Shown: piece after piece, positions 1-64,000 of the stretch
Layout: every line of letters begins with the position of its first letter
Position numbering within the stretch: the stretch's first letter is position 1
From: Rugalucina vietnamica
Taxonomy: Eukaryota > Mollusca > Bivalvia > Lucinida > Lucinidae
NCBI GenBank assembly: GCA_964017185.1
Contig: OZ024880.1
Span: 32,516,329 to 32,580,328, forward strand
Direction: 5' to 3'
DNA: 64,000 bases
Notes under the pieces: generated by a model
Told to the model about the DNA's origin: nothing
What the model saw: the letters and a program-made list of their open reading frames with translations, nothing else
The model's database searches: none
Translations under genes and position numbers: made by a program

Positions 1-7
1 GGCATTT

Positions 8-679
8 TCTTGCTTTACTGTCCATGTTTTTAGAACTAGACCGCGTTTATCATCTCATCAATCTGTGCACTCGATCAATCAGAAACAAGAAAGGTACACA
101 TGCATTTGTGTTCTATTTTTCAAATTGGTATATCTAAGTTTACAGGAGTTTATTTAGCTGGATATGGCAAAGACTGTGTTTTGTTTTATTAATGTTACAA
201 GTTACAACTAACTCTTCATTTTGAGGCTAACTTGTGGCTTTTTGGTCGTCTGCAGATGCTCTGACTGCTTTACTTATATTTATACAGATTCTTTTCGATG
301 AGAATAGTGCTATGAGCCAATTTAAACGGTAATGAAACTGGTCGCACAGATGTACATGTTGCGTCTTACGTGTTTCGTTGCATCTCATAAAAGTGGTATG
401 AAGAGAATAATACAAGTGTAAAACTATGTGTATGTTTTTGTTTTCCAAAAAACGTCTTTTAATGCTTTTATGTGACTTGTTGATTCCAAAATAATGGCCT
501 AATATTTTTCAGGCATGCAGATCTATATCAAAATGGCTGATTCGTAACAAATGTATTGACTAAACATTAAAAAAAACTGTTACACCCAGTACATTGTTCT
601 GTTCTGTTCTGATTGAGTGCACAGGTTGATGAGATGATAAACGGGGTACAGTTCTGAAAACATGGAAAGTAAAGCAAGA
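8..679. mobile_element. MITE-like element with ~75-bp terminal inverted repeats
   Basis: The start (8-85) and positions 602-679 are inverted copies of each other with only a handful of mismatches; both contain the word TTTATCATCTCATCAA in opposite orientation. The interior has no credible coding sequence. Long inverted ends around a short non-coding core indicate a non-autonomous DNA transposon. The superfamily is not assigned because no clear target-site duplication is visible and the left flank is only seven bases long. Confidence 0.7.
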
Positions 680-689
680 CTAGAGGACC

Positions 690-886
690 AAGACTAGAGT
701 GACCTGGATCATTTATATAAACTTTTGTCCCCACTTCCTAAGGATGCTGCACATGAAATTTGGCTTTCATGGGCCAAGAAGTTTCAGAGAAGATCTTTGA
801 AATTGTGGACGGACGGACGACGGAGCATGGCCATCTTTAATCTTATAAGCTCACCCTGTGAGCCTTCGGCTCAGGTTAGCTAAAAA
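690..886 (+). repeat. 3' fragment of Helitron-like tandem-core element (family H2)
   Basis: This stretch matches the end of the large element finishing at 18152: the shared core reads GAAGATCTTTGAAATTGTGG, followed by a GGAC-rich segment and then a terminal hairpin. The 6-bp stem hairpin TGAGCC-TTC-GGCTCA lies a few bases before a terminal AGCTAAAAA. A hairpin followed by CTAA is the usual 3' end of Helitron-type elements, so this is a 5'-truncated copy. Confidence 0.6.
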
Positions 887-904
887 TGCCTCATAAATTG
901 ATGT

Positions 905-1058
905 CCATGGACCTTAGACCCAAAGTTATATATAGGAAAATGGGTGGTACATGGATAGACTTTTTTTCTTATTTTTGCTCGACACGTAGATTGTGTGTAC
1001 GCTTAGAATCGCCTCTAACATGTAACCACAATCTGTGTTTCTTGACAAAAAAAAATAA

Positions 1059-1105
<47 letters not shown>
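905..1105. repeat. Hairpin repeat family Q, copy 1, with long A-run
   Basis: Two arms around 968-1050 pair imperfectly (TAGATTGTGTGTACGC against its inverted partner), flanked by TTTTTCTTATTTTTGCTC. The same arrangement recurs at 6543-6740 and 45126-45312. An A-run of about 75 bases (1028-1104, two T interruptions) follows. This is the most degenerate of the three copies. Confidence 0.55.
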
Positions 1106-1106
<1 letters not shown>

Positions 1107-1730
1107 ATGCCATCACTGTTGCAAAGATCAATGTTACGGCTCTTTCGTCTTTGAACTCTGTAAAATAATGTCTCTGTTTTTCTGGGCGAGACAAGTTGTC
1201 TAAGATGCTTTGCCTATGAGAAATCAACCACCAGTGTGTGTTGTACAAATGCTTCAAAAATGCTCACAGTGCGTTGTAGTAGAAAATCCTCAATAAAACG
1301 TTTGCTTCGATACCAAGAAATAAATTGGTGATTGGAAATCGTGTTTCTCGAATGTTTATTTATAGCAAACGCACATGTGTTTGCTTTAGGATTACATGTG
1401 TACATAACAACAACAACTTCAACAACAACAATATAGCTAGCAGCTTAAACCGGAAAGTAAAAGCTGTGGACGGCCATTTTCGTCGACAATTCAGATGTCG
1501 GGAAATTTGTACTTTATTTTTCTTTTCTTGACTATATATTTTTCTTTGTGAAACGTACTTCCCCGGGCGTACTTCCAAAGGTCCTATTTCAGATCAAATC
1601 TGTTTACAAAACCGTGAAAAATATTAAAAGCGAATTTTACAAATTCAGACGACGATCTCTGACTGTATAGATCCCAAATGATGATCGACCATATGAATAT
1701 TTCGAAAACCAGGCCTAAAATAAAATTTTG
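1106..1730. other. No recognisable feature
   Basis: Only short open frames and an AAC-rich microsatellite patch (about 1406-1431) are visible. No splice-supported or family-recognisable coding sequence was found. Confidence 0.5.
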
Positions 1731-2120
1731 TTTGTTTGCAATTGCCTACCTACCCACTATTTTTCTCCTACCCAAAAAATTTTATTGGGTTTTCTGGAGG
1801 TTTTTTTCTGATTTTTTTTTTAAATAACTGCGCTTTGCAGCGCGGCTAAGGGCGATTTAGTAATATAATAATTTTCAGTCAACTTTTATAGGCTCTGTTT
1901 AAACTGAGATAAAGATGAATGGAATAGTATATATCTCTGGTTTAAATTGATTCAGATTCCTGTTGGACTTGAGCACTGAGTTGCTTAATTACATTATTGC
2001 ATGTATATTAAACAAAATATATACTGCATATTTCCACGTGAGCAAAAAAAAAAAAAAAAAAAAAAAAAACGACCTACCTACCCACACCTTCAAACCCCGG
2101 GTAGGCAATTGCAAGCAAAC
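1731..2120. mobile_element. MITE with ~20-bp terminal inverted repeats
   Basis: The left end TTTGTTTGCAATTGCCTACC and the right end (reverse complement GTTTGCTTGCAATTGCCTAC) form terminal inverted repeats around a 390-bp non-coding core. An internal A-run (about 2044-2069) sits just before CGACCTACCTACCCAC. The MITE at 46033-46681 has the same layout, an A-run followed by CCTACCTATCGACCCA, so the two are probably related. Confidence 0.65.
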
Positions 2121-2555
2121 TATTTTTTAAGGATGGCTCCAGTCTGCAAATTAACTTCCGGTTTTTTTGTTTTGTTTTTTTTTGTTTTGTTTCGTTTTGG
2201 TTTTTTTTTTATCGGTTCCGGTGTGGTTGACCGAGCGCGACCAAGCCGTAAAAAGGTCGTTTCGTCCGTGAATCGTTTTGCTCTTAATTCGGATGTTAAC
2301 CACTGTGGTAACGTCATTTGGGTCCCATGAGTCGTTTCGACCTGAGTCAGATACCCAACGTGTCGTTTCGGTCCCAACAGTCGTTTTGGCTTTCAGTCGG
2401 ATACCCTGCAGTAGGATACACCAAACACACTTGTTTGGAATTATTTATTAATTTAACCTTTAGTTTCTATTTGGTTAGTATTTTAGGTTATGTGGACGGG
2501 GTGGGCAGGGCAAGGCAGAATGGCCATTTGTTTTCAGGGACCTAGGGAGCAAAAA
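2121..2555. other. No gene; loosely repeated TCGTTTCG words
   Basis: Homopolymer T tracts (2160-2210) are followed by four or five loosely repeated TCGTTTCG/TCGTTTTG words between 2255 and 2400. They could be remnants of a diverged tandem repeat. No coding signal was seen. Confidence 0.35.
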
Positions 2556-3315
2556 GCCTACCCATCTAACCCCTTCCCTCCTTACCTGCATATCTCCCTC
2601 CCTCCTTCTTGCCTCCTATACCTACCTACCTACCTCTCTCCCTCCTACCTCTCTCCCACCTTCTTACCTCTCTCCCTCCTACCTATCTTCCTATCTCCCA
2701 CCTACTTACCTCTCTCCCTCCTACCTACCTACCTACCTCTCTCCTACCTACCTCTCTACCTCCTACCTACCTACCTCTCTCCCCCCTACCTACCTAGATA
2801 CCTCCCTCCCTCCTACCTACCTACCTCTCTCCCTCCTACCTAGATACCTGTTCCTCCTACCTATCTAGTTACATTTTCCTCCTTCCTACCTACCTCTCTT
2901 CCTGCTACCTACCTAGATACCTCTCTCCCTCCTACCTACCTACCTCTCTCCCTCCTACCTACCTAGGTACCTGTTCCTCCTACCTACCTAGTTACATTTT
3001 CCTCCTTCCTACCTACCTCTCTTCCTGCTACCTACCTAGATATCTCTCTCCCTCCTACCTACCTACCTCTCTCCCCCCTTCCTACCTACCTCTCTCCCTC
3101 CTACCTACCTTCCTCCCTCTTTTCCTACCTACCTCTCTCCTTCCTACCTAACCACCTCTCTCCCTCCTATCTACCACTCTCCCTCCTACATACCTCTCTC
3201 TCCTTCCGACCTACCTAGATACCTCCCTCCCCACCCACCTCCCTATCTCCCTCATTCCCTACCTACCTATACATACCTCCTACATACCTCCCTCCTACCT
3301 CCCTCTCTTCCTGGT
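2556..3315. repeat. Pyrimidine-strand satellite (CTAC/CTCC repeats)
   Basis: About 760 bp consist almost entirely of C and T with regular A, built from CCTACCTA and CTCTCTCCCTCC words in irregular alternation. A roughly 120-bp sub-block repeats once (around 2841-2920 and 2966-3045, sharing TAGTTACATTTTCCTCCTTC). The strand asymmetry favours triplex or slipped structures. Open frames across it are artefacts of the repeat. Confidence 0.9.
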
Positions 3316-3593
3316 GAATCAGTGAGCAGGGAGCTGAGAACGCTCTCCTTCATAGGATTTGTAGACGATTTGTCTTGTATTGTCCCGCTGGCCAGCTGGC
3401 TACACTCGATGGTAGCAAAAGTTTCTAGCGTAAGGTTTATCATGTGTGTTTGCAGATAAGGCAGTGTGCCTTTCTTTCATATTAAATGTATGATAATATA
3501 ACAAGAACTATGCTCAGACATGCATTTTTCCTTCAATTTTGGCATCAAAACACATGCCACCGGTCGTGCTGGTAGAATTGTATTGGATTTGGC

Positions 3594-3850
3594 TTTTTTT
3601 TTTTTTTTTTTTTTTTAATTCAGTTTTACATCCCTTTCAAGATTATTTCAGCTCATATGAGACGGGCCAATCAGTAGGTGGGACGAAAACGGGAGAACCC
3701 CAAGAAAAACCACCTGGCACACCCGCAAGCAGAACTTGGCTTGTCTCACATGTGGCCAGAGCGGGGCTCGAACCCACACCAGACACAGCGGTGAGATGAT
3801 CGCGTGATTAAGAGACAGCGCTCTTAACCGCTTGGCCACGGGGGCCGCCA
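3594..3850 (-). mobile_element. tRNA-derived SINE with poly-A tail (S1)
   Basis: Read on the minus strand, the element starts with a tRNA-like head: A-box-like GTGGCCAAGCGGTTAAGAG and B-box GGTTCGAGCCC. A body follows (ACATGTGAGACAAGCCAAG, then CATATGAGCTGAAATAATC), ending in about 22 A residues. The same body occurs at 41433-41670 and, damaged, at 4994-5385 and 9655-9868. The head resembles a Ser/Leu-class tRNA, but no intact cloverleaf is claimed. Confidence 0.85.
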
Positions 3851-4000
3851 AATGGATTTGGCTTCTATCCAATGAAATAAATCACATATTGCGTGATAAA
3901 ATCATAAACTACAACGCTTCCGTCATTCTCTACGCCAAGTGACATGGCAAAAAAAAAAAATACACACAAGTTTATATGAGAATGGTAATGAAAAGATTAA

Positions 4001-4165
4001 GAAATAGATCAGCTCTAGCAGTGAATTGTTAATTCACTGTTTGGAGGTCAGTTGTAAAGAAGATCAAATCACGAGCGCGTAGCGCGAGTGATTTATCTTC
4101 TTACAACTGACCGACAAACAGTGAATTATTACTCAACAATTCATGCACTTGAGCTGATCTATTTC
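4001..4165. repeat. Foldback hairpin with ~70-bp arms
   Basis: Left arm 4001-4073 and right arm 4087-4165 are near-complementary; both contain GTCAGTTGTAA/TTACAACTGAC and the outer GAAATAGATCAGCTC pairs with GAGCTGATCTATTTC. The loop is the GC-rich GAGCGCGTAGCGCG. This looks like a miniature foldback element with no coding capacity. Confidence 0.75.
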
Positions 4166-4597
4166 GATTCTAACACACAATAAACGGAATAAATGTTGCT
4201 GAAACCGTCGATATCGTTCAGCTTTCCGCCATTGCATTGCAGATATCCCGCCAAATATTTGATTGTAATGCTGGTATTTACACACACTTATTACGTTTGT
4301 TGTGCGCTAAAACGACGTTTCACCGTCTAAAGCTGCTTTGTGGGATAGCTGACGTCACAAATGCCGCAAAGTAACGTCACGCTAAATATTCGCCCAGTGA
4401 AATTGTTGCACAATGTAATACGTTTTTTACCATTGGCTATATAGGCGAGGTGTGTTAGAAGTATCGGTTTTATTTACCTTTTCCGCCATTTTATCTTACT
4501 CCAGTTCGTAATTTACTTTTTAGTCTGCACCAGTTCGTTGCAATCAGCTCCAGTATTTTTATATTTTACAGTGTGAAACCTTGAAAAACAGTGTAGC

Positions 4598-5238
4598 TTT
4601 GAAGGAGAGTATAAGAGAAAGGTGAAACATTTTTCGCTTGCCACACGGCATAAAGGGTTATACAAAGAAGTACAATTTGTCACAAACCTCAAACAAATCC
4701 AGAAAACTATAAATAAGAGAGCTAACTCTAGTGCGGTATTTACAGATGCAACTGCAAAGTGTTACACGATTACGGACAACATCCGAACTACCCGAAAATT
4801 ACCTAAACCTCCAAATTGGTCTCGATAAGGCTAATATGGACATACACATAGCATAAGGGTTTGCTCAGAAGAGCGCTGTTTCTTCGCAACTATTCTGATA
4901 CCCTCCGGTCAAGCCCCATCCCCCTGGTGTGGTATTGTCAATTTGACGTTTCACCAGCAAACTATTCTGATTCTGAATCACCCGATTTTCCCACTGATGC
5001 GTCTGGTGTGGGTTCGAGCCCCGCACTGGGTACATGTGAGACAAGCCAAGTTCAGCTTGTGGGTGCGCCTATCTATCTATCCTTTCATACTGCAGCACCC
5101 TCTCACGAGTATTATGTGCAGTCGCGCTGTCAGTGCAAGAATAAAAGCTAGATTCTAGCAGATGTGAAAGTAAAAACAGTGAGAATGATAAAAAGTTTGA
5201 TAGTGTTAGTGCAGAGTGATATAAAAAAGCAGGTTAAA

Positions 5239-5284
<46 letters not shown>

Positions 5285-5425
5285 CGGAGCTCTCCCGTTT
5301 TCGCCCCACCTACTCATTGGTCTGTCTCATATGAGCTGAAATAATCTTGAAAGAGACGTAAAACTGAATGTCGCTTTTCGTGATAACTGCTCCGGGCCGT
5401 AGTGGTCGATTAACCCATGTATCGA
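4598..5425 (+). repeat. Dispersed repeat P, copy 1 (with LINE tail and SINE pieces)
   Basis: Positions 4598-4870 align with 37487-37760 plus 41388-41432, and the closing segment around 5388-5425 (GTAGTGGTCGATTAACCCATG) aligns with 41683-41715. Inside lie a LINE 3' tail (about 4900-4985, ending in ATTCTG repeats), a B-box-bearing SINE piece (4994-5075), a 44-base T-run (5238-5281) and the 3' half of the SINE (5282-5385). It is the uninterrupted counterpart of the locus at 37.5-41.7 kb, which carries a 3.6-kb insertion. Confidence 0.7.
4900..4985 (+). repeat. 3' tail of a LINE related to the one at 35-37 kb
   Basis: CCCCTGGTGTGGTATTGTCA followed by TTGACGTTTCACCAGCAAAC and an ATTCTG microsatellite matches the reverse complement of 35204-35280 and also 60508-60562. 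It is a severely 5'-truncated insertion that kept only the 3' UTR. Confidence 0.7.
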
Positions 5426-5429
5426 AATC

Positions 5430-6053
5430 TTTTGTCATACCGAAAGAGAATTATGCCCAACGTAATTTCTTAATTGTATGTTGGTAAGTTCTACAAGACA
5501 CAAAGCACCGGGGCGACAGGGGTTTGTAGTATGCTCGATAAAGACACTTATATTCTCGGAACACTGATTAACAACCCGGACGCGGTGGCTCTGTCCGACA
5601 TGTCTAAAAATTGTTGATTTGGACGTTTGAAGCCATCGCCAAATCAAACAACGTTTTGAAAGCCCATGGAGCGCGTATATAAGGAATACATGCAAAAATT
5701 GCCTAGACCCGCTCACTCAAGATTTTCCATTCTGCGAAATTGACCGCCGTAAGAAATATATATCATTTTTGGCCCCAAAATCCGCCGTAGGTAGCCTCAT
5801 TCTTTAACAACACATCTTAGACGAAGCTTGCATCAAGGCAATGAATTCATTGACGTACGTTGTTTCCCAAATGATCCAACCTAGATGTGTTAACACCGTA
5901 TTGTGCAAAAGTCGGCTTGAGTTCATGATTGTCTTTTGGTGGTATGAAACAAGGAATGATTCCGGTATATACCGAAACTTTGACATTGACAAACGATGAT
6001 GAAGAATTCGAGCAATTAGCAAACGTAATCAATTTTCGTGTCTCTGGTGGCAT
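5430..6053 (-). pseudogene. Unidentified decayed coding-like segment
   Basis: The minus strand shows two open segments (6053-5847 and 5716-5435) separated by stops and a frame change. Residue composition looks protein-like (segments such as FIPPKDNHELKPTFAQYG), but no family is recognised. It lies next to repeat P and could be the relic of a transposable-element protein or a host exon. This is inference from composition only. Confidence 0.25.
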
Positions 6054-6542
6054 ATTTCTCCAATAAAATGTATACCGTATTTTCTGTCACAAGGTTTTTT
6101 TTAATGAACTACTTAGGCATCCTTACTGTGGTTTCCCTAAAGCTCACGACTCGACATCGCCACATTAATGCATGTAAAATTGAAATAATCGACAACTTAC
6201 CGTTTTACATTCCTCACTAACCTCGTGAAATTTTGCATCAGTCTGTGCCGTAACATATTCAGTTGCATCAACGGTATACAGGGTGCAATGTGTGATTGAA
6301 AAGCAAACAAACTACTTTTTTGACATGCTTGATGTACAATATAAGCGTTAGCGAATCACAAACATTGCATTACAATACCCGCCTCCAAAATTGGTTACGT
6401 ACCACATTATGCAGTAATTGATTTTGACATCACCAAGGTCGTTTAGGACCTAATAATGTGTTTGCCCACGCTGGGTCACCATTAGCTTCCATGCCATGTG
6501 AATCAGAGTAATCACTCTACTGTCTCATCATAAGTTAGAAAA

Positions 6543-6740
6543 CATGTCCATAAAAAGTATACCCCCTTAAATCCCACTTTTGTGTAGTAAAGATGGGGTT
6601 TACAGGGGCACGTCTATTTTCTTATTTTCGCTCCAAAACATAGATTGTGGGTACTCGTTAGAACCGGTTCTAACGTGTATCTACAATCTATGTTTTGAGC
6701 TGAAAAATAAGAAACATATGAAAAAAAATCTACTAAAAAA
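6543..6740. repeat. Hairpin repeat family Q, copy 2
   Basis: Arms 6618-6665 and 6666-6714 pair almost without a loop (CATAGATTGTGGGTAC against GTATCTACAATCTATG, centred on GAACCGGTTC). The upstream segment with GGGGTTTACAGGGGCACG is shared with the copy at 45126-45312. It is probably a small palindromic transposon. Confidence 0.75.
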
Positions 6741-6824
6741 TTTCAATTTTTACAACCTGTATATTACATGGGCAAGTTTTCCTAATGCTATTGCGCCAAC
6801 AAACAGGTAAAAAATTATGCCCAG

Positions 6825-7010
6825 AATCTCATCACTATATCGTATAGCAGACAGTGATCTCATCACTATATCGTATAGCAGACAGTGATCTCATCACTAT
6901 ATCGTATAGCAGACAGTGATCTCATCACTATATCGTATAGCAGACAGTGATCTCATCACTATATCGTATACCAGCCAGTGATCTCATCACTATATCGTAT
7001 ACCAGACAGT
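6825..7010 (+). repeat. 31-bp minisatellite, six copies
   Basis: The 31-bp unit starting ATCTCATCACTATATCGTAT is repeated six times head to tail. The first four units are essentially identical; the last two carry ACCAG in place of AGCAG near the end. Each unit contains the partly palindromic ATATCGTATA. Confidence 0.95.
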
Positions 7011-7015
7011 GATCT

Positions 7016-8207
7016 GTTCCAAGAGTTGTGCAGATCCGTACAGCCACCCCACACGATGTTCAGGAGTACTTTCGAAGTTTTTGCAGGGGTATTATATTTG
7101 CTTAAAAAATGCAAGGGGCCATTTCTTGAAAATATCCCATTTAGAAACAGTATCCCCTATCTCCTTACATTATAAAAATGGCCCATGCTTTCCATATGAA
7201 GATGCCATTTCGAAAATAAAAGGGCACTTTTGCCCATGGTCCCTCCCAAAGTTATCCCTGTTTTTGTGAATATCGTTCGGTCAAAGAGTGGGCACAGCAG
7301 GCCATAAATTTTAAATTTGGGAAAGGCTCTTATCGCCTTACCATAGATACAAATCCCAGAAGCATTCAGGACAAGAGCCTTAAATAGCGTCTTAAGCCAT
7401 ATCGAGGCGTAGTATGGACTGACCGGCACGCTTCCCTGACATAAACTAGATTGATCCTGCATGGTACTGTCTCCAGAAAAGAATCGCTATCCGTTATGTT
7501 CAAATTAAGACGACAATGTATTTGAGCCGTCGCACATGGGAAAACTATCATAGGGTTCCGACCATGCCGACAAAGACCAGCCTGTGCAGTCACAGAACCA
7601 GGTTTGAAATTTCGGATTTAAGAAGAAGAGGGATTGTACTATCCGTGTAGCTAAAACAAAGGCGCTGATCAGCTGTGCAGTAATGATCTTATATATATTG
7701 ATTTTTCCAACTTTTCAAGTTAGGGGGTAGGGTTGTTAAATGAGTCGAAAAAAATTGTCATCCATTTCAAGATGAAAATTTATGAATGTTTTAGGTCCAA
7801 AATAGTCAGCGATACTTAAACAAAATGACATTTGAAAGCATTCGAGATGTATTGTTTGTCCAGGAAGGTATATGTGGAAGAATTGAAAATTAGATTATTT
7901 TTCTAATTTTCAAACATGTTGTTTAGAGGTCTCATTCAGAGGCCCGTAGCTTGAAGCAATGCACAGTACCCTATATTCATTTTGTTTTCATATGTCTTAT
8001 TTTATATTTTGGAATAAAAAAAAGTACGGTTAGAAAAAAGTTTGAATACTTTTTCATTGGCAGCGAACATCCTTAACTCGTATCCCAAAATAAATTCCAA
8101 TATCCCATATCCCAAAATTCCTGAATATCCCATATCCCAAAAATAAACACACAAATATCCCAGTATCCCTTAAAAATAGGCCAATATACCGTATCCCAAA
8201 ATACCCT
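7016..8207. other. No gene recognised; TATCCCA-rich stretch at the end
   Basis: Short minus-strand frames (7462-7157, 7593-7366) show no family resemblance. From about 8080 to 8207 the word ATATCCCA recurs irregularly, a degenerate simple repeat that stops at the foldback transposon beginning at 8213. Confidence 0.4.
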
Positions 8208-8853
8208 ATACACACGGTGAGGAAACTACATAGACGGAGCCATTGGCTCTGTTAAGAATTGGCTCTGTTAAGAAAATCTTGTGTGGGTTTTTCCGGTCAC
8301 GTGCGGCGCCGTCAATCTCGGCTGTTTCCGTGGACACGAAAACGTAAGTCAAAATTTGATTTTATACTGAACACTAGCGAGAAAAGGGGAATTGTATGAG
8401 GGGCCCATGACATACAACTTACTTCCTTGTCTGTTAGCGAGTTCCAAGTCGGCGTGGTTTTGTCTGAATCACTTTTGCCGTGAGCCACTGCGAAGTAAAC
8501 AAAAGTCATTTTCTATAATGACCACTGGCTTTCTATTGCTCTTTCTCCATAAATATTACTTATCTAAATATTTAGACCGTCCAAATGTATGAATTGATTA
8601 TCTAATCCTTCCCCACTCACGAAAAACAAAATTTGAATCAAAATATAAAAAAATGAGAAAAAATAAACAATGGCTCCGTCCATATCGGCCGGCTCTGTCT
8701 ATATCGGCTGGCTCCGCTGTATGAGGGTGAGTTTTATATTATATTGCAATTCTGTAGGCACTATATTTTGTGATTATTTGTTAAATCTCTACACATTTAC
8801 ATGAAGTGGCCAAATACTCGCAATCACGAATGCGTGCCTTAATATGATTGAAA

Positions 8854-9572
8854 TAAGAGCTGTCGCATGACAGCGTAGCTCGACAGCATATAGCCTTGTC
8901 AAACTCATATATCTCATGGCCTTGATGGTATAAGGCACAAATAAAAAATAATGAAGATGTTCTAGATTTTAACCCTTAGCACCACCCCACCCCAGGGCAA
9001 GGACTCAGGAACCCCTGTCATGTAAGATCATGATATGAAAGCCAACCATGATCTGAGTACCTATGGTCCAAGTGTGGACCCTCTAAGATAAGTTGTAGCC
9101 ATGATCTGGACTTAAAGAAAACTATATCGCAGAAAAGTCAATCTTTCTAGGGTGTTCTAGATTTTAAACCCTAGCCCCATCCCCGGGCAAGGACCCAGGA
9201 ACCACTGTCACGGAATGAAAACCAACCCTACAGGGTATATATTGTCCAAGTTTCGACCCTCTATGATAAGCAGTAGCCAAAATTTAGACTTATAGAAAAC
9301 TATACCGCAGAAAAGTCAGTTTTGAAGGTGTTCTAGATTTTAACCCCTAGCCCAAACCCCCGGGCAAGGACCCAGGGGCCCATGTCATGGAATAAAAGCC
9401 AGCCCTACTGAGTACCTATGGTCCAAGCTTGGACCCTCTATGATAAGTTCTTGTCATGATCTGGACTTATCAAAAATATTAATCAGTGTGAAGGGAACGC
9501 GGACGCGGGCGCGCACGGGAACGCGGACGACCGAGGTGACTACAATAGCTATTCGCACTTCGTGCAGTAAGT
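8854..9572 (+). mobile_element. Helitron-like tandem-core element (family H1), copy a
   Basis: The 5' end AAGAGCTGTCGCATGACAGC matches those of the copies at 48990 and 62370. The 3' end GTGACTACAATAGCTATTCG leads into the hairpin GCACTTCGTGC. The core is about three monomers of 175-190 bp, each opening with GTTCTAGATTTTAA (near 8962, 9153, 9329), unrelated to the cores of the other copies. The terminal CTAA has decayed to GTAA. Confidence 0.7.
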
Positions 9573-9654
9573 AGGCCTATTCAAGTCTGGCATGTCAACT
9601 TCAGACAAAACTGCCAAACTTCAACAAAGGTTATTCTCAAATGTTGGTTTTATT

Positions 9655-9868
9655 CAGTTTTGCGTTTCACTGGTATTGAGACAAATGGATCGGTAAGTGG
9701 GACGAATACGGGAGAGACGAAAACGGGAGTATCCCGAGAAAAACACCTGACACACCCACAAGCAGGACTTGGCTTGTCCACGTTGCCCGAGAGTGCCATG
9801 CACCCACAGGGTGATATGGTCGAATGATCAAGAGCACTGAAGTCAACCACTTTAACCACGGGGTCGCT
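9655..9868 (-). mobile_element. Degraded tRNA-derived SINE (S4)
   Basis: On the minus strand the GTGGTTAAAGTGG head and the TGGACAAGCCAAGTCCTG body correspond to the intact SINE at 3594-3850, with many substitutions and gaps. It lies in the spacer of the foldback transposon, so it inserted after that element or travelled with it. Confidence 0.6.
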
Positions 9869-10551
9869 CTTTTCGAAATGATAGCATCACCATTCCAAAA
9901 ATAACTTTCCAAAAATCTCACTTTTGACTGGTTAACCCAATAGCGAAAAAAATCTATCGCTTCTAAAACTCACCCTCATACAGCGGAGCCAGCCGATATA
10001 GACAGAACCGGCCGATATGGACGGAGCCATTGTTTATTTTTTCTCAATTTTTTTCATTTTGATTCAAATTTTGTTTTTTCGTGAGTGGGGAAGGATTAGA
10101 TAATCGATTCATACATTCGGACGGTCTAAACATTTAGATAAGTAATATCTATGCAGAAAGAGCAATGTGGACATTATAGAAAATGACCTTTGTTTACCTC
10201 GCCGTGGCTCACGACAAAAGTGATTCAGACAAAACCGCTCCGACTTGGAACTCGCAAACAGACAAGGAAGTAAGTTGAAAGTCATGGGCCCCTCATACAA
10301 TTCCCCTTTTCTCGCTAGTGTTCAGTATAAAATCAAATTTTGACAATAAATGGAAAACTTACGTTTTCGTGTCCACCGAAACAGCCGAGACTGACGGCGC
10401 CGCACGTGACCGGAAAACCCCACACAAGATTTCCTTAACAGAGCCAATGGCTCCGTCTATGTAGTTTCCTCACCGTGATACAAGCCTCGTTAGTCATAGC
10501 TACCTTTCAACTGATCCTGTCCCGCATTTTTATGCAAAAGTTACACTTTGT

Positions 10552-10670
10552 ATCCAAATCACTTCTGAATCATAAATTAGCCGTTGATTCTTCCCTTGAA
10601 ATATTTTTTTTCTGTAGACTATATGCATCCAGTATGGTACGCTATGTACAAAACCACAGTCATGTTTGTA
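10552..10670 (-). pseudogene. Decayed C-terminal fragment of the zinc-finger gene
   Basis: Read on the minus strand, this piece aligns with the last finger and tail of the adjacent gene: CTGGATGCATATAG corresponds to CCGGATGCATATGC, followed by the TATTTCAAGGG shared with the tail codons. Stops and gaps break the frame. Part of it (41975-42008) also lies beside copy 2, so it predates the segmental duplication. It indicates an older tandem or partial duplication. Confidence 0.55.
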
Positions 10671-10820
10671 TGAAACCATGCTAACGAGGGTAGCATGTTC
10701 ACGTCATCCGTATCCATATTTTGCTTAATTAAACTATTAGGATTACAGAATAATATATATGCATGTGAATAACTGCCAGTATGGGGAACAACAATGTATC
10801 AAGATTATCTTCCTAAGCGT

Positions 10821-12824
10821 CTAACTATTTTCGAGTTTCATGCTTGGATCACTTTCATCAGCAAAGTTCATTCTATTCAATGCAAATGCTTCATCCCTTG
10901 AAATAGAATGCTTTTTCTGCATATGCATCCGGTACGGCGTGCTCTGTATGAATCCATGGTTGCAAATGCCACATATGTATCTAAAGTCACCGGTATGAGT
11001 CATAACGTGTCGTTTGAGAGCAACTGGGTCAGCGAACTTCCTACCACAATAGCTACATTCCAAACTCGGGGCAAAGTGGGTCGCCCTGTGGCGCTCCATG
11101 TTATGTTTAGCAAAGAACTGATTACCACAGACATCACAAATATATCGTTTTACCTTCTGGTGCAAATTCATTATATGCTTTTGATAGCCTTTCTTCGTTA
11201 CAATGTCAATGCCACATGTTTCACAGTGATAGTATTGTCTATGTGTCTTTCTATGTCTCTCACGTTCTGGTATAGATGAAGCTACATGATCACAATGCTT
11301 ACAAGAAAGGTTTTGTATGGAATGGATTCGCTTATGGCTCACAAGTGACTTCTCATTCGCACATGTTTTGCCACAGATCTCACAGACTGCAAGGGCTTCA
11401 TCTGGTTCTGGCTTCATTGCTGCTGCCATATGCCTCCTTTCGTGTTCCCTCCTGGAATGTGTTCTTAAAACTTTGTTGCATATTTCACATGTGAAGTATT
11501 TATCTTTCTTCGGACGTCCCTTTGATTTCCTTGTAGCATTGTGACATCTGACCATGTGTTGTCTCAAGTATTCTTTCATTATGGCTTTCCCACACTCTTC
11601 ACATTTCAATATTTCTTTCTTGCGAGGATATATTTTCCTTTTAGCTTTTATACATAATTTGTTTGTTTGGTGCAATTTTTTGTTCGTTTGGATCCAAATA
11701 CGACCATTTTCCTCCCAAAATGGTATTTTATGTAAAGCCAAGAGATTTTCCTTTGTAAATTCGTCTTCAATAAACTTGTGGCAATGCTCACATTTCATGT
11801 ATTTGCACTCCAATTTGGCCCTTTTCCAAATTAGATCACCAGTGTCATCATCTGCACTGTCGGTACTTTCATCCATGTAAACAAAATCTGGTTCTGTATT
11901 GGTCCGTTCAGTATTTTCAGTTCCTGCTGGAATATAGTCAGGGTCATCTATATCAATTTTATGTACATTTTCATCAGAGTCACCATCAGCTTTATATGCA
12001 GCTTTCCTCTTTCGTCTCCTCAGATATGTCTTCCCTTCACTTTCATTTGGCCTAGTACTTATCAATCTGTTACGTATCCTCCGAAATTTCTTCTCACTAG
12101 TTTCGGTTCGCTTTGTACTAGTTACTGATTGGTATTTATCAGTTGATGAAAAACCTTTGGTTGTATCTTCCTTAGCTGTCCGTTTAATAGTATTTTCTGT
12201 TTTAATGCTATCATCGATTCTCGTAAGCGATATTCTTAGTTCTTGCAAATGAAGCATACGCTGTTTAAAATCAGTTTCAGAAATGTTCCTATAGTGGTTT
12301 GTTTCATCTCCAGAATTTTTCAAAAGACGAGCACTTTTCTTCTGTTTATTGGCCTTATCAAGACATGTTTTTGAAGAATTCACCAATAATCTTTTCGAAC
12401 CTGGTCTTTGTCTTGTTGTCACGGGCTCAGGTGCCATGTCCTTAGATTCTGGCTTTTCATTTGCATCTTCCCTATCAGTTTCATCAAGTTCATTATTCAG
12501 TTCATTGCTCAAATTATCATAGCCATCATAATTATCACTGTCAGAAATTTCTTCATTTTTTATGTTTTGAGTCAGTCCTGCAAAACCATCTGTATTGGTC
12601 TCATCAACATCAGACTGACATGTTTGTGTAGCAACGTCAGTTTTTGCAGATACCGGGAATGCCGTCTGTATTGTGTTGTTGTAAAAGTAAGAGCCACCTT
12701 CAACATGTTCTCGCATGTGATCATGAAGCAAATATGCCGTGTCAAAATATGTATTGCAACCTCCACATTCATATTCTTTCCTTAGTTTCTTTATTCTTTT
12801 GTTGAAACGATTCCTTTTCTTCAT
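10821..12824 (-). CDS. C2H2 zinc-finger protein, 667 aa (copy 1)
   Basis: One uninterrupted exon. One finger lies near the N-terminus (C20, C23, H36, H40) and eight form a C-terminal block: C408-H428, C446-H465, C481-H501, C508-H528, C534-H555, C563-H583, C590-H610, C618-H639. A degenerate C345-C348 pair lacks a second histidine. Residues 80-335 are acidic and low-complexity with basic patches (267-275), and an AT-hook-like KGRPKK is at 435-440. This fits a nuclear DNA-binding regulator; no KRAB, BTB or ZAD domain was seen, and the N-terminal C20-X2-C23 belongs to a finger. The exon is preceded by an acceptor (TCTCCTTGCAG, minus strand, AG at 12875-12874), so a 5' non-coding exon probably lies upstream. 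The ATG is the first in frame after that acceptor. The orthologue is unknown. Confidence 0.93.
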   Translation of the reverse strand: MKKRNRFNKRIKKLRKEYECGGCNTYFDTAYLLHDHMREHVEGGSYFYNNTIQTAFPVSAKTDVATQTCQSDVDETNTDGFAGLTQNIKNEEISDSDNYDGYDNLSNELNNELDETDREDANEKPESKDMAPEPVTTRQRPGSKRLLVNSSKTCLDKANKQKKSARLLKNSGDETNHYRNISETDFKQRMLHLQELRISLTRIDDSIKTENTIKRTAKEDTTKGFSSTDKYQSVTSTKRTETSEKKFRRIRNRLISTRPNESEGKTYLRRRKRKAAYKADGDSDENVHKIDIDDPDYIPAGTENTERTNTEPDFVYMDESTDSADDDTGDLIWKRAKLECKYMKCEHCHKFIEDEFTKENLLALHKIPFWEENGRIWIQTNKKLHQTNKLCIKAKRKIYPRKKEILKCEECGKAIMKEYLRQHMVRCHNATRKSKGRPKKDKYFTCEICNKVLRTHSRREHERRHMAAAMKPEPDEALAVCEICGKTCANEKSLVSHKRIHSIQNLSCKHCDHVASSIPERERHRKTHRQYYHCETCGIDIVTKKGYQKHIMNLHQKVKRYICDVCGNQFFAKHNMERHRATHFAPSLECSYCGRKFADPVALKRHVMTHTGDFRYICGICNHGFIQSTPYRMHMQKKHSISRDEAFALNRMNFADESDPSMKLENS

Positions 12825-12873
12825 TATTTAGTTGAGTGTGTTACCGGAGGAAGCAGCTGCCTTGAAAATATTC

Positions 12874-12884
12874 CTGCAAGGAGA
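12874..12884 (-). promoter_or_regulatory. Splice acceptor before the zinc-finger coding exon
   Basis: On the minus strand, TCTCCTTGCAG followed by GAATATTTTC is a good 3' splice site 50 bp before the start codon. The paralogue keeps it as TCTCTTTGCAG. It argues for a spliced 5' UTR and against copy 2 being a processed retrocopy. Confidence 0.6.
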
Positions 12885-13110
12885 TATCAGATACAAATGA
12901 AACCAGAGGACCAACGGCCCTGTAAACGCTCACCTGAGATCTGCTATATTAACCAAATATTTATCAAAAACATTTGCCCTTTATGGGGCCCCACCAACCA
13001 ATCAAAATTAAGGATTAGGGCAAAAGTAAACCAAACTGTAGAGGACTACTCTATAAACATTTCTGCAAAAATAGAATTCAAATATCTGCGACTGGACCAG
13101 AAGAAAATAG

Positions 13111-16100
13111 CTCGTCAGCATCGAATGACAGTTCTTCGTCATTGTCATCTAACATGTCCGATCTTCTTCACGAAATGCTAAACCAAAACCACCATTTATC
13201 TTTTGTACACTATAATGAACAAAGCTTACTACCTAAAATTGATTTATTACAGGCAGAACTACAGAATTTCGACAATATCGCACTGACCGAAACATGGCTA
13301 CACGCGGGTATTGATACTGAAGAACTCGTGCTCCAACCATTTAATCCTCCAGAACGCAAAGACAGACAAACTGACAGGCATGGGGGTGTGATTTTGTACA
13401 TTAAGGAAGGTATAAATTATCGTCGCAGGCATGATTTAGAAACCGGACGTGTCGAATGCATATGGATCGAGATAACTAATAGACAAAGGCACATTCTTTT
13501 TGGGATATTTTATCGACCACCTGAAGCAGATGCAGAATATTTCACTTTTATTGAACATTCGGTTAATATGGCCACTGATACTGGATGTAACGACATTGTA
13601 ATCACTGGAGACTTCAATTTAAATATGTTCAAAAATAATTCAGCGAGGAAGATAAATTTGTTTTGTTCAGATTTTGGAATGCACCAATCAATAACGGAGC
13701 CTATAAACTATACAGAACGTTCAGAACCTTCTTTAATAGACCTTATTCTGGTACATAACCCTGACAGTCTTGTTGCTAGTGGTGTTGGTGACCCTTTTCT
13801 TGAACAGAATTTACGGTTTCATTGTCCTATTTTCAGTCTCCTTAAATTTCCAAAAAACAAAAGTTAAATCATACACGCGGCAAATATGGAATTATGCACT
13901 CGGGAATTACGATCTTCTGCGAGCTAAGGCTTCTGAGACAGAGTGGGATTCTTTGCGTCATGCAAGTTTGGATACATACGTCATAAATTTCACAAACCAC
14001 ATTTTACAATTAGCGAAAGAATGCATACCCAACAAACTTGTGAGGATAAGACCTGCAGACCCACCATGGCTTACGTCATATATTAAAAGATTTATATGCA
14101 AACCAAAAAGAGCATACAGAAAAGCGAAACGAACAGATTTGGCTATTCACTGGGAAAAATTTAGGAGGCTACGAAACAAAGTCACTTTGCTCATACGGGA
14201 GTCCAAACAAGCACACACTGACAAAATTGCAAATAAACTCAAATCTGATTCCATTTCTTCTCGTAGCTGGTGGTCCATTCTCAAATCTTTCATTTCGCCA
14301 ACCTTTAAAACAGCAATACCACCGTTAGATCATAATGGTAGATTGTATACTGAAGAACAGGATAAAGCCAATCTTCTCAATACTTTTTTCTGCGAACAAA
14401 CAATCCTTAACGAACAACACGCCGCGCTTCCAGATATTACACCATATGCTGTCACAACACGCTTCGCTAGACTAGTCTTAACACCAGACGAAGTCGAATC
14501 GGTTTTGAAATCTTTAGCTGACGGCAAAGCTTCGGGTCCAAACGGTTTGAATAATCGAGTTCTTAAAGAGCTTGCAAGCGAAATCTCAGAACCTCTCTGT
14601 TCTCTTTTTAACAACTCTTTGAATCTAGGATCCTTCCCTACCCCCTGGAAGGAAGCTAATATCTCTCCGATTCCCAAAAAAGGTGACCTTTCTCTCTTAA
14701 GGAACCATAGGCCGGTATCTCTTCTGAATGCTGAATCAAAAGTCTTTGAACGCCTTGTTTTCAAACACCTCTTTAATCACATACGAGATAATAACATCTT
14801 AACTCCTTTACAATCAGCATTCATTCCAGGCGATTCAACTGTTAATCAGTTGACATTCCTCTACAATACATTCTGGATGAAGAGAAAGAAATCAGGGTTA
14901 TCTTTTGCGATATTAAAAAGGCTTTCGACCGTGTCTGGCATGCTGGCTTGTTACACAAACTCAAGGCGTGTGGTATCTCAGATAATATTCTCGACTGGTT
15001 TAAAGATTACTTATTTGAAAGAAGGCAGAGAGTTGTCCTTCCTGGTATTTATTCCGAATGGTCATATACCAAAGCCGGTGTTCCACAGGGCTCAGTCCTA
15101 GGGCCATTACTTTTTTTGATATTTATTAATGACATTGTTACTGACATTGGTTCTAATATTCGACTCTTTGCTGATGATACCAGTCTTTATATCGTAGTAA
15201 CAGATCCAGACGCATCAGCCGAAATACTGTCATCGGATCTCATGAAAATTGACAACTGGGCCGATCAATGGCTAGTTACATTTCAGCCACCCAAGACAAA
15301 TATCTCTTATCATGACGCGGAAGACTGACAAACCTGCTCATCCTCCACTTTTTATGCAAAATCACGAAATTAAAGAAGTCAATTCACACAAACATCTTGG
15401 ATTACATTTTTCTCATGATGGATCTTGGCACCACCAGATAAAATATATTAAAGATAAGGCTTGGGCACGAGTCAATGTAATGAGAAAACTTAAATTTAAA
15501 CTTGATCGTAAATCTCTTGAAACAATATACACTTCATTCATCAGGCCGATTCTCGAATATGGAGACGTTGTCTGGGACAATTGCGCCCAATATGAGAAAG
15601 ACGAATTAGAGAAGATTCAAAATGAAGCTGCCCGAATAGCTACTGGCACTACTCGTTTAGTATCTCTTGAATCACTTTACAACGAAATTAATTGGGATTC
15701 CCTTCAGAAAAGACGCAATGACCACAAGCTTACTCTCTTTTTTAAAATGAAAAACAACTTGACGCCACAATATCTTTCTGATCTTGTCCCTCAGACAGTA
15801 GGCCAATCCACAAGGTACAGCTTAAGGAATTCGAATGACCTTCAAACTATATACACGCGAACAGCTTTATATCACAACTCTTTTCTGCCGTCTACTATCA
15901 GGGACTGGAATAACCTGACATCTGAAACAAGACAGATTGGTAATGTTAATACCTTCAAACACTATTTAAACAGAGAAAGAGAACGTGTTCCTAAGTACTT
16001 TTACAACGGCAGCAGGAGAGGTCAAATGCTACATACTCGTCTTCGCACTAAGTGCAGTAGCTTAAATAAAGATCTTTTCGATAAGAAAATAGTTGTATCT

Positions 16101-16815
16101 CCCCAGTGTAATTGCGGAAGAATTGAGAGCACCTATCACTACTTTTTTGAATGTCCAATTTATGCAAACCACCGTTTAGAATTGTTCACTAGCTTACCAC
16201 AGCACATTAATGTAACACTAAATCTTATTCTTTCCGGTGATACCCTCTTGTCCGATGACATTAATTCCACTATATTTCAAAAAGTTCAAAAATACATCAT
16301 CGACACCAAGCGCTTTGACAACTAGTTAAACATATCAAGAGCACGACTGTAATTTCAATGTATCTTCCCGCGTTTCCCCTGGGCTTATTTGTGTGCACCC
16401 AATCTCATTTAAACATTGTTCTTTTCATTTCTTTTAATTTAGATATTTTTTTCATTCCTAATTTCACCTCTGTTTCATACCCACTTTCAAGAAGCTTCAA
16501 ATAACAGAATACATTACAGACTGAATTAACAGGTTAAGAGGTTTCACTCAAGAGATTTGTTTGTATCGAATCTACTATCTATCCTCTCTTTCTTTCGTTT
16601 TCTTACTATAAATGCTAAACCACCTTTTCATGAGATTATGTATAGAATACCTACGGCAATATAGAAAAAAATGTCAATCCATCACAGGAGAAGAACAAAA
16701 TACTGAAAATAGGCAATTTTGCTTCCGTTCTTATCCTTTTTCAGATGTGTTTCCTTGTAGTTTATGTATGTATGTCTATATTGTAAATAATCATGAAATA
16801 AAATATGTTTAAACC
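13111..16815 (+). mobile_element. Near full-length LINE (EN-RT non-LTR retrotransposon), inactive
   Basis: A 3.7-kb non-LTR element sits inside a monomer of the surrounding tandem element. The short direct repeat AAATAG at 13105-13110 and 16816-16821 is a plausible target duplication, and the intact monomer at 17219-17260 shows the pre-insertion sequence. One endonuclease and reverse-transcriptase polyprotein with frame breaks fills it; no ORF1 is recognisable. The 3' end (ATGAAATAAAATATGTTTAAACC) has no poly-A. The type is CR1/Jockey-like, with the clade not assigned. Confidence 0.88.
13142..16325 (+). pseudogene. LINE endonuclease-reverse transcriptase, frameshifted
   Basis: APE-type endonuclease occupies 13142-13860 with LTETWL, GGVILYIK, GIFYRPP, ITGDFNLN and LIDLILV. 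The late SDH motif is changed to RFH before CPIF. The frame then shifts near 13855 into a linker and RT (palm with ADGKASGPNGLN, FCDIKKAFDRVWH, GVPQGSVLGP, FADD at about 15166). Further shifts lie near 14870 and 15297. The last frame (15312-16325) carries the thumb and a C-terminal CNCGRIESTYHYFFEC motif, a zinc-knuckle-like end seen in several LINE lineages. RT catalytic residues are intact, so decay is by at least three frameshifts rather than active-site loss. Confidence 0.9.
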
Positions 16816-18260
16816 AAATAGCCAATTTCCACTTTTCCCGTTTTAAGTCTATCGAAACTTTAAGTTGCCATACCAACCAGATTTCTCATCCGACTGAAAT
16901 AAAAAAAAAAAAAACAACAAAATATGTAGAGACTACTGTCTCGTCCTTGTGGTGGAATCTTGGATTAAGTCCGTCAGCCCGGCATGACGAAAAACTGCCA
17001 CTTTCTTCTACTACTACTACTAGAGACTACTGTCAGGAACATGTATACAAAGTACAGGCTTCATGCCGTAGACAATTTCTGAGGAGAAGATTTTTAAATG
17101 TTTTTCCTTATGTGGCCCCAGCAACCAATCAAAATAAAGGATTAGGAAAAAAGTCACTTGAAACATAGAGATATACTCAATAAATATTTCTGCAAAGACA
17201 AAATTCAAATACCTACAATTGGTCCAGAAAAAATAGCTAATTTCCACTTTTCCTATTATAAGTCTATGGAAACCATAGCAACCAGAGTTCTTATTCGACT
17301 GGAATAAAAAAAAAACACAAATTATGTAGAGGCTACTGTCAGGAACATGTATACAAAGTACAGGATTCATCCACTTGACAATTTCTGAGAAGATTTTTGA
17401 ATGTTTTTTTTTTCTTCAAAATTGTGCCTTTTATGGGGTGCCAGCAACCAATCAAAATAAAGGATTAGGACAAAACTCACAAGTAACGTCAAACACTACT
17501 CAATAAACATTTCTGCAAAAACAAAATTCAAATGTCTGCAATTTTAGCGAAAAAATAGCCGATTTCCACTTTTCCCATTATAAGGAACTTCAAGTTGCCA
17601 TAGCAACCAGAGTTCTTATCCGCCTGGAATAAAAAACATAAATTATGTAGAGGCCACTGTCAGGAACATGTATACAAAGTACAGGCTTAATCCCTTTGAC
17701 AGTTTCTGAGAAGAAGATTTTTGAATGTTTTTTTGAAATTTTGCCCTATATGGGGCCCCTACAACCAATCAAAATAAAGGATTAAGACAAAAGTCATATG
17801 AAACGTAGAGGACTACTCAATAAACATTTCTGCAAAAACAAAATTCAAATATCTCCAAGAAGATAGAAAAAACTGGCAATTTTCACTTTTTTTCAATTAT
17901 AAGTCTATGGGAATCATAAGTTACCATAGCAACCAGAGTCCTTATCCGATCAAACCAAAAACACAATTATTCTTTCCCCCTACCTGTAGATGGTGTATGT
18001 GTAATATGAGAACAATCGGCCCAGCGGTTTCAGAGAAGAAGATCTTTGAAATTGTGGACGACGACGGACGGACGCCGGACGGACGAACAGACGCCGGATC
18101 ATGGGTATACTATAAGCTCACCTGTGAGCCTTCAGCTCAGATGAGCTAAAAAGGAATCCCATATACATAGGTTATTCAACTGGAAATGGAAAAACCCTCT
18201 GAGCTGCTAACCAGTGCAGCCCCTCTCAGCTGCTAACCAGCGCAACACAAAAGTCACTTT

Positions 18261-18950
18261 TCCCAGAATCATCAGTGATTCCTCAGTTTGATTCATCATG
18301 GTGTTTATTATAATTTATTTGCCTGTCCGTGATGATTCATTGACTCGTTAGAGATTCACCACGAGGATAAAATAACTAAATAAAATTTTGTGAACCACTG
18401 CACAAGCTGAAGGTGATGTTAGTTAACAACCTTAATATAAATAAAATATAATTGTTAGATCCTTTGGAAGCAGTAAAAACATTCAAAGAGAGAAGGTGGG
18501 CCATATTGTACAATTTCGGGTAATGAACCTTCATCAGTGACCCTTTACAAAACTGGCAGCGAAAGCCAGACATTCATGATTACTGCAATTTCTAGAATTT
18601 ACACAAGTATAGTCTAAATCAAAGACTAATATTCCAAAAGAGGCCAAATATTCTAAATTCTGTTAAGATGGTGTTACTTAACATACAATATATTTGAAAT
18701 ACTCCAAATATTTTCACTTATCTCAAAGGATCGATTTAAAATCGATTTAAGGCCCCGTAATTTTATATTACTGACCATTCCAAGGGGATACAAGTATCTA
18801 TTGTGGTTGTAACTGTTTTATGTTTTGGTGTTGAATTTTGTGCTGTTTCCATCTTATTGACGTTTTCATATATTTAGTTAGATCCATAAAACTGAGTTAC
18901 CACCTACTGGGAAAGGGAAATAGCTGCTCAGCTATTTCAGAAGTCTTCTC
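18261..18950 (+). repeat. Dispersed repeat X, long form containing one satellite-like monomer
   Basis: The left part (18261-18425, with GTTAGAGATTCACCACGAGGA) and right part (18745-18925, with TTATGTTTTGGTGTTGAA) match the repeat that breaks the LINE at 53340-53838. Between them, 18432-18718 is a diverged reverse-orientation copy of the 378-bp monomer forming the array at 28105-33313. This is the only monomer seen outside the array. Confidence 0.75.
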
Positions 18951-18951
18951 T

Positions 18952-19234
18952 ATAATATTGTGAAAGCCTAATGTGATGGCAAACTCACCAGCATGGGATT
19001 TTTAGAGAGATGATTATCAGCATGATGTCAGCATCATTTGTTTTATTAGCCATTTTCAAGTTCACGACATGACTTACTAGAGTAAACAACTAAACATATT
19101 TTAATGGATACTCCAAACCTGGGGCACTTTTTTGGCCACAGTCAAGCAAAACAAATTGTATGCATTAGAAAAGTCAACATACTGAACTATCTATATCTGT
19201 AACATCACCTTTAATATGAAGTGGATTAAAATTT
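18952..19234 (+). repeat. Flank segment R, copy 1 (part of the segmental duplication)
   Basis: It aligns with 44226-44485, sharing AATATTGTGAAAGCCTAATG, TTTTTTGGCCACAGTCAAGC and AATATGAAGTGGATTAAAAT. In copy 2 it sits directly after the zinc-finger flank. Here it is separated from the gene by 6 kb of repeats and cut off on its right by the composite block starting at 19235. Confidence 0.8.
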
Positions 19235-19236
19235 AA

Positions 19237-19548
19237 ATGTTTGAAATAACATACATATTTATTAATCTATACTCACGATAATATTACTCTGCTACTCTCT
19301 CTATTCCCCCATGAACGCAGACTTATTACCAGCCGTGTAAGACGCCGATACGTTTGTAACCCGTGTGAAATCAACCACCGTAAAATCATGCAAGTCGTGA
19401 ACCGATAACAGTAAACTTCCTCTTTTTGCGAGAAAATAAGGAAAGTACAGATATGCGGGGAGGCGGGAAGCAGAGTAAATGTCTGCTCGGGCTTATCGTA
19501 ATATTATCGTGAGTATAGATTAATAAATATGTATGTTATTTCAAACAT
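19237..19548. mobile_element. MITE with >50-bp perfect inverted ends, TTAA-flanked
   Basis: 19235-19287 and 19498-19550 are perfect inverted copies (outer AAATGTTTGAAATAACATAC, inner ACTCACGATAATATTAC). TTAA lies at both edges (19233-19236 and 19549-19552), which would fit a piggyBac-like target, although the flanking TTTAAA is itself palindromic. Its left half (19271-19429) is near-identical, inverted, to 33504-33662. Confidence 0.65.
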
Positions 19549-20253
19549 TTAAAATTTATTACATCTAACTCACGATAAAATTACTCTGCCAAACAGATTT
19601 TATCTATAAGGACGGTGGGAATAATCTGGACTGAATGGAAAACAAGTCATAGACTTACCATTCGAACTGGGTTACAATAAGATTCGGCGTAGGCACAACA
19701 GGGCTGGAATTGTCCATGGCATAAGAATGCACATGAAGCCAACCCGGAGATTGCCAAATCTGAGCTAATAAATTCGAGTTGCTACTATGGCTGCCGCAGG
19801 GCCGGATCCAGACCATAAGCCTTTGGAGGGACACCAATAGGCCAGGGGTCAAGGGGGCCGCCTAGGCCCCCTGTGGGTCTAGGGCAAAGCCATGGTGGGG
19901 GTTCAAAATGCAAAACGATTTCCTGCATTTAAGATGCCTTAAGTGGGCTCTCCTTAAAAGAATTTCTAGCTTATCTTTTCATCTTTGAGTTGAACGGAAA
20001 CGCTGATAATCGTGACTGCTGATAAATATATGCAGTTTGTTGGCTTTCTGATGCATTGGCTCATTTATTAACTTAATATGCACATCTATAATTTAAGTAA
20101 AGCAGAGAAAACATTCAACAAAATCATTATTAACAAATGTAAACACTGAAGATCAAAATGGTTGAATTCTTAATAGTGGACCTATGTTGATCCATATTCT
20201 AGTCTTTTAAGTTTGCACTATTGAATGTTAACCTTGTAATTCACTGTTCAATG

Positions 20254-21673
20254 TCACTGAGTCTCCTCATCATCAGCCAAGATATCAGGCAGAACCATGC
20301 GTCTAGGATTTTTCCTAGCATAGAGTTTTACAATGTCCCTAGGTTCAATGTGAATGTCTCTGTGTCTGCTTAACAGACAAAGTCCAGTGAGTCTGTCCTG
20401 CTCCATGGTAGCCCGCAACTTGGTCTTCACTATTCCCAATGTGCTTATGTTCATCTCACATTCACAAGATGTTACAGGGAATGTGGCAGTGATTTGGAGC
20501 ACTGTCTTTATATTGGGGTAGAGTTGTCCATTGCACACTTTTAGGGTTTCCTGTAGTGTGGCTGGAGGAGTCTGATCTGTCCACTTCCTCCTCCAGAGCT
20601 CAATCTCTTGGCTCAATGTAGCAGGGGAGGGAAGATCATCTTAAAAAAATGACAGCGTCTGTGCCTTCACTGAAGTTTCTACTGGCGGAATGAGATGTAG
20701 GCCCATGGTCCCCTTTCTGTTCAGCTCACAGAATCTGTCCGCCATCTGTTGATTTAGATGGTCCAGGAAAGGTATCACAAGAGAGCGTTTGTAATACTCT
20801 TCTGGTGTTGAGGATGGTGTGTTGGCTCTCTTGGTTTGCCTTCCACAGAGACTTGGGACAGATGGCTGAACATCAATTGTCTCCGCCAGTTTAACTGCTT
20901 CAGTGAAGAGCTCCCCACTGTATGGATCTATATTCTCTCGCAGCTTCCTCAATGTGTCCGCAACTATAGTCACCTCATCCATGGCCCTCACAATGTCTAA
21001 CGCTCTTCCTGAAAAATAACAGAGATATATGAGCAAAACAGTAGACCAGATAAAATAAATCCATGGACAAGTCTTCACAATAGACTCTAGGATCACCATG
21101 TTGTTTTCTTGGCGCTTTCTCAGGGCGGAATCCATCTGGATAACAATATTGGTATTCTCCTCCATACAACCAATGAACTTCTCGGCCCGATAACGATTGT
21201 CGGCATGTGCTTGATAGCCAGCCCCACCATCTGATTTGCAACCTCTGCTCCCAAAGAGATGTTCGTTACACTTCTCTTTTGCATGTTTCCAGTTTCGATA
21301 GACAGATTTCACTAGTACCCCACGTTTACCATCTCTGTCACAAGGAAACATGCAGCAGAAGATGCACAGAATCCCATCAGTCTTCTCACTGTAAACCAAT
21401 CCTGGGTATTCTGAAAGCCACTGTCGCTGAAAACTTCTCTTCTTCGGTCCGAACTGGGACAGGGGAAAGGTTGTTCCCAGTTTTGGTGTCCAGTCATTTT
21501 TCAAGATACGAAACTTCAACGAATCCTCCAAAGGCCTGTTGATGTAGTCAGTAATGTCAGACAGAAACAGACCAGGACTCTGGTCAGATGTACTTTGCTG
21601 GCTGTTTGCTGAATTGTCTTTGTCTTCATGACTCGGAGTGTCCTGGCTGCTGGCCTCAGATGATGACTCAACA
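20254..21673 (-). pseudogene. hAT transposase (TTF-type zinc finger, ZMYM/P52-like), internally deleted
   Basis: On the minus strand an acceptor (TTTCTACTTTCAG, about 21674) opens an exon with DITDYINRPLEDSLKF and then a TTF/BED-like finger (SFQRQWLSEYPGLVYS, ILCIFC). After ENNMVILESIVKT the sequence runs into intron-like DNA with acceptor TATTTTTCAG (about 21009) and resumes at GRALDIVRAMDEVT. The central RNase-H-fold region expected between these parts is absent. An in-frame TAA lies at 20641-20643, after which the hAT dimerisation domain follows (YPNIKTVLQITATFPVTSCE, then LRATMEQDRLTGLCLLS), ending at 20254. It cannot encode an active transposase. Confidence 0.85.
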
Positions 21674-22446
21674 CTGAAAGTAGAAATAAGTGATATTTGA
21701 TTCGGGATCTTATTTTTTAAGAAACATTAATGCAGAAGAATGCGTTCAAGTGCCATGTCACATGCGCTAAGAGAATATATGCTGAAAATTGTGGTCAGTG
21801 CCCTGTGACCTACCCCCCCCCCCCCCGAAAAAATAATCATGACAATGTCACATCATGTCCACAAAGCTGCACAGAATATTGTGTGCTCTACTCTCCCTGA
21901 CTAAATTTTTCAGTCTATTTCCCTAGATACCCCACCCATCACTGACCACAGTAAAAACGAAAGTAGATAACAAATACAAAATAAACAAACCATGCTCGTT
22001 TCGCTGGAGAAAAATAAGACGTGATCACCGCAGATCGCTTCATTTTGAGAGAATGACATGTAATGACTTACCGATTGCATTATAAGTTGATAGATTATTG
22101 TTTTATGGCCATCATTAAAATTTTGGTAATTTTTGTCCAACATCAAACGCACCGACAAGCGAAACCGTGTTCCTTTACTCTCATTCGATTGGTCAAATGG
22201 GCACTTACTCGACCAATCAAATTGATCGTTGCAACTTCCCTTGAACACTGTGCAATGCCGTTTCGGTCGATACGGCATCTGGTTTTCTGTAAATCATTTC
22301 GCGCGACAGGCGGTAAGATAACCGGGATTATCTACTGCTAGGGGCACAATAACAGCAGCCAGACACAGTTGTTTGCAATTTGCAATGTCTTAATTGGGGG
22401 CATTTGGTGTAACATGGTCAATGCACAAGAAAAAAAAAGGCTTGCT

Positions 22447-22496
22447 GGGGGGGGGGGGGGGGGGCACGGACCCGAGTGCCCCCCCCCCCCCCCCCC
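22447..22496. repeat. G18/C18 perfect hairpin
   Basis: Eighteen G (22447-22464), CAC, an 8-base loop GGACCCGA, GTG and eighteen C (22479-22496) form a 21-bp perfect stem. It sits just inside the right end of the hAT relic. Either strand could alternatively form a G-quadruplex and i-motif. Exact run lengths may be unreliable in assembly. Confidence 0.9.
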
Positions 22497-22854
22497 ACCG
22501 CTACATCCGGGCCTGCGCTGTGATACAGTCATAATGAACAGCCGCAATAATACGGCTATTTCACGCTAGAGATGACTCAGATTAGCGTCCAAACGGAAGC
22601 ATTTGACAACATGTTGTCATCTGAAAAGATGCATACCTACGTTCAGAACAAGTTCAGAACGAGCCGAAAAAAACGAAGATTGTTGCATGTCAACAATTCG
22701 ACTTCGAGTGCATGTTCAAAACCGGAACCGGAATTTATCTCCAATTGCCTAGCAACAGAGACTGGCTTCCGAACACGGTATACACACGCACAGAATAACC
22801 GGGAACTTATCATTCTCGCGAGATCAGACGGTACCTCATCTTGATCTCTCGCAC

Positions 22855-23030
22855 TTGACGCTTTGAATTGTGGGAAATACACCAGGGGTCGCAGGTTCGA
22901 TCCCGGGCTTCTCCTAAAACCTCCTCCCGGTTGAGCCTTCGGGTGCTCCCGGACCAACAAACCCACAAAAACAACCTAAAAAAAACAACCTTCTATAGTA
23001 CTGGTGTCGCCCAGGAAAAAAAAAAAAGAA
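22855..23030 (+). repeat. Possible tRNA-related SINE remnant
   Basis: A consensus pol III B-box GGTTCGATCCC lies in CAGGGGTCGCAGGTTCGATC, followed by a GC-rich body and an A-rich tail (23018-23030). No convincing A-box was seen upstream, so this could be a truncated SINE head or chance. Confidence 0.35.
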
Positions 23031-24242
23031 ATAGCCGATTTTGGCTACAGACAACACACGAAGAAAGCTGGGGCATCCCGCATGAATTTCCCAGATCCCA
23101 TTGGCCAACTGCGACAGGTCAGTGCGTGAAGCGCTACCTGTCAGCGACAATGGGAAGTTATTCATTATTCGGGACATTTCGATCCCAAGAACGCCACTGC
23201 AAAAAAGGCGCAAATAGCCGCTCTGCAATGGTAAAGAACCATTGTCGAGTTACGCTAGATATCACCTAAAAGGCGAAATATAATCAACATCAATGAGCTT
23301 CACAGTGAAAACTGATTCACAGTGTATACTGAATACCTATGAATACCTATGAACGACAATAATGAGAACGGCAGACTACATTGTTGTCGGCAACAAAAAA
23401 AAACCGATAAGACAGGTGTCTGTCTAAATCAAGTCATCATTGTAAGGGACATAATTGTCCAATGCAGTCTAACTGAAAATGGCACAGAACTCAAAGAACA
23501 TCTGCGTCCAAATATAGAAACTTAGCGGTTGTATAAGTAAACAGTGATACAGACACTAAAAGAACCGGAAGTAGCAGAAACTCTCGCTACGTTGCCAGTT
23601 AGAACAAAATGCAACCAGACAATTGTTCTAATCTGCATGTGAAATAAACAGAAATCCTGTGACAAAAGACAATTAATCAAAGACGTTGCCTTAGCGAACA
23701 TCTAAATAAATTGTTTATGTCTTTTTCAATTCTGAATAAATCAGAATTAAAACCGTTCACGCTGTTTAGTAATGCAGAATGGCCCGAGTCTCTACAGAAA
23801 CTCAGACAAAAAATCTCCCGAAGGATAGATCATATGCAATGTCTAAACAGATTTAAAAAGGTTCAATATATACTAAAACCATAGAAACATTCGTGAACTA
23901 GTTGGCAAGCTGTCAGGAAATATTCTAAGATAGAGACTATCAGAATAGTAAACTGACACAACCTGCAGAATAAAAACTTTGCAGGAAAAAAGAATCGTAA
24001 TATTGATGGTGTGACCAAGAAGAAACGCAGGAAACTAATTCTTGCATAAGCAATCACGATTCTATTATATGTCTTCACTCTTAATTGGCAGAGTCAGGAA
24101 TGAGACACGAAACATAGACTGTAAGCCAAAGCAAACACATCTATGCGAAGGGCAACCGAAATACTTCAGAATAGACACTATTCCGAGTGGTAATCAGCTC
24201 TACTAAACAGCGAAATGGTATAATTCAGCAGACATATTACGA

Positions 24243-24405
24243 ACATAACCGATAAAGACGCATGTCTATAGGTACCTGTCTAAGTAATGCCTTCCCGTAC
24301 TAGTCTGTCAGACTGATAGGCATGACCGACAAGACATGTCTATAGGTTCTAGTCTACGTAATGCCTACTCGTACCAGTCTGTTAAACTGACAGGCATGTA
24401 CCGAC
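24243..24405 (+). repeat. ~81-bp tandem duplication
   Basis: Two adjacent copies share CATGTCTATAGGT, GTCTA(A/C)GTAATGCC and AGTCTGT(C/T)A(G/A)ACTGA, with about 15% divergence by eye. Confidence 0.75.
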
Positions 24406-26310
24406 AAGTTCGAAATATCGCCCCCACCCCCTCCTTTTTCAAGAAGACAAAACTGTAACATGCTACAGATAGCAAGTGCTACAGAATAATGCTTCAAGAA
24501 AGATAGAATTATACCCGTAATATGGGTCATCCAAATAAAGAAGAATGGACGAAAACCATTTCTTCTCCAGGAGGGTAAAAGAGTCAACACCACTGCCCTG
24601 TGAACCAACGAATTTATATAAAATGGTCAGAACAATGAAGGAACAAAATGCTATCGAATTACCAGGTAAACTAAGACTGCTGAAGTCCAAACAGCGAATT
24701 AAGACAGGTAATTCGTTATTGGCTAAATAAGATAGCAACGCAGAATAAAACACACATGATAAATACGTCTCATGAGTAATCTGTTTGCGACCAAAGTCTG
24801 ATTTACTGAGATTGGTCGATAGGTTGAAGCCGAATTAACGACTTAAACTCCAGACAGAAACAGAAAAACGCTGATGAACCGAATTGTTAACATATAAAAA
24901 TTGATGACAATTCGGTCAGCAAATAATCTTATTGACTAGTAACTATTCCGGAAAGAACGTCACGTCAAGATTAAGTAGCTCGCCCATACCTCGAAAGGCA
25001 GAAGAGCTGATATCAATGTTCCATTGAGGAAAAATGCTGTAATTAGCTACTTCATAAGAATGAAGTGATAGGTTGAATGGCATAAACTTCATAGATTCTA
25101 CCTCTCTTGGAGATTGAATCTTTGGTAGAAGTTGGGTATGTTCTCAGATAGGAGAACTCCCCGCAGACACATGAACTGTATCTAGAACCTAAGTGAGACT
25201 ACAGCTCATAGATAAGACCAAAAACGACTAGAGTCTCCAAGAAACTTAGTCGTAAACATGACTAACGTCATAAAATGGCCATAAAAACATTATAATCAGA
25301 AGCTGAAATCTCACTAAGACCCGAAGCCACAAGATGAGGTCTACACTGTATAGAACACTAGCCCCAGGAACCACCTGATAATGTCCTTACGAAAGGGCAA
25401 GTTGACCATCAAAGGAAGTCCCCATTGCCTTGTAATGATATGCAAGGAACTGCAACATTCCGTGGAAGCTTTCAGCTTACGAAATAGCAGTGGCATTCCT
25501 GCCCAGAAGCATTTAATGGGCAAGAATGGGACGAAAGAAGAATATGAATACATTGAAAATTACATGAATGAATCATGAAACAACATGGCTGCTAGCACGA
25601 ACTGATACGTTCTGTGCGAAGCCAGTGTTGAAACGTACAGCGAAGGATGCAAGATAAAACCCCGCCAAACGTACTCAACCGAGTATTCAAGCAGAACACG
25701 TACTAATAAGAAACATGCCTGTGCCGAATACAAAACAACTTCCCAAGCCTCCAAGTTTGCGAAACTGAAGCGTAGGGAAGATAACTCCTGTTTGAACTTC
25801 AAATATGAAGGAACAAGAGCTGACAGGTAAACATGAATTGTCCGATTATCGGTCATTAGACTTAACCGGGGAATGTGCAAGGAACAGCTATTGTATTTGC
25901 ATATAAGAATACCTGGCAACATAAAGATGGACACCTCTTATTCAACATTCAAAATCAGACTACTCAACAAAGAGCTAGATGATCTTATAAGTTGAATAAG
26001 AAAACGATTCCAACTAAAGAAGTTAGTAAAATAACTTTGTTTGGAATCATAAAAAGAAAATAAACAGAGTACAATGTGACTATGTTATCTTCGTCAAATG
26101 TAAGGTAACTCTTACAATCCGAAGACTGTTATGTTACCATAACAAATGTCCAACCAATTCATGACAAAGAAACTGATCTCGGATCTATAATCACGATCAG
26201 GTCTGAGCCAAATATTGAATTTCAGATCTAGAGATTCTGTACAATTCAAATAGCGGGAACAAATTTGTCTTAAAAATGTGCCCCCGAGGAAGAGTCAAGC
26301 AAAATGCTGC

Positions 26311-26551
26311 TCTTAAAAATGTACACGTGAGACCCTGATTATTTCATCAATAGTATGAAATGAATAAGTCTCTCGGCTACCAGAAAGAGTATTTCGTAAA
26401 CTAATTATTAGTGAAATAATCTCTGGTCTGCTCTTAAAAATGTACGCGTGAGACCCTGATTATTTCATCAATAGTATGAAATGAATAAGGTTCTCGGCTA
26501 CCAGAAAGAGTATTTCTTAACTAATTATTAGTGAAATAAACTCTGGTCTGG
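26311..26551 (+). repeat. 120-bp tandem duplication
   Basis: Two head-to-tail copies (junction near 26431) share GTGAGACCCTGATTATTTCA and TCGGCTACCAGAAAGAGTAT with a few differences. The second copy leads within 30 bp into the perfect hairpin at 26580. Confidence 0.9.
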
Positions 26552-26579
26552 TTGTACCCCGTGCGTCTTAGGTGCACGT

Positions 26580-26658
26580 TCATAATAAGTGCCCCAAGAA
26601 GATTGCCACCAACCATATGATATGCTTGGTGGCAATCTTCTTGGGGCACTTATTATGA
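26580..26658. repeat. Perfect 33-bp-arm hairpin
   Basis: Arms 26580-26612 and 26626-26658 are exact inverted copies (TAAGTGCCCCAAGAAGATTG inside the left arm). The 13-base loop can itself pair CATA with TATG. Transcribed in either direction it would form a long dsRNA stem, longer and more perfect than a typical animal pre-miRNA. Confidence 0.95.
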
Positions 26659-28104
26659 GAAGGCATGTTACTATCGTACAAGCGAAAAGGACTAACCATG
26701 GCTCGTAGTGAGCCGTGGTAAGCGATGTTCAGAAATGAAGTCGAGATATAAAAATCAGCGCTTCCTACTGAACATTTCCCGTGATAAAAGCCGTGCATAG
26801 TAAATAAACTTAAAATTGTACGAGTCATTGAAATGATCATGAAAACATTCCAAGTTTCCAGACTGGCACAACCTGCTGGTGTCAATGGACAAATTAAGGA
26901 ATTGGCTCGAACTACGTTACGACGAGCCTAATTCCAAAAAAAAGAAGCCGCAAGTTACCCGTATCATCTGATATCAGAACAACGGTTCTACCGAAATGCG
27001 CCTCATTGCCTGTAACTACACATGCATCCAGTGGTTACAAAGCAAAAAGTGCGCAATGCTCGAACTTAGCCAGACGACTACACAAAATGCAATCGATGGC
27101 TTCGAAAGACATGAGCATTTCCATTAGCGTGTGCTACACACTTAGGAAGCTCTTCTGTGCACTTGGCAGCCACTTGCATACAATCGTTTGCAAGGCATCT
27201 ACCGTGCACCAGACGATGGGCATACGAGCCGCCACTCGCTCAGAGCCCGTGTTGAGCTGAAAGCAGGGCACACTCACCGTCTACGCAGTTCGAGCAAAGA
27301 CTACACACGAGTTAAACTCGTCGACGCTCGAAGCGAGTGCAGAGCAAACGCCTAGCATCTAAAAGAGCACACAAGTCAATGCTCGCATGAGTTCGCAACA
27401 CTCGAGGCGTGCAAAGAAGCCGTCTAATGCTTGAGAAAAAAACAGTTCGAAATTAGGCCTAATCGTCCCAGAACAAAATTCATGTGGGGACGGAATCACA
27501 CAATGTGATACGGATGGCCTAAAAAGAGAGGTTCCTGAATATAGCATTCAGGAGAGCGCTCATACGGTGCAAATATGGCACCGCCACGGCAGGCCTACAT
27601 AGAAGCACCCGTCTGTTATGTTCAAAAGCTAGATACTTCATTGAATTGAATCAGAAGAATCAAAGCCATGGGAGCCTGAAGTAAAGACAGATTCCCCGAA
27701 CACAACTGTTGGGAAGAGTTTTCCAGATAAATGTACGTGGAAGACTTAAGAGAATTTGGAATTTCCCAGTGTTTGGACCAATTAAGGCCCAAAGCCTGAG
27801 AGGAAGAAATTTCACACCGAACTACTTACCAAAGTTCAGCGGATTCTCGTTACCCTCGGAAAAGGGCAGGGAGAAACTCAAGAAATTTCAACCGGCTGCA
27901 TAAACTCCCCAACATCGTATAAGTTAATTCGCTAAAACAACCACTTCCAACAACCGACGAATGTGGTCGAAGAATGGAAGTTAAAGCCGAAAACACTTCG
28001 CACGAATTGTCATAAAACAATCCCTGCATAAGAAAAAACTGTCCCATAACGAAACGGGAACAGTCTGCACTTACCTGTATCGACATCGAATTTCAAAGCA
28101 CACT

Positions 28105-31100
28105 CCTAAAAAGTCTCCCCGTACATCATCCATAGTGCAGATTATATTTTTCTTTTGATCCTTTGGGATCAGTGAGAATATTTGGAGTATTTAAAATTTA
28201 TTGTACGCTAAGAATCATCTTCTTAACAGTATTTTGATTATTTGGCCCCTTTGGGATTAAGAGTCTTTGATTTAGACTACACTGGTGTAAATTCTTGAAG
28301 TTGCAGAATTAATGTCTGGCTTTCGCTGCCGGTTTTGTAAAGGGTCACTGATGAAGGTTCATTACCCGAAATTGTACAATATGGCCCACCTTTTCACTTT
28401 TAATGCTTTTACTGATTTCAAAGGATCTAACAATTATATTTTATTTGCTATTACTGCAGCTGGTGTTGTGCCGTGTGGCGGCCCTAAAAGTCTCCCCGTA
28501 CATCATCCATAGTGCAGGTTATATTTTTCTTTTGATCCTTTGGGATCAGTGAGAATATTTGGAGTATTTAAAATTTATTGTACGCTAAGAATCATCTTCT
28601 TAGCAGTATTTTGATTATTTGGCCCCTTTGGGAATAAGTCTTTGATTTAGACTACACTGGTGTAAATTCTTGAAATTGCAGAATTAATGTCTGGCTTTCG
28701 CTGCCGGTTTTGTAAAGGGTCACTGATGAAGGTTCATTACCCGAAATTGTACAATATGGCCCACCTTTTCACTTTTAATGCTTTAACTGATTTCAAAGGA
28801 TCTAACAATTATATTTTATTTGCTATTACTGCAGCTGGTGTTGTGCCGTGTGGCGGCCCTAAAAAGTCTCCCCGTACATCATCCATAGTGCAGGTTATAT
28901 TTTTCTTTTGATCCTTTGGGATCAGTGAGAATATTTGGAGTATTTAAAATTTATTGTACGCTAAGAATCATCTTCTTAACAGTATTTTGATTATTTGGCC
29001 CCTTTGGGAATAAGAATCTTTGATTTAGACTACACTGGTGTAAATTCTTGAAATTGCAGAATTAATGTCTGGCTTTCGCTGCCGGTTTTGTAAAGGGTCA
29101 CTGATGAAGGTTCATTACCCGAAATTGTACAATATGGCCCATCTTTTCACTTTTAATGCTTTTACTGATTTCAAAGGATCTAACAATTATATTTTATTTG
29201 CTATTACTGCAGCTGGTGTTGTGCCGTGTGGCGGCCCTAAAAAGTCTCCCCGTACATCATCCATAGTGCAGATTATATTTTCCTTTTGATCCTTTGGGAT
29301 CAGTGAGAATATTTGGAGTATTTAAAATTTATTGTACGCTAAGAATCATCTTCTTAACAGTATTTTGATTATTTGGCCCCTTTGGGAATAAGAGTCTTTG
29401 ATTTAGACTACACTGGTGTAAATTCTTGAAATTGCAGAATTAATGTCTGGCTTTCGCTGCCGGCTTTGTAAAGGGTCACTGATGAAGGTTCATTACCCGA
29501 AATTGTACAATATGGCCCACCTTTTCACTTTTAATGCTTTTACTGATTTCAAAGGATCTAACAATTATATTTTATTTGCTATTACTGCAGCTGGTGTTGT
29601 GCCGTGTGGCGGCCCTAAAAAGTCTCCCCGTACATCATCCATAGTCAAGATTATATTTTTCTTTTGATCCTTTGGGATCAGTGGGAATATTTGGAGTATT
29701 TAAAATTTATTGTACGATAAGAAGCATCTTCTTAACAGTATTTTGATTATTTGGCCCCTTTGGGAATAAGAGTCTTTGATTTAGACTACACTGGTGTAAA
29801 TTCTTGAAATTGCAGAATTAATGTCTGGCTTTCGCTGCCGGTTTTGTAAAGGGTCACTGATGAAGGTTCATTACCCGAAATTGTACAATATGGCCCACCT
29901 TTTCACTTTTAATGCTTTTACTGATTTCAAAGGATCTAACAATTATATTTTATTTGCTATTACTGCAGCTGGTGTTGTGCCATGTGGCGGCCCTAAAAAG
30001 TCTCCCCGTACATCATCCATAGTGCAGATTATATTTTTTTTTATCCTTTGGGAGCAGTGAGAATATTTGGAGTATTTAAAATTTATTGTACGCTAAGAAT
30101 CATCTTCTTAACAGTATTTTGATTTTTTGGCCCCTTTGGGTATAAGAGTCTTTGATTTAGACTACACTGGTGTAATTCTTGAAATTGCAGAATTAATGTC
30201 TGGCTTTCGCTGCCGGTTTTGTAAAGGGTCACTGATGAAGGTTCATTACCCGAAATTGTACAATATGGCCCACCTTTTCACTTTTAATGCTTTTACTGAT
30301 TTCAAAGGATCTAACAATTATATTTTATTTGCTATTACTGCAGCTGGTGTTGTGCCGTGTGGCGGCCCTAAAAAGTCTCCCCGTACATCATCCATAGTGC
30401 AGATTATATTTTTCTTTTGATCCTTTGGGATCAGTGGGAATATTTGGAATATTTAAAATTTATTGTACGCTAAGAATCATCTTCTTAGCAGTATTTTGAT
30501 TATTTGGCCCCTTTGGGAATAAGAGTCTTTGATTTAGACTACACTGGTGTAAATTCTTGAAGTTGCAGAATTAATGTCTGGCTTTCGCTGCCGGTTTTGT
30601 AAAGGGTCACTGATGAAGGTTCATTACCCGAAATTGTACAATATGGCCCACCTTTTCACTTTTAATGCTTTTACTGATTTCAAAAAAAGGTACAAGTAGG
30701 CAAAGATCAGGAAAAGGCGCAATCAGAAAAAGATTCCCACTCCAAAAACCGAGGTGGGAAAAACCAAACCAACAATCAGGTACTTATACCATGAAACATA
30801 TCGTAAGCCGAATGAGCAGCTATTTTCCCAATAGGTGGCCACTCAGTTACCTTAACTTAACTAAAAATATGAAAACATACATAAGGCGCCAACAGCACAA
30901 AAATTTTTTTCAAACACCAAGACATAAAACGAAAAAAACCACCACAGAAGTATCGACTTGGAACGATCAGTAACACAAAGTTACTGGCGGGCTTAAACCG
31001 GTTTTACATGGCCATAACCAAAGGATCTAACAATTATATTTTATTTGCTATTACTGCAGCTGGTGTTGTGCCGTGTGGCGGCCCTAAAAAGTCTCCCCGT

Positions 31101-33313
31101 ACATCATCCATAGTGCAGGTTATATTTTTCGTTTGATCCTTTGGGATCAGTGAGAATATCTGGAGTATTTAAAATTTATTGTACGCTAAGAATCATCTTC
31201 TTAGCAGTATTTTGATTATTTGGCCCCTTTGGGAATAAGAGTCTTTGATTTAGACTACACTGGTGTAAATTCTTGAAATTGCAGAATTAATGTCTGGCTT
31301 TCGCTGCCGGTTTTGTAAAGGGTCACTGATGAAGGTTCATTACCCGAAATTGTACAATATGGCCCACCTTTTCACTTTTAATGTTTTAACTGATTTCAAA
31401 GGATCTAACAATTATATTTTATTTGCTATTACTGCAGCTGGTGTTGTGCCGTGTGGCGGCCCTAAAAAGTCTCCCCGTACATCATCCATAGTGCAGATTA
31501 TTATATATTTTTCTTTTGATCCTTTGGGATCAGTGAGAATATTTGGAGTATTTAAAATTTATTGTACGCTAAGAATCATCTTCTTAACAGTATTTTGATT
31601 ATTTGGCCCCTTTGGGAATAAGAGTCTTTGATTTAGACTACACTGGTGTAAATTCTTGAAATTGCAGAATTAATGTCTGGCTTTCGCTGCCGGCTTTGTA
31701 AAGGGTCACTGATGAAGGTTCATTACCCGAAATTGTACAATATGGCCCACCTTTTCACTTTTAATGCTTTTACTGATTTCAAAGGATCTAACAATTATAT
31801 TTTATTTGCTATTACTGCAGCTGGTGTTGTGCCGTGTGGCGGCCCTAAAAAGTCTCCCCGTACATCATCCATAGTGCAGATTATATTTTTCTTTTGATCC
31901 TTTGGGATCAGTGGGAATATTTGGAGTATTTAAAATTTATTGTACGCTAAGAATCATCTTCTTAACAGTATTTTGATTATTTGGCCCCTTTGGGAATAAG
32001 AGTCTTTGATTTAGACTACACTGATGTAAATTCTTGAAATTGCAGAATTAATGTCTGGCTTTCGCTGCCGGTTTTGTAAAGGGTCACTGATGAAGGTTCA
32101 TTACCCGAAATTGTACAATATGGCCCACCTTTTCACTTTTAATGCTTTTACTGATTTCAAAGGATCTAACAATTATATTTTATTTGCTATTACTGCAGCT
32201 GGTGTTGTGCCATGTGGCGGCCCTAAAAAGTCTCCCCGTACATCATCCATAGTGCAGATTATATTTTTTTTGATCCTTTGGGATCAGTGAGAATATTTGG
32301 AGTATCTAAAATTTATTGTACGCTAAGAATCATCATCTTAACAGTATTTTGATTTTTTGGCCCCTTTGGGTATAAGAGTCTTTGATTTAGACTACACTGG
32401 TGTAATTCTTGAAATTGCAGAATTAATGTCTGGCTTTCGCTGCCGGTTTTGTAAAGGGTCACTGATGAAGGTTCATTACCCGAAATTGTACAATATGGCC
32501 CACCTTTTCACTTTTAATGCTTTTACTGATTTAAAAGGATCTAACAATTATATTTTATTTGCTATTACTGCAGCTGGTGTTGTGCCGTGTGGCGGCCCTA
32601 AAAAGTCTCCCCGTACATCATCCATAGTGCAGATTATATTTTTCTTTTGATCCTTTGGGATCAGTGGGAATATTTGGAGTATTTAAAATTTATTGTGCGC
32701 TAAGAATCATCTTCTTAGCAGTATTTTGATTATTTGGCCCCTTTGGGAATAAGAGTCTTTGATTTAGACTACACTGGTGTAAATTCTTGAAATTGCAGAA
32801 TTAATGTCTGGCTTTCGCTGCCGGTTTTGTAAAGGGTCACTGATGAAGGTTCATTATCCGAAATTGTACAATATGGCCCACCTTTTCACTTTTAATGCTT
32901 TTACTGATTTCAAAGGATCTAACAATTATATTTTATTTGCTATTACTGCAGCTGGTGTTGTGCCGTGTGGCGGCCCTAAAAAGTCTCCCCGTACATCATC
33001 CACAGTGCAGATTATATTTTTCTTTTGATCCTTTGGGATCAGTGAGAATATTTGGAGTATTTAAAATTTATTGTACGCTAAGAATCATCTTCTTAACAGT
33101 ATTTTGATTATTTGGCCCCTTTGGGAATAAGTGTCTTTGATTTAGACTACACTGGTGTAATTCTTGAAATTGCAGAATTAATGTCTGGCTTTCGCTGCCG
33201 GTTTTGTAAAGGGTCACTGATGAAGGTTCATTACCCGAAATTGTACAATATGGCCCACCTTTTCACTTTTAATGCTTTTACTGATTTCAAAGGATCTAAC
33301 AATTATATTTTAT
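28105..33313 (+). repeat. 378-bp satellite array, about 13 monomers
   Basis: Equivalent points recur at 28312, 28687, 29065, 29443, 29821, 30196, 30574, 31290, 31673, 32051, 32426, 32804 and 33181, spacing 375-383 except where a 338-bp insertion sits. Monomers are about 97-99% alike. Each contains a 74-codon open frame starting MSGFRCRFCKGS, but array homogenisation explains this without selection. Blocks 29443-30574 and 31673-32804 share private variants at a constant 2230-bp offset, a higher-order duplication. A diverged single monomer lies at 18432-18718. Confidence 0.97.
30685..31018 (-). mobile_element. Repeat X right half inserted in a satellite monomer
   Basis: About 334 bp, the reverse complement of 53507-53838 with very high identity, interrupts one monomer. 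CAAA at 30681-30684 is repeated at 31019-31022 as a short target duplication. The equivalent monomer starting at 32804 is uninterrupted, giving the exact pre-insertion sequence. Confidence 0.9.
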
Positions 33314-33385
33314 CTGAAATAACAAGAGAAATACATGAGATGGAAACAAGTACATACAAAACAAAGTTTGTTCAGCAATCCCGTC

Positions 33386-33406
33386 GGGGGGGGGGGGGGG
33401 GGGGGG
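33386..33406 (+). repeat. 21-base G-run
   Basis: A pure G homopolymer lies 72 bp past the end of the satellite array. Its length is likely to vary or be misassembled. Confidence 0.9.
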
Positions 33407-33503
33407 AGTAGAGCTGCTCGAGCCAAGAACACAGACCGAGACCCAAAATATTTTGGGAATGTCTTGAATTCAAAAACACGTCCTTTCGCCATAAATGCTC
33501 CGA

Positions 33504-33662
33504 GCAAAAAGTGGAAGTTTACTGTTATTGATTCACGACTTGCATGATTTTACGGTGGTTGATTTCACACGGGTTACAAACGTATCGGCGTCTTACACGG
33601 CTGGTAATAAGTCGGCGTTCATGGGGGAATAGAGAGAGTAGCAAAGTAATATTATCGTGAGT
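33504..33662. repeat. Inverted partner of 19271-19429
   Basis: The reverse complement of this 159-bp stretch matches 19271-19429 with few mismatches (ATCGGCGTCTTACACGGCTG against CAGCCGTGTAAGACGCCGAT). It forms the right edge of the composite block and ends with GTAATATTATCGTGAGT. Confidence 0.9.
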
Positions 33663-34229
33663 TAGATGTAATAAATTTGTAAATATCAGAATACACTAGG
33701 AACACACTCTGCATGCCAAATATCGAATTTCAGCATCTAAAACGATGCATCTAAATCATACAAAAATCAAACTTATTGGTTTTATTTTACAAATGACATT
33801 TAATTTTACACACTTGTACATTTTCGTGACAGCAGTTATTGATTTTAACGGTAAAATAGCGAATCAAAAATTTGTCACCTTAACTAAGGTAGGCCTTAAC
33901 TTTAAGGAAGCATTGTATTCTGGGCCCTGAACAACATGTGTTGTGCAAGTCCACAAGCATTTAAATTCACACACTCATTTCTTCAACAAGAAACAAAAGC
34001 AAATTCTTAATAAAATATAGTCCCTGAGATTAAATTCACCCCAAATACAAAGCAGTCAGGATAGATAATTTTAATTACCATGAGTACTTTAGGGATATCC
34101 AGTCCTACAAATTGCTGCAAATCAGGCTGTTTTGGCACCACATGATAATTTGATATGAGTTTTGTTTACTTCAACACCGAATTTAGAAGGGACTTTATGT
34201 CTGGCTGAAAATCTTACCTTAGTGATTCT

Positions 34230-34397
34230 CAGTGGCGGATTTAGAAGGGATTCAAGGGGTTCGCTCGAACTCCCCTCTGGACCCAAATTATTTTATTTTC
34301 ATGGGGAGTTTCAAGATATTTTGTGTAAAATGTGGCAAACAAATCCCCCCTTTTCCACATTTGAACCCGCTCTTCAAAAATCCTGGATCCGCCCCTG
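34230..34397. mobile_element. Short hAT-type MITE
   Basis: The ends CAGTGGCGGAT and, inverted, CAGGGGCGGAT enclose 168 bp without coding capacity. This terminal word is characteristic of many hAT MITEs. The 8-bp flanks are only partly alike (TGATTCT, TGATTTT). Confidence 0.7.
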
Positions 34398-34780
34398 ATT
34401 TTAACCAAGGATACTTTAGTTCCATCCATAAAACTCGGGGGTTTTCCCGTTTTTATTGTGATGTTTATATTGAAAACCCCGGGAAATCAGATGGACAACT
34501 AACAATATCAGTCCATAAATCGGTCCATCCTGGATGATAAACTGGTTGATCTAAGGATACTTGTGTTACATATGAAAGTGAACAATTTTTCAATTCTGTT
34601 TTGGTACAACATGAGTCACTGCATGTATGCACGAACTGTAATGAACCTGAGATTTTAGAGGGATATGTCTATGGATGCATTTACAAACACCTGATGACCT
34701 AGCCGTGGTGCGGACAACTTGAAAACTGTAGATCTACCCACTTGAAACGCCCCTTAAATCTTCGCTTTAAAGGGGTGGGG

Positions 34781-35203
34781 TATGAAAGCCCCTGCCGAGC
34801 CGAGCTATATGAAAGACCCTGCCGAGCCAGATTTTTTGACTTGTAATTGTCAATGTAACTAAAAATACCAAAAACGAATGGTTTCATGTGTTGAAATAGA
34901 TAAAATTGCACAGGTGTTAAGAATATTGTTCGTCATGATTCATTTGAAAACAAAAATTGAAGGCAATTTTCTATTTGACAGGAAAAAAGCTGAGATTTTC
35001 TTTCAAATCTAATAAATTTGGCAACTTAGCATAACTGAGTTTATGTAAACTGTTTGCAATCATACAAAATCATTTCGAATTCTATAAAATACCATTCTGT
35101 ATATTATTTTCCATGAAGATATCAAGCTTTTAAAGCAATAATTAGTCAAAAATCTGGCTCGGCATACTGAGTTCGGCAGCTCGGCTTGGCAGGGGCTTTC
35201 ATA
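34781..35203. mobile_element. MITE with ~60-bp inverted ends
   Basis: The left end TATGAAAGCCCCTGCCGAGC and its inverse at 35142-35203 (GGCAGGGGCTTTCATA) enclose an AT-rich core. A partial second copy of the end motif (TATGAAAGACCCTGCCGAGC) follows the first. The right end abuts the ATTCTG tail of the LINE at 35204. Confidence 0.75.
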
Positions 35204-37480
35204 TCAGAATCAGAATAGTTTACTGGTGAAACGTCAAACTGACAATACCACACCAGGGGGATGGGGCTTGACCGGAGGGGATTAGTCCTGAGCTCTCACA
35301 AGAGAAGTAAATTTAGACACACAATCATCTGACAATTCAGCAGTGGAGATCAGAGAATCAGGAAGTTCATTCCAGTCTCTCATGGTCTGGGGAAAGAAAC
35401 TGTGTAAATAGGCATTTGTACTAGCTGAAGGTATCTGAAATGCCAAGGGGTGTTGATTCCTACAACGCCTATTTTTGGGGATAAGGTCATCCGTGGGTAT
35501 TTTTGCTCTCCCTTTTAGACCTTTGTAAAGTAATATAATTCTATTATCCTTCCTTCTTTTCTGCAGGGATTCCAATTTTAGTTTTTTAAGGATGCCAGTC
35601 ATACTACCTTTTTCATATGTATAGTTCCTAGTTACAAACCTAGCCGCACGCTTTTGCACCTTCTCTAAATCATCTATCAGACCTTCATAATGAGGGTCCC
35701 AAACTGAGCTACCATATTCAAGAATAGGTCTCACCAGACCTTTATAGACAGCTTCTTTCACATCTTGGGGGCAAGAAAACAGATTTCGTCTCAAAAAACC
35801 AAGGGTCCTATTGGCTTTGGTACACACATTGCTGATGTGAGTATTCCATTTTAAATCCTTAGTTATTGTTACACCAAGATATTTGATACTCTCAACATTT
35901 TCCAACACAGTACCCTCAAGCTTGTAAGAAGCCTGAATTTTACTGGTACGTTGTCAGCTGCATCATGTTGCACTTGACAGGTTGAAATCTCATACCCCAT
36001 TTCCTGGCCCAACTACCTAATAGATCAATATCCTTCTGAAGTTTCACTGTATCCTCCACATTCTTAATTTCACGATAACAAACACAATCATCAGCAAAGA
36101 GTCTGATTTCCGATTCAATATCTGAGGTGATATCATTTATATGCAACGAAAACAACAAGGGGCCAAGAACGGTGCCCTAGCTGTGGGACACCAGATACAA
36201 CAGGAGCCCAGTCTGATTTAACGCCATTAACCACAACTCTTTGTTGTCTATAGCAAAGGAAGGCATCAATCCATTTAATTGTCTTCCCACCAATTCCATA
36301 ACTGAACAATTTGCTTTTAAGGAGTTCATGCGGAGGAGTGTCAAAAGCTTTTTCAAAATCCAAGATAAATGTATCAACCTGGCCTTGATTGTCTAAGATT
36401 TTTGCCCAGTCATCAATTACTGTAGCTAACTGGGTTTCACAACTATGGGATTTCCTGAATGCATGTTGCCTGTCTGACAAAAGTTTATGATGATCCAAAT
36501 GGGACATGATATTAGGACACACTATATGCTCCAGAAGTTTGCAGGGTACGCAGGTCAAGGAAACTGGACGATAGTTGCAAGCAAGAGACCTGTCAGCCTT
36601 TTTGAACAGGGGACAAATGTTTGCTTAAGACCATTCTTTGGGGATTTCACCCGAATCTATTGACTGTTGAAAAAGATGTGCAAAAACAGGACCTAGCTCA
36701 GATGCCAATTCCTTAAGGACTCTAGGATGAAGCTCATCAGGACCTAAAGCTTTCGACGGGTTCAAACCTTTCAGAAGTTTTGTGACACCTTCTTTGGATA
36801 CCACTATGTCTTCCATAAACAGGGCTTTTCTATTCAAAAGAGGGACCTGGCTATGTTCAGTTTTGGTGAACACATCCGTAAACTGACCATTGAATTCACC
36901 AGCCTTTTCAAAATCTGATTCAGCAAGTCCACTTCCATTTCGCTTTTTCAAAGGGGGGATACCTTGAACATCTTTTTTCTGACTATTTATGTACCGATAA
37001 AAATCTCTTGGATTAGCCTTAACATCACCAACAAAGTTATTTACACACAACTCATGCTGTTTTCTGATATCTGCTTTGATTTCTCTTCTCAAAGTTTCAA
37101 ATTTTGTTCTAAATTTTGCACTCCCAGTTTTCTTCGCTTTAGCGTGAGTTGCATTTTTTCTACGAATCTTTCTTCTTATTTCAGGAGTTAACCATGGGAC
37201 TGAGGAAACTGAGCGACTTGTCTTTGATGGGATATGTTTATCCACTGATTCCTGGATAAAAGATGTGATCAAATTAAAGTTTTCTTGAACCGACCGTGTG
37301 CCAGAGTATCCGTTGAAATATTTCTCCTTTGCAAATTTAAGGGCATCACCTTTCATAGATTCATAATCACCTTTCTGATATTTATACACCTTTCTCTTAG
37401 GTTTCTTGATGGGGGGAATAATTATTTTCAAAGTTCCAGAGACAATGTCATGATCACTAAGCCTGTCCGGGGAATGAATA
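35204..37480 (-). mobile_element. 5'-truncated LINE with ATTCTG microsatellite tail
   Basis: On the minus strand the element starts within the last endonuclease motif (RLSDHD, about 37475) and runs through RT to a 3' UTR containing CCCCTGGTGTGGTATTGTCA and an ATTCTGATTCTGAT tail. Identical 3' tails occur at 4900 and 60508. The endonuclease is otherwise missing. Confidence 0.88.
35282..37431 (-). pseudogene. LINE reverse transcriptase, broken frame
   Basis: RT N-terminal part (37431-36625) with KALGPDELHPRVLKELASEL, an in-frame TAA at GEIPKEWS, then the same frame continues through NYRPVSLTCV and FILDFEKAFDTPPHELL. A frameshift at the SGVPQ motif (about 36155) precedes FADDCVCYR (about 36080) and another near 35925 precedes the thumb (IKYLGVTITKDLKWNTHISN). 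The C-terminus reads FFPQTMRDWNELP and ends at 35282. Both catalytic aspartates of FADD are present. One stop and two shifts make it non-functional. Confidence 0.88.
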
Positions 37481-37486
37481 TCACCC

Positions 37487-37760
37487 TTTGAAGGAGTATA
37501 AAAGAAAGGTGAAACATGTTACGCTTGCCACACGGCATAAAAGGGGATATAAAGAATTACAAACCTCGAATAAATACCAACACATATAATGGAGAACTAA
37601 AAATAAAAGAGCTAACTCTAGGGCGGTGTCTACAGATGCAACTGCAATGTGTTACATGATTTGGTGAAGTGGACAAACTACCCGATAAACACTAAATACA
37701 TTACATGGACATGATGGATGCAGAACCCCAAATCTGCAAATTGGTCTCCGATGGAGCTTA
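37487..37760 (+). repeat. Dispersed repeat P, copy 2, left part
   Basis: It aligns with 4598-4835 (shared CTTGCCACACGGCATAAA, AGAGCTAACTCTAG, ACAGATGCAACTGCAA). Its right part resumes at 41388 after the foldback element, so P is split here. Confidence 0.8.
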
Positions 37761-40700
37761 TAGTAGTCCTGCAGATATCCAGCTTGACCCGGAAGTGCGG
37801 TTCAAACTTTTTTTCTTGGCTGATTCTTGTTGCTTAGATATTACCAATAAAGAATCTGACTGATGTCGCCTTGACATTATTGAGCATTTTGAGAAAAACA
37901 AGATTGCGTCCAAGATGATGCCACCATGGCGGCTCAATATATGGGATGGGCATAACAAAGCTTCTGTTTGCACTCTGGGCATATTTTATTTACAAATATT
38001 TGACATAATTTTATAAATTGAATGTCAAAGACCATTTCCTGCTGGCATTGTCAATTATATCAAGAATGATTCCAAGATGGCTGCCAGAATGCAATATTAA
38101 ATGACAATAATCAGCGTTATCTCAAATTGGTTTTCTTTAAATGCTGAAAATATTACATTTATATGTATAGCAGGTGACTAAAATATTACATTTATCTGTA
38201 TAGTAGGTGGTTTTGATTAGAAGTTGTTTTCTGTTATATTTTTGATATACAAGATGGCGTCAAAGATGGCTGTCAGCTTCAAATTTGTCGCAAAGATGTT
38301 GATTTCTTTTGCAAAGCATTTAGTCCATTTACCATCAGCATAACCTGGAAGATGGCGACGCATGAAATTTTATTGTGGTTTCCAATTCACTAGGCCATGC
38401 TTGTTCAGAAACTGCATGATGCCACCCTGGCATCATTGAACGCTTAGGAAAAATCATGACGGCGTTTGAGATGGTCGCCATAAGCAAAAATATAGAACCA
38501 CAGAGTTGAATATACCTGCTGCATTGTGTTTAATGGTCCTTTTATGTTGTAAACATTATAATACAGATTGTTCTAAGTTTTGACACCCACATAATACATG
38601 TATAATAATAATTATGCAAGATGGTGACTAAGATGGCTGCCATAATCATAATATAAGCGGTATTCTCTTATTAAAACACATTCGATTGCTGCATATAACT
38701 AGTGTATTGTGTTTGAAATGCCCATTTCTTGTTGTTCACATAATAGTGAAGTCATGTGGTTTAGTTATGACCCCACATCATGCAAACGAAGAGAGATGAC
38801 GTCCAAGATTGCCACCAAAATTATGATTTAAAAGAACATGTTCTCTGATTAAAATACCATTCATGTGCTGCATATACCAAAATGTCATGTATATGAAATG
38901 CTCATGTTATATATAATGCTGTGAACAGCATGAATTTCACAGCATGAATTAGTGTTTATTCTCACATAAAAACAATGTGGCAAGACGGTTGCCGCCATAA
39001 TCTTACTATATCAGGACACAAGCATTAACTTTTACAAAAGCTAGCGGTCATTAGCCCTATATTATGGGATGAAAGGTGTAACTCTACAGGGTATCTGGTC
39101 GAACCACGAGAGAGGACACCCTTCTTTGAATTTGAACCATATCTTTAGATACGCTTGAACACGGCAGCATATGAGTAAAAGAACACGTCTTCGGGCGAAA
39201 CTCAATAACACTTCATGTTCGCAACATAAACATACTTTAACTCGGATGATCTAGCGGTTTCCATTATGTCCAATCTGTCCTCGAGAGGCTCTGTCGATAG
39301 AGGGCGTGATAGATCACATTAGATGTGCCTTTGCTTCTAACATCAAATGGTAATAAGTTCTTAATAATTACCTCTCAGTTAATGCAGTAATGTTTCCTGG
39401 GGACGTGGGGCCCGGGAGATCCACAATTTCAACATTCGGTCATGATCTAACTAATTTCTTATCATGCAGAAGCAGTCAGCACATGCGGTCAGCAGACTTA
39501 CATGCGGTTCTCTATTAGGATTAGTTTTCTCGCTTTTCGCCAGCTAATGACTACAGATGAAGTAGGGGCAACAACCGGTTTTAAATATGAATAAATATGT
39601 GTTAAGGTCAACTCCTATATATGCGGTCATTCGTAAACTACCACAGGTACCACATAGGCAACTACTTTACAAACTAAACTACTACAGGATTAGAGGATCT
39701 ACTCACAAGTGGATCGCTTCGTGGCTCTCTGAGCGCTATCAAAAAGTGGTGTTAGATGACCAAGCCTCAGATCCAGTCTTATCTCATGTCACTCAAGGAT
39801 CGGTCTTGGGACTGGTCATGTTTTTGATTTTCATTCATGATCTTCCGGACAATATTAGGTCATCTGATCACCTGTTTGCTAACGATTGTGTTTTGTATAG
39901 AAATATTAATTCACTCACAGATTGCCAGATTCTATAAGATGACCTGAATAGCCTGATAGGCAAATGAAATTTAACTCACCAAATGTCATTCAATGAGAAG
40001 AGAAGTTTTATTGAAAAATAATTTACTCTATCATTCAATACAGCTATGAAATGCTGGGTCTTAGTCTATATGCATGCGTAAATAGTAACTTTCAAAAAAG
40101 GATGCTTACATGTACTAGATAAGGTCAAACTGATGAAAAGCACACGCACTGATCAGGTTCAGATCTACACCTTGTGTAACAGTAGCAAGAACTAATACGA
40201 ATGATTAAAGACATGACAAGCAGAAAGGAAAATGTGTAAGCTTCATACACGGACGTCTATGCATTGCTCATGATAAAATTTCAAAAGTCAATGTAAACTG
40301 AAATGCAGCCACTTTATAAAGGACATCAGAGGAGGGAACAACCGTAAATATATTGGGTTAGATGGTAAAACGTCTGAATGAGTCTCCTTCCTTCTTGCAG
40401 TCCATGTTGTTTCTGCCAGGATGTGATACAGTAACCTATTGTTGTTGGTGCATAGGAAAGGGGGCAGTCTTCAAAGGGTTTCATACCTGACAAGCTTGGT
40501 GAACTGAGTTAGCCTTTACCAGATAATATCAAGGTCAAGGAAACGACCGCTTTGGATGATGTTGAATATAACTTCAAGATATTTGCATTTTCAAGAAATA
40601 CCACAGTGACTGCCATAGGGAGATATTTGTCTTTCTGTATACGGTAGTTAATTTTTGTTTTATACTCCAATCAACAGCTAAGGTCATGTGGAGCCAAGAC

Positions 40701-41387
40701 CTCAGTTTAAAGTCTCATTCAAAGGACTGGAAACGCTAAGGCTTGAATCCAATACCCCTGGCATACATGTCGATAGCTTAATCACAACAACACAGAAACT
40801 TATAACTGTGGATCCTGCTTTTGATACGGTCTAGAAATACCTTAAATAAATAGCAAATATGTATGCCAGCCAAGCACATAAGGCTGTTGCCATACAGAAA
40901 CAGCCATCTTGGATGACATGTTAGGTTCAGAGTGTTCTAACAATGGTCTTAAGTCATATCTGCACAATACAATACAATATAAGATTAACTTACAGGATAC
41001 AATGAAGACAAAACGCACAAGTTCTGCGCATTACATTCTATTCTATGCAAAAATTCCATTTGACGGCCATCTTGGATGCCATGCTTATTTTGTAAAAATC
41101 ATTTTAGGTATGTGATTTATCTGGCAACTTCAAATTTATGTTTTAACAGCCAAATGAGGCAAATAGAAACAAGTATTTAAGCACTAGGCATAGCAAAACA
41201 AGTGATAACATATATTTGGCGGCCATTCTAGACACCATCTTAAATATCTCAAAATGCTCAATGGTGACAAGGTGACATCAGTCAGATTCTTGAAGGGCAA
41301 GGTTTTGGCTACACGAATCAGTCAAGAAAAAAAGTTTGAACCCTATTTCCGGGTTCCGATAAAATACCCCATAAATCTGCAGGACTA
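37761..41387. mobile_element. 3.6-kb foldback element with subterminal YY1-like repeats
   Basis: The ends TAGTAGTCCTGCAGAT and, inverted, TAGTCCTGCAGATTTA open arms of about 200 bp (37761-37960 against 41225-41387). Inward, both sides carry spaced copies of a motif close to AAGATGGCGGCC: left strand + (about 38071, 38251, 38350, 38620), right strand - (40905, 41062, 41225). The uninterrupted repeat P at 4598-4870 shows the empty site. The middle contains a LINE RT scrap and no transposase. Confidence 0.72.
39620..40030 (+). pseudogene. LINE reverse transcriptase fragment
   Basis: Readable palm segments are VPHRQLLYKLNYYRIRGS, IASWLSERYQKVVLDDQ, TQGSVLGLVMFLIFIHDLP, then FANDCVLYRN where FADD is expected (first catalytic Asp changed to Asn). 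Stops follow after 39937. It is related to the LINEs at 35 kb and 55 kb and lies in the middle of the foldback element. Confidence 0.8.
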
Positions 41388-41715
41388 TATGGGTATACAC
41401 AATACACATGGCATATTGGTTTGCCCAGAAACAGCCCATCCCCGTGGCCGAGCGGTTAAGAGTGCTATTTCTTAATCACTCGATCATCTCACTGCTGTGT
41501 CTGGTGTCTGGGTTTGAGCCCCGCACTGCGCACATGTGAGACAAGCCAAGTTCAGTTTGTGGGTGTGTCGGGGTTTTCTCGGGGTTCCACCTACTGATTG
41601 GTCCATCTCATATGAGCTGAAATAATCTTGAAAGGGGCGTAAAACTGATATCTGCTCACTTTTTTTCGTGATAACCGTTACGTAGTGGTCGATTAACCCA
41701 TGCATCGAAATGTAC
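41388..41715 (+). repeat. Dispersed repeat P, copy 2, right part with SINE
   Basis: It resumes the P sequence (ATGGCATATTGGTTTGC against ATAGCATAAGGGTTTGC), then a SINE (41433-41670), then TAGTGGTCGATTAACCCATG as at 5390. The SINE occupies the same place in both P copies, so it was present before P was duplicated. Confidence 0.75.
41433..41670 (+). mobile_element. tRNA-derived SINE (S3)
   Basis: The A-box region GTGGCCGAGCGGTTAAGAG and the B-box GGTTTGAGCCC are followed by ACATGTGAGACAAGCCAAG and CATATGAGCTGAAATAATC. It is orientation-reversed relative to the copy at 3594-3850 and has no long poly-A. Confidence 0.85.
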
Positions 41716-41904
41716 TGAAAAGCAAAACATATTTTGTGAATGATAAATAAACTACTTATAAATTTATTTGATGTATAGATCCCGGACGATCACAGATTTA
41801 CCGTTATACAACTGAATGAAATGGTGCATTTGATGATTTGACCAATAGAAACATGCGTGCCATTCATATTTAATTTTTATAACAGTAAATCAGGGACGAA
41901 AGTC

Positions 41905-44225
41905 TACTACGATCGTGTCCTGAATTGTATGCAAAGTTACTCTTTGTATCCAAATCACTTCTGACTCATAAATTAGCCGTTGATTCTTCCCTTGAAATAT
42001 TTTTTTTCTATTAGGATTACAGAATAATAATTTATATGCATGTGAATTAACTGCCAGTAGGGGGAACAACAATGCATCAAGAATATCTTCCTAAGCGTCT
42101 CCTAACTATTTTCGAGCTTTCATGCTGGGCTCACTTTCGTCAGCAAAGTTCTTTCTATTCAATGCAAATGCTTCATCCCTTGAAATAGAATGCTTTTTCT
42201 GCATATGCACCCGGTACGGCGTGCTCTGTATGAATCCATGGTTGCAAATGCCACACAAGTATCTAAAGTCACCGGTATGAGTCATAACGTGTCGTTTGAG
42301 AGCAGCTGGGTCAGCGAACTTCCTACCACAATAGCTACACTCCAAACTCGGGGCAAAGTGGGTCGCCCTGTGGCACTCCATGTTATGTTTAGCAAAGAAC
42401 TGATTACCACATACATCACAAATATATCGTTTTACCTTCTGGTGCAAATTCATTATATGCTTTTGATAGCCTTTCTTTGTTACAATGTCAATGCCACAGG
42501 TTTCACAGTGATAGTATTGTCTATGTGTCTTTCTATGTATCTCACGTTCTGGTATAGATGAAGCTACATGATCACAATGCTTACAAGAAAGGTTTTGTAT
42601 GGAATGGATTCGCTTATGGCTCACAAGTGACTTCTCATTCGCACATGTTTTGCCACAGATCTCACAGACTGCAAGGGCTTCGTCTGGTTCTGGCTTCATT
42701 GCTGCTGATATATGTCTCCTTTCGTGGTCCCTCCTGGAATGCGTTCTTAAAACTTTGTTACATATTTCACACGTGAAGTATTTATCTTTCTTCGGACGTC
42801 CCTTTGATTTCCTTGTAGCATTATGACATCTGACCATGTGTTGTCTCAAGTATTCTTTCATTATGGCTTTCCCACACTCTTCACATTTCAATATTTCTTT
42901 CTTGCGAGGATATATTTTTCTTTTAGCTTTTATACATAATTTGTTTGTTTGGTGCAATTTTTTGTTCGTTTGGATCCAAATACGACCATTTTCCTCCCAA
43001 AATGGTATTTTATGTAAAGCCAAGAGATTTTCCTTTGTAAATTCGTCTTCAATAAACTTGTGGCAATGCTCACATTTCATGTATTTGCACTCCAATTTGG
43101 CCCTTTTCCAAATTAGATCACCAGTGTCATCATCTGCACTGTCGGTACTTTCATCCATGTAAACAAAATCTGGTTCTGTATTGGTCCGTTCAGTATTTTC
43201 AGTTCCTGCTGGAATATAGTCAGGGTCATCTATATCAATTTTATGAACATTTTCATCAGAGTCACCATCAGCTTTATACGCAGCCTTCCTCTTTCGTCTC
43301 CTCAGATATGTCTTCCCTTCACTTTCATTTGGCCTAGTACTTATCAATCTGTTACGTATCCTCCGAAATTTCTTCTCACTAGTTTTGGTTTGCTTTGTAC
43401 TAGTTACTGATTGGTATTTATCAGTTGATGAAAAACCTTTGGTTGTATCTTCCTTAGCTGTCCGTTTAATAGTATTTTCTGTTTTAATGCTATCATCGAT
43501 TCTCGTAAGCGATATTCTTAGTTCTTGCAAATGAGGCATACGCTGTTTAAAATCCGTTTCAGAAATGTTTGTATAGTGGTTTGTTTCATCTCCAGAATTT
43601 TTCAAAAGACGAACACTTTTCTTCTGTTTATTGGCCTTATCAAGACATGTTTTTGAAGAATTCACCAATAATCTTTTCGAACCTGGTCTTTGTCTTGTTG
43701 TCATGGGCTCAGGTGTCATTTCCTTAGATTCTGGCTTTTCATTTGCATCTTCCCTATCAGTTTCATCAAGTTCATTATTCAGTTCATTGCTCAAATTATC
43801 ATAGCCGTCATAATTATCACTGTCCGAAATTTCTTCATTTTTTATGTTTTGAGTCAGTCCTGCAAAACCATCTGTATTGGTCTCATCAACATCAGACTGA
43901 CATGTTTGTGTAGCAACGTCAGTTTTTGCAGATACCGGGAATGCCATCTGTACTGTGTTGTTGTAAAAGTAAGAGCCACCTTCAACATGATCTCGCATGT
44001 GATCATGAAGCAAATATGCCGTGTCAAAATATGTATTGCAACCTCCACATTCATATTCTTTCCTTAGTTTCTTTATTCTTTTGTTGAAACGATTCTTTTT
44101 CTTCATTATTTAGTTGAGTGTGTTACCGGAGGAAGCAGCTGCCTTGAAAATATTCCTGCAAAGAGATATCAGATACAAATAAAAACCAGAGGACCATTGG
44201 TTCTGAGAACGCTCACCTGAAATAT
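41905..44225 (-). repeat. Segmental duplication, copy 2 (zinc-finger gene)
   Basis: Counterpart of 10500-12911. On the upstream side it keeps about 40 bp of the H2 element start (AAAACCAGAGGACCATTGG, AACGCTCACCTGA) and then passes directly to flank segment R at 44226. It therefore lacks the LINE-bearing tandem element, repeat X and the composite block seen in copy 1. Confidence 0.9.
42106..44106 (-). CDS. C2H2 zinc-finger protein, 666 aa (copy 2)
   Basis: Same architecture as the 667-aa paralogue at 10821-12824: one N-terminal finger, acidic middle, eight C-terminal fingers, all Cys and His ligands kept. About 22 residues differ. Inside finger C-to-H spans the changes are E460D, R523I, R578C, M633V (each just before the first His, helix position +6) and V601A (+2). 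The tail differs because of an indel (ARK instead of LENS). The frame is intact over 2 kb despite the changes, which argues for a functional gene rather than a relic. The splice acceptor (TCTCTTTGCAG, AG at 44157-44156) is conserved. The target DNA is unknown. Confidence 0.93.
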   Translation of the reverse strand: MKKKNRFNKRIKKLRKEYECGGCNTYFDTAYLLHDHMRDHVEGGSYFYNNTVQMAFPVSAKTDVATQTCQSDVDETNTDGFAGLTQNIKNEEISDSDNYDGYDNLSNELNNELDETDREDANEKPESKEMTPEPMTTRQRPGSKRLLVNSSKTCLDKANKQKKSVRLLKNSGDETNHYTNISETDFKQRMPHLQELRISLTRIDDSIKTENTIKRTAKEDTTKGFSSTDKYQSVTSTKQTKTSEKKFRRIRNRLISTRPNESEGKTYLRRRKRKAAYKADGDSDENVHKIDIDDPDYIPAGTENTERTNTEPDFVYMDESTDSADDDTGDLIWKRAKLECKYMKCEHCHKFIEDEFTKENLLALHKIPFWEENGRIWIQTNKKLHQTNKLCIKAKRKIYPRKKEILKCEECGKAIMKEYLRQHMVRCHNATRKSKGRPKKDKYFTCEICNKVLRTHSRRDHERRHISAAMKPEPDEALAVCEICGKTCANEKSLVSHKRIHSIQNLSCKHCDHVASSIPEREIHRKTHRQYYHCETCGIDIVTKKGYQKHIMNLHQKVKRYICDVCGNQFFAKHNMECHRATHFAPSLECSYCGRKFADPAALKRHVMTHTGDFRYLCGICNHGFIQSTPYRVHMQKKHSISRDEAFALNRKNFADESEPSMKARK

Positions 44226-44530
44226 ATTGAATAATATTGTGAAAGCCTAATGTGATAGCAAACTCACCTGCATGAGATGATTATCAGCATGCTATCAGAA
44301 TCATTTGTTTTATTAGCCATTTTCAAGTTCATGACATGACTCACTAGTGTAAACAACTAGATAATCTAAAGCTGGGACACTTTTTTGGCCACAGTCAAGC
44401 AAAACAAATTTTATGCATTAGAACAGTCAACATACTGAACATCTGTAACATCACCTTTAATATGAAGTGGATTAAAATTGTAGAATACAATGATATTTAA
44501 TCATAATTATCAGAATACACTAAGAATGAA
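44226..44530 (+). repeat. Flank segment R, copy 2 (uninterrupted)
   Basis: Continuous through GAAGTGGATTAAAATT to TATCAGAATACACTA, the two sequences that sit either side of the 14.4-kb block at 19235-33680. It is the in-window empty-site reference for that insertion. Confidence 0.8.
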
Positions 44531-44688
44531 ATACTGAAATTCCCTTGCCACAGCTTTCTTGTTAAAAACTAACAAACTGACAGATACATTGCAATCTCTG
44601 CTTGGAACAACAGCCAATAGACATCTGTCTTCCTAAGCCTAACACTTACACCAGGTAATAGCCCCTGTGAGAGTTATAAGCTCGTGCT

Positions 44689-44976
44689 GGGCCCAGTTGT
44701 TCAAAATTAATGACAATCATGTCACGTTGTTAGTTATTGATTCGTTAAAATTTCAAACATGAATATAACAAAACTACAAACACACTTATTTTTTGTTGAT
44801 AAAATGTGAGAATCCTTTGCATCTCACATTTACAAAGGATTCTCACATTTTATCAACAAAAAATAACTGTATTTATTTTGTAATCGGCATTTACTTAACG
44901 AGTTGAGGTCTTAATGATGGCGTTAAGAGGTCTTAACGATGACGTTAAGCTAATGAAGTTTTGAACAACTGGTCCC
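44689..44976. mobile_element. MITE with GGGCCCAGTTGTTCAAAA ends, central perfect hairpin
   Basis: The terminal repeats GGGCCCAGTTGTTCAAAA and, inverted, GGGACCAGTTGTTCAAAA enclose 250 bp. At its centre, 44786-44819 and 44833-44866 are exact inverted copies of 34 bp with a 13-base loop. The GTTGTTCA terminal word occurs in several animal DNA-transposon families; the superfamily is left open. Confidence 0.8.
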
Positions 44977-45125
44977 TGGTTGTCAATCTAATTTTTCCCA
45001 TCTTGGATTTTTGAATGGAAATTTCTTCTGATTGCGCCATTTTTTGATTGCTGCTTACTTCTGCCTTTGAATGGGAGACCCGGTAGAAAAAATAAGAGAA
45101 TCTACTTGTGCCATACATCATGAAA

Positions 45126-45312
45126 ACATGTCCGTGCAATGTATACCTATACCCCACTTTTATATAGCAAAACTGGGGTTTGCAGGGGTACACATATTTT
45201 CTTATTTTTGCTCCAAGACATACATTGTGGGTTCTCATTAGAACTGCCTTGGCAAGCTGGTTCTAACATGTACCCACAATCCATGTTTTGAGAAAAAATA
45301 AGAAAAATAACA
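45126..45312. repeat. Hairpin repeat family Q, copy 3
   Basis: It shares TTTTCTTATTTTTGCTCCAA and the inverted GTACCCACAATCCATGTTTT with the copies at 905 and 6543. Here the centre has an extra AACTGCCTTGGCAAGCTGGTT spacer, so arms are separated by about 20 bp. Confidence 0.75.
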
Positions 45313-46032
45313 AAATATTTCAGCTGAAAATTTTCAATTTTTAAAGCTTAAAAAGTTTCTGTTTATTGCATGGGCAAATTTTCGATATGACATGGAGTTG
45401 TTAGAGCTTGAGGGTGTCAGCAAACAAGACATTTACAGAAGAAGAAAAAACAATTCCAAGTTTTCAACAGTATTTCAATAAAGTTGGTTACCAAGGAGTC
45501 TTCAAATTTCCAGAAAAAAATTGAACATTTTACAAGCCACTTAACCAAGGAAAGACAAAATTTTGTCGATTTCTTACAGGCCAAATCTTTTCCCTTTTTT
45601 TTTTTTTTTTTTTTTTAATTTTGAAATTCCAAAACTCATTTTGTCTTCTGCTACTTTTTTGCAAGTTTCAATGACTCAAACAAAGACAATCATGCCTTTT
45701 TATTTAAAAAAAAGTGGGGTTGTGCATATTGTGTGAGGAGTCACCACTTCCTGGGTATTAACCAACCAGTAGCCATACAATAGTGAGCTTATTATCATAG
45801 TCTTGCTCAAGGATACAACAGAAGTAGGTAATACTACTAATAACTAGGTATCAAACACATGACCTCTCGCTCTGACGTTTGGTACAGCAATGGTGCTCTT
45901 CCACTTGGCCAACATGCTCAACTGAGTCAACTGCCAAGTGTGAAATACTGGGCTGTTGTTTTCTTTCTAAATATACTGCATCACCCTCTCACGAGGATTA
46001 TGTGCAGGTTTTGATGGCAGTTTCAGTGAGGC
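45313..46032. other. No gene; T-run and SINE-tail-like scrap
   Basis: A 22-base T-run lies near 45596-45617. At 45979-46010, ACTGCATCACCCTCTCACGA matches 5091-5110, part of a shared short repeat. Nothing else was recognised. Confidence 0.4.
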
Positions 46033-46588
46033 CAAAAAAAAAAAAAGAATGTTTCCGGTAACCCGACCGACCCTGTCAAAAACTCCCCGACTCTAATATT
46101 TTTTTCCTGTTTTCCGAGAATAAAAACTCGAAAATCGAAAAAAGATCGTGTTTTTCAAGTACCGGACCGGCAAAAGAATACCGTAGAATATCACAGTTAG
46201 CGTACCATCGATTATATGATCAATACATGCGCATGTAAAATGATGGCAAAGGACAAATGAGTTGAAATGACAATATTTTTTTTTATTTATAACATATACT
46301 ATACATGTATTTGTGAGCAGTAAAATATTGCCATTTGCAGAATCACTATGTACGCTTACAGGCACAATTGCAGATTCACAATGCAAAGATTGAGTGCTTT
46401 GAAACAGTAATGCATCATCACCTGTACCTTAAGTGTTTGCTGAAGTATCATGTGGACCAAATGGAAGCTTCATCCAAATAAAAATGTTGAATTGAAGTTT
46501 TAACTAAGAAGCTGTGCATGTGCACTGGAGGAGAAAACAGTTTAATTCTGATTAAACTGTATATCTATGTTCAGGTATTTTACATGGT

Positions 46589-46619
<31 letters not shown>

Positions 46620-46681
46620 ACCTATCGACCCATTTTTTTTCTGGCATGTTACCGGAAACATTCTTTATTTTTTTTTTTTTT
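46033..46681. mobile_element. MITE with GAATGTTTCCGGTAAC ends
   Basis: GAATGTTTCCGGTAAC at 46047 is repeated inverted at 46648-46663, each flanked outward by A/T runs. An internal A-run (46587-46613) precedes CCTACCTATCGACCCA, the same layout as the MITE at 1731-2120. No coding capacity. Confidence 0.7.
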
Positions 46682-47492
46682 GATTGATCTGGTGATGTTC
46701 ATTTATAATCTATATGCTAATATATTTTGTTTGCTGAAGTAGTCACTTCTGTGCTTGAAATTCAAAAGTTTTAGTAAGCCTGAGAAAACAGGAGGGTGCC
46801 ATGGCAGCCTATTGGCAGGAGATAGAAATACAGAGACCTGACGGTGATCAGAGTCTGGGATCATGGATGGTGATAAAAGTCATATAAAATACATCAAAAC
46901 TGGATTAGGATGGGGCAGAATTATGGCACTAAAGCTAATGTGAAATTATGTTGTCTCTGTTTGGTTTTAAGTATCATAATATGCATAATGATAATTCAAA
47001 AAAAGTTAAAGTAATAAATAAGTTTGTATGAAGAGGTTTTAATCATATCTGAACAAAATTTACATGTCACTATGAAATAATAATGGAGTTTTCCCTTCAT
47101 TTTCCTACCCAAATCTGGTAATTTCTATTTAAAAAGCTGAAAACAGTGAAATTGGGTACCTATGTTTCTAGAAGAAATTCACAGAATTTTTTTAATTCTC
47201 TAGAAATATAATGCTATAATCTGACAGTTTATGTATCATGTTATTGTTTTATATTTACATTTCTGAAGCAGTCTTAAATGAATCTATAGAATTGCAATGC
47301 GATTCATAGTTCCATGAACAACATCGTGTCACGCGACGTCACATGATCAAACTTGACGTCATGAAAAAACATGGATCTCACCAATGTGATTGGACGTTGT
47401 AAACGTCATGACGTCGTTGACGCCGTTCCGCTGTTTCAACATACACTGTGTGTAAATTCAGTATTTGCTTATAAATGTGATTGCCTTGATAA
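46682..47492. other. No gene; CRE-like motif cluster
   Basis: No coding signal was seen. A full cAMP-response palindrome TGACGTCA occurs at about 47353, with further GACGTC/ACGTCA words between 47325 and 47420. Activity is not implied. Confidence 0.35.
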
Positions 47493-48990
47493 TTTTTAGC
47501 TCGCCTGCACGAAGTGCATAGAGCTTTTGTAGTCACCTCGGTTGTCTCCGTTTACGTTTACGTGTACGTCTACGTCCGCGTCACACTTTCGGTTAAAGTT
47601 TTTAAAATTGTTATATCTTAATGGTCACTGACCAGAAATCATTCACATTTGGAACATTGCTACATATGAGGGTCCTCTGTGATTTAGTGTGAAGGGACCT
47701 GTGGGGTCATGCCTGGGGGCGGGGCTAGAGGTCAATATCTAGGACACCTTTGTACTAGGCTCAGATGCTGTGTTAGTTTCTCATCAACTGTAAAGCCTAG
47801 AACTGTCAAATCTTACATAAGGCTTCTCCTCGATGTCCCGACTCGGCACCCACATTGACCTACTGACCTTGACCTATATTTCATGCTCCAGTGACTTTGT
47901 CATTTTTTAAGCCAACCCTAAATATCTCATCAACTATAAAGCCTACAACCATCAAACCTTGCATATGGCTTCTCCTCGATGTCCCGACTTTGCACCCATA
48001 TTGATCTAGTGACCTTGACCTATATTTCATGCTCTAGTGACTTTGTTATTTTTGAAGCTCATCAACTATAAAGCCTACAACCATCAAACCTTGCATATGA
48101 CTTCTCCTTGATGTCCCGACTCGGCACCCATAATCGCCTAGTGACCTTTACCTATATTTCGTGCTCTAGTGACTTTGTCATTTTTGAAGCCAACCCTTAA
48201 TATCTCATCAACTATAAAGCCTACAACCATCAAACCTTGCATATATATGTATGGCTTCTCCTCGATGTCACGACTCGGCACCCACATTGACCTACTGACC
48301 TTGACCTATATTTCATGTTCCAGTGACTTTGTCATTTTTAAGTCAACCCTTAATATCTCATCAACTATAAAGCCTACAACCATCAAACCTTGCATATGGC
48401 TTCTCCTTGATGTCCCGACTTTGCACCCACATTGATCTAGTGACCTTGACCTATATTTCGTGCTCTAGTGACTTTTTCATTAAAGTTTTTAGAAGTCTAT
48501 ATCTCTTGAATGGATCAAGTCGATACTTTGCATGTTGGTAGATATTGGTCTGAAGTTTTATGCAGTACCATCATGACCCACCCTTAGTGACCTTGAGGTC
48601 AAGGTCACAGACTTAGAATTTTTTTGTTGAAATTTTCGGTTAAAGTTTTTAGAAGTCTCTTGAACATGTAGATGGATCAAGTTAATACTTTGCGTGTTGG
48701 TAGATATTGGTCTGAAGTTTTATGCTGTACCATTATGACCCACCCTGCGTCAAGGTCATGGCCTTAGAAATTTTTGGTTAAAGTTTTGGGTTAAAGATCT
48801 ATATATCTCTATGTTGATGGATCAAGTTGAAACTTTGCATGTTTGTGGATATTGGTCTGAAATTTTATGCTGTACCATCACAACCCACCTGAGCGACCTT
48901 GAGGTCAAGGTCATGGGTCATAGATTTTGATAAGTTTATTGACAAAGCACAAGTCAGGCGAGCTACGCTGTCCTGCGACAGCTCTTGTTC
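47493..48990 (-). mobile_element. Helitron-like tandem-core element (family H1), copy b
   Basis: On the minus strand it begins AAGAGCTGTCGCAGGACAGC (48990) and ends with hairpin TGCAC-TTC-GTGCA, then GGCGAGCTAAAAA (47493). The core has two different arrays: monomers of about 150 bp carrying GACCTTGACCTATATTTC (47860-48470) and monomers of 150-160 bp carrying palindromic TCAAGGTCA sites (48480-48930). The second array is shared with the copy at 62370. Confidence 0.75.
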
Positions 48991-49037
48991 AACAAGCGAT
49001 AGAGAGAAATGAATGTAAATATAAGCAATGAGTTTAA

Positions 49038-49164
49038 TTTTTCTGATGTTCATGGAGCTATGAACAACAGTGGGTTGCTAGCAAAGCTTACATAAACCCC
49101 GAAGGGGTTCATTCACTTTGCACACGACCCACTGTTGTTCATAGCTCCATGAACATCAGAAAAA
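49038..49164. repeat. Perfect 38-bp-arm foldback
   Basis: 49038-49075 and 49127-49164 are exact inverted copies (CTGATGTTCATGGAGCTATG inside the left arm). The 51-base loop contains its own small hairpin AACCCC-GAA-GGGGTT. Confidence 0.92.
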
Positions 49165-49622
49165 TGAAATTCATTTCTTAAATGAAAGAAAATCTCGGAC
49201 ATTTGCTCAAATAATTTAAATAACCACCATACAAAGTTTGTCAATCTCTGCTTTGACGATATAGCCGAGACAACATATTTTTAATAAATACAGTAGTTAC
49301 CTATCCGGTTATTATTGGATCCGAGATCTTGCCTATTCAATGGCTGTGTTATTTCTCACTAGTGTTTGTTTCAAACAATGTTTGGAACGGTAGATGGTTA
49401 TAAAATTGCTTATAAGATCCATCTTTCAAACTGAAGGGCTCCACTACACTAAGGCTTAAACATATTTTTTCAGGCCTACATAGCTAGGCATTGGTTCTCA
49501 CCTTCATGTGAATAATAATGAGCTCATATAAATTGTTTGATATCCGCTGTAGATGAACAATTAGCTGTTTTCGAGTGAGACAACTCCGCGCTTTTGCTAC
49601 AATTGCAACTGCATTATAAATG
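49165..49622. other. No recognisable feature
   Basis: AT-rich sequence without coding, repeat or RNA signals that could be identified. Confidence 0.4.
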
Positions 49623-49631
49623 GGTTTACGG

Positions 49632-52270
49632 CGGTCAGTCTTATTACCGCAGGATACTGCACGATACTGCAGGATACCGCAGGATTGCTCAGGATACCGC
49701 AGGATAGAAAAAATACATCAAAATACAGTTCCAAAGTATCATTATAAGATCAAAAATATGTTTTAGTGACCAACTATTGCATTTGGTCAACTTGCAATGA
49801 CATAAACTAGATGCTGTCTTCGTTTAGTATACCTTAGAGATATACACTGTCTGACTGAATACTACAGGATAGCCATACAAATAGTTAACTTGAAGAGAGA
49901 AACATCATAATGCTCTTATTTAACTAAAATCACAATATATTAAGATGTGGTCATCAGATTCTGAAAACAAATATAGGTCATGTGGGTAATATGTCATGAA
50001 AACTAGTTGTGTAGAGTGTTAAATACCCGTTTACAGCGTATACGAGATAGCCATTCACTATGATTTCGCCTGATTCCAAACTCGATACCGCAGGATTCCA
50101 ATAGGCAGGTTAAATGATAAACGATAAATGCTTGTTTTGCTTAATCTAAAGTCTTAAATAGAATCAAGTTAAATCATTAAATGAAAACTGTCTGAGACTT
50201 TGTATTTGCACTAATAATTTATTTATTTCTATTAAAGTACAAAAGCGTAAACCTCAAGAAATAAGACTGCATAGGGATCATTTGAAGCAGTCACAAAAAG
50301 ATGAATTAGTTAAACCTGGTTGTAAATGATAGTAAAAAGCATATAAAATATGCATGCAAATTAAGTTTTGCAATTATAGTTAGATAAGTTGAAAATTTGT
50401 CATACAATATTTAGAACTATCAAGAGTTAGTGTATCAGTATCAATTAACGCATAGTTGCGTAATACGACACGATTATGATACCTTTATATAAACAGATTA
50501 ATCAGATTATCGATGAGTCGATTATATGTCATTTAGTATAACAAAAGAAGAAGAAACATTTTTTTCTATATCACATTTGATGAATTGTAACTTAACTGTT
50601 CAACTGTATTGATATTGTTTACCTTTGACTTTGCGATATTATATATAAATAAAAATAAATAGATAAAATGCATTTGATAGACCAGTTCCAAAACAAAAAT
50701 TCGAATTATAAGTTTTTGCGCTTAGATTCAAACATTTTCAAATGTCAAATATATACATAAAGAAACACAAACACGTATTTAAGTATCAATTAACGCATAG
50801 TTGCGTAATACGACACGCTTATGACACCGACAATAGACAGATTAATCGAATTATCAAATGCCGATAATTGTTTGATCACTGAGGTGTCATTTTAGTTAAA
50901 GGAAAAATCAAACGACTAAAGAAAGAAATAAATTATTAAATATACTCAGTATTGTTACGATTATGTTTTATTCAAATTTATTTATTTATTTTATGTTTTT
51001 TTTCTCATTTATTGAAAACAAAACTTGAAAACATTATTTTTGTAATAGGACTCATGATAGTCTGGCTGAAAACGCAAATTAACTTGCAATATAAAGTTTG
51101 TTGTAATGTTATTCAATAAGCCTTCTGTACGATTTGTTCACTTACATGTAGCAAAAAACGGAATCAAACATGAACGACCTTGGTTAGGACATTATTTAGT
51201 GAACAAAAAAATAAATTGTGCATGTACCCGTGAAGTACTCGTGAAACGTGGTCGAAACAAAAGCTTAGACCTTTTAGACTAGAAGAAATTCTATTTATTT
51301 TGATACAACTTTGAAAACTGAGTGCACCATTCACTTACATGTAGCAAAAACGGAATCAAACATGAACGACATTCGAACATTGTACTGGTTAATTATTCCG
51401 GAACGTTATTAGGAAATTCAAACCTCGTTTGAGCCTAATGCAAATACACTTGATTTAAATGGCATTATTTAGTAAACAAAAATAAAACTGTACATGTACC
51501 CGTGAAAAGTGGTCGAAACAAAATCTTAGACTTTTCAGACTTGAAGAAATTAGTACATATTTTGATGCAACTTTGAACTCACGAGTAAATCCTTATTGCG
51601 GTGCCAGCTGGAAACTAGAATAAAATTTTATCCTTTGGCGTCTTAAAAAGGGTTCCGTTCTTGGTATGGTAGCCAATGCTGGAAATAAACAAAATTATAT
51701 GCATCTTAGAAAATTATACAAAAATGAAAGGAACAATATAATGGCTTAAAATCTTATCAAACTTTAATCTGTAGAATCACTGAAGAAACTTGAGTAGCCG
51801 AAACCGCGGTATGGCACATTCCCTTTCTCATTAATATGTTCACTGCTCTTAAAGGATCTCAGTTTTATTTTAACTTATAGCAATTAAATATGATCAATAA
51901 TGATCAATAAAATACGATCATTATGTATCTATCCTGTGGTAGTATGATTATCTATTAACGTATAGCAATTTAAAAATATGATCAATAATGATCAATAAAA
52001 TACGATCATTATGTATCTATCCTGTGGTAGTATGATTATCTATCCTGCGGTAGTCTTTGCTTCGACACGGTGATTCATACTAAAAACAAACCTAATAGAC
52101 CAAAATTATATGACAATACCAATGTTTTAGGGTAAAAAAACTTTCAAATACTTTACTTATAATCATTTAAGATGAAATATGATATGTAATAAAATTATCC
52201 TGCGGTATCCTTAGCAATCCTGCGGTATCCTGCAGTATCCTGCAGTATCCTGCGGTAATAAGTCCGACCC
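49632..52270. mobile_element. Mutator-like non-autonomous transposon with decamer-built TIRs and 9-bp TSD
   Basis: The ends (GTCTTATTACCGCAGGATAC left; inverted GACTTATTACCGCAGGATAC right) extend about 75 bp and are built from tandem decamers close to AGGATACCGC. GGTTTACGG flanks both sides (49623-49631 and 52271-52279), a 9-bp target duplication as in Mutator-like elements. The 2.5-kb interior has no open frame above 60 codons but three direct duplications (50431/50782 around ACGCATAGTTGCGT; 51140/51331; 51891/51973). Superfamily is inferred from TSD length and long TIRs. Confidence 0.8.
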
Positions 52271-52279
52271 GGTTTACGG

Positions 52280-52984
52280 TCTTTTCGCGACCTGAACCGT
52301 TTGCATGTTTTCGCTTCTACTCTTCTCGGCTATTAACATACAGCCCCTTTCACTCGAGTTTGCCGTTTGAGCATCTAGGTCGATCAAGTTTGTTCACTCG
52401 AGTTTGCCGTTTGTTTGTATATCAGGTAACTTTTTATTCTATTTTAGAACTGAAACAGGGTAATGTATAATTTAGGGACTTTTCTTGAGGGACCAAGGGA
52501 CCAGGGACCTGTCCCTCAAGGACCAAGAGCTATTGGTGTCTTTAAAGTCTTTGCTGCCTATCAAAATCTCTGGAAATTGCATAGATATGATTGCTTAATG
52601 TTTTCACGATTATCTGATTATCTAAAAACGTAGTTTTAATATTTGTGTCTCCTCCTCCCGTCACACACACCGACACGCTCACTTTTTGTGATGGAGGGTA
52701 CTGTGGCGGAGGGGTACCGCATTTGATATTACGGTCTGAGTATATGTTTACCGCCATGTACACGTAAAGAATGCTACACACCAATGAACTGTGTATTTGA
52801 GGTATGCCTTACAATATAAACTAAAGAGCTATATGCATTTTGTGCAATGCTTTGCAGTGTTCGGTAAAGACAAATACAATGCTACACGTGAAACAACACA
52901 ACTTTTTTTGATGGAGGGTACTGTACACCTGAACCAGACAATAGTCAAGGCCATACTCCACCGAGGCAGACAAATAGAGTAATC
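52280..52984. other. No gene recognised upstream of LINE
   Basis: Two small repeats are visible: CACTCGAGTTTGCCGTTTG (52351, 52393) and GATGGAGGGTACTGT (52690, 52910). The second pair may belong to the LINE 5' UTR. No ORF1-like protein was found. Confidence 0.4.
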
Positions 52985-52990
52985 AAAATC

Positions 52991-55900
52991 ATGAATATGA
53001 ACTGCAATAGCCTGGTCTCAGACAATAAGCACAATAAGCATGCACTCTTGGCGAGCATGCTGGAGGAACATAAACCTGATGTTCTCTGCGTATGTGAGTC
53101 TAAGCTGGATTCCGCTATTAGTGACTCTGCAGTGCTCCCCCCCCCCCCCCCCCCCCCCAGCTGTGGATATGAAATTATCAACAGGAAAGACCATCGGCTA
53201 GGTGCTGGCGGAGTGTTAATAGCAGTGAAGAACACTTTTGTAGCATCCCCGGTGATGGACCTCGATACAGATTGTGAAGTTACTTGGAGCCGCATAGAGT
53301 TAGCCAAAACAAACCTCTATTCATTGGTTCATTCTATAGAACACCCTCAATTGATGACCCTGGGGTATTCCTGGTTTTTGATTCATCAGGATGTTTATCA
53401 TGATTTATTTGTTTGTTCTTGATGATTCATTGACTAGTTAGAGATTCACCACGAGGACCGAATAACTAACTAAATGTTATGAACCACTGCAGAAGCTGAG
53501 GGTGAGGTTATGGCCATGTAAAACCGGTTTAAGCCCGCCAGTAACTTTGTGTTACTGATCGTTCCAAGTCGATACTTCTATGGTGGTTCTTTTTGTTTTA
53601 TGTCTTGGTGTTTAAAAATTTTTTGTGCTGTTGGCGCCTTATGTATGTTTTCATATTTTTAGTTAAGTTAAGGTAACTGAGTGGCCACCTATTGGGAAAA
53701 TAGCTGCCCATTCGGCTTACGATTGTTTCATGGTATAAGTACCTGATTGTTAGTTTGGTTTTTTCCCACCTCGGTTTTTGGAGTGGGAATCTTTTTCTGA
53801 TTGCGCCTTTTCCTGATCTTTGCCTACTTGTACCTTTCAACAAACTGCATGAATCTGTCTCAAGGCCAACCAGCAGAGGTGCATCTCTACCAAATATAAT
53901 CCTGAATGGAGACTTTAACATACCGGATATCAACTAGGAAAATTCCTCCATCAGCTCAAATCCCAATTACTCCACAATTCTCAACAATGCTATGTTAGAC
54001 TTTGTGAATGCCAACTACCTAACACAGATGACCGACAAACCCATACGGAATGACAATGTCCTGGATTTGACCCTTTCAACCAACCCGGATCTTATTTCAG
54101 ACTTGGAAATCCAACCCGGAATGATTGACCACTGTGCAGTTACCTACAATGTTAATCTGGCAGTCAAGAGGCAGAAGAAGCCAGACCGTTATGTATACCA
54201 ATATCGAAAGGGAGATCTTGAGGGGGTGAAGCGAGATTTAGGAGAGTTTAAAGAAAAGTTCTTGTCTAATGACCCACTTGGAAGACCTGTCGACGACAAC
54301 TGGAATCTCTGCAAGGATGCTCTTTCCTCTTCAATAAAAAGAAACATACAGGTCTCAGAAGAAGATCCCCTCCAGATGGAATCTTCCCTGGATGACACCA
54401 GAAATCAAGAGGCTATGTCGCAAGATGCTTGGGATGCCGGAAGACATAACAGGAACAGCCACTACTGGAAACGCTATCTTAAGCTTAGGAAATTAGTAAC
54501 AGATTCAATCCAGGAGTCACACAGGTCGTATGTCGACAACATCCTAAATGTCAGCATAAACGACAATCCTAAGAAATTCTACTCCTATATGAAGCAGAAG
54601 AAATCTGGGCAAAGCAACACCCAGTCCTGAAATCTGATGGTAATCTCCTGAGTGAGCCAGCAGAAGTTGCAGAAACCCTAAATTCTCAATACACTTCGCA
54701 GTTCACAAGAGAACCAGATGGTCCCCTACCATACATTAACAGTCAACTAGTACCTTCAATGCCGGACATAGAGTTCACTGCCCCAGGCATAGAAAAGCTG
54801 CTCAACAACCTGAACCCAGCTAAAGCATCTGGCCCCGATATGGTCCCAGCAAGAATACTGAAACTGGCATCAAAGGAACTTGCACCAGTACTGAGCCTCA
54901 TATACCAGCAGTCCTATGACACTGGCCAAATACCATCTGACTGGCAGAAGGCGAATATCACAGCTGTCTTCAAAAAGGCGACAAGACTAACCCGGCTAAC
55001 TACAGACCAGTCTCATTGACCTGCACAGTCTGTAAATCTATGGAGCATATTATTTACAGCCAAATAATGAGTCACCTTGACAGACACAACATTCTCGTCG
55101 AATTCCAGCATGGACTCCGAGCCAATCACTCCAGGACCTGCGAAACACAGTTACTCAACACAGTCGAAGACCTTTCTCGAAGACTTGACAGAAGGAAGAC
55201 CACAGACTTGCTGATACTCGATTTCAGCAAAGCCTTTAATACTGTGGCTCACCGAAGACTTCTTCACAAGATCCAACTTTATGGAGTCACTGGAAGGACC
55301 AACAGATGGATCAGTTCATGGCTTTGCGACCGCCAGCAACGAGTTGTCCTTGATGGATCATCTTCATCAGACTCGCCAGTCCTCTCTGGTGTGCCGCAGG
55401 GCACTGTCCTGGGTCCACTAAAGTTTCTCCTGTATGTGAATGACATTGCAGCCAAGGTATCACCACAGACCACTGTCAAACTCTTTGCGGTTGACTGTCT
55501 CCTGTACAGAACCATAGAATCTGCCGCCGACTCATTTCAGCTGCAACAAGGCCTCGACAGTATGGTGGATTGGTCAAATACCTGGCTTATGAGATTCAAT
55601 GCCTCCAAATGCCACCTCCTCAAGATCAAGACCACAAAACAGAAATGCCTACCAACTGTTTACAACATCAAGGGAGTACAGCTACAGCAAGTCGACCATC
55701 ACCCATACCTCGGTGTTGAACTCACTGCAGACTTGACCTGGAAAACCCACATCAGCAATATCACCAGCAAAGCAAACAGATTCCTCAACCTGCTACGTCG
55801 CCATCTTTACAGCTGCAACCAGTAGGTGAAATCCAGAGCCTTCACATCCCTTGCGCGCCCACATCTTGAGTATTCCTCTTCCGTCTGGGACCCTTATCTC

Positions 55901-56290
55901 AAGCAAGATATTTCGATCATCGAAAAAGCCCAGCGTAAGGGTGCCCGCTTCGTTACCGGAAACTACTCATACAGAGATAGTGTCACATCCATGCTGAATG
56001 ACCTCCAATGGCCTCATATGCAAGATAGACGGAGATCACGAAGACTGACACATCTCTACAAGGCTGTCAACAACCGTTCACCTGCCAAAATCCAAGAATA
56101 TGTTACACCTTCTTCTGGCCACACGAGGACCCATGACGTTGCCTATATACAGCTGAGAACAAACTACGAGCAGTACAAGTACAGCTTCCTGCCCAGAACC
56201 ATCAGGGATTGGAACGCACTACCCCCGGACCTTGTGCACGCCCTATCTGTAGACGAGTTCCAGAGCCGCCTGCAAAAATACACAGCCTAG
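52991..56290 (+). pseudogene. LINE endonuclease-reverse transcriptase with lost active site
   Basis: The endonuclease begins MNMNCNSLVSDN with LCVCESKLD and GAGGVLIAVK; after repeat X it resumes with NIILNGDFNIPDIN and LDLTLSTNPDL, MIDHCAVTY. RT: AKASGPDMVPARILK, frame breaks near 54625 and 55010, LILDFSKAFNTVAH (the usual AFD is AFN), SGVPQGTVLGPLKFLLYVND and FAVDCLLYR in place of FADD, losing the first catalytic Asp. An in-frame TAG at 55823-55825 precedes the thumb and C-terminus (FLPRTIRDWNALPPDL). Several independent lesions show long inactivity. Confidence 0.9.
53340..53838 (+). mobile_element. Repeat X, short form, inserted in the LINE
   Basis: It has the left part (GTTAGAGATTCACCACGAGGA) and right part (ATGGCCATGTAAAACCGGTT to TTGCCTACTTGTACC) of repeat X without the satellite-like monomer present at 18432-18718. 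The right half is nearly identical to the insertion in the satellite array at 30685-31018. Confidence 0.8.
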
Positions 56291-56400
56291 ACAACGCAGC
56301 TGCATAATGTTTTTAATTGTAAATACGATGTTTTAACCATGTTGCTGACGCCACTTGCCCGTGATGCTTCGGCCCTGGGCAGTATTAAAGTAGAAGTAGA

Positions 56401-57384
56401 TACTTTTACATCTGATTCCTCAGTCACCGCCACAGTGAAGGTCCGTACCAGAATCAATTACTGTGTTACAAGTGAAAATAATGATTCCAGTCTCTTGGCT
56501 GTTTTTCGACCAAGTCGTTTAAGATCATTTTGTGACCCAGATTTTAACTTATATGGAAGAAACCGATTGTCATGGAATCGTCATTGATCCATATACACAT
56601 TATTTTCCGATGTAAATTATGTTTTCTTTTATTTTTTATTACATTCATATTTTATCTTCATATCTACTCTGAAAGATTGATAATAACTATCACATAAAAT
56701 GGAAGGTACGGGAACAATTTACTGTGTCGGCGCTCTTGAAAATCTGATTTATGTGACGTAAAAATATTCCATATGATACAAAAAAGTATGAATGAATCGA
56801 CGAAGCGAAACTTGTAATGCAGTTTTATGAATGAAACTATTATCCCGCGATGTAATTCTGCCTCGAAAAAGAATAACAGTGACTAGCCTGTTTGTTTATT
56901 AGCACAACAGGTACGAGATTATATTCTCAAACGATCCTATTGGTTGGGTAAACAATAAGCTGGCGATTTGCCGTACCAATACCAGGGAAAAGTTAAACTC
57001 ATAACTTATGTCTTGCCGGCTTATTTAAGCTATTAGAACTGTTGGAAAACTGACCTTGAATTCTAAATTACCGACATATCATTTGCTATATATAGGTACA
57101 GGCACAGGTCAAATGTAGGAATCGATTAGATAAATCATATATGCAATAAATGGATTGCATTTTGCACCATTGCATTCTCTCTTAATGTCTGAATTTATAT
57201 GCACACAAATAATGCGGCAAATTTTGCTTTAAAAGTGCATTTTATACTCAAAAGCGTGTTGCAGACGACAATTATTACACTGCGTGTAACCCCAATTTTA
57301 CCTGCAATCAGTATAGTACAACTGTTAAAACGAGATATAAAAAGTTCCTTTTAAAAAGAATGTCTGTCCAATATTGAAAATAAA
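56401..57384. other. No recognisable feature
   Basis: AT-rich DNA with scattered stops in all frames; no repeat relationship to the rest of the window was noticed. Confidence 0.4.
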
Positions 57385-57920
57385 AAATAAACCAGAGGAC
57401 CATTGTTCCTGAGAACGCTCATCTGAAGCCTGATTTTGGAGCATTTAGTCATCATAAAATGAACTTGACACACCTTTATTGATTTCATAAGTTTCAGGTC
57501 TTAGACTGCAATAGTTTCGAAAAATCCACTGTTTTCACTTTTTTTTTTCATATAAAAGCTAGTTTCCAAAGTTGACCTTGCCGTAAAATAGGTCAAGGTC
57601 ACCTTTGGTTATCATTAACAAACTATGATGGGCTAAGGTCCCTGATGCTATATACCAAGTTTCAGGAATATCAGCCCACGGATTCTGGAGAAGCTGTTTG
57701 AGCATTTTTGAGCATGGCAGCCATGTTGAGCATTCAAACCAGATTTTCGGTATAAAATTTTGTTCCCTTTAAGCACGGAGGCTAAAATTTCACTTTCAAA
57801 AGCCCAGTGATTTCTGAGATAACCATAATCTTAATTTTGATATTTCAAAGACCTTGGGCCAAGGTCAAAAAATGACCTTGACATTATCAATATACTTACA
57901 GGAATTTCGTGTCATTTGAA
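57385..57920 (+). repeat. Fragment of an H2-related tandem element
   Basis: It starts with AAACCAGAGGACCATTG and GAACGCTCATCTGAAG as at 12895 and 44183, then diverges into a different core with GACCTTG/CAAGGTCA words (57573-57605, 57852-57886). This indicates another member with the same start and a different core. Confidence 0.5.
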
Positions 57921-58204
57921 AGTTAAAAAAAATAAAGCAATAAAGATGGGTATCTCTGAAGTTTTGTTATAACATTTATCATATAAATCAATTTAAAACT
58001 TCTGTAAATTTTGAAAAAAGTCATTTTTCCATTGATGTCATTGCTTAAATTCCCACAATTTTGCTTAAACGTGTAAATATAATTAATTCACACGATTTTT
58101 CAAACGCTGCAAAAACTCGTTAATTAAATTAAATGAAAAGATATTGTTTATTGCTTTATTTATCTTGTTTTCAAATGACAGAAAGAACATGAAAATATCG
58201 CTAT

Positions 58205-58329
58205 ATAAAAATACTTTTTCATGATCTTCGATTATCATCACTGCAAATGCAGAATTCCTTTTCAAATTCCATTTTGTTCATAAAAATAAATGGCACAAAC
58301 GACATACATGAGATGAAATATTGTTGATC

Positions 58330-58369
<40 letters not shown>

Positions 58370-58545
58370 AGAAGAAAAAATAAAAACAACAACAAAAAAA
58401 AAAAAAATAAAATAAAAATAAAAATAAAAAAATAAAAAATAAAAAAAATAATAATAAAAAAAAAAGCTTTTTAACTAAGATTTTCACCATTGCCAAATGC
58501 AAATTCCTTTTCAAAATTCATTTTGTCCATAAAAACTTGATTTGC
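58205..58545. repeat. A-rich simple repeat between two ~75-bp direct repeats
   Basis: ATTCCTTTTCAAATTCCATT (58253) and AATTCCTTTTCAAAATTCAT (58502) end two similar 75-bp stretches that flank an A/AAT-rich tract (58332-58465). Confidence 0.6.
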
Positions 58546-58860
58546 TCACCGTGTTCCAAAATTTTGCTGGTCCTTTTAGGACAAACTAATACGACCCAAG
58601 ATTTTGACAGTAAAAATCCTATCGTCCACAAAGCAAAACTTTTCTGCGAAAAACCATTATCAGAGGCGAGGTTTTCGACTTTAATTACATTGTACATGTA
58701 CTTAATGAAATATAAATGCTTTAGACCCATTGTTGTTGTTGTTGTATCGTAGAGCTCCGCCGCTGACTTTTCGGCGCACCCGGATAAACCGGTAAAATTG
58801 TTTGGGCGAGTAAGAATAAAAGTCTTTTACTAAAACTAAGTTTGAGTGCAACTATACAGT

Positions 58861-58958
58861 GGCTAGGGATACGGTACCGTATCTTTAGCCTGTGGGCTAG
58901 GGATACGGTATCGTATCCCTAGCCTGGCGGCTAGAGTTACGGTACCGTATCTGTAGCC
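58861..58958. repeat. Three tandem 30-bp palindromes, 34-bp period
   Basis: 58861-58890, 58895-58924 and 58929-58958 each begin GGCTAG, end TAGCC and centre on ACGGTACCGT or ACGGTATCGT, separated by TGTG and TGGC. A half-site (GGCTAAAGGTACGGTATA) follows at about 58973. Each could bind a dimeric protein or extrude a cruciform. Confidence 0.93.
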
Positions 58959-59063
58959 TATATATCGGAAATGGCTAAAGGTACGGTATAGATTAAAAAT
59001 CGATAACATAATATTTTCAGGTGAGTTTTAAGTTGAATCATTGCACCTATCCTAAATGGCTAA

Positions 59064-59092
59064 AAGGTAGATAGATAGATAGATAGATAGAT
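59064..59092 (+). repeat. AGAT microsatellite
   Basis: About seven AGAT units directly follow, on the minus strand, the end of the ZSWIM3-like coding stretch. Confidence 0.95.
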
Positions 59093-59350
59093 TCTCTCTC
59101 TCCTGTTCCTCGAGACTTAAAGTTCTTGCCGCCGTGAATACACCTGAATGTAACCTCATCATAGTATTTTAGTCTTTCGTTCAACTTATACAAAATACGC
59201 ATTGTCGCCTTTTCTACACTTCTATCTCTCTTTAACATAGAACTGAACGCTTTCGGCATTCTGATAGCGCTCAATAGCACTTTCAAGCATAGCACTTTCA
59301 AATGCTTGAAAGTTTTCAACTTTTTGTCCGATGTGAAGTATACGAGCCAT
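59090..59350 (-). pseudogene. ZSWIM3-like N-terminal domain fragment
   Basis: From an ATG at 59350 the minus strand reads MARILHIGQKVENFQAFESA; after a stop and frame change (near 59225) it continues SVEKATMRILYKLNERLKYY, EVTFRCIHGG and KNFKSRGTGERES. The LKYY...C-HGGK-F-SRG-GER pattern is that of the FAR1/WRKY-like N-terminal domain in ZSWIM3-type proteins, a family related to MULE transposases. The catalytic and SWIM regions are not present downstream. Frame break and truncation suggest a pseudogene, although a spliced exon cannot be excluded. Confidence 0.6.
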
Positions 59351-59868
59351 TCTGACGGTATGAATCAAGATTTGCATGCATTTTTAAAATTGTAAGGCAA
59401 TTAATTGTTTTATACTGTAGTTACTTACTTAACCATAACAAAAGTTAAAAGCATTCGCCGAATAATAATTGGCAAATTAAACAATGCGAATGTCTTACTT
59501 CAGTGGTTTAGCGGTAGGACAAAATAAATCAACACTTCATTACTGTTTTGCTTGTTGTTCGCACATTGAGGCGCGGACATCGTATTGATGGTTAAGCAAC
59601 AAACTGAGGCTAATATTATCTTGTTATTATCTTCACGCGTCGTTAGAAACTTTCATACTGCAAGTTGGCTTTATATCCTTTGATGTCGGTCAAATATTGC
59701 ACAAACACACACCCAAATATAACAATTGAAAATTTCGTTCCACCGGGTTAGAAATATAATTGAAATCTTTCAACTTTATACATTAACATTGTTTTCTTAA
59801 GTCTGTGTCTCTAGTCTTCCGTACCCATTGTTCAGAGAGGTGGTTTGGCTAGATTTCTTCTTGAAATT

Positions 59869-60197
59869 CTACTTGAAGTTCTTCCAGAACCTAAGACTCC
59901 GAGCACGATCCCTTGCAACTGTTGATGGGGATTTGTACTTCCGCTTTGGTTTTTTCAGTAGCAAGTCATCGGTAGTTTTATCCGCGTGACTTTCTTGCTG
60001 ACATCCAGAAGCAGACTGACCGTCCTTCAATGGCGTGACAGTTTTGGCGGCAAACGTCCTGATCACAAAAGAGAGAATCCCTTCGAGTTCTTGGAGATTT
60101 TCCAGGAAGCTTTCGGTTCTTCCCTGTCCAGAACGTTGATGCACTCCAGAAGAGCTTTTGGAATCACAGAGGTAAGCGGTTTATCCGGCTCGCCCAT
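59869..60197 (-). pseudogene. Short basic-tailed protein relic
   Basis: From an ATG at 60197 the minus strand gives MGEPDKPLTSVIPKALLECI and SWKISKNSKGFSLL, then a frame change near 60055 into AAKTVTPLKDGQSAS and a basic end KPKRKYKSPSTVARDRARSL (stop at 59869). A SWKI...FSL segment followed by a basic SPS-x-RDR-R tail resembles short proteins that recur in mollusc and cnidarian genomes beside transposons. Function unknown. One frameshift is needed to join the parts. Confidence 0.5.
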
Positions 60198-60507
60198 TGT
60201 TTTTCAGCAAAAACTTTTCGGTGAAGGAAAATCCATTGTTCAGCCTCGTTCCCATTTTTCAATTCATTGTCTTCCCTTCGTCGTATATCTTTTTTAAAGA
60301 TATTTCTTGTCATCACCATGTCCAGACTCAAACCTGCAGTTGCATCTGTAAATAAATAAAAATATTTTTATCAGAGTAATCTGCTCATTTTTGTGCTTAC
60401 CTAAATAGCATAAAATAGTGGTGACTATAGGGTGTGGTTACTATATCGTAAAATGAGCTTACCTGATTATCGATATCGTAAACAAGCTGACGGCTAAACA
60501 AGACTGA

Positions 60508-60562
60508 ATCTCATCCCACTCCCCTGGTGTGGTATTGTCAGATTGACGTTTCACCAATAAAC
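60508..60562 (+). repeat. 3' tail of the LINE family seen at 35 kb and 4.9 kb
   Basis: CCCCTGGTGTGGTATTGTCA followed by GACGTTTCACCAATAAAC, about 55 bp only. It abuts the transposon end starting at 60563. Confidence 0.65.
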
Positions 60563-60940
60563 GGGTCGGTCTTATTACACCAGGACGCCCCAAACCACCG
60601 GAGGACACCCCAAGACGCACCAGGACACCCCAGGACGGTTCTTTTTATATGCCAATAAACAGTTTATACCTTTTTATAACTTTATTTTAGCGCTTAGAAC
60701 ATTTTTTGGTCTATTTCTGTCGAATTCAATTATTTTCACAAGACTTTGTTTCGGTAAGGTTTTATATCAGTATGGATGTCATTGTATATCTAAGGTTTTG
60801 TTTCAGTATGAATATACTAGTATACTATTGCAGTGAAGTGTATCACTTTTAATGGTTTATCACTGCATGTATTCATCGCCCTGTCACGTTAGCATAAAGA
60901 TAAAATTTTATCCTTAGTTTCCAGCTGGTACCGCACAGCA
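60563..60940 (+). mobile_element. One end of a transposon related to the 49.6-52.3 kb element
   Basis: GGGTCGGTCTTATTAC matches the termini of the Mutator-like element, but the following decamers read AGGACACCCC instead of AGGATACCGC (60579-60637). At 60900-60935, AAATTTTATCCTTAGTTTCC and CAGCTGGTACCGCA match the reverse complement of 51595-51640. No opposite end was found in the window. Confidence 0.55.
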
Positions 60941-61118
60941 TTACAGACAATAAAAATCTCTAACAATCTTATCAACAGAATTACTACATAGCTAGTGTCA
61001 TACTAATGTATTCTAATATAACAGCCATGCACAGTACGAAGTGTAGCGATGGTAAAACCATGCTGTATAACATGTATGTCATACTAGAATCATCCGGTCT
61101 CAACGTCTTCACTCGGTC

Positions 61119-61215
61119 ATAGTTGGCTTGGCTGCCACGTCGAATTTACCCTTCTTGTCGAGAAAGTCGGAGCGAGCGCCAACTTTTTCGAACCAGCATA
61201 CATTGGCAGTGACTC
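61119..61215 (-). CDS. Possible terminal coding exon
   Basis: The minus strand reads FEKVGARSDFLDKKGKFDVA followed by AKPTMTE and a stop (TGA). The composition, with charged residues and G/C at third positions, looks coding in contrast to surroundings. The family is not recognised and the 5' splice junction is uncertain. It lies downstream, on the same strand, of the promoter-like region at 62 kb and might belong to the same gene. Confidence 0.3.
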
Positions 61216-61864
61216 ACAACTCAGCATCGCAGAAATTCTTTAGTCTGGAGACGTAACTATCACCTTACAATGCGATTGTCAAAGTAGAATGAAAATACGG
61301 ATTTTGTGCCTCTTTAAATATGCATACAAGTGACAGTTGAATTTTATTCAGTTGTCAATGAGTGAACGAAATGCAAGGTGATTTGATTCTGAAGGTACCT
61401 CTTGGTAGTAAGCAGAGAGAATGTTTTATATGAATATACTAAATATATGCATTTAAGTTTGTAATTTTATTCGGGTATGAATCCTGCTGGGGTTACATGC
61501 TGTGACCTTGAGCAAACATTTCCTCCTTATTAAAGAAACAAGCATTTTGGATATCATCATGACATCCAAGTGTTGTGCAGAGGTCCGATAGAATTGAAAC
61601 ATCAATCAGACATGACCATAGCTGTTAGTGTTGTAATGATGATCGAGTCAAACCGAAACTTGAAAAAAAGTTGTCCAGGTCGGCGACAATCTATTATGCT
61701 GTCCGGGAATCGAATATTTCTAACAACAGGGGCCCTCATTTGCTGAAATTCTGCAAAAAGTATGTTCTCCCCCATAATTGCCAGATGAAAATTCTCAATA
61801 GCAGCATGACCATGTTCTCTGAGCATTTTGTGACTGAATCGTGCTGTCCCTGTCGACACAATTG

Positions 61865-61941
61865 CTACAAAACTTGACTATTCTGCGTGAGTTGCGGAGA
61901 ATAGTTGCTGTTTTGGCCGAAAACATCCGCCATGCAGCCAT
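61865..61941 (-). CDS. Possible first exon of a mitochondrial-type protein
   Basis: An ATG at 61941 (minus) opens MAAWRMFSAKTATILRNSRR IVKF: Arg/Ser/Ala-rich with no acidic residue, like a mitochondrial targeting peptide. It starts about 90 bp below an NRF-1-like site. The exon end is not clear; another frame stays open to 61602 (REHGHAAIENFHLAIMGENI). Identity unknown; both coding assignment and targeting are inference. Confidence 0.3.
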
Positions 61942-61996
61942 GAAACACGCTATATCAATCGAACAATCAAAAAATGGTATTGGAAAACCTATCACC

Positions 61997-62043
61997 TCTC
62001 GATTGGCTGTCAGTGTTTGTTGCGCATTATGCGCATGCGCACT
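61997..62043 (-). promoter_or_regulatory. NRF-1-like site and CCAAT box
   Basis: TGCGCATGCGCA lies at 62033-62041 and surrounding bases within ATTATGCGCATGCGCACTAT, a match to the NRF-1 palindrome. AGCCAATCGAGAG (CCAAT) follows on the minus strand at 61997-62009. Both precede the ATG at 61941 at promoter-like distances. NRF-1 sites are typical of genes for mitochondrial and housekeeping proteins in animals. Confidence 0.45.
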
Positions 62044-62369
62044 ATCATTGAAAGAAATTTCTGTCAATTAATTTTGGAATTTATTTTCGTCTTTCTTGTC
62101 TGGAAATTAGACGTTTTATTCCTCTTTTGAAAGAAGTTCATAGAATGATGCATATTGTCTCAAAGCAAAGCCTGAATGATGGTAAAATAGCAGCTTTCTG
62201 CTGCTATCGAGTTGTGAAATCAGTCTGTGTAAAGAATTACATGACAAGTTTACCCTTTTAAAAAGAAGTAGAACAGACCACCAACAGCATTGTCATGTAG
62301 GTCTCATACAAGTCAGCTCGTACTTGGCTTTTGGTCAACTTGTACTCGAGTCAATTCATGCTTTTAACA

Positions 62370-63220
62370 ATAAGAGCTGTCGCAGGACAGCGTAGCTCGC
62401 CTGACTTGTGCTTTGCAATTAAATCTATTAAAATCTATGACCCATGACATTGACCTCAAGGTCACTCAGGTGGGTCATGATGGTACAGCATAAAACTTCA
62501 GACCAATATCTACAAACATGCAAAGTATCAACTTGATCCATCAACATGTTCAAGAGATATCGACTTCTAAAAACTTTAACCAAAAACTTTATCACAAAAT
62601 TTCTAAGTCCATGACCTTGACCTCAAGGTCACCCAGTTGGGTCATGCAGATCACAAACTTTAACCAAAAACTTTATCACAAAATTTCTAAGTCCATGACC
62701 TTGACCTAAAGGTCACCCAGTTGGGTCATGCAGACCAATATCTACCAACATGCAAAGTAACAACTTGATCCATCATCATGTTCAAGAGATATAGACTTCT
62801 AAAAACTTTTAACACAAAATTTCTAAGTCTATGACCTTGACCTCAAGGTCACCCAGGTGGGTCATGATGGTGCGGTATAACACGTCAGACCAATATCTAC
62901 CAGCAGCAAAGTATCAACTTGATCCATCAACATGTTCAAGAGATAGATTTCTAAAAACTTAAACCAAAAACTTTAACACAAAATTTCTAAGTCTGTGACC
63001 TTGACCTCAAGGTCACCCAGGTGGGTCGTGATGTTACAGCATAAAACTTCAGACCAATATGTACCAACTTGCAAAGTATCAACATGATCCATCTACAACT
63101 TCAAGAGATATAGACTCCTAAAAACTTTAACCAAAAACTTTAACATTTGAGCAACGCCAACGCCGACGCCGGGGTGACTGCAATAGCTCTTCCTGTACTT
63201 TCGTACAGGCGAGCTAAAAA
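62370..63220 (+). mobile_element. Helitron-like tandem-core element (family H1), copy c
   Basis: The 5' end AAGAGCTGTCGCAGGACAGC is identical to that of copy b. The 3' end GTGACTGCAATAGCTCTTCC runs into hairpin CCTGTAC-TTTC-GTACAGG and CGAGCTAAAAA. The core has five blocks with TGACCTTGACCTCAAGGTCA or a close variant (62446, 62612, 62696, 62832, 62996), in the opposite orientation to the homologous array of copy b. Confidence 0.8.
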
Positions 63221-64000
63221 ATAATTGTTTTTCACCTGCTTTTCAAATATTGATGATCTGAATAGTTTCTTGCAATCAATGTGAACATAGTGAATACACT
63301 GACTCTATTTTTCAGTTATTCATGCATTGGTTTTGACTCTATTTTTCTGTTGTTCATGCATTGTTTTAAGTATTTTTTCTAAGTTAAAAACATATACATG
63401 TAGCTAAAATAGCAAGTCCTCTCTGTTACATATAATCATTTAAAGTCTTTATACATATTAAATATACAATTTTACCAACTACTCCATACATTATATTTTT
63501 AGATTTAATTTAGTATGTTGGCAGAGTACTCTTTCCAGTTCTGTGAAAGAGCATCAGTATTGGTTCGATAATTGATCGGAAAAGCCTGTCTCATTATTTT
63601 CGATGATCGATTATGAAAATTCCATAATCAAACAACACTAATAGCTGTTGCGTTGGATGTTAATCAGCAAATAAGTCAACAAGTAGTCAAGTAAGTTCAG
63701 TCAGGGACTCTTGTAGAATACCGCAATCTTCAAGATCACTGTTTTCCCTGATGTTGTTGTATCATAAATGACCATAGATAATCGCTGCCAACAATGCTGA
63801 AATTCCAAAACAATGCAGGGTCCTGTACCTCTTCAAATGTTTGCCATAAACAAGATCCTCGGTAGATTTTCAAACCCGGTGGTAGAATTAAAGATAATTT
63901 ATAAATCTTCCAACTATTATGTTTACTTCTTGTAATGGGTCGATTGTCTTTGTACTAGGTCACAAAAACGCTGGAAAAGTGCCAAGATCGCGGAATTCTA
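63221..64000. other. No recognisable feature
   Basis: AT-rich sequence with a small direct repeat (TGACTCTATTTTTC at 63300 and 63336). No gene or transposon end was identified before the window edge. Confidence 0.4.

Follow-up and report, generated by a model that had tools for sequence, protein, structure and literature searches.

Two recent copies of a nine-finger C2H2 gene whose within-finger differences fall mostly at predicted DNA-contact residues

Lineage-specific expansions of poly-zinc-finger (poly-ZNF) genes, comprising KRAB-ZNF genes and their relatives, carry signs of positive selection at helix positions –1, 3 and 6, as laid out in the available part of Emerson and Thomas (2009, PMC2604467), where the two insects listed in the table did not reach significance. 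For zebrafish, FiNZ-ZNFs have been described together with a metazoan model of coevolution between ZNFs and transposable elements (TEs) (Wells et al. 2023, available part; PMC10547256). The accessible main text of a cephalopod C2H2 paper (PMC12513265) does not contain the term ‘positive selection’, and our search for literature on positive selection or tandem duplication among oyster C2H2 genes returned nothing on topic, from which we make no claim of absence for molluscs.

The window, i.e. the entire 64-kb stretch of DNA analyzed here, contains two intact C2H2 zinc-finger open reading frames (ORFs) on the minus strand, 31 kb apart within this one sequence. Copy 1 (10821–12824) encodes 667 aa and copy 2 (42106–44106) 666 aa; the ORF list, finger geometry and Pfam agree on their presence, as put forward in an earlier, sequence-only reading. 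By geometry, both proteins harbor nine fingers with complete zinc ligands and thus belong to the multi-finger C2H2 class: finger 1 spans aa 20–40, and fingers 2–9 span aa 408–639 (minus strand, 10908–11603 in copy 1 and 42190–42885 in copy 2, as placed by finger geometry and alignment). In Pfam, PF00096 matched seven stretches of copy 1 (E = 7.8e-21, 73.7 bits) and six of copy 2 (E = 2.5e-17, 62.7 bits). When E-values as high as 10 were allowed for both proteins, a setting at which HMMER filters still remove most matches above about 0.1, Pfam listed 12 and 11 families, with KRAB, BTB, SCAN and ZAD not among them. The best 60 of 167 PDB matches of copy 2 had their best stretch within aa 481–650, and none of these 60 had it in the N-terminal 480 aa. 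Canonical Krueppel-type arrays are defined by TGEKP-like linkers between fingers. Here, only the linker between fingers 8 and 9 (TGDFRYI) resembles this usual type, the remaining ones being SIQNLS, RQYYH, QKVKRYI, FAPSLE and longer sequences. With linkers mostly non-canonical, the canonical contact geometry used below is an assumption, which weakens any inference of base preference.

Each ORF lies within a duplicated block on the minus strand, extending from 10513 to 12937 around copy 1 (2,425 bp; self-comparison and alignment) and from 41911 to 44220 around copy 2 (2,310 bp; self-comparison). Over the main stretch (10734–12937 vs. 42008–44220), the blocks are 97.2% identical in a self-BLAST from which rows of ≤150 bp had been filtered out. 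The copy 2 block has a sharp 5′ edge at 44220 and a gradual 3′ edge, and the 3′ flank of copy 1 holds 122 nt more than that of copy 2. As no collinear same-strand match between the copies was found beyond the block in the 1.5–1.8 kb of flank compared, the arrangement points to a dispersed duplication, with both copies on one strand, rather than a long tandem duplication. No further copy was detected in the window, where tblastn with an E-value limit of 1 returned these two only. Pattern searches yielded 6 matches in viral contigs and 16 in genome contigs; tblastn confirmed none of them, which is what an animal gene would lead one to expect. The window had no Rfam match at the gathering threshold and no tRNAs. 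The copies would represent a single nine-finger C2H2 gene, with an intron-free ORF, that was recently duplicated at the DNA level. A retrocopy is not favored, given that the 3′ edge shows no poly(A) tail (judged by eye) and that no target-site duplication was found. A candidate acceptor-like TTGCAG upstream of the ATG, likewise spotted by eye, is kept in both copies.

Alignment of codons 1–663 revealed 43 nucleotide and 22 amino-acid differences; beyond them, the last residues differ (LENS vs. ARK) owing to a 1-nt indel at codon 663/664, and codons 664 to the end were excluded from all counts because of this frameshift. We defined contacts as positions –1, 2, 3 and 6 of the nine fingers (36 codons). 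Five of the 22 replacements fall on contacts, one elsewhere in a finger and 16 outside the fingers, the latter comprising 11 in the N-terminal part, three in linkers (466, 467 and 617) and two at the C-terminus (652 and 659). The title of the sequence-only reading, according to which the paralogues differ ‘almost only at DNA-contacting positions’, is therefore wrong for the proteins as a whole, and a narrower version holds for their fingers, where 5/6 changes affect contacts. All six finger substitutions it named (E39D, E460D, R523I, R578C, V601A and M633V) were recovered from the alignment, and the five it assigned to contacts are placed correctly, four at +6 and one at +2, with none at –1 or +3. 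These are (all on the minus strand) codon 460 at +6 of finger 3 (E in copy 1, 11445–11447; D in copy 2, 42727–42729), codon 523 at +6 of finger 5 (R, 11256–11258; I, 42538–42540), codon 578 at +6 of finger 7 (R, 11091–11093; C, 42373–42375), codon 601 at +2 of finger 8 (V, 11022–11024; A, 42304–42306) and codon 633 at +6 of finger 9 (M, 10926–10928; V, 42208–42210). The sixth, E39D, is a non-contact change in finger 1, at the residue immediately preceding that finger's second His. In line with the earlier assertion of unchanged zinc ligands, the ligand/core class carried no replacement in any of the nine fingers. Three of the five contact exchanges are mild (E/D, M/V and V/A), and R523I and R578C alone plainly alter a base-reading residue, the latter through a CpG-type transition (CGC/TGC).

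To what extent could chance account for this concentration? Under a mutation-weighted null, whose transition bias and CpG weighting were both set by us, the probability of at least five contacts among 22 replacements was 0.008, that of at least five contacts among six finger changes 0.0016, and that of any single finger column receiving at least four of the six 0.0012. Simpler nulls gave P = 0.0055 and 0.0011. The concentration persisted when ligand and core positions were left out (P = 0.0056), when contacts were compared with non-finger sites under the simpler null (P = 0.012), and when the null was weighted by between-finger diversity (P = 0.005). All of these null tests are post hoc, since the pattern was chosen after being seen. 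In a codon model, ω (dN/dS) was 1.37 at contacts and 0.23 at all remaining residues (P = 0.0037), and contacts were likewise separated from non-finger residues (P = 0.009); by class, ω was 1.37 for contacts, 0.06 for the scaffold and 0.29 for other residues. The raw counts run in the same direction, with five non-synonymous (N) and one synonymous (S) change at contacts against 1 N and 6 S at non-contact finger positions. Taken together, null tests and codon model indicate that contact residues evolve faster than the rest, and the claim that within-finger change is concentrated at specificity residues thus holds up.

Silent-site divergence between the copies is about 4%. Whole-protein ω was 0.29 by likelihood (P = 2e-4 vs. 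1) and 0.39 when changes were counted (22.5 N, 20.5 S). Across the 1,989 nt of codons 1–663 there is not a single indel, whereas the aligned non-coding sequence has five in 275 nt (P = 3e-5 by Fisher's test; P = 1.5e-4 if the 1-nt indel at codon 663/664 is taken as coding), the non-coding sample being small at five events; the alignment also has a 3-nt gap just after the copy 1 stop. Low whole-protein ω and the indel-free codons 1–663 suggest that both copies are probably kept functional by selection. A stretch of 326 nt without any difference (42920–43245 and 11638–11963; codons 288–395; P = 0.019 under uniform placement) may reflect either an unannotated domain under strong constraint or gene conversion; the latter, if it took place, would bias local rates. 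Inspection by eye of the same stretch revealed a CEHC...H...C pattern.

Several other accounts of the pair were weighed against this background. Allelic divergence of about 3% is within range for very heterozygous invertebrates, and the copies differ by about that much at the nucleotide level; yet a single 64-kb sequence carries both, with 31 kb between them, and they lack collinear same-strand matches outside the block (1.5–1.8 kb flanks). A pair of alleles, or an artefact of assembly, in place of true paralogues is hence hardly credible. Neither does copy 2 look like a gene in decay, having lost its function and collecting degenerative finger changes, which we hold to be very improbable. Its lower PF00096 score (62.7 vs. 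73.7 bits, six vs. seven stretches) would suit decay, as would the changes from R to I and from R to C, which would be losses if copy 1 were ancestral. However, codons 1–663 of copy 2 contain no premature stop or indel, ligand and core residues are unchanged, non-contact finger positions show 1 N vs. 6 S, and no coding indel was observed where about 18 are expected if one copy were unconstrained. The lower score is at most a hint that copy 2 may be the derived one. Turning to the origin of the duplication, either block has its 5′ edge on a module of the form TCAGGTGAGCG...TGGTCCTCTGGTTT, also spelled TCAGGTGAGCG...CCTCTGGTTT, of 38–45 nt in length, at 44183–44220 for copy 2 (self-comparison) and 12900–12937 for copy 1. 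It recurs on the same minus strand at a third site (57383–57427), at which no homology to the two zinc-finger proteins was found. Three matches of this kind were obtained in 0/100 shuffles, and the 113 aligned nt of 5′ flank contain eight mismatches, six of them in the first 24 bases, inside the module. This module may be one end of a dispersed element; a degenerate version of its pattern had no exact match in viral contigs, and a literature text search for TCAGGTGAGCG retrieved no mobile-element or mollusc paper, judged by title. That a mobile element (rolling-circle or similar) moved the block, the 5′ module being its end, would explain why the 5′ edge lies on a module present a third time away from zinc-finger genes, and fits the different repeats just outside the copies (11 nt from copy 2 and 36 nt from copy 1). 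Against this, no target-site duplication was found (the flanks share a word of at most 6 nt for copy 2 and none of at least 6 nt for copy 1), the 3′ edge fades gradually with no second terminus recognized, and the hairpins predicted at the three sites are weak and unlike one another; as an account in its own right, the mobile-element scenario is improbable. A mobile-element (Helitron-like) origin of the copy is possible and would be compatible with the main explanation favored below.

A further alternative, the view of the sequence-only reading, is that positive selection diversified the DNA-binding specificity of the two copies, as in an arms race of ZNFs, and this we consider rather unlikely. 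On its side are the five of six finger changes at contacts, point estimates of contact ω above 1 (1.37 in the codon model, 1.9 by counting) and the same concentration in selected vertebrate paralogue families (PMC2604467, PMC10547256; available parts of both). However, the codon-model estimate does not differ from an ω fixed at 1 (P = 0.55), with an approximate 95% interval of about 0.5–3 (grid values from two sequences), nor does the estimate by counting (5 N, 1 S; P = 0.48). Five contact replacements likewise compare with 3.1–3.7 expected from the silent or non-coding rate (P = 0.20–0.32). Three of the five changes are mild, and the five pile up at +6 while –1 and +3 are untouched, whereas published selected sites were concentrated at –1, 3 and 6 (PMC2604467, available part). 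Finger number is equal in the two copies, a state kept in only one of 24 human and mouse expansions, a two-paralogue group, in the accessible portion of that study. These points against positive selection are weak, as two sequences give very low power; a pair allows neither polarity nor a per-branch test, so that one copy could hold most of the replacements. The check suggested in the earlier reading, dN/dS at positions –1, 2, 3 and 6 against the rest, yields a difference between the two classes (1.37 vs. 0.23, P = 0.0037) and no significant excess over 1 (P = 0.55). Specificity divergence driven by selection is not established: contact ω is not distinguishable from 1, and five changes fit the neutral rate. 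Given this interval around 1 and the neutral expectation, neutral drift on a frozen scaffold fits the data as well as selection does. A bolder variant, in which duplication within a non-KRAB invertebrate family was followed by adaptive retuning of base recognition, mainly at +6, on a frozen scaffold, possibly in conflict with the surrounding transposons, we regard as unlikely.

We favor, as the likely explanation of the whole, recent duplicates with a frozen finger scaffold, contact residues changing at an approximately neutral rate and a probable difference in base preference. After the duplication, the contact residues would have been largely freed from constraint and would have changed at about the neutral rate. 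Both proteins most likely bind DNA, as predicted from their sequences, and would do so through fingers 2–9. Arginine at +6 classically reads a 5′ G, and under the canonical recognition scheme the two proteins probably differ in base preference, mainly because fingers 5 and 7 have lost or gained an Arg at +6.

As to the genomic setting, repeats are common across the window. Four of ten other open stretches matched Pfam families: Exo_endo_phos at 13019–13864 and 52892–53419, and RVT_1 at 54941–55822 and, below the curated cut-off, at 13740–15098, indicating LINE-type elements near copy 1 and elsewhere in the window. A further open stretch on the minus strand (20644–21726), which we take to resemble a fragment of a hAT/TTF-type transposase, had no Pfam match at E ≤ 0.01. 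The proximity of transposons to copy 1 does not count as evidence that transposons are targeted, and nothing ties copies 1 and 2 to transposon control. Both the repeats and the kinds of transposon in the window would suit a mollusc. Among the other repeats is a 378-bp satellite array (28105–33313; 6.8 + 6.1 units) that is broken at 30686–31019 by a sequence 97% identical to 53506–53837 (inverted), and whose unit shows diverged inverted similarity (about 87–88%) to 18433–18732. A 317-bp tandem array of about 2.8 units (17021–17890) is located downstream of the LINE-type element, an order that would suit a second element beginning there with its promoter monomers; the segment at 12973–13112, upstream of and overlapping the LINE-type start (13019), resembles its units (80–88% identical).

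Among solved structures, PRDM9, ZNF568 and ZBTB24 are top PDB matches of copy 2; they have C2H2 arrays in common with it, and the resemblance is one of generic finger similarity. Like the KRAB-ZNF expansions, in the available part of their description (PMC2604467), the present pair consists of C2H2 paralogues of recent origin that show a concentration of change at helix contacts and unchanged ligands. Unlike those expansions, copies 1 and 2 have no KRAB, SCAN or BTB domain according to Pfam, have mostly non-canonical linkers, number two in the window, share an equal finger number and show a contact ω indistinguishable from 1 (PMC2604467, same portion). With FiNZ-ZNFs, as far as the accessible part of PMC10547256 describes them, they have in common a multi-finger ZNF architecture, a repeat-rich animal sequence and contacts that changed more than the scaffold; they differ from them in possessing no N-terminal accessory domain by Pfam, which may hold no FiNZ model (PMC10547256, same part). 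Concentration of change at contact residues is thus a known pattern, of which the two copies are a new example: mainly a lead, and a clean, small illustration of scaffold constraint with free contact residues. Should further family members show both this concentration and ω above 1, the vertebrate pattern would extend to a non-KRAB, probably invertebrate, family.
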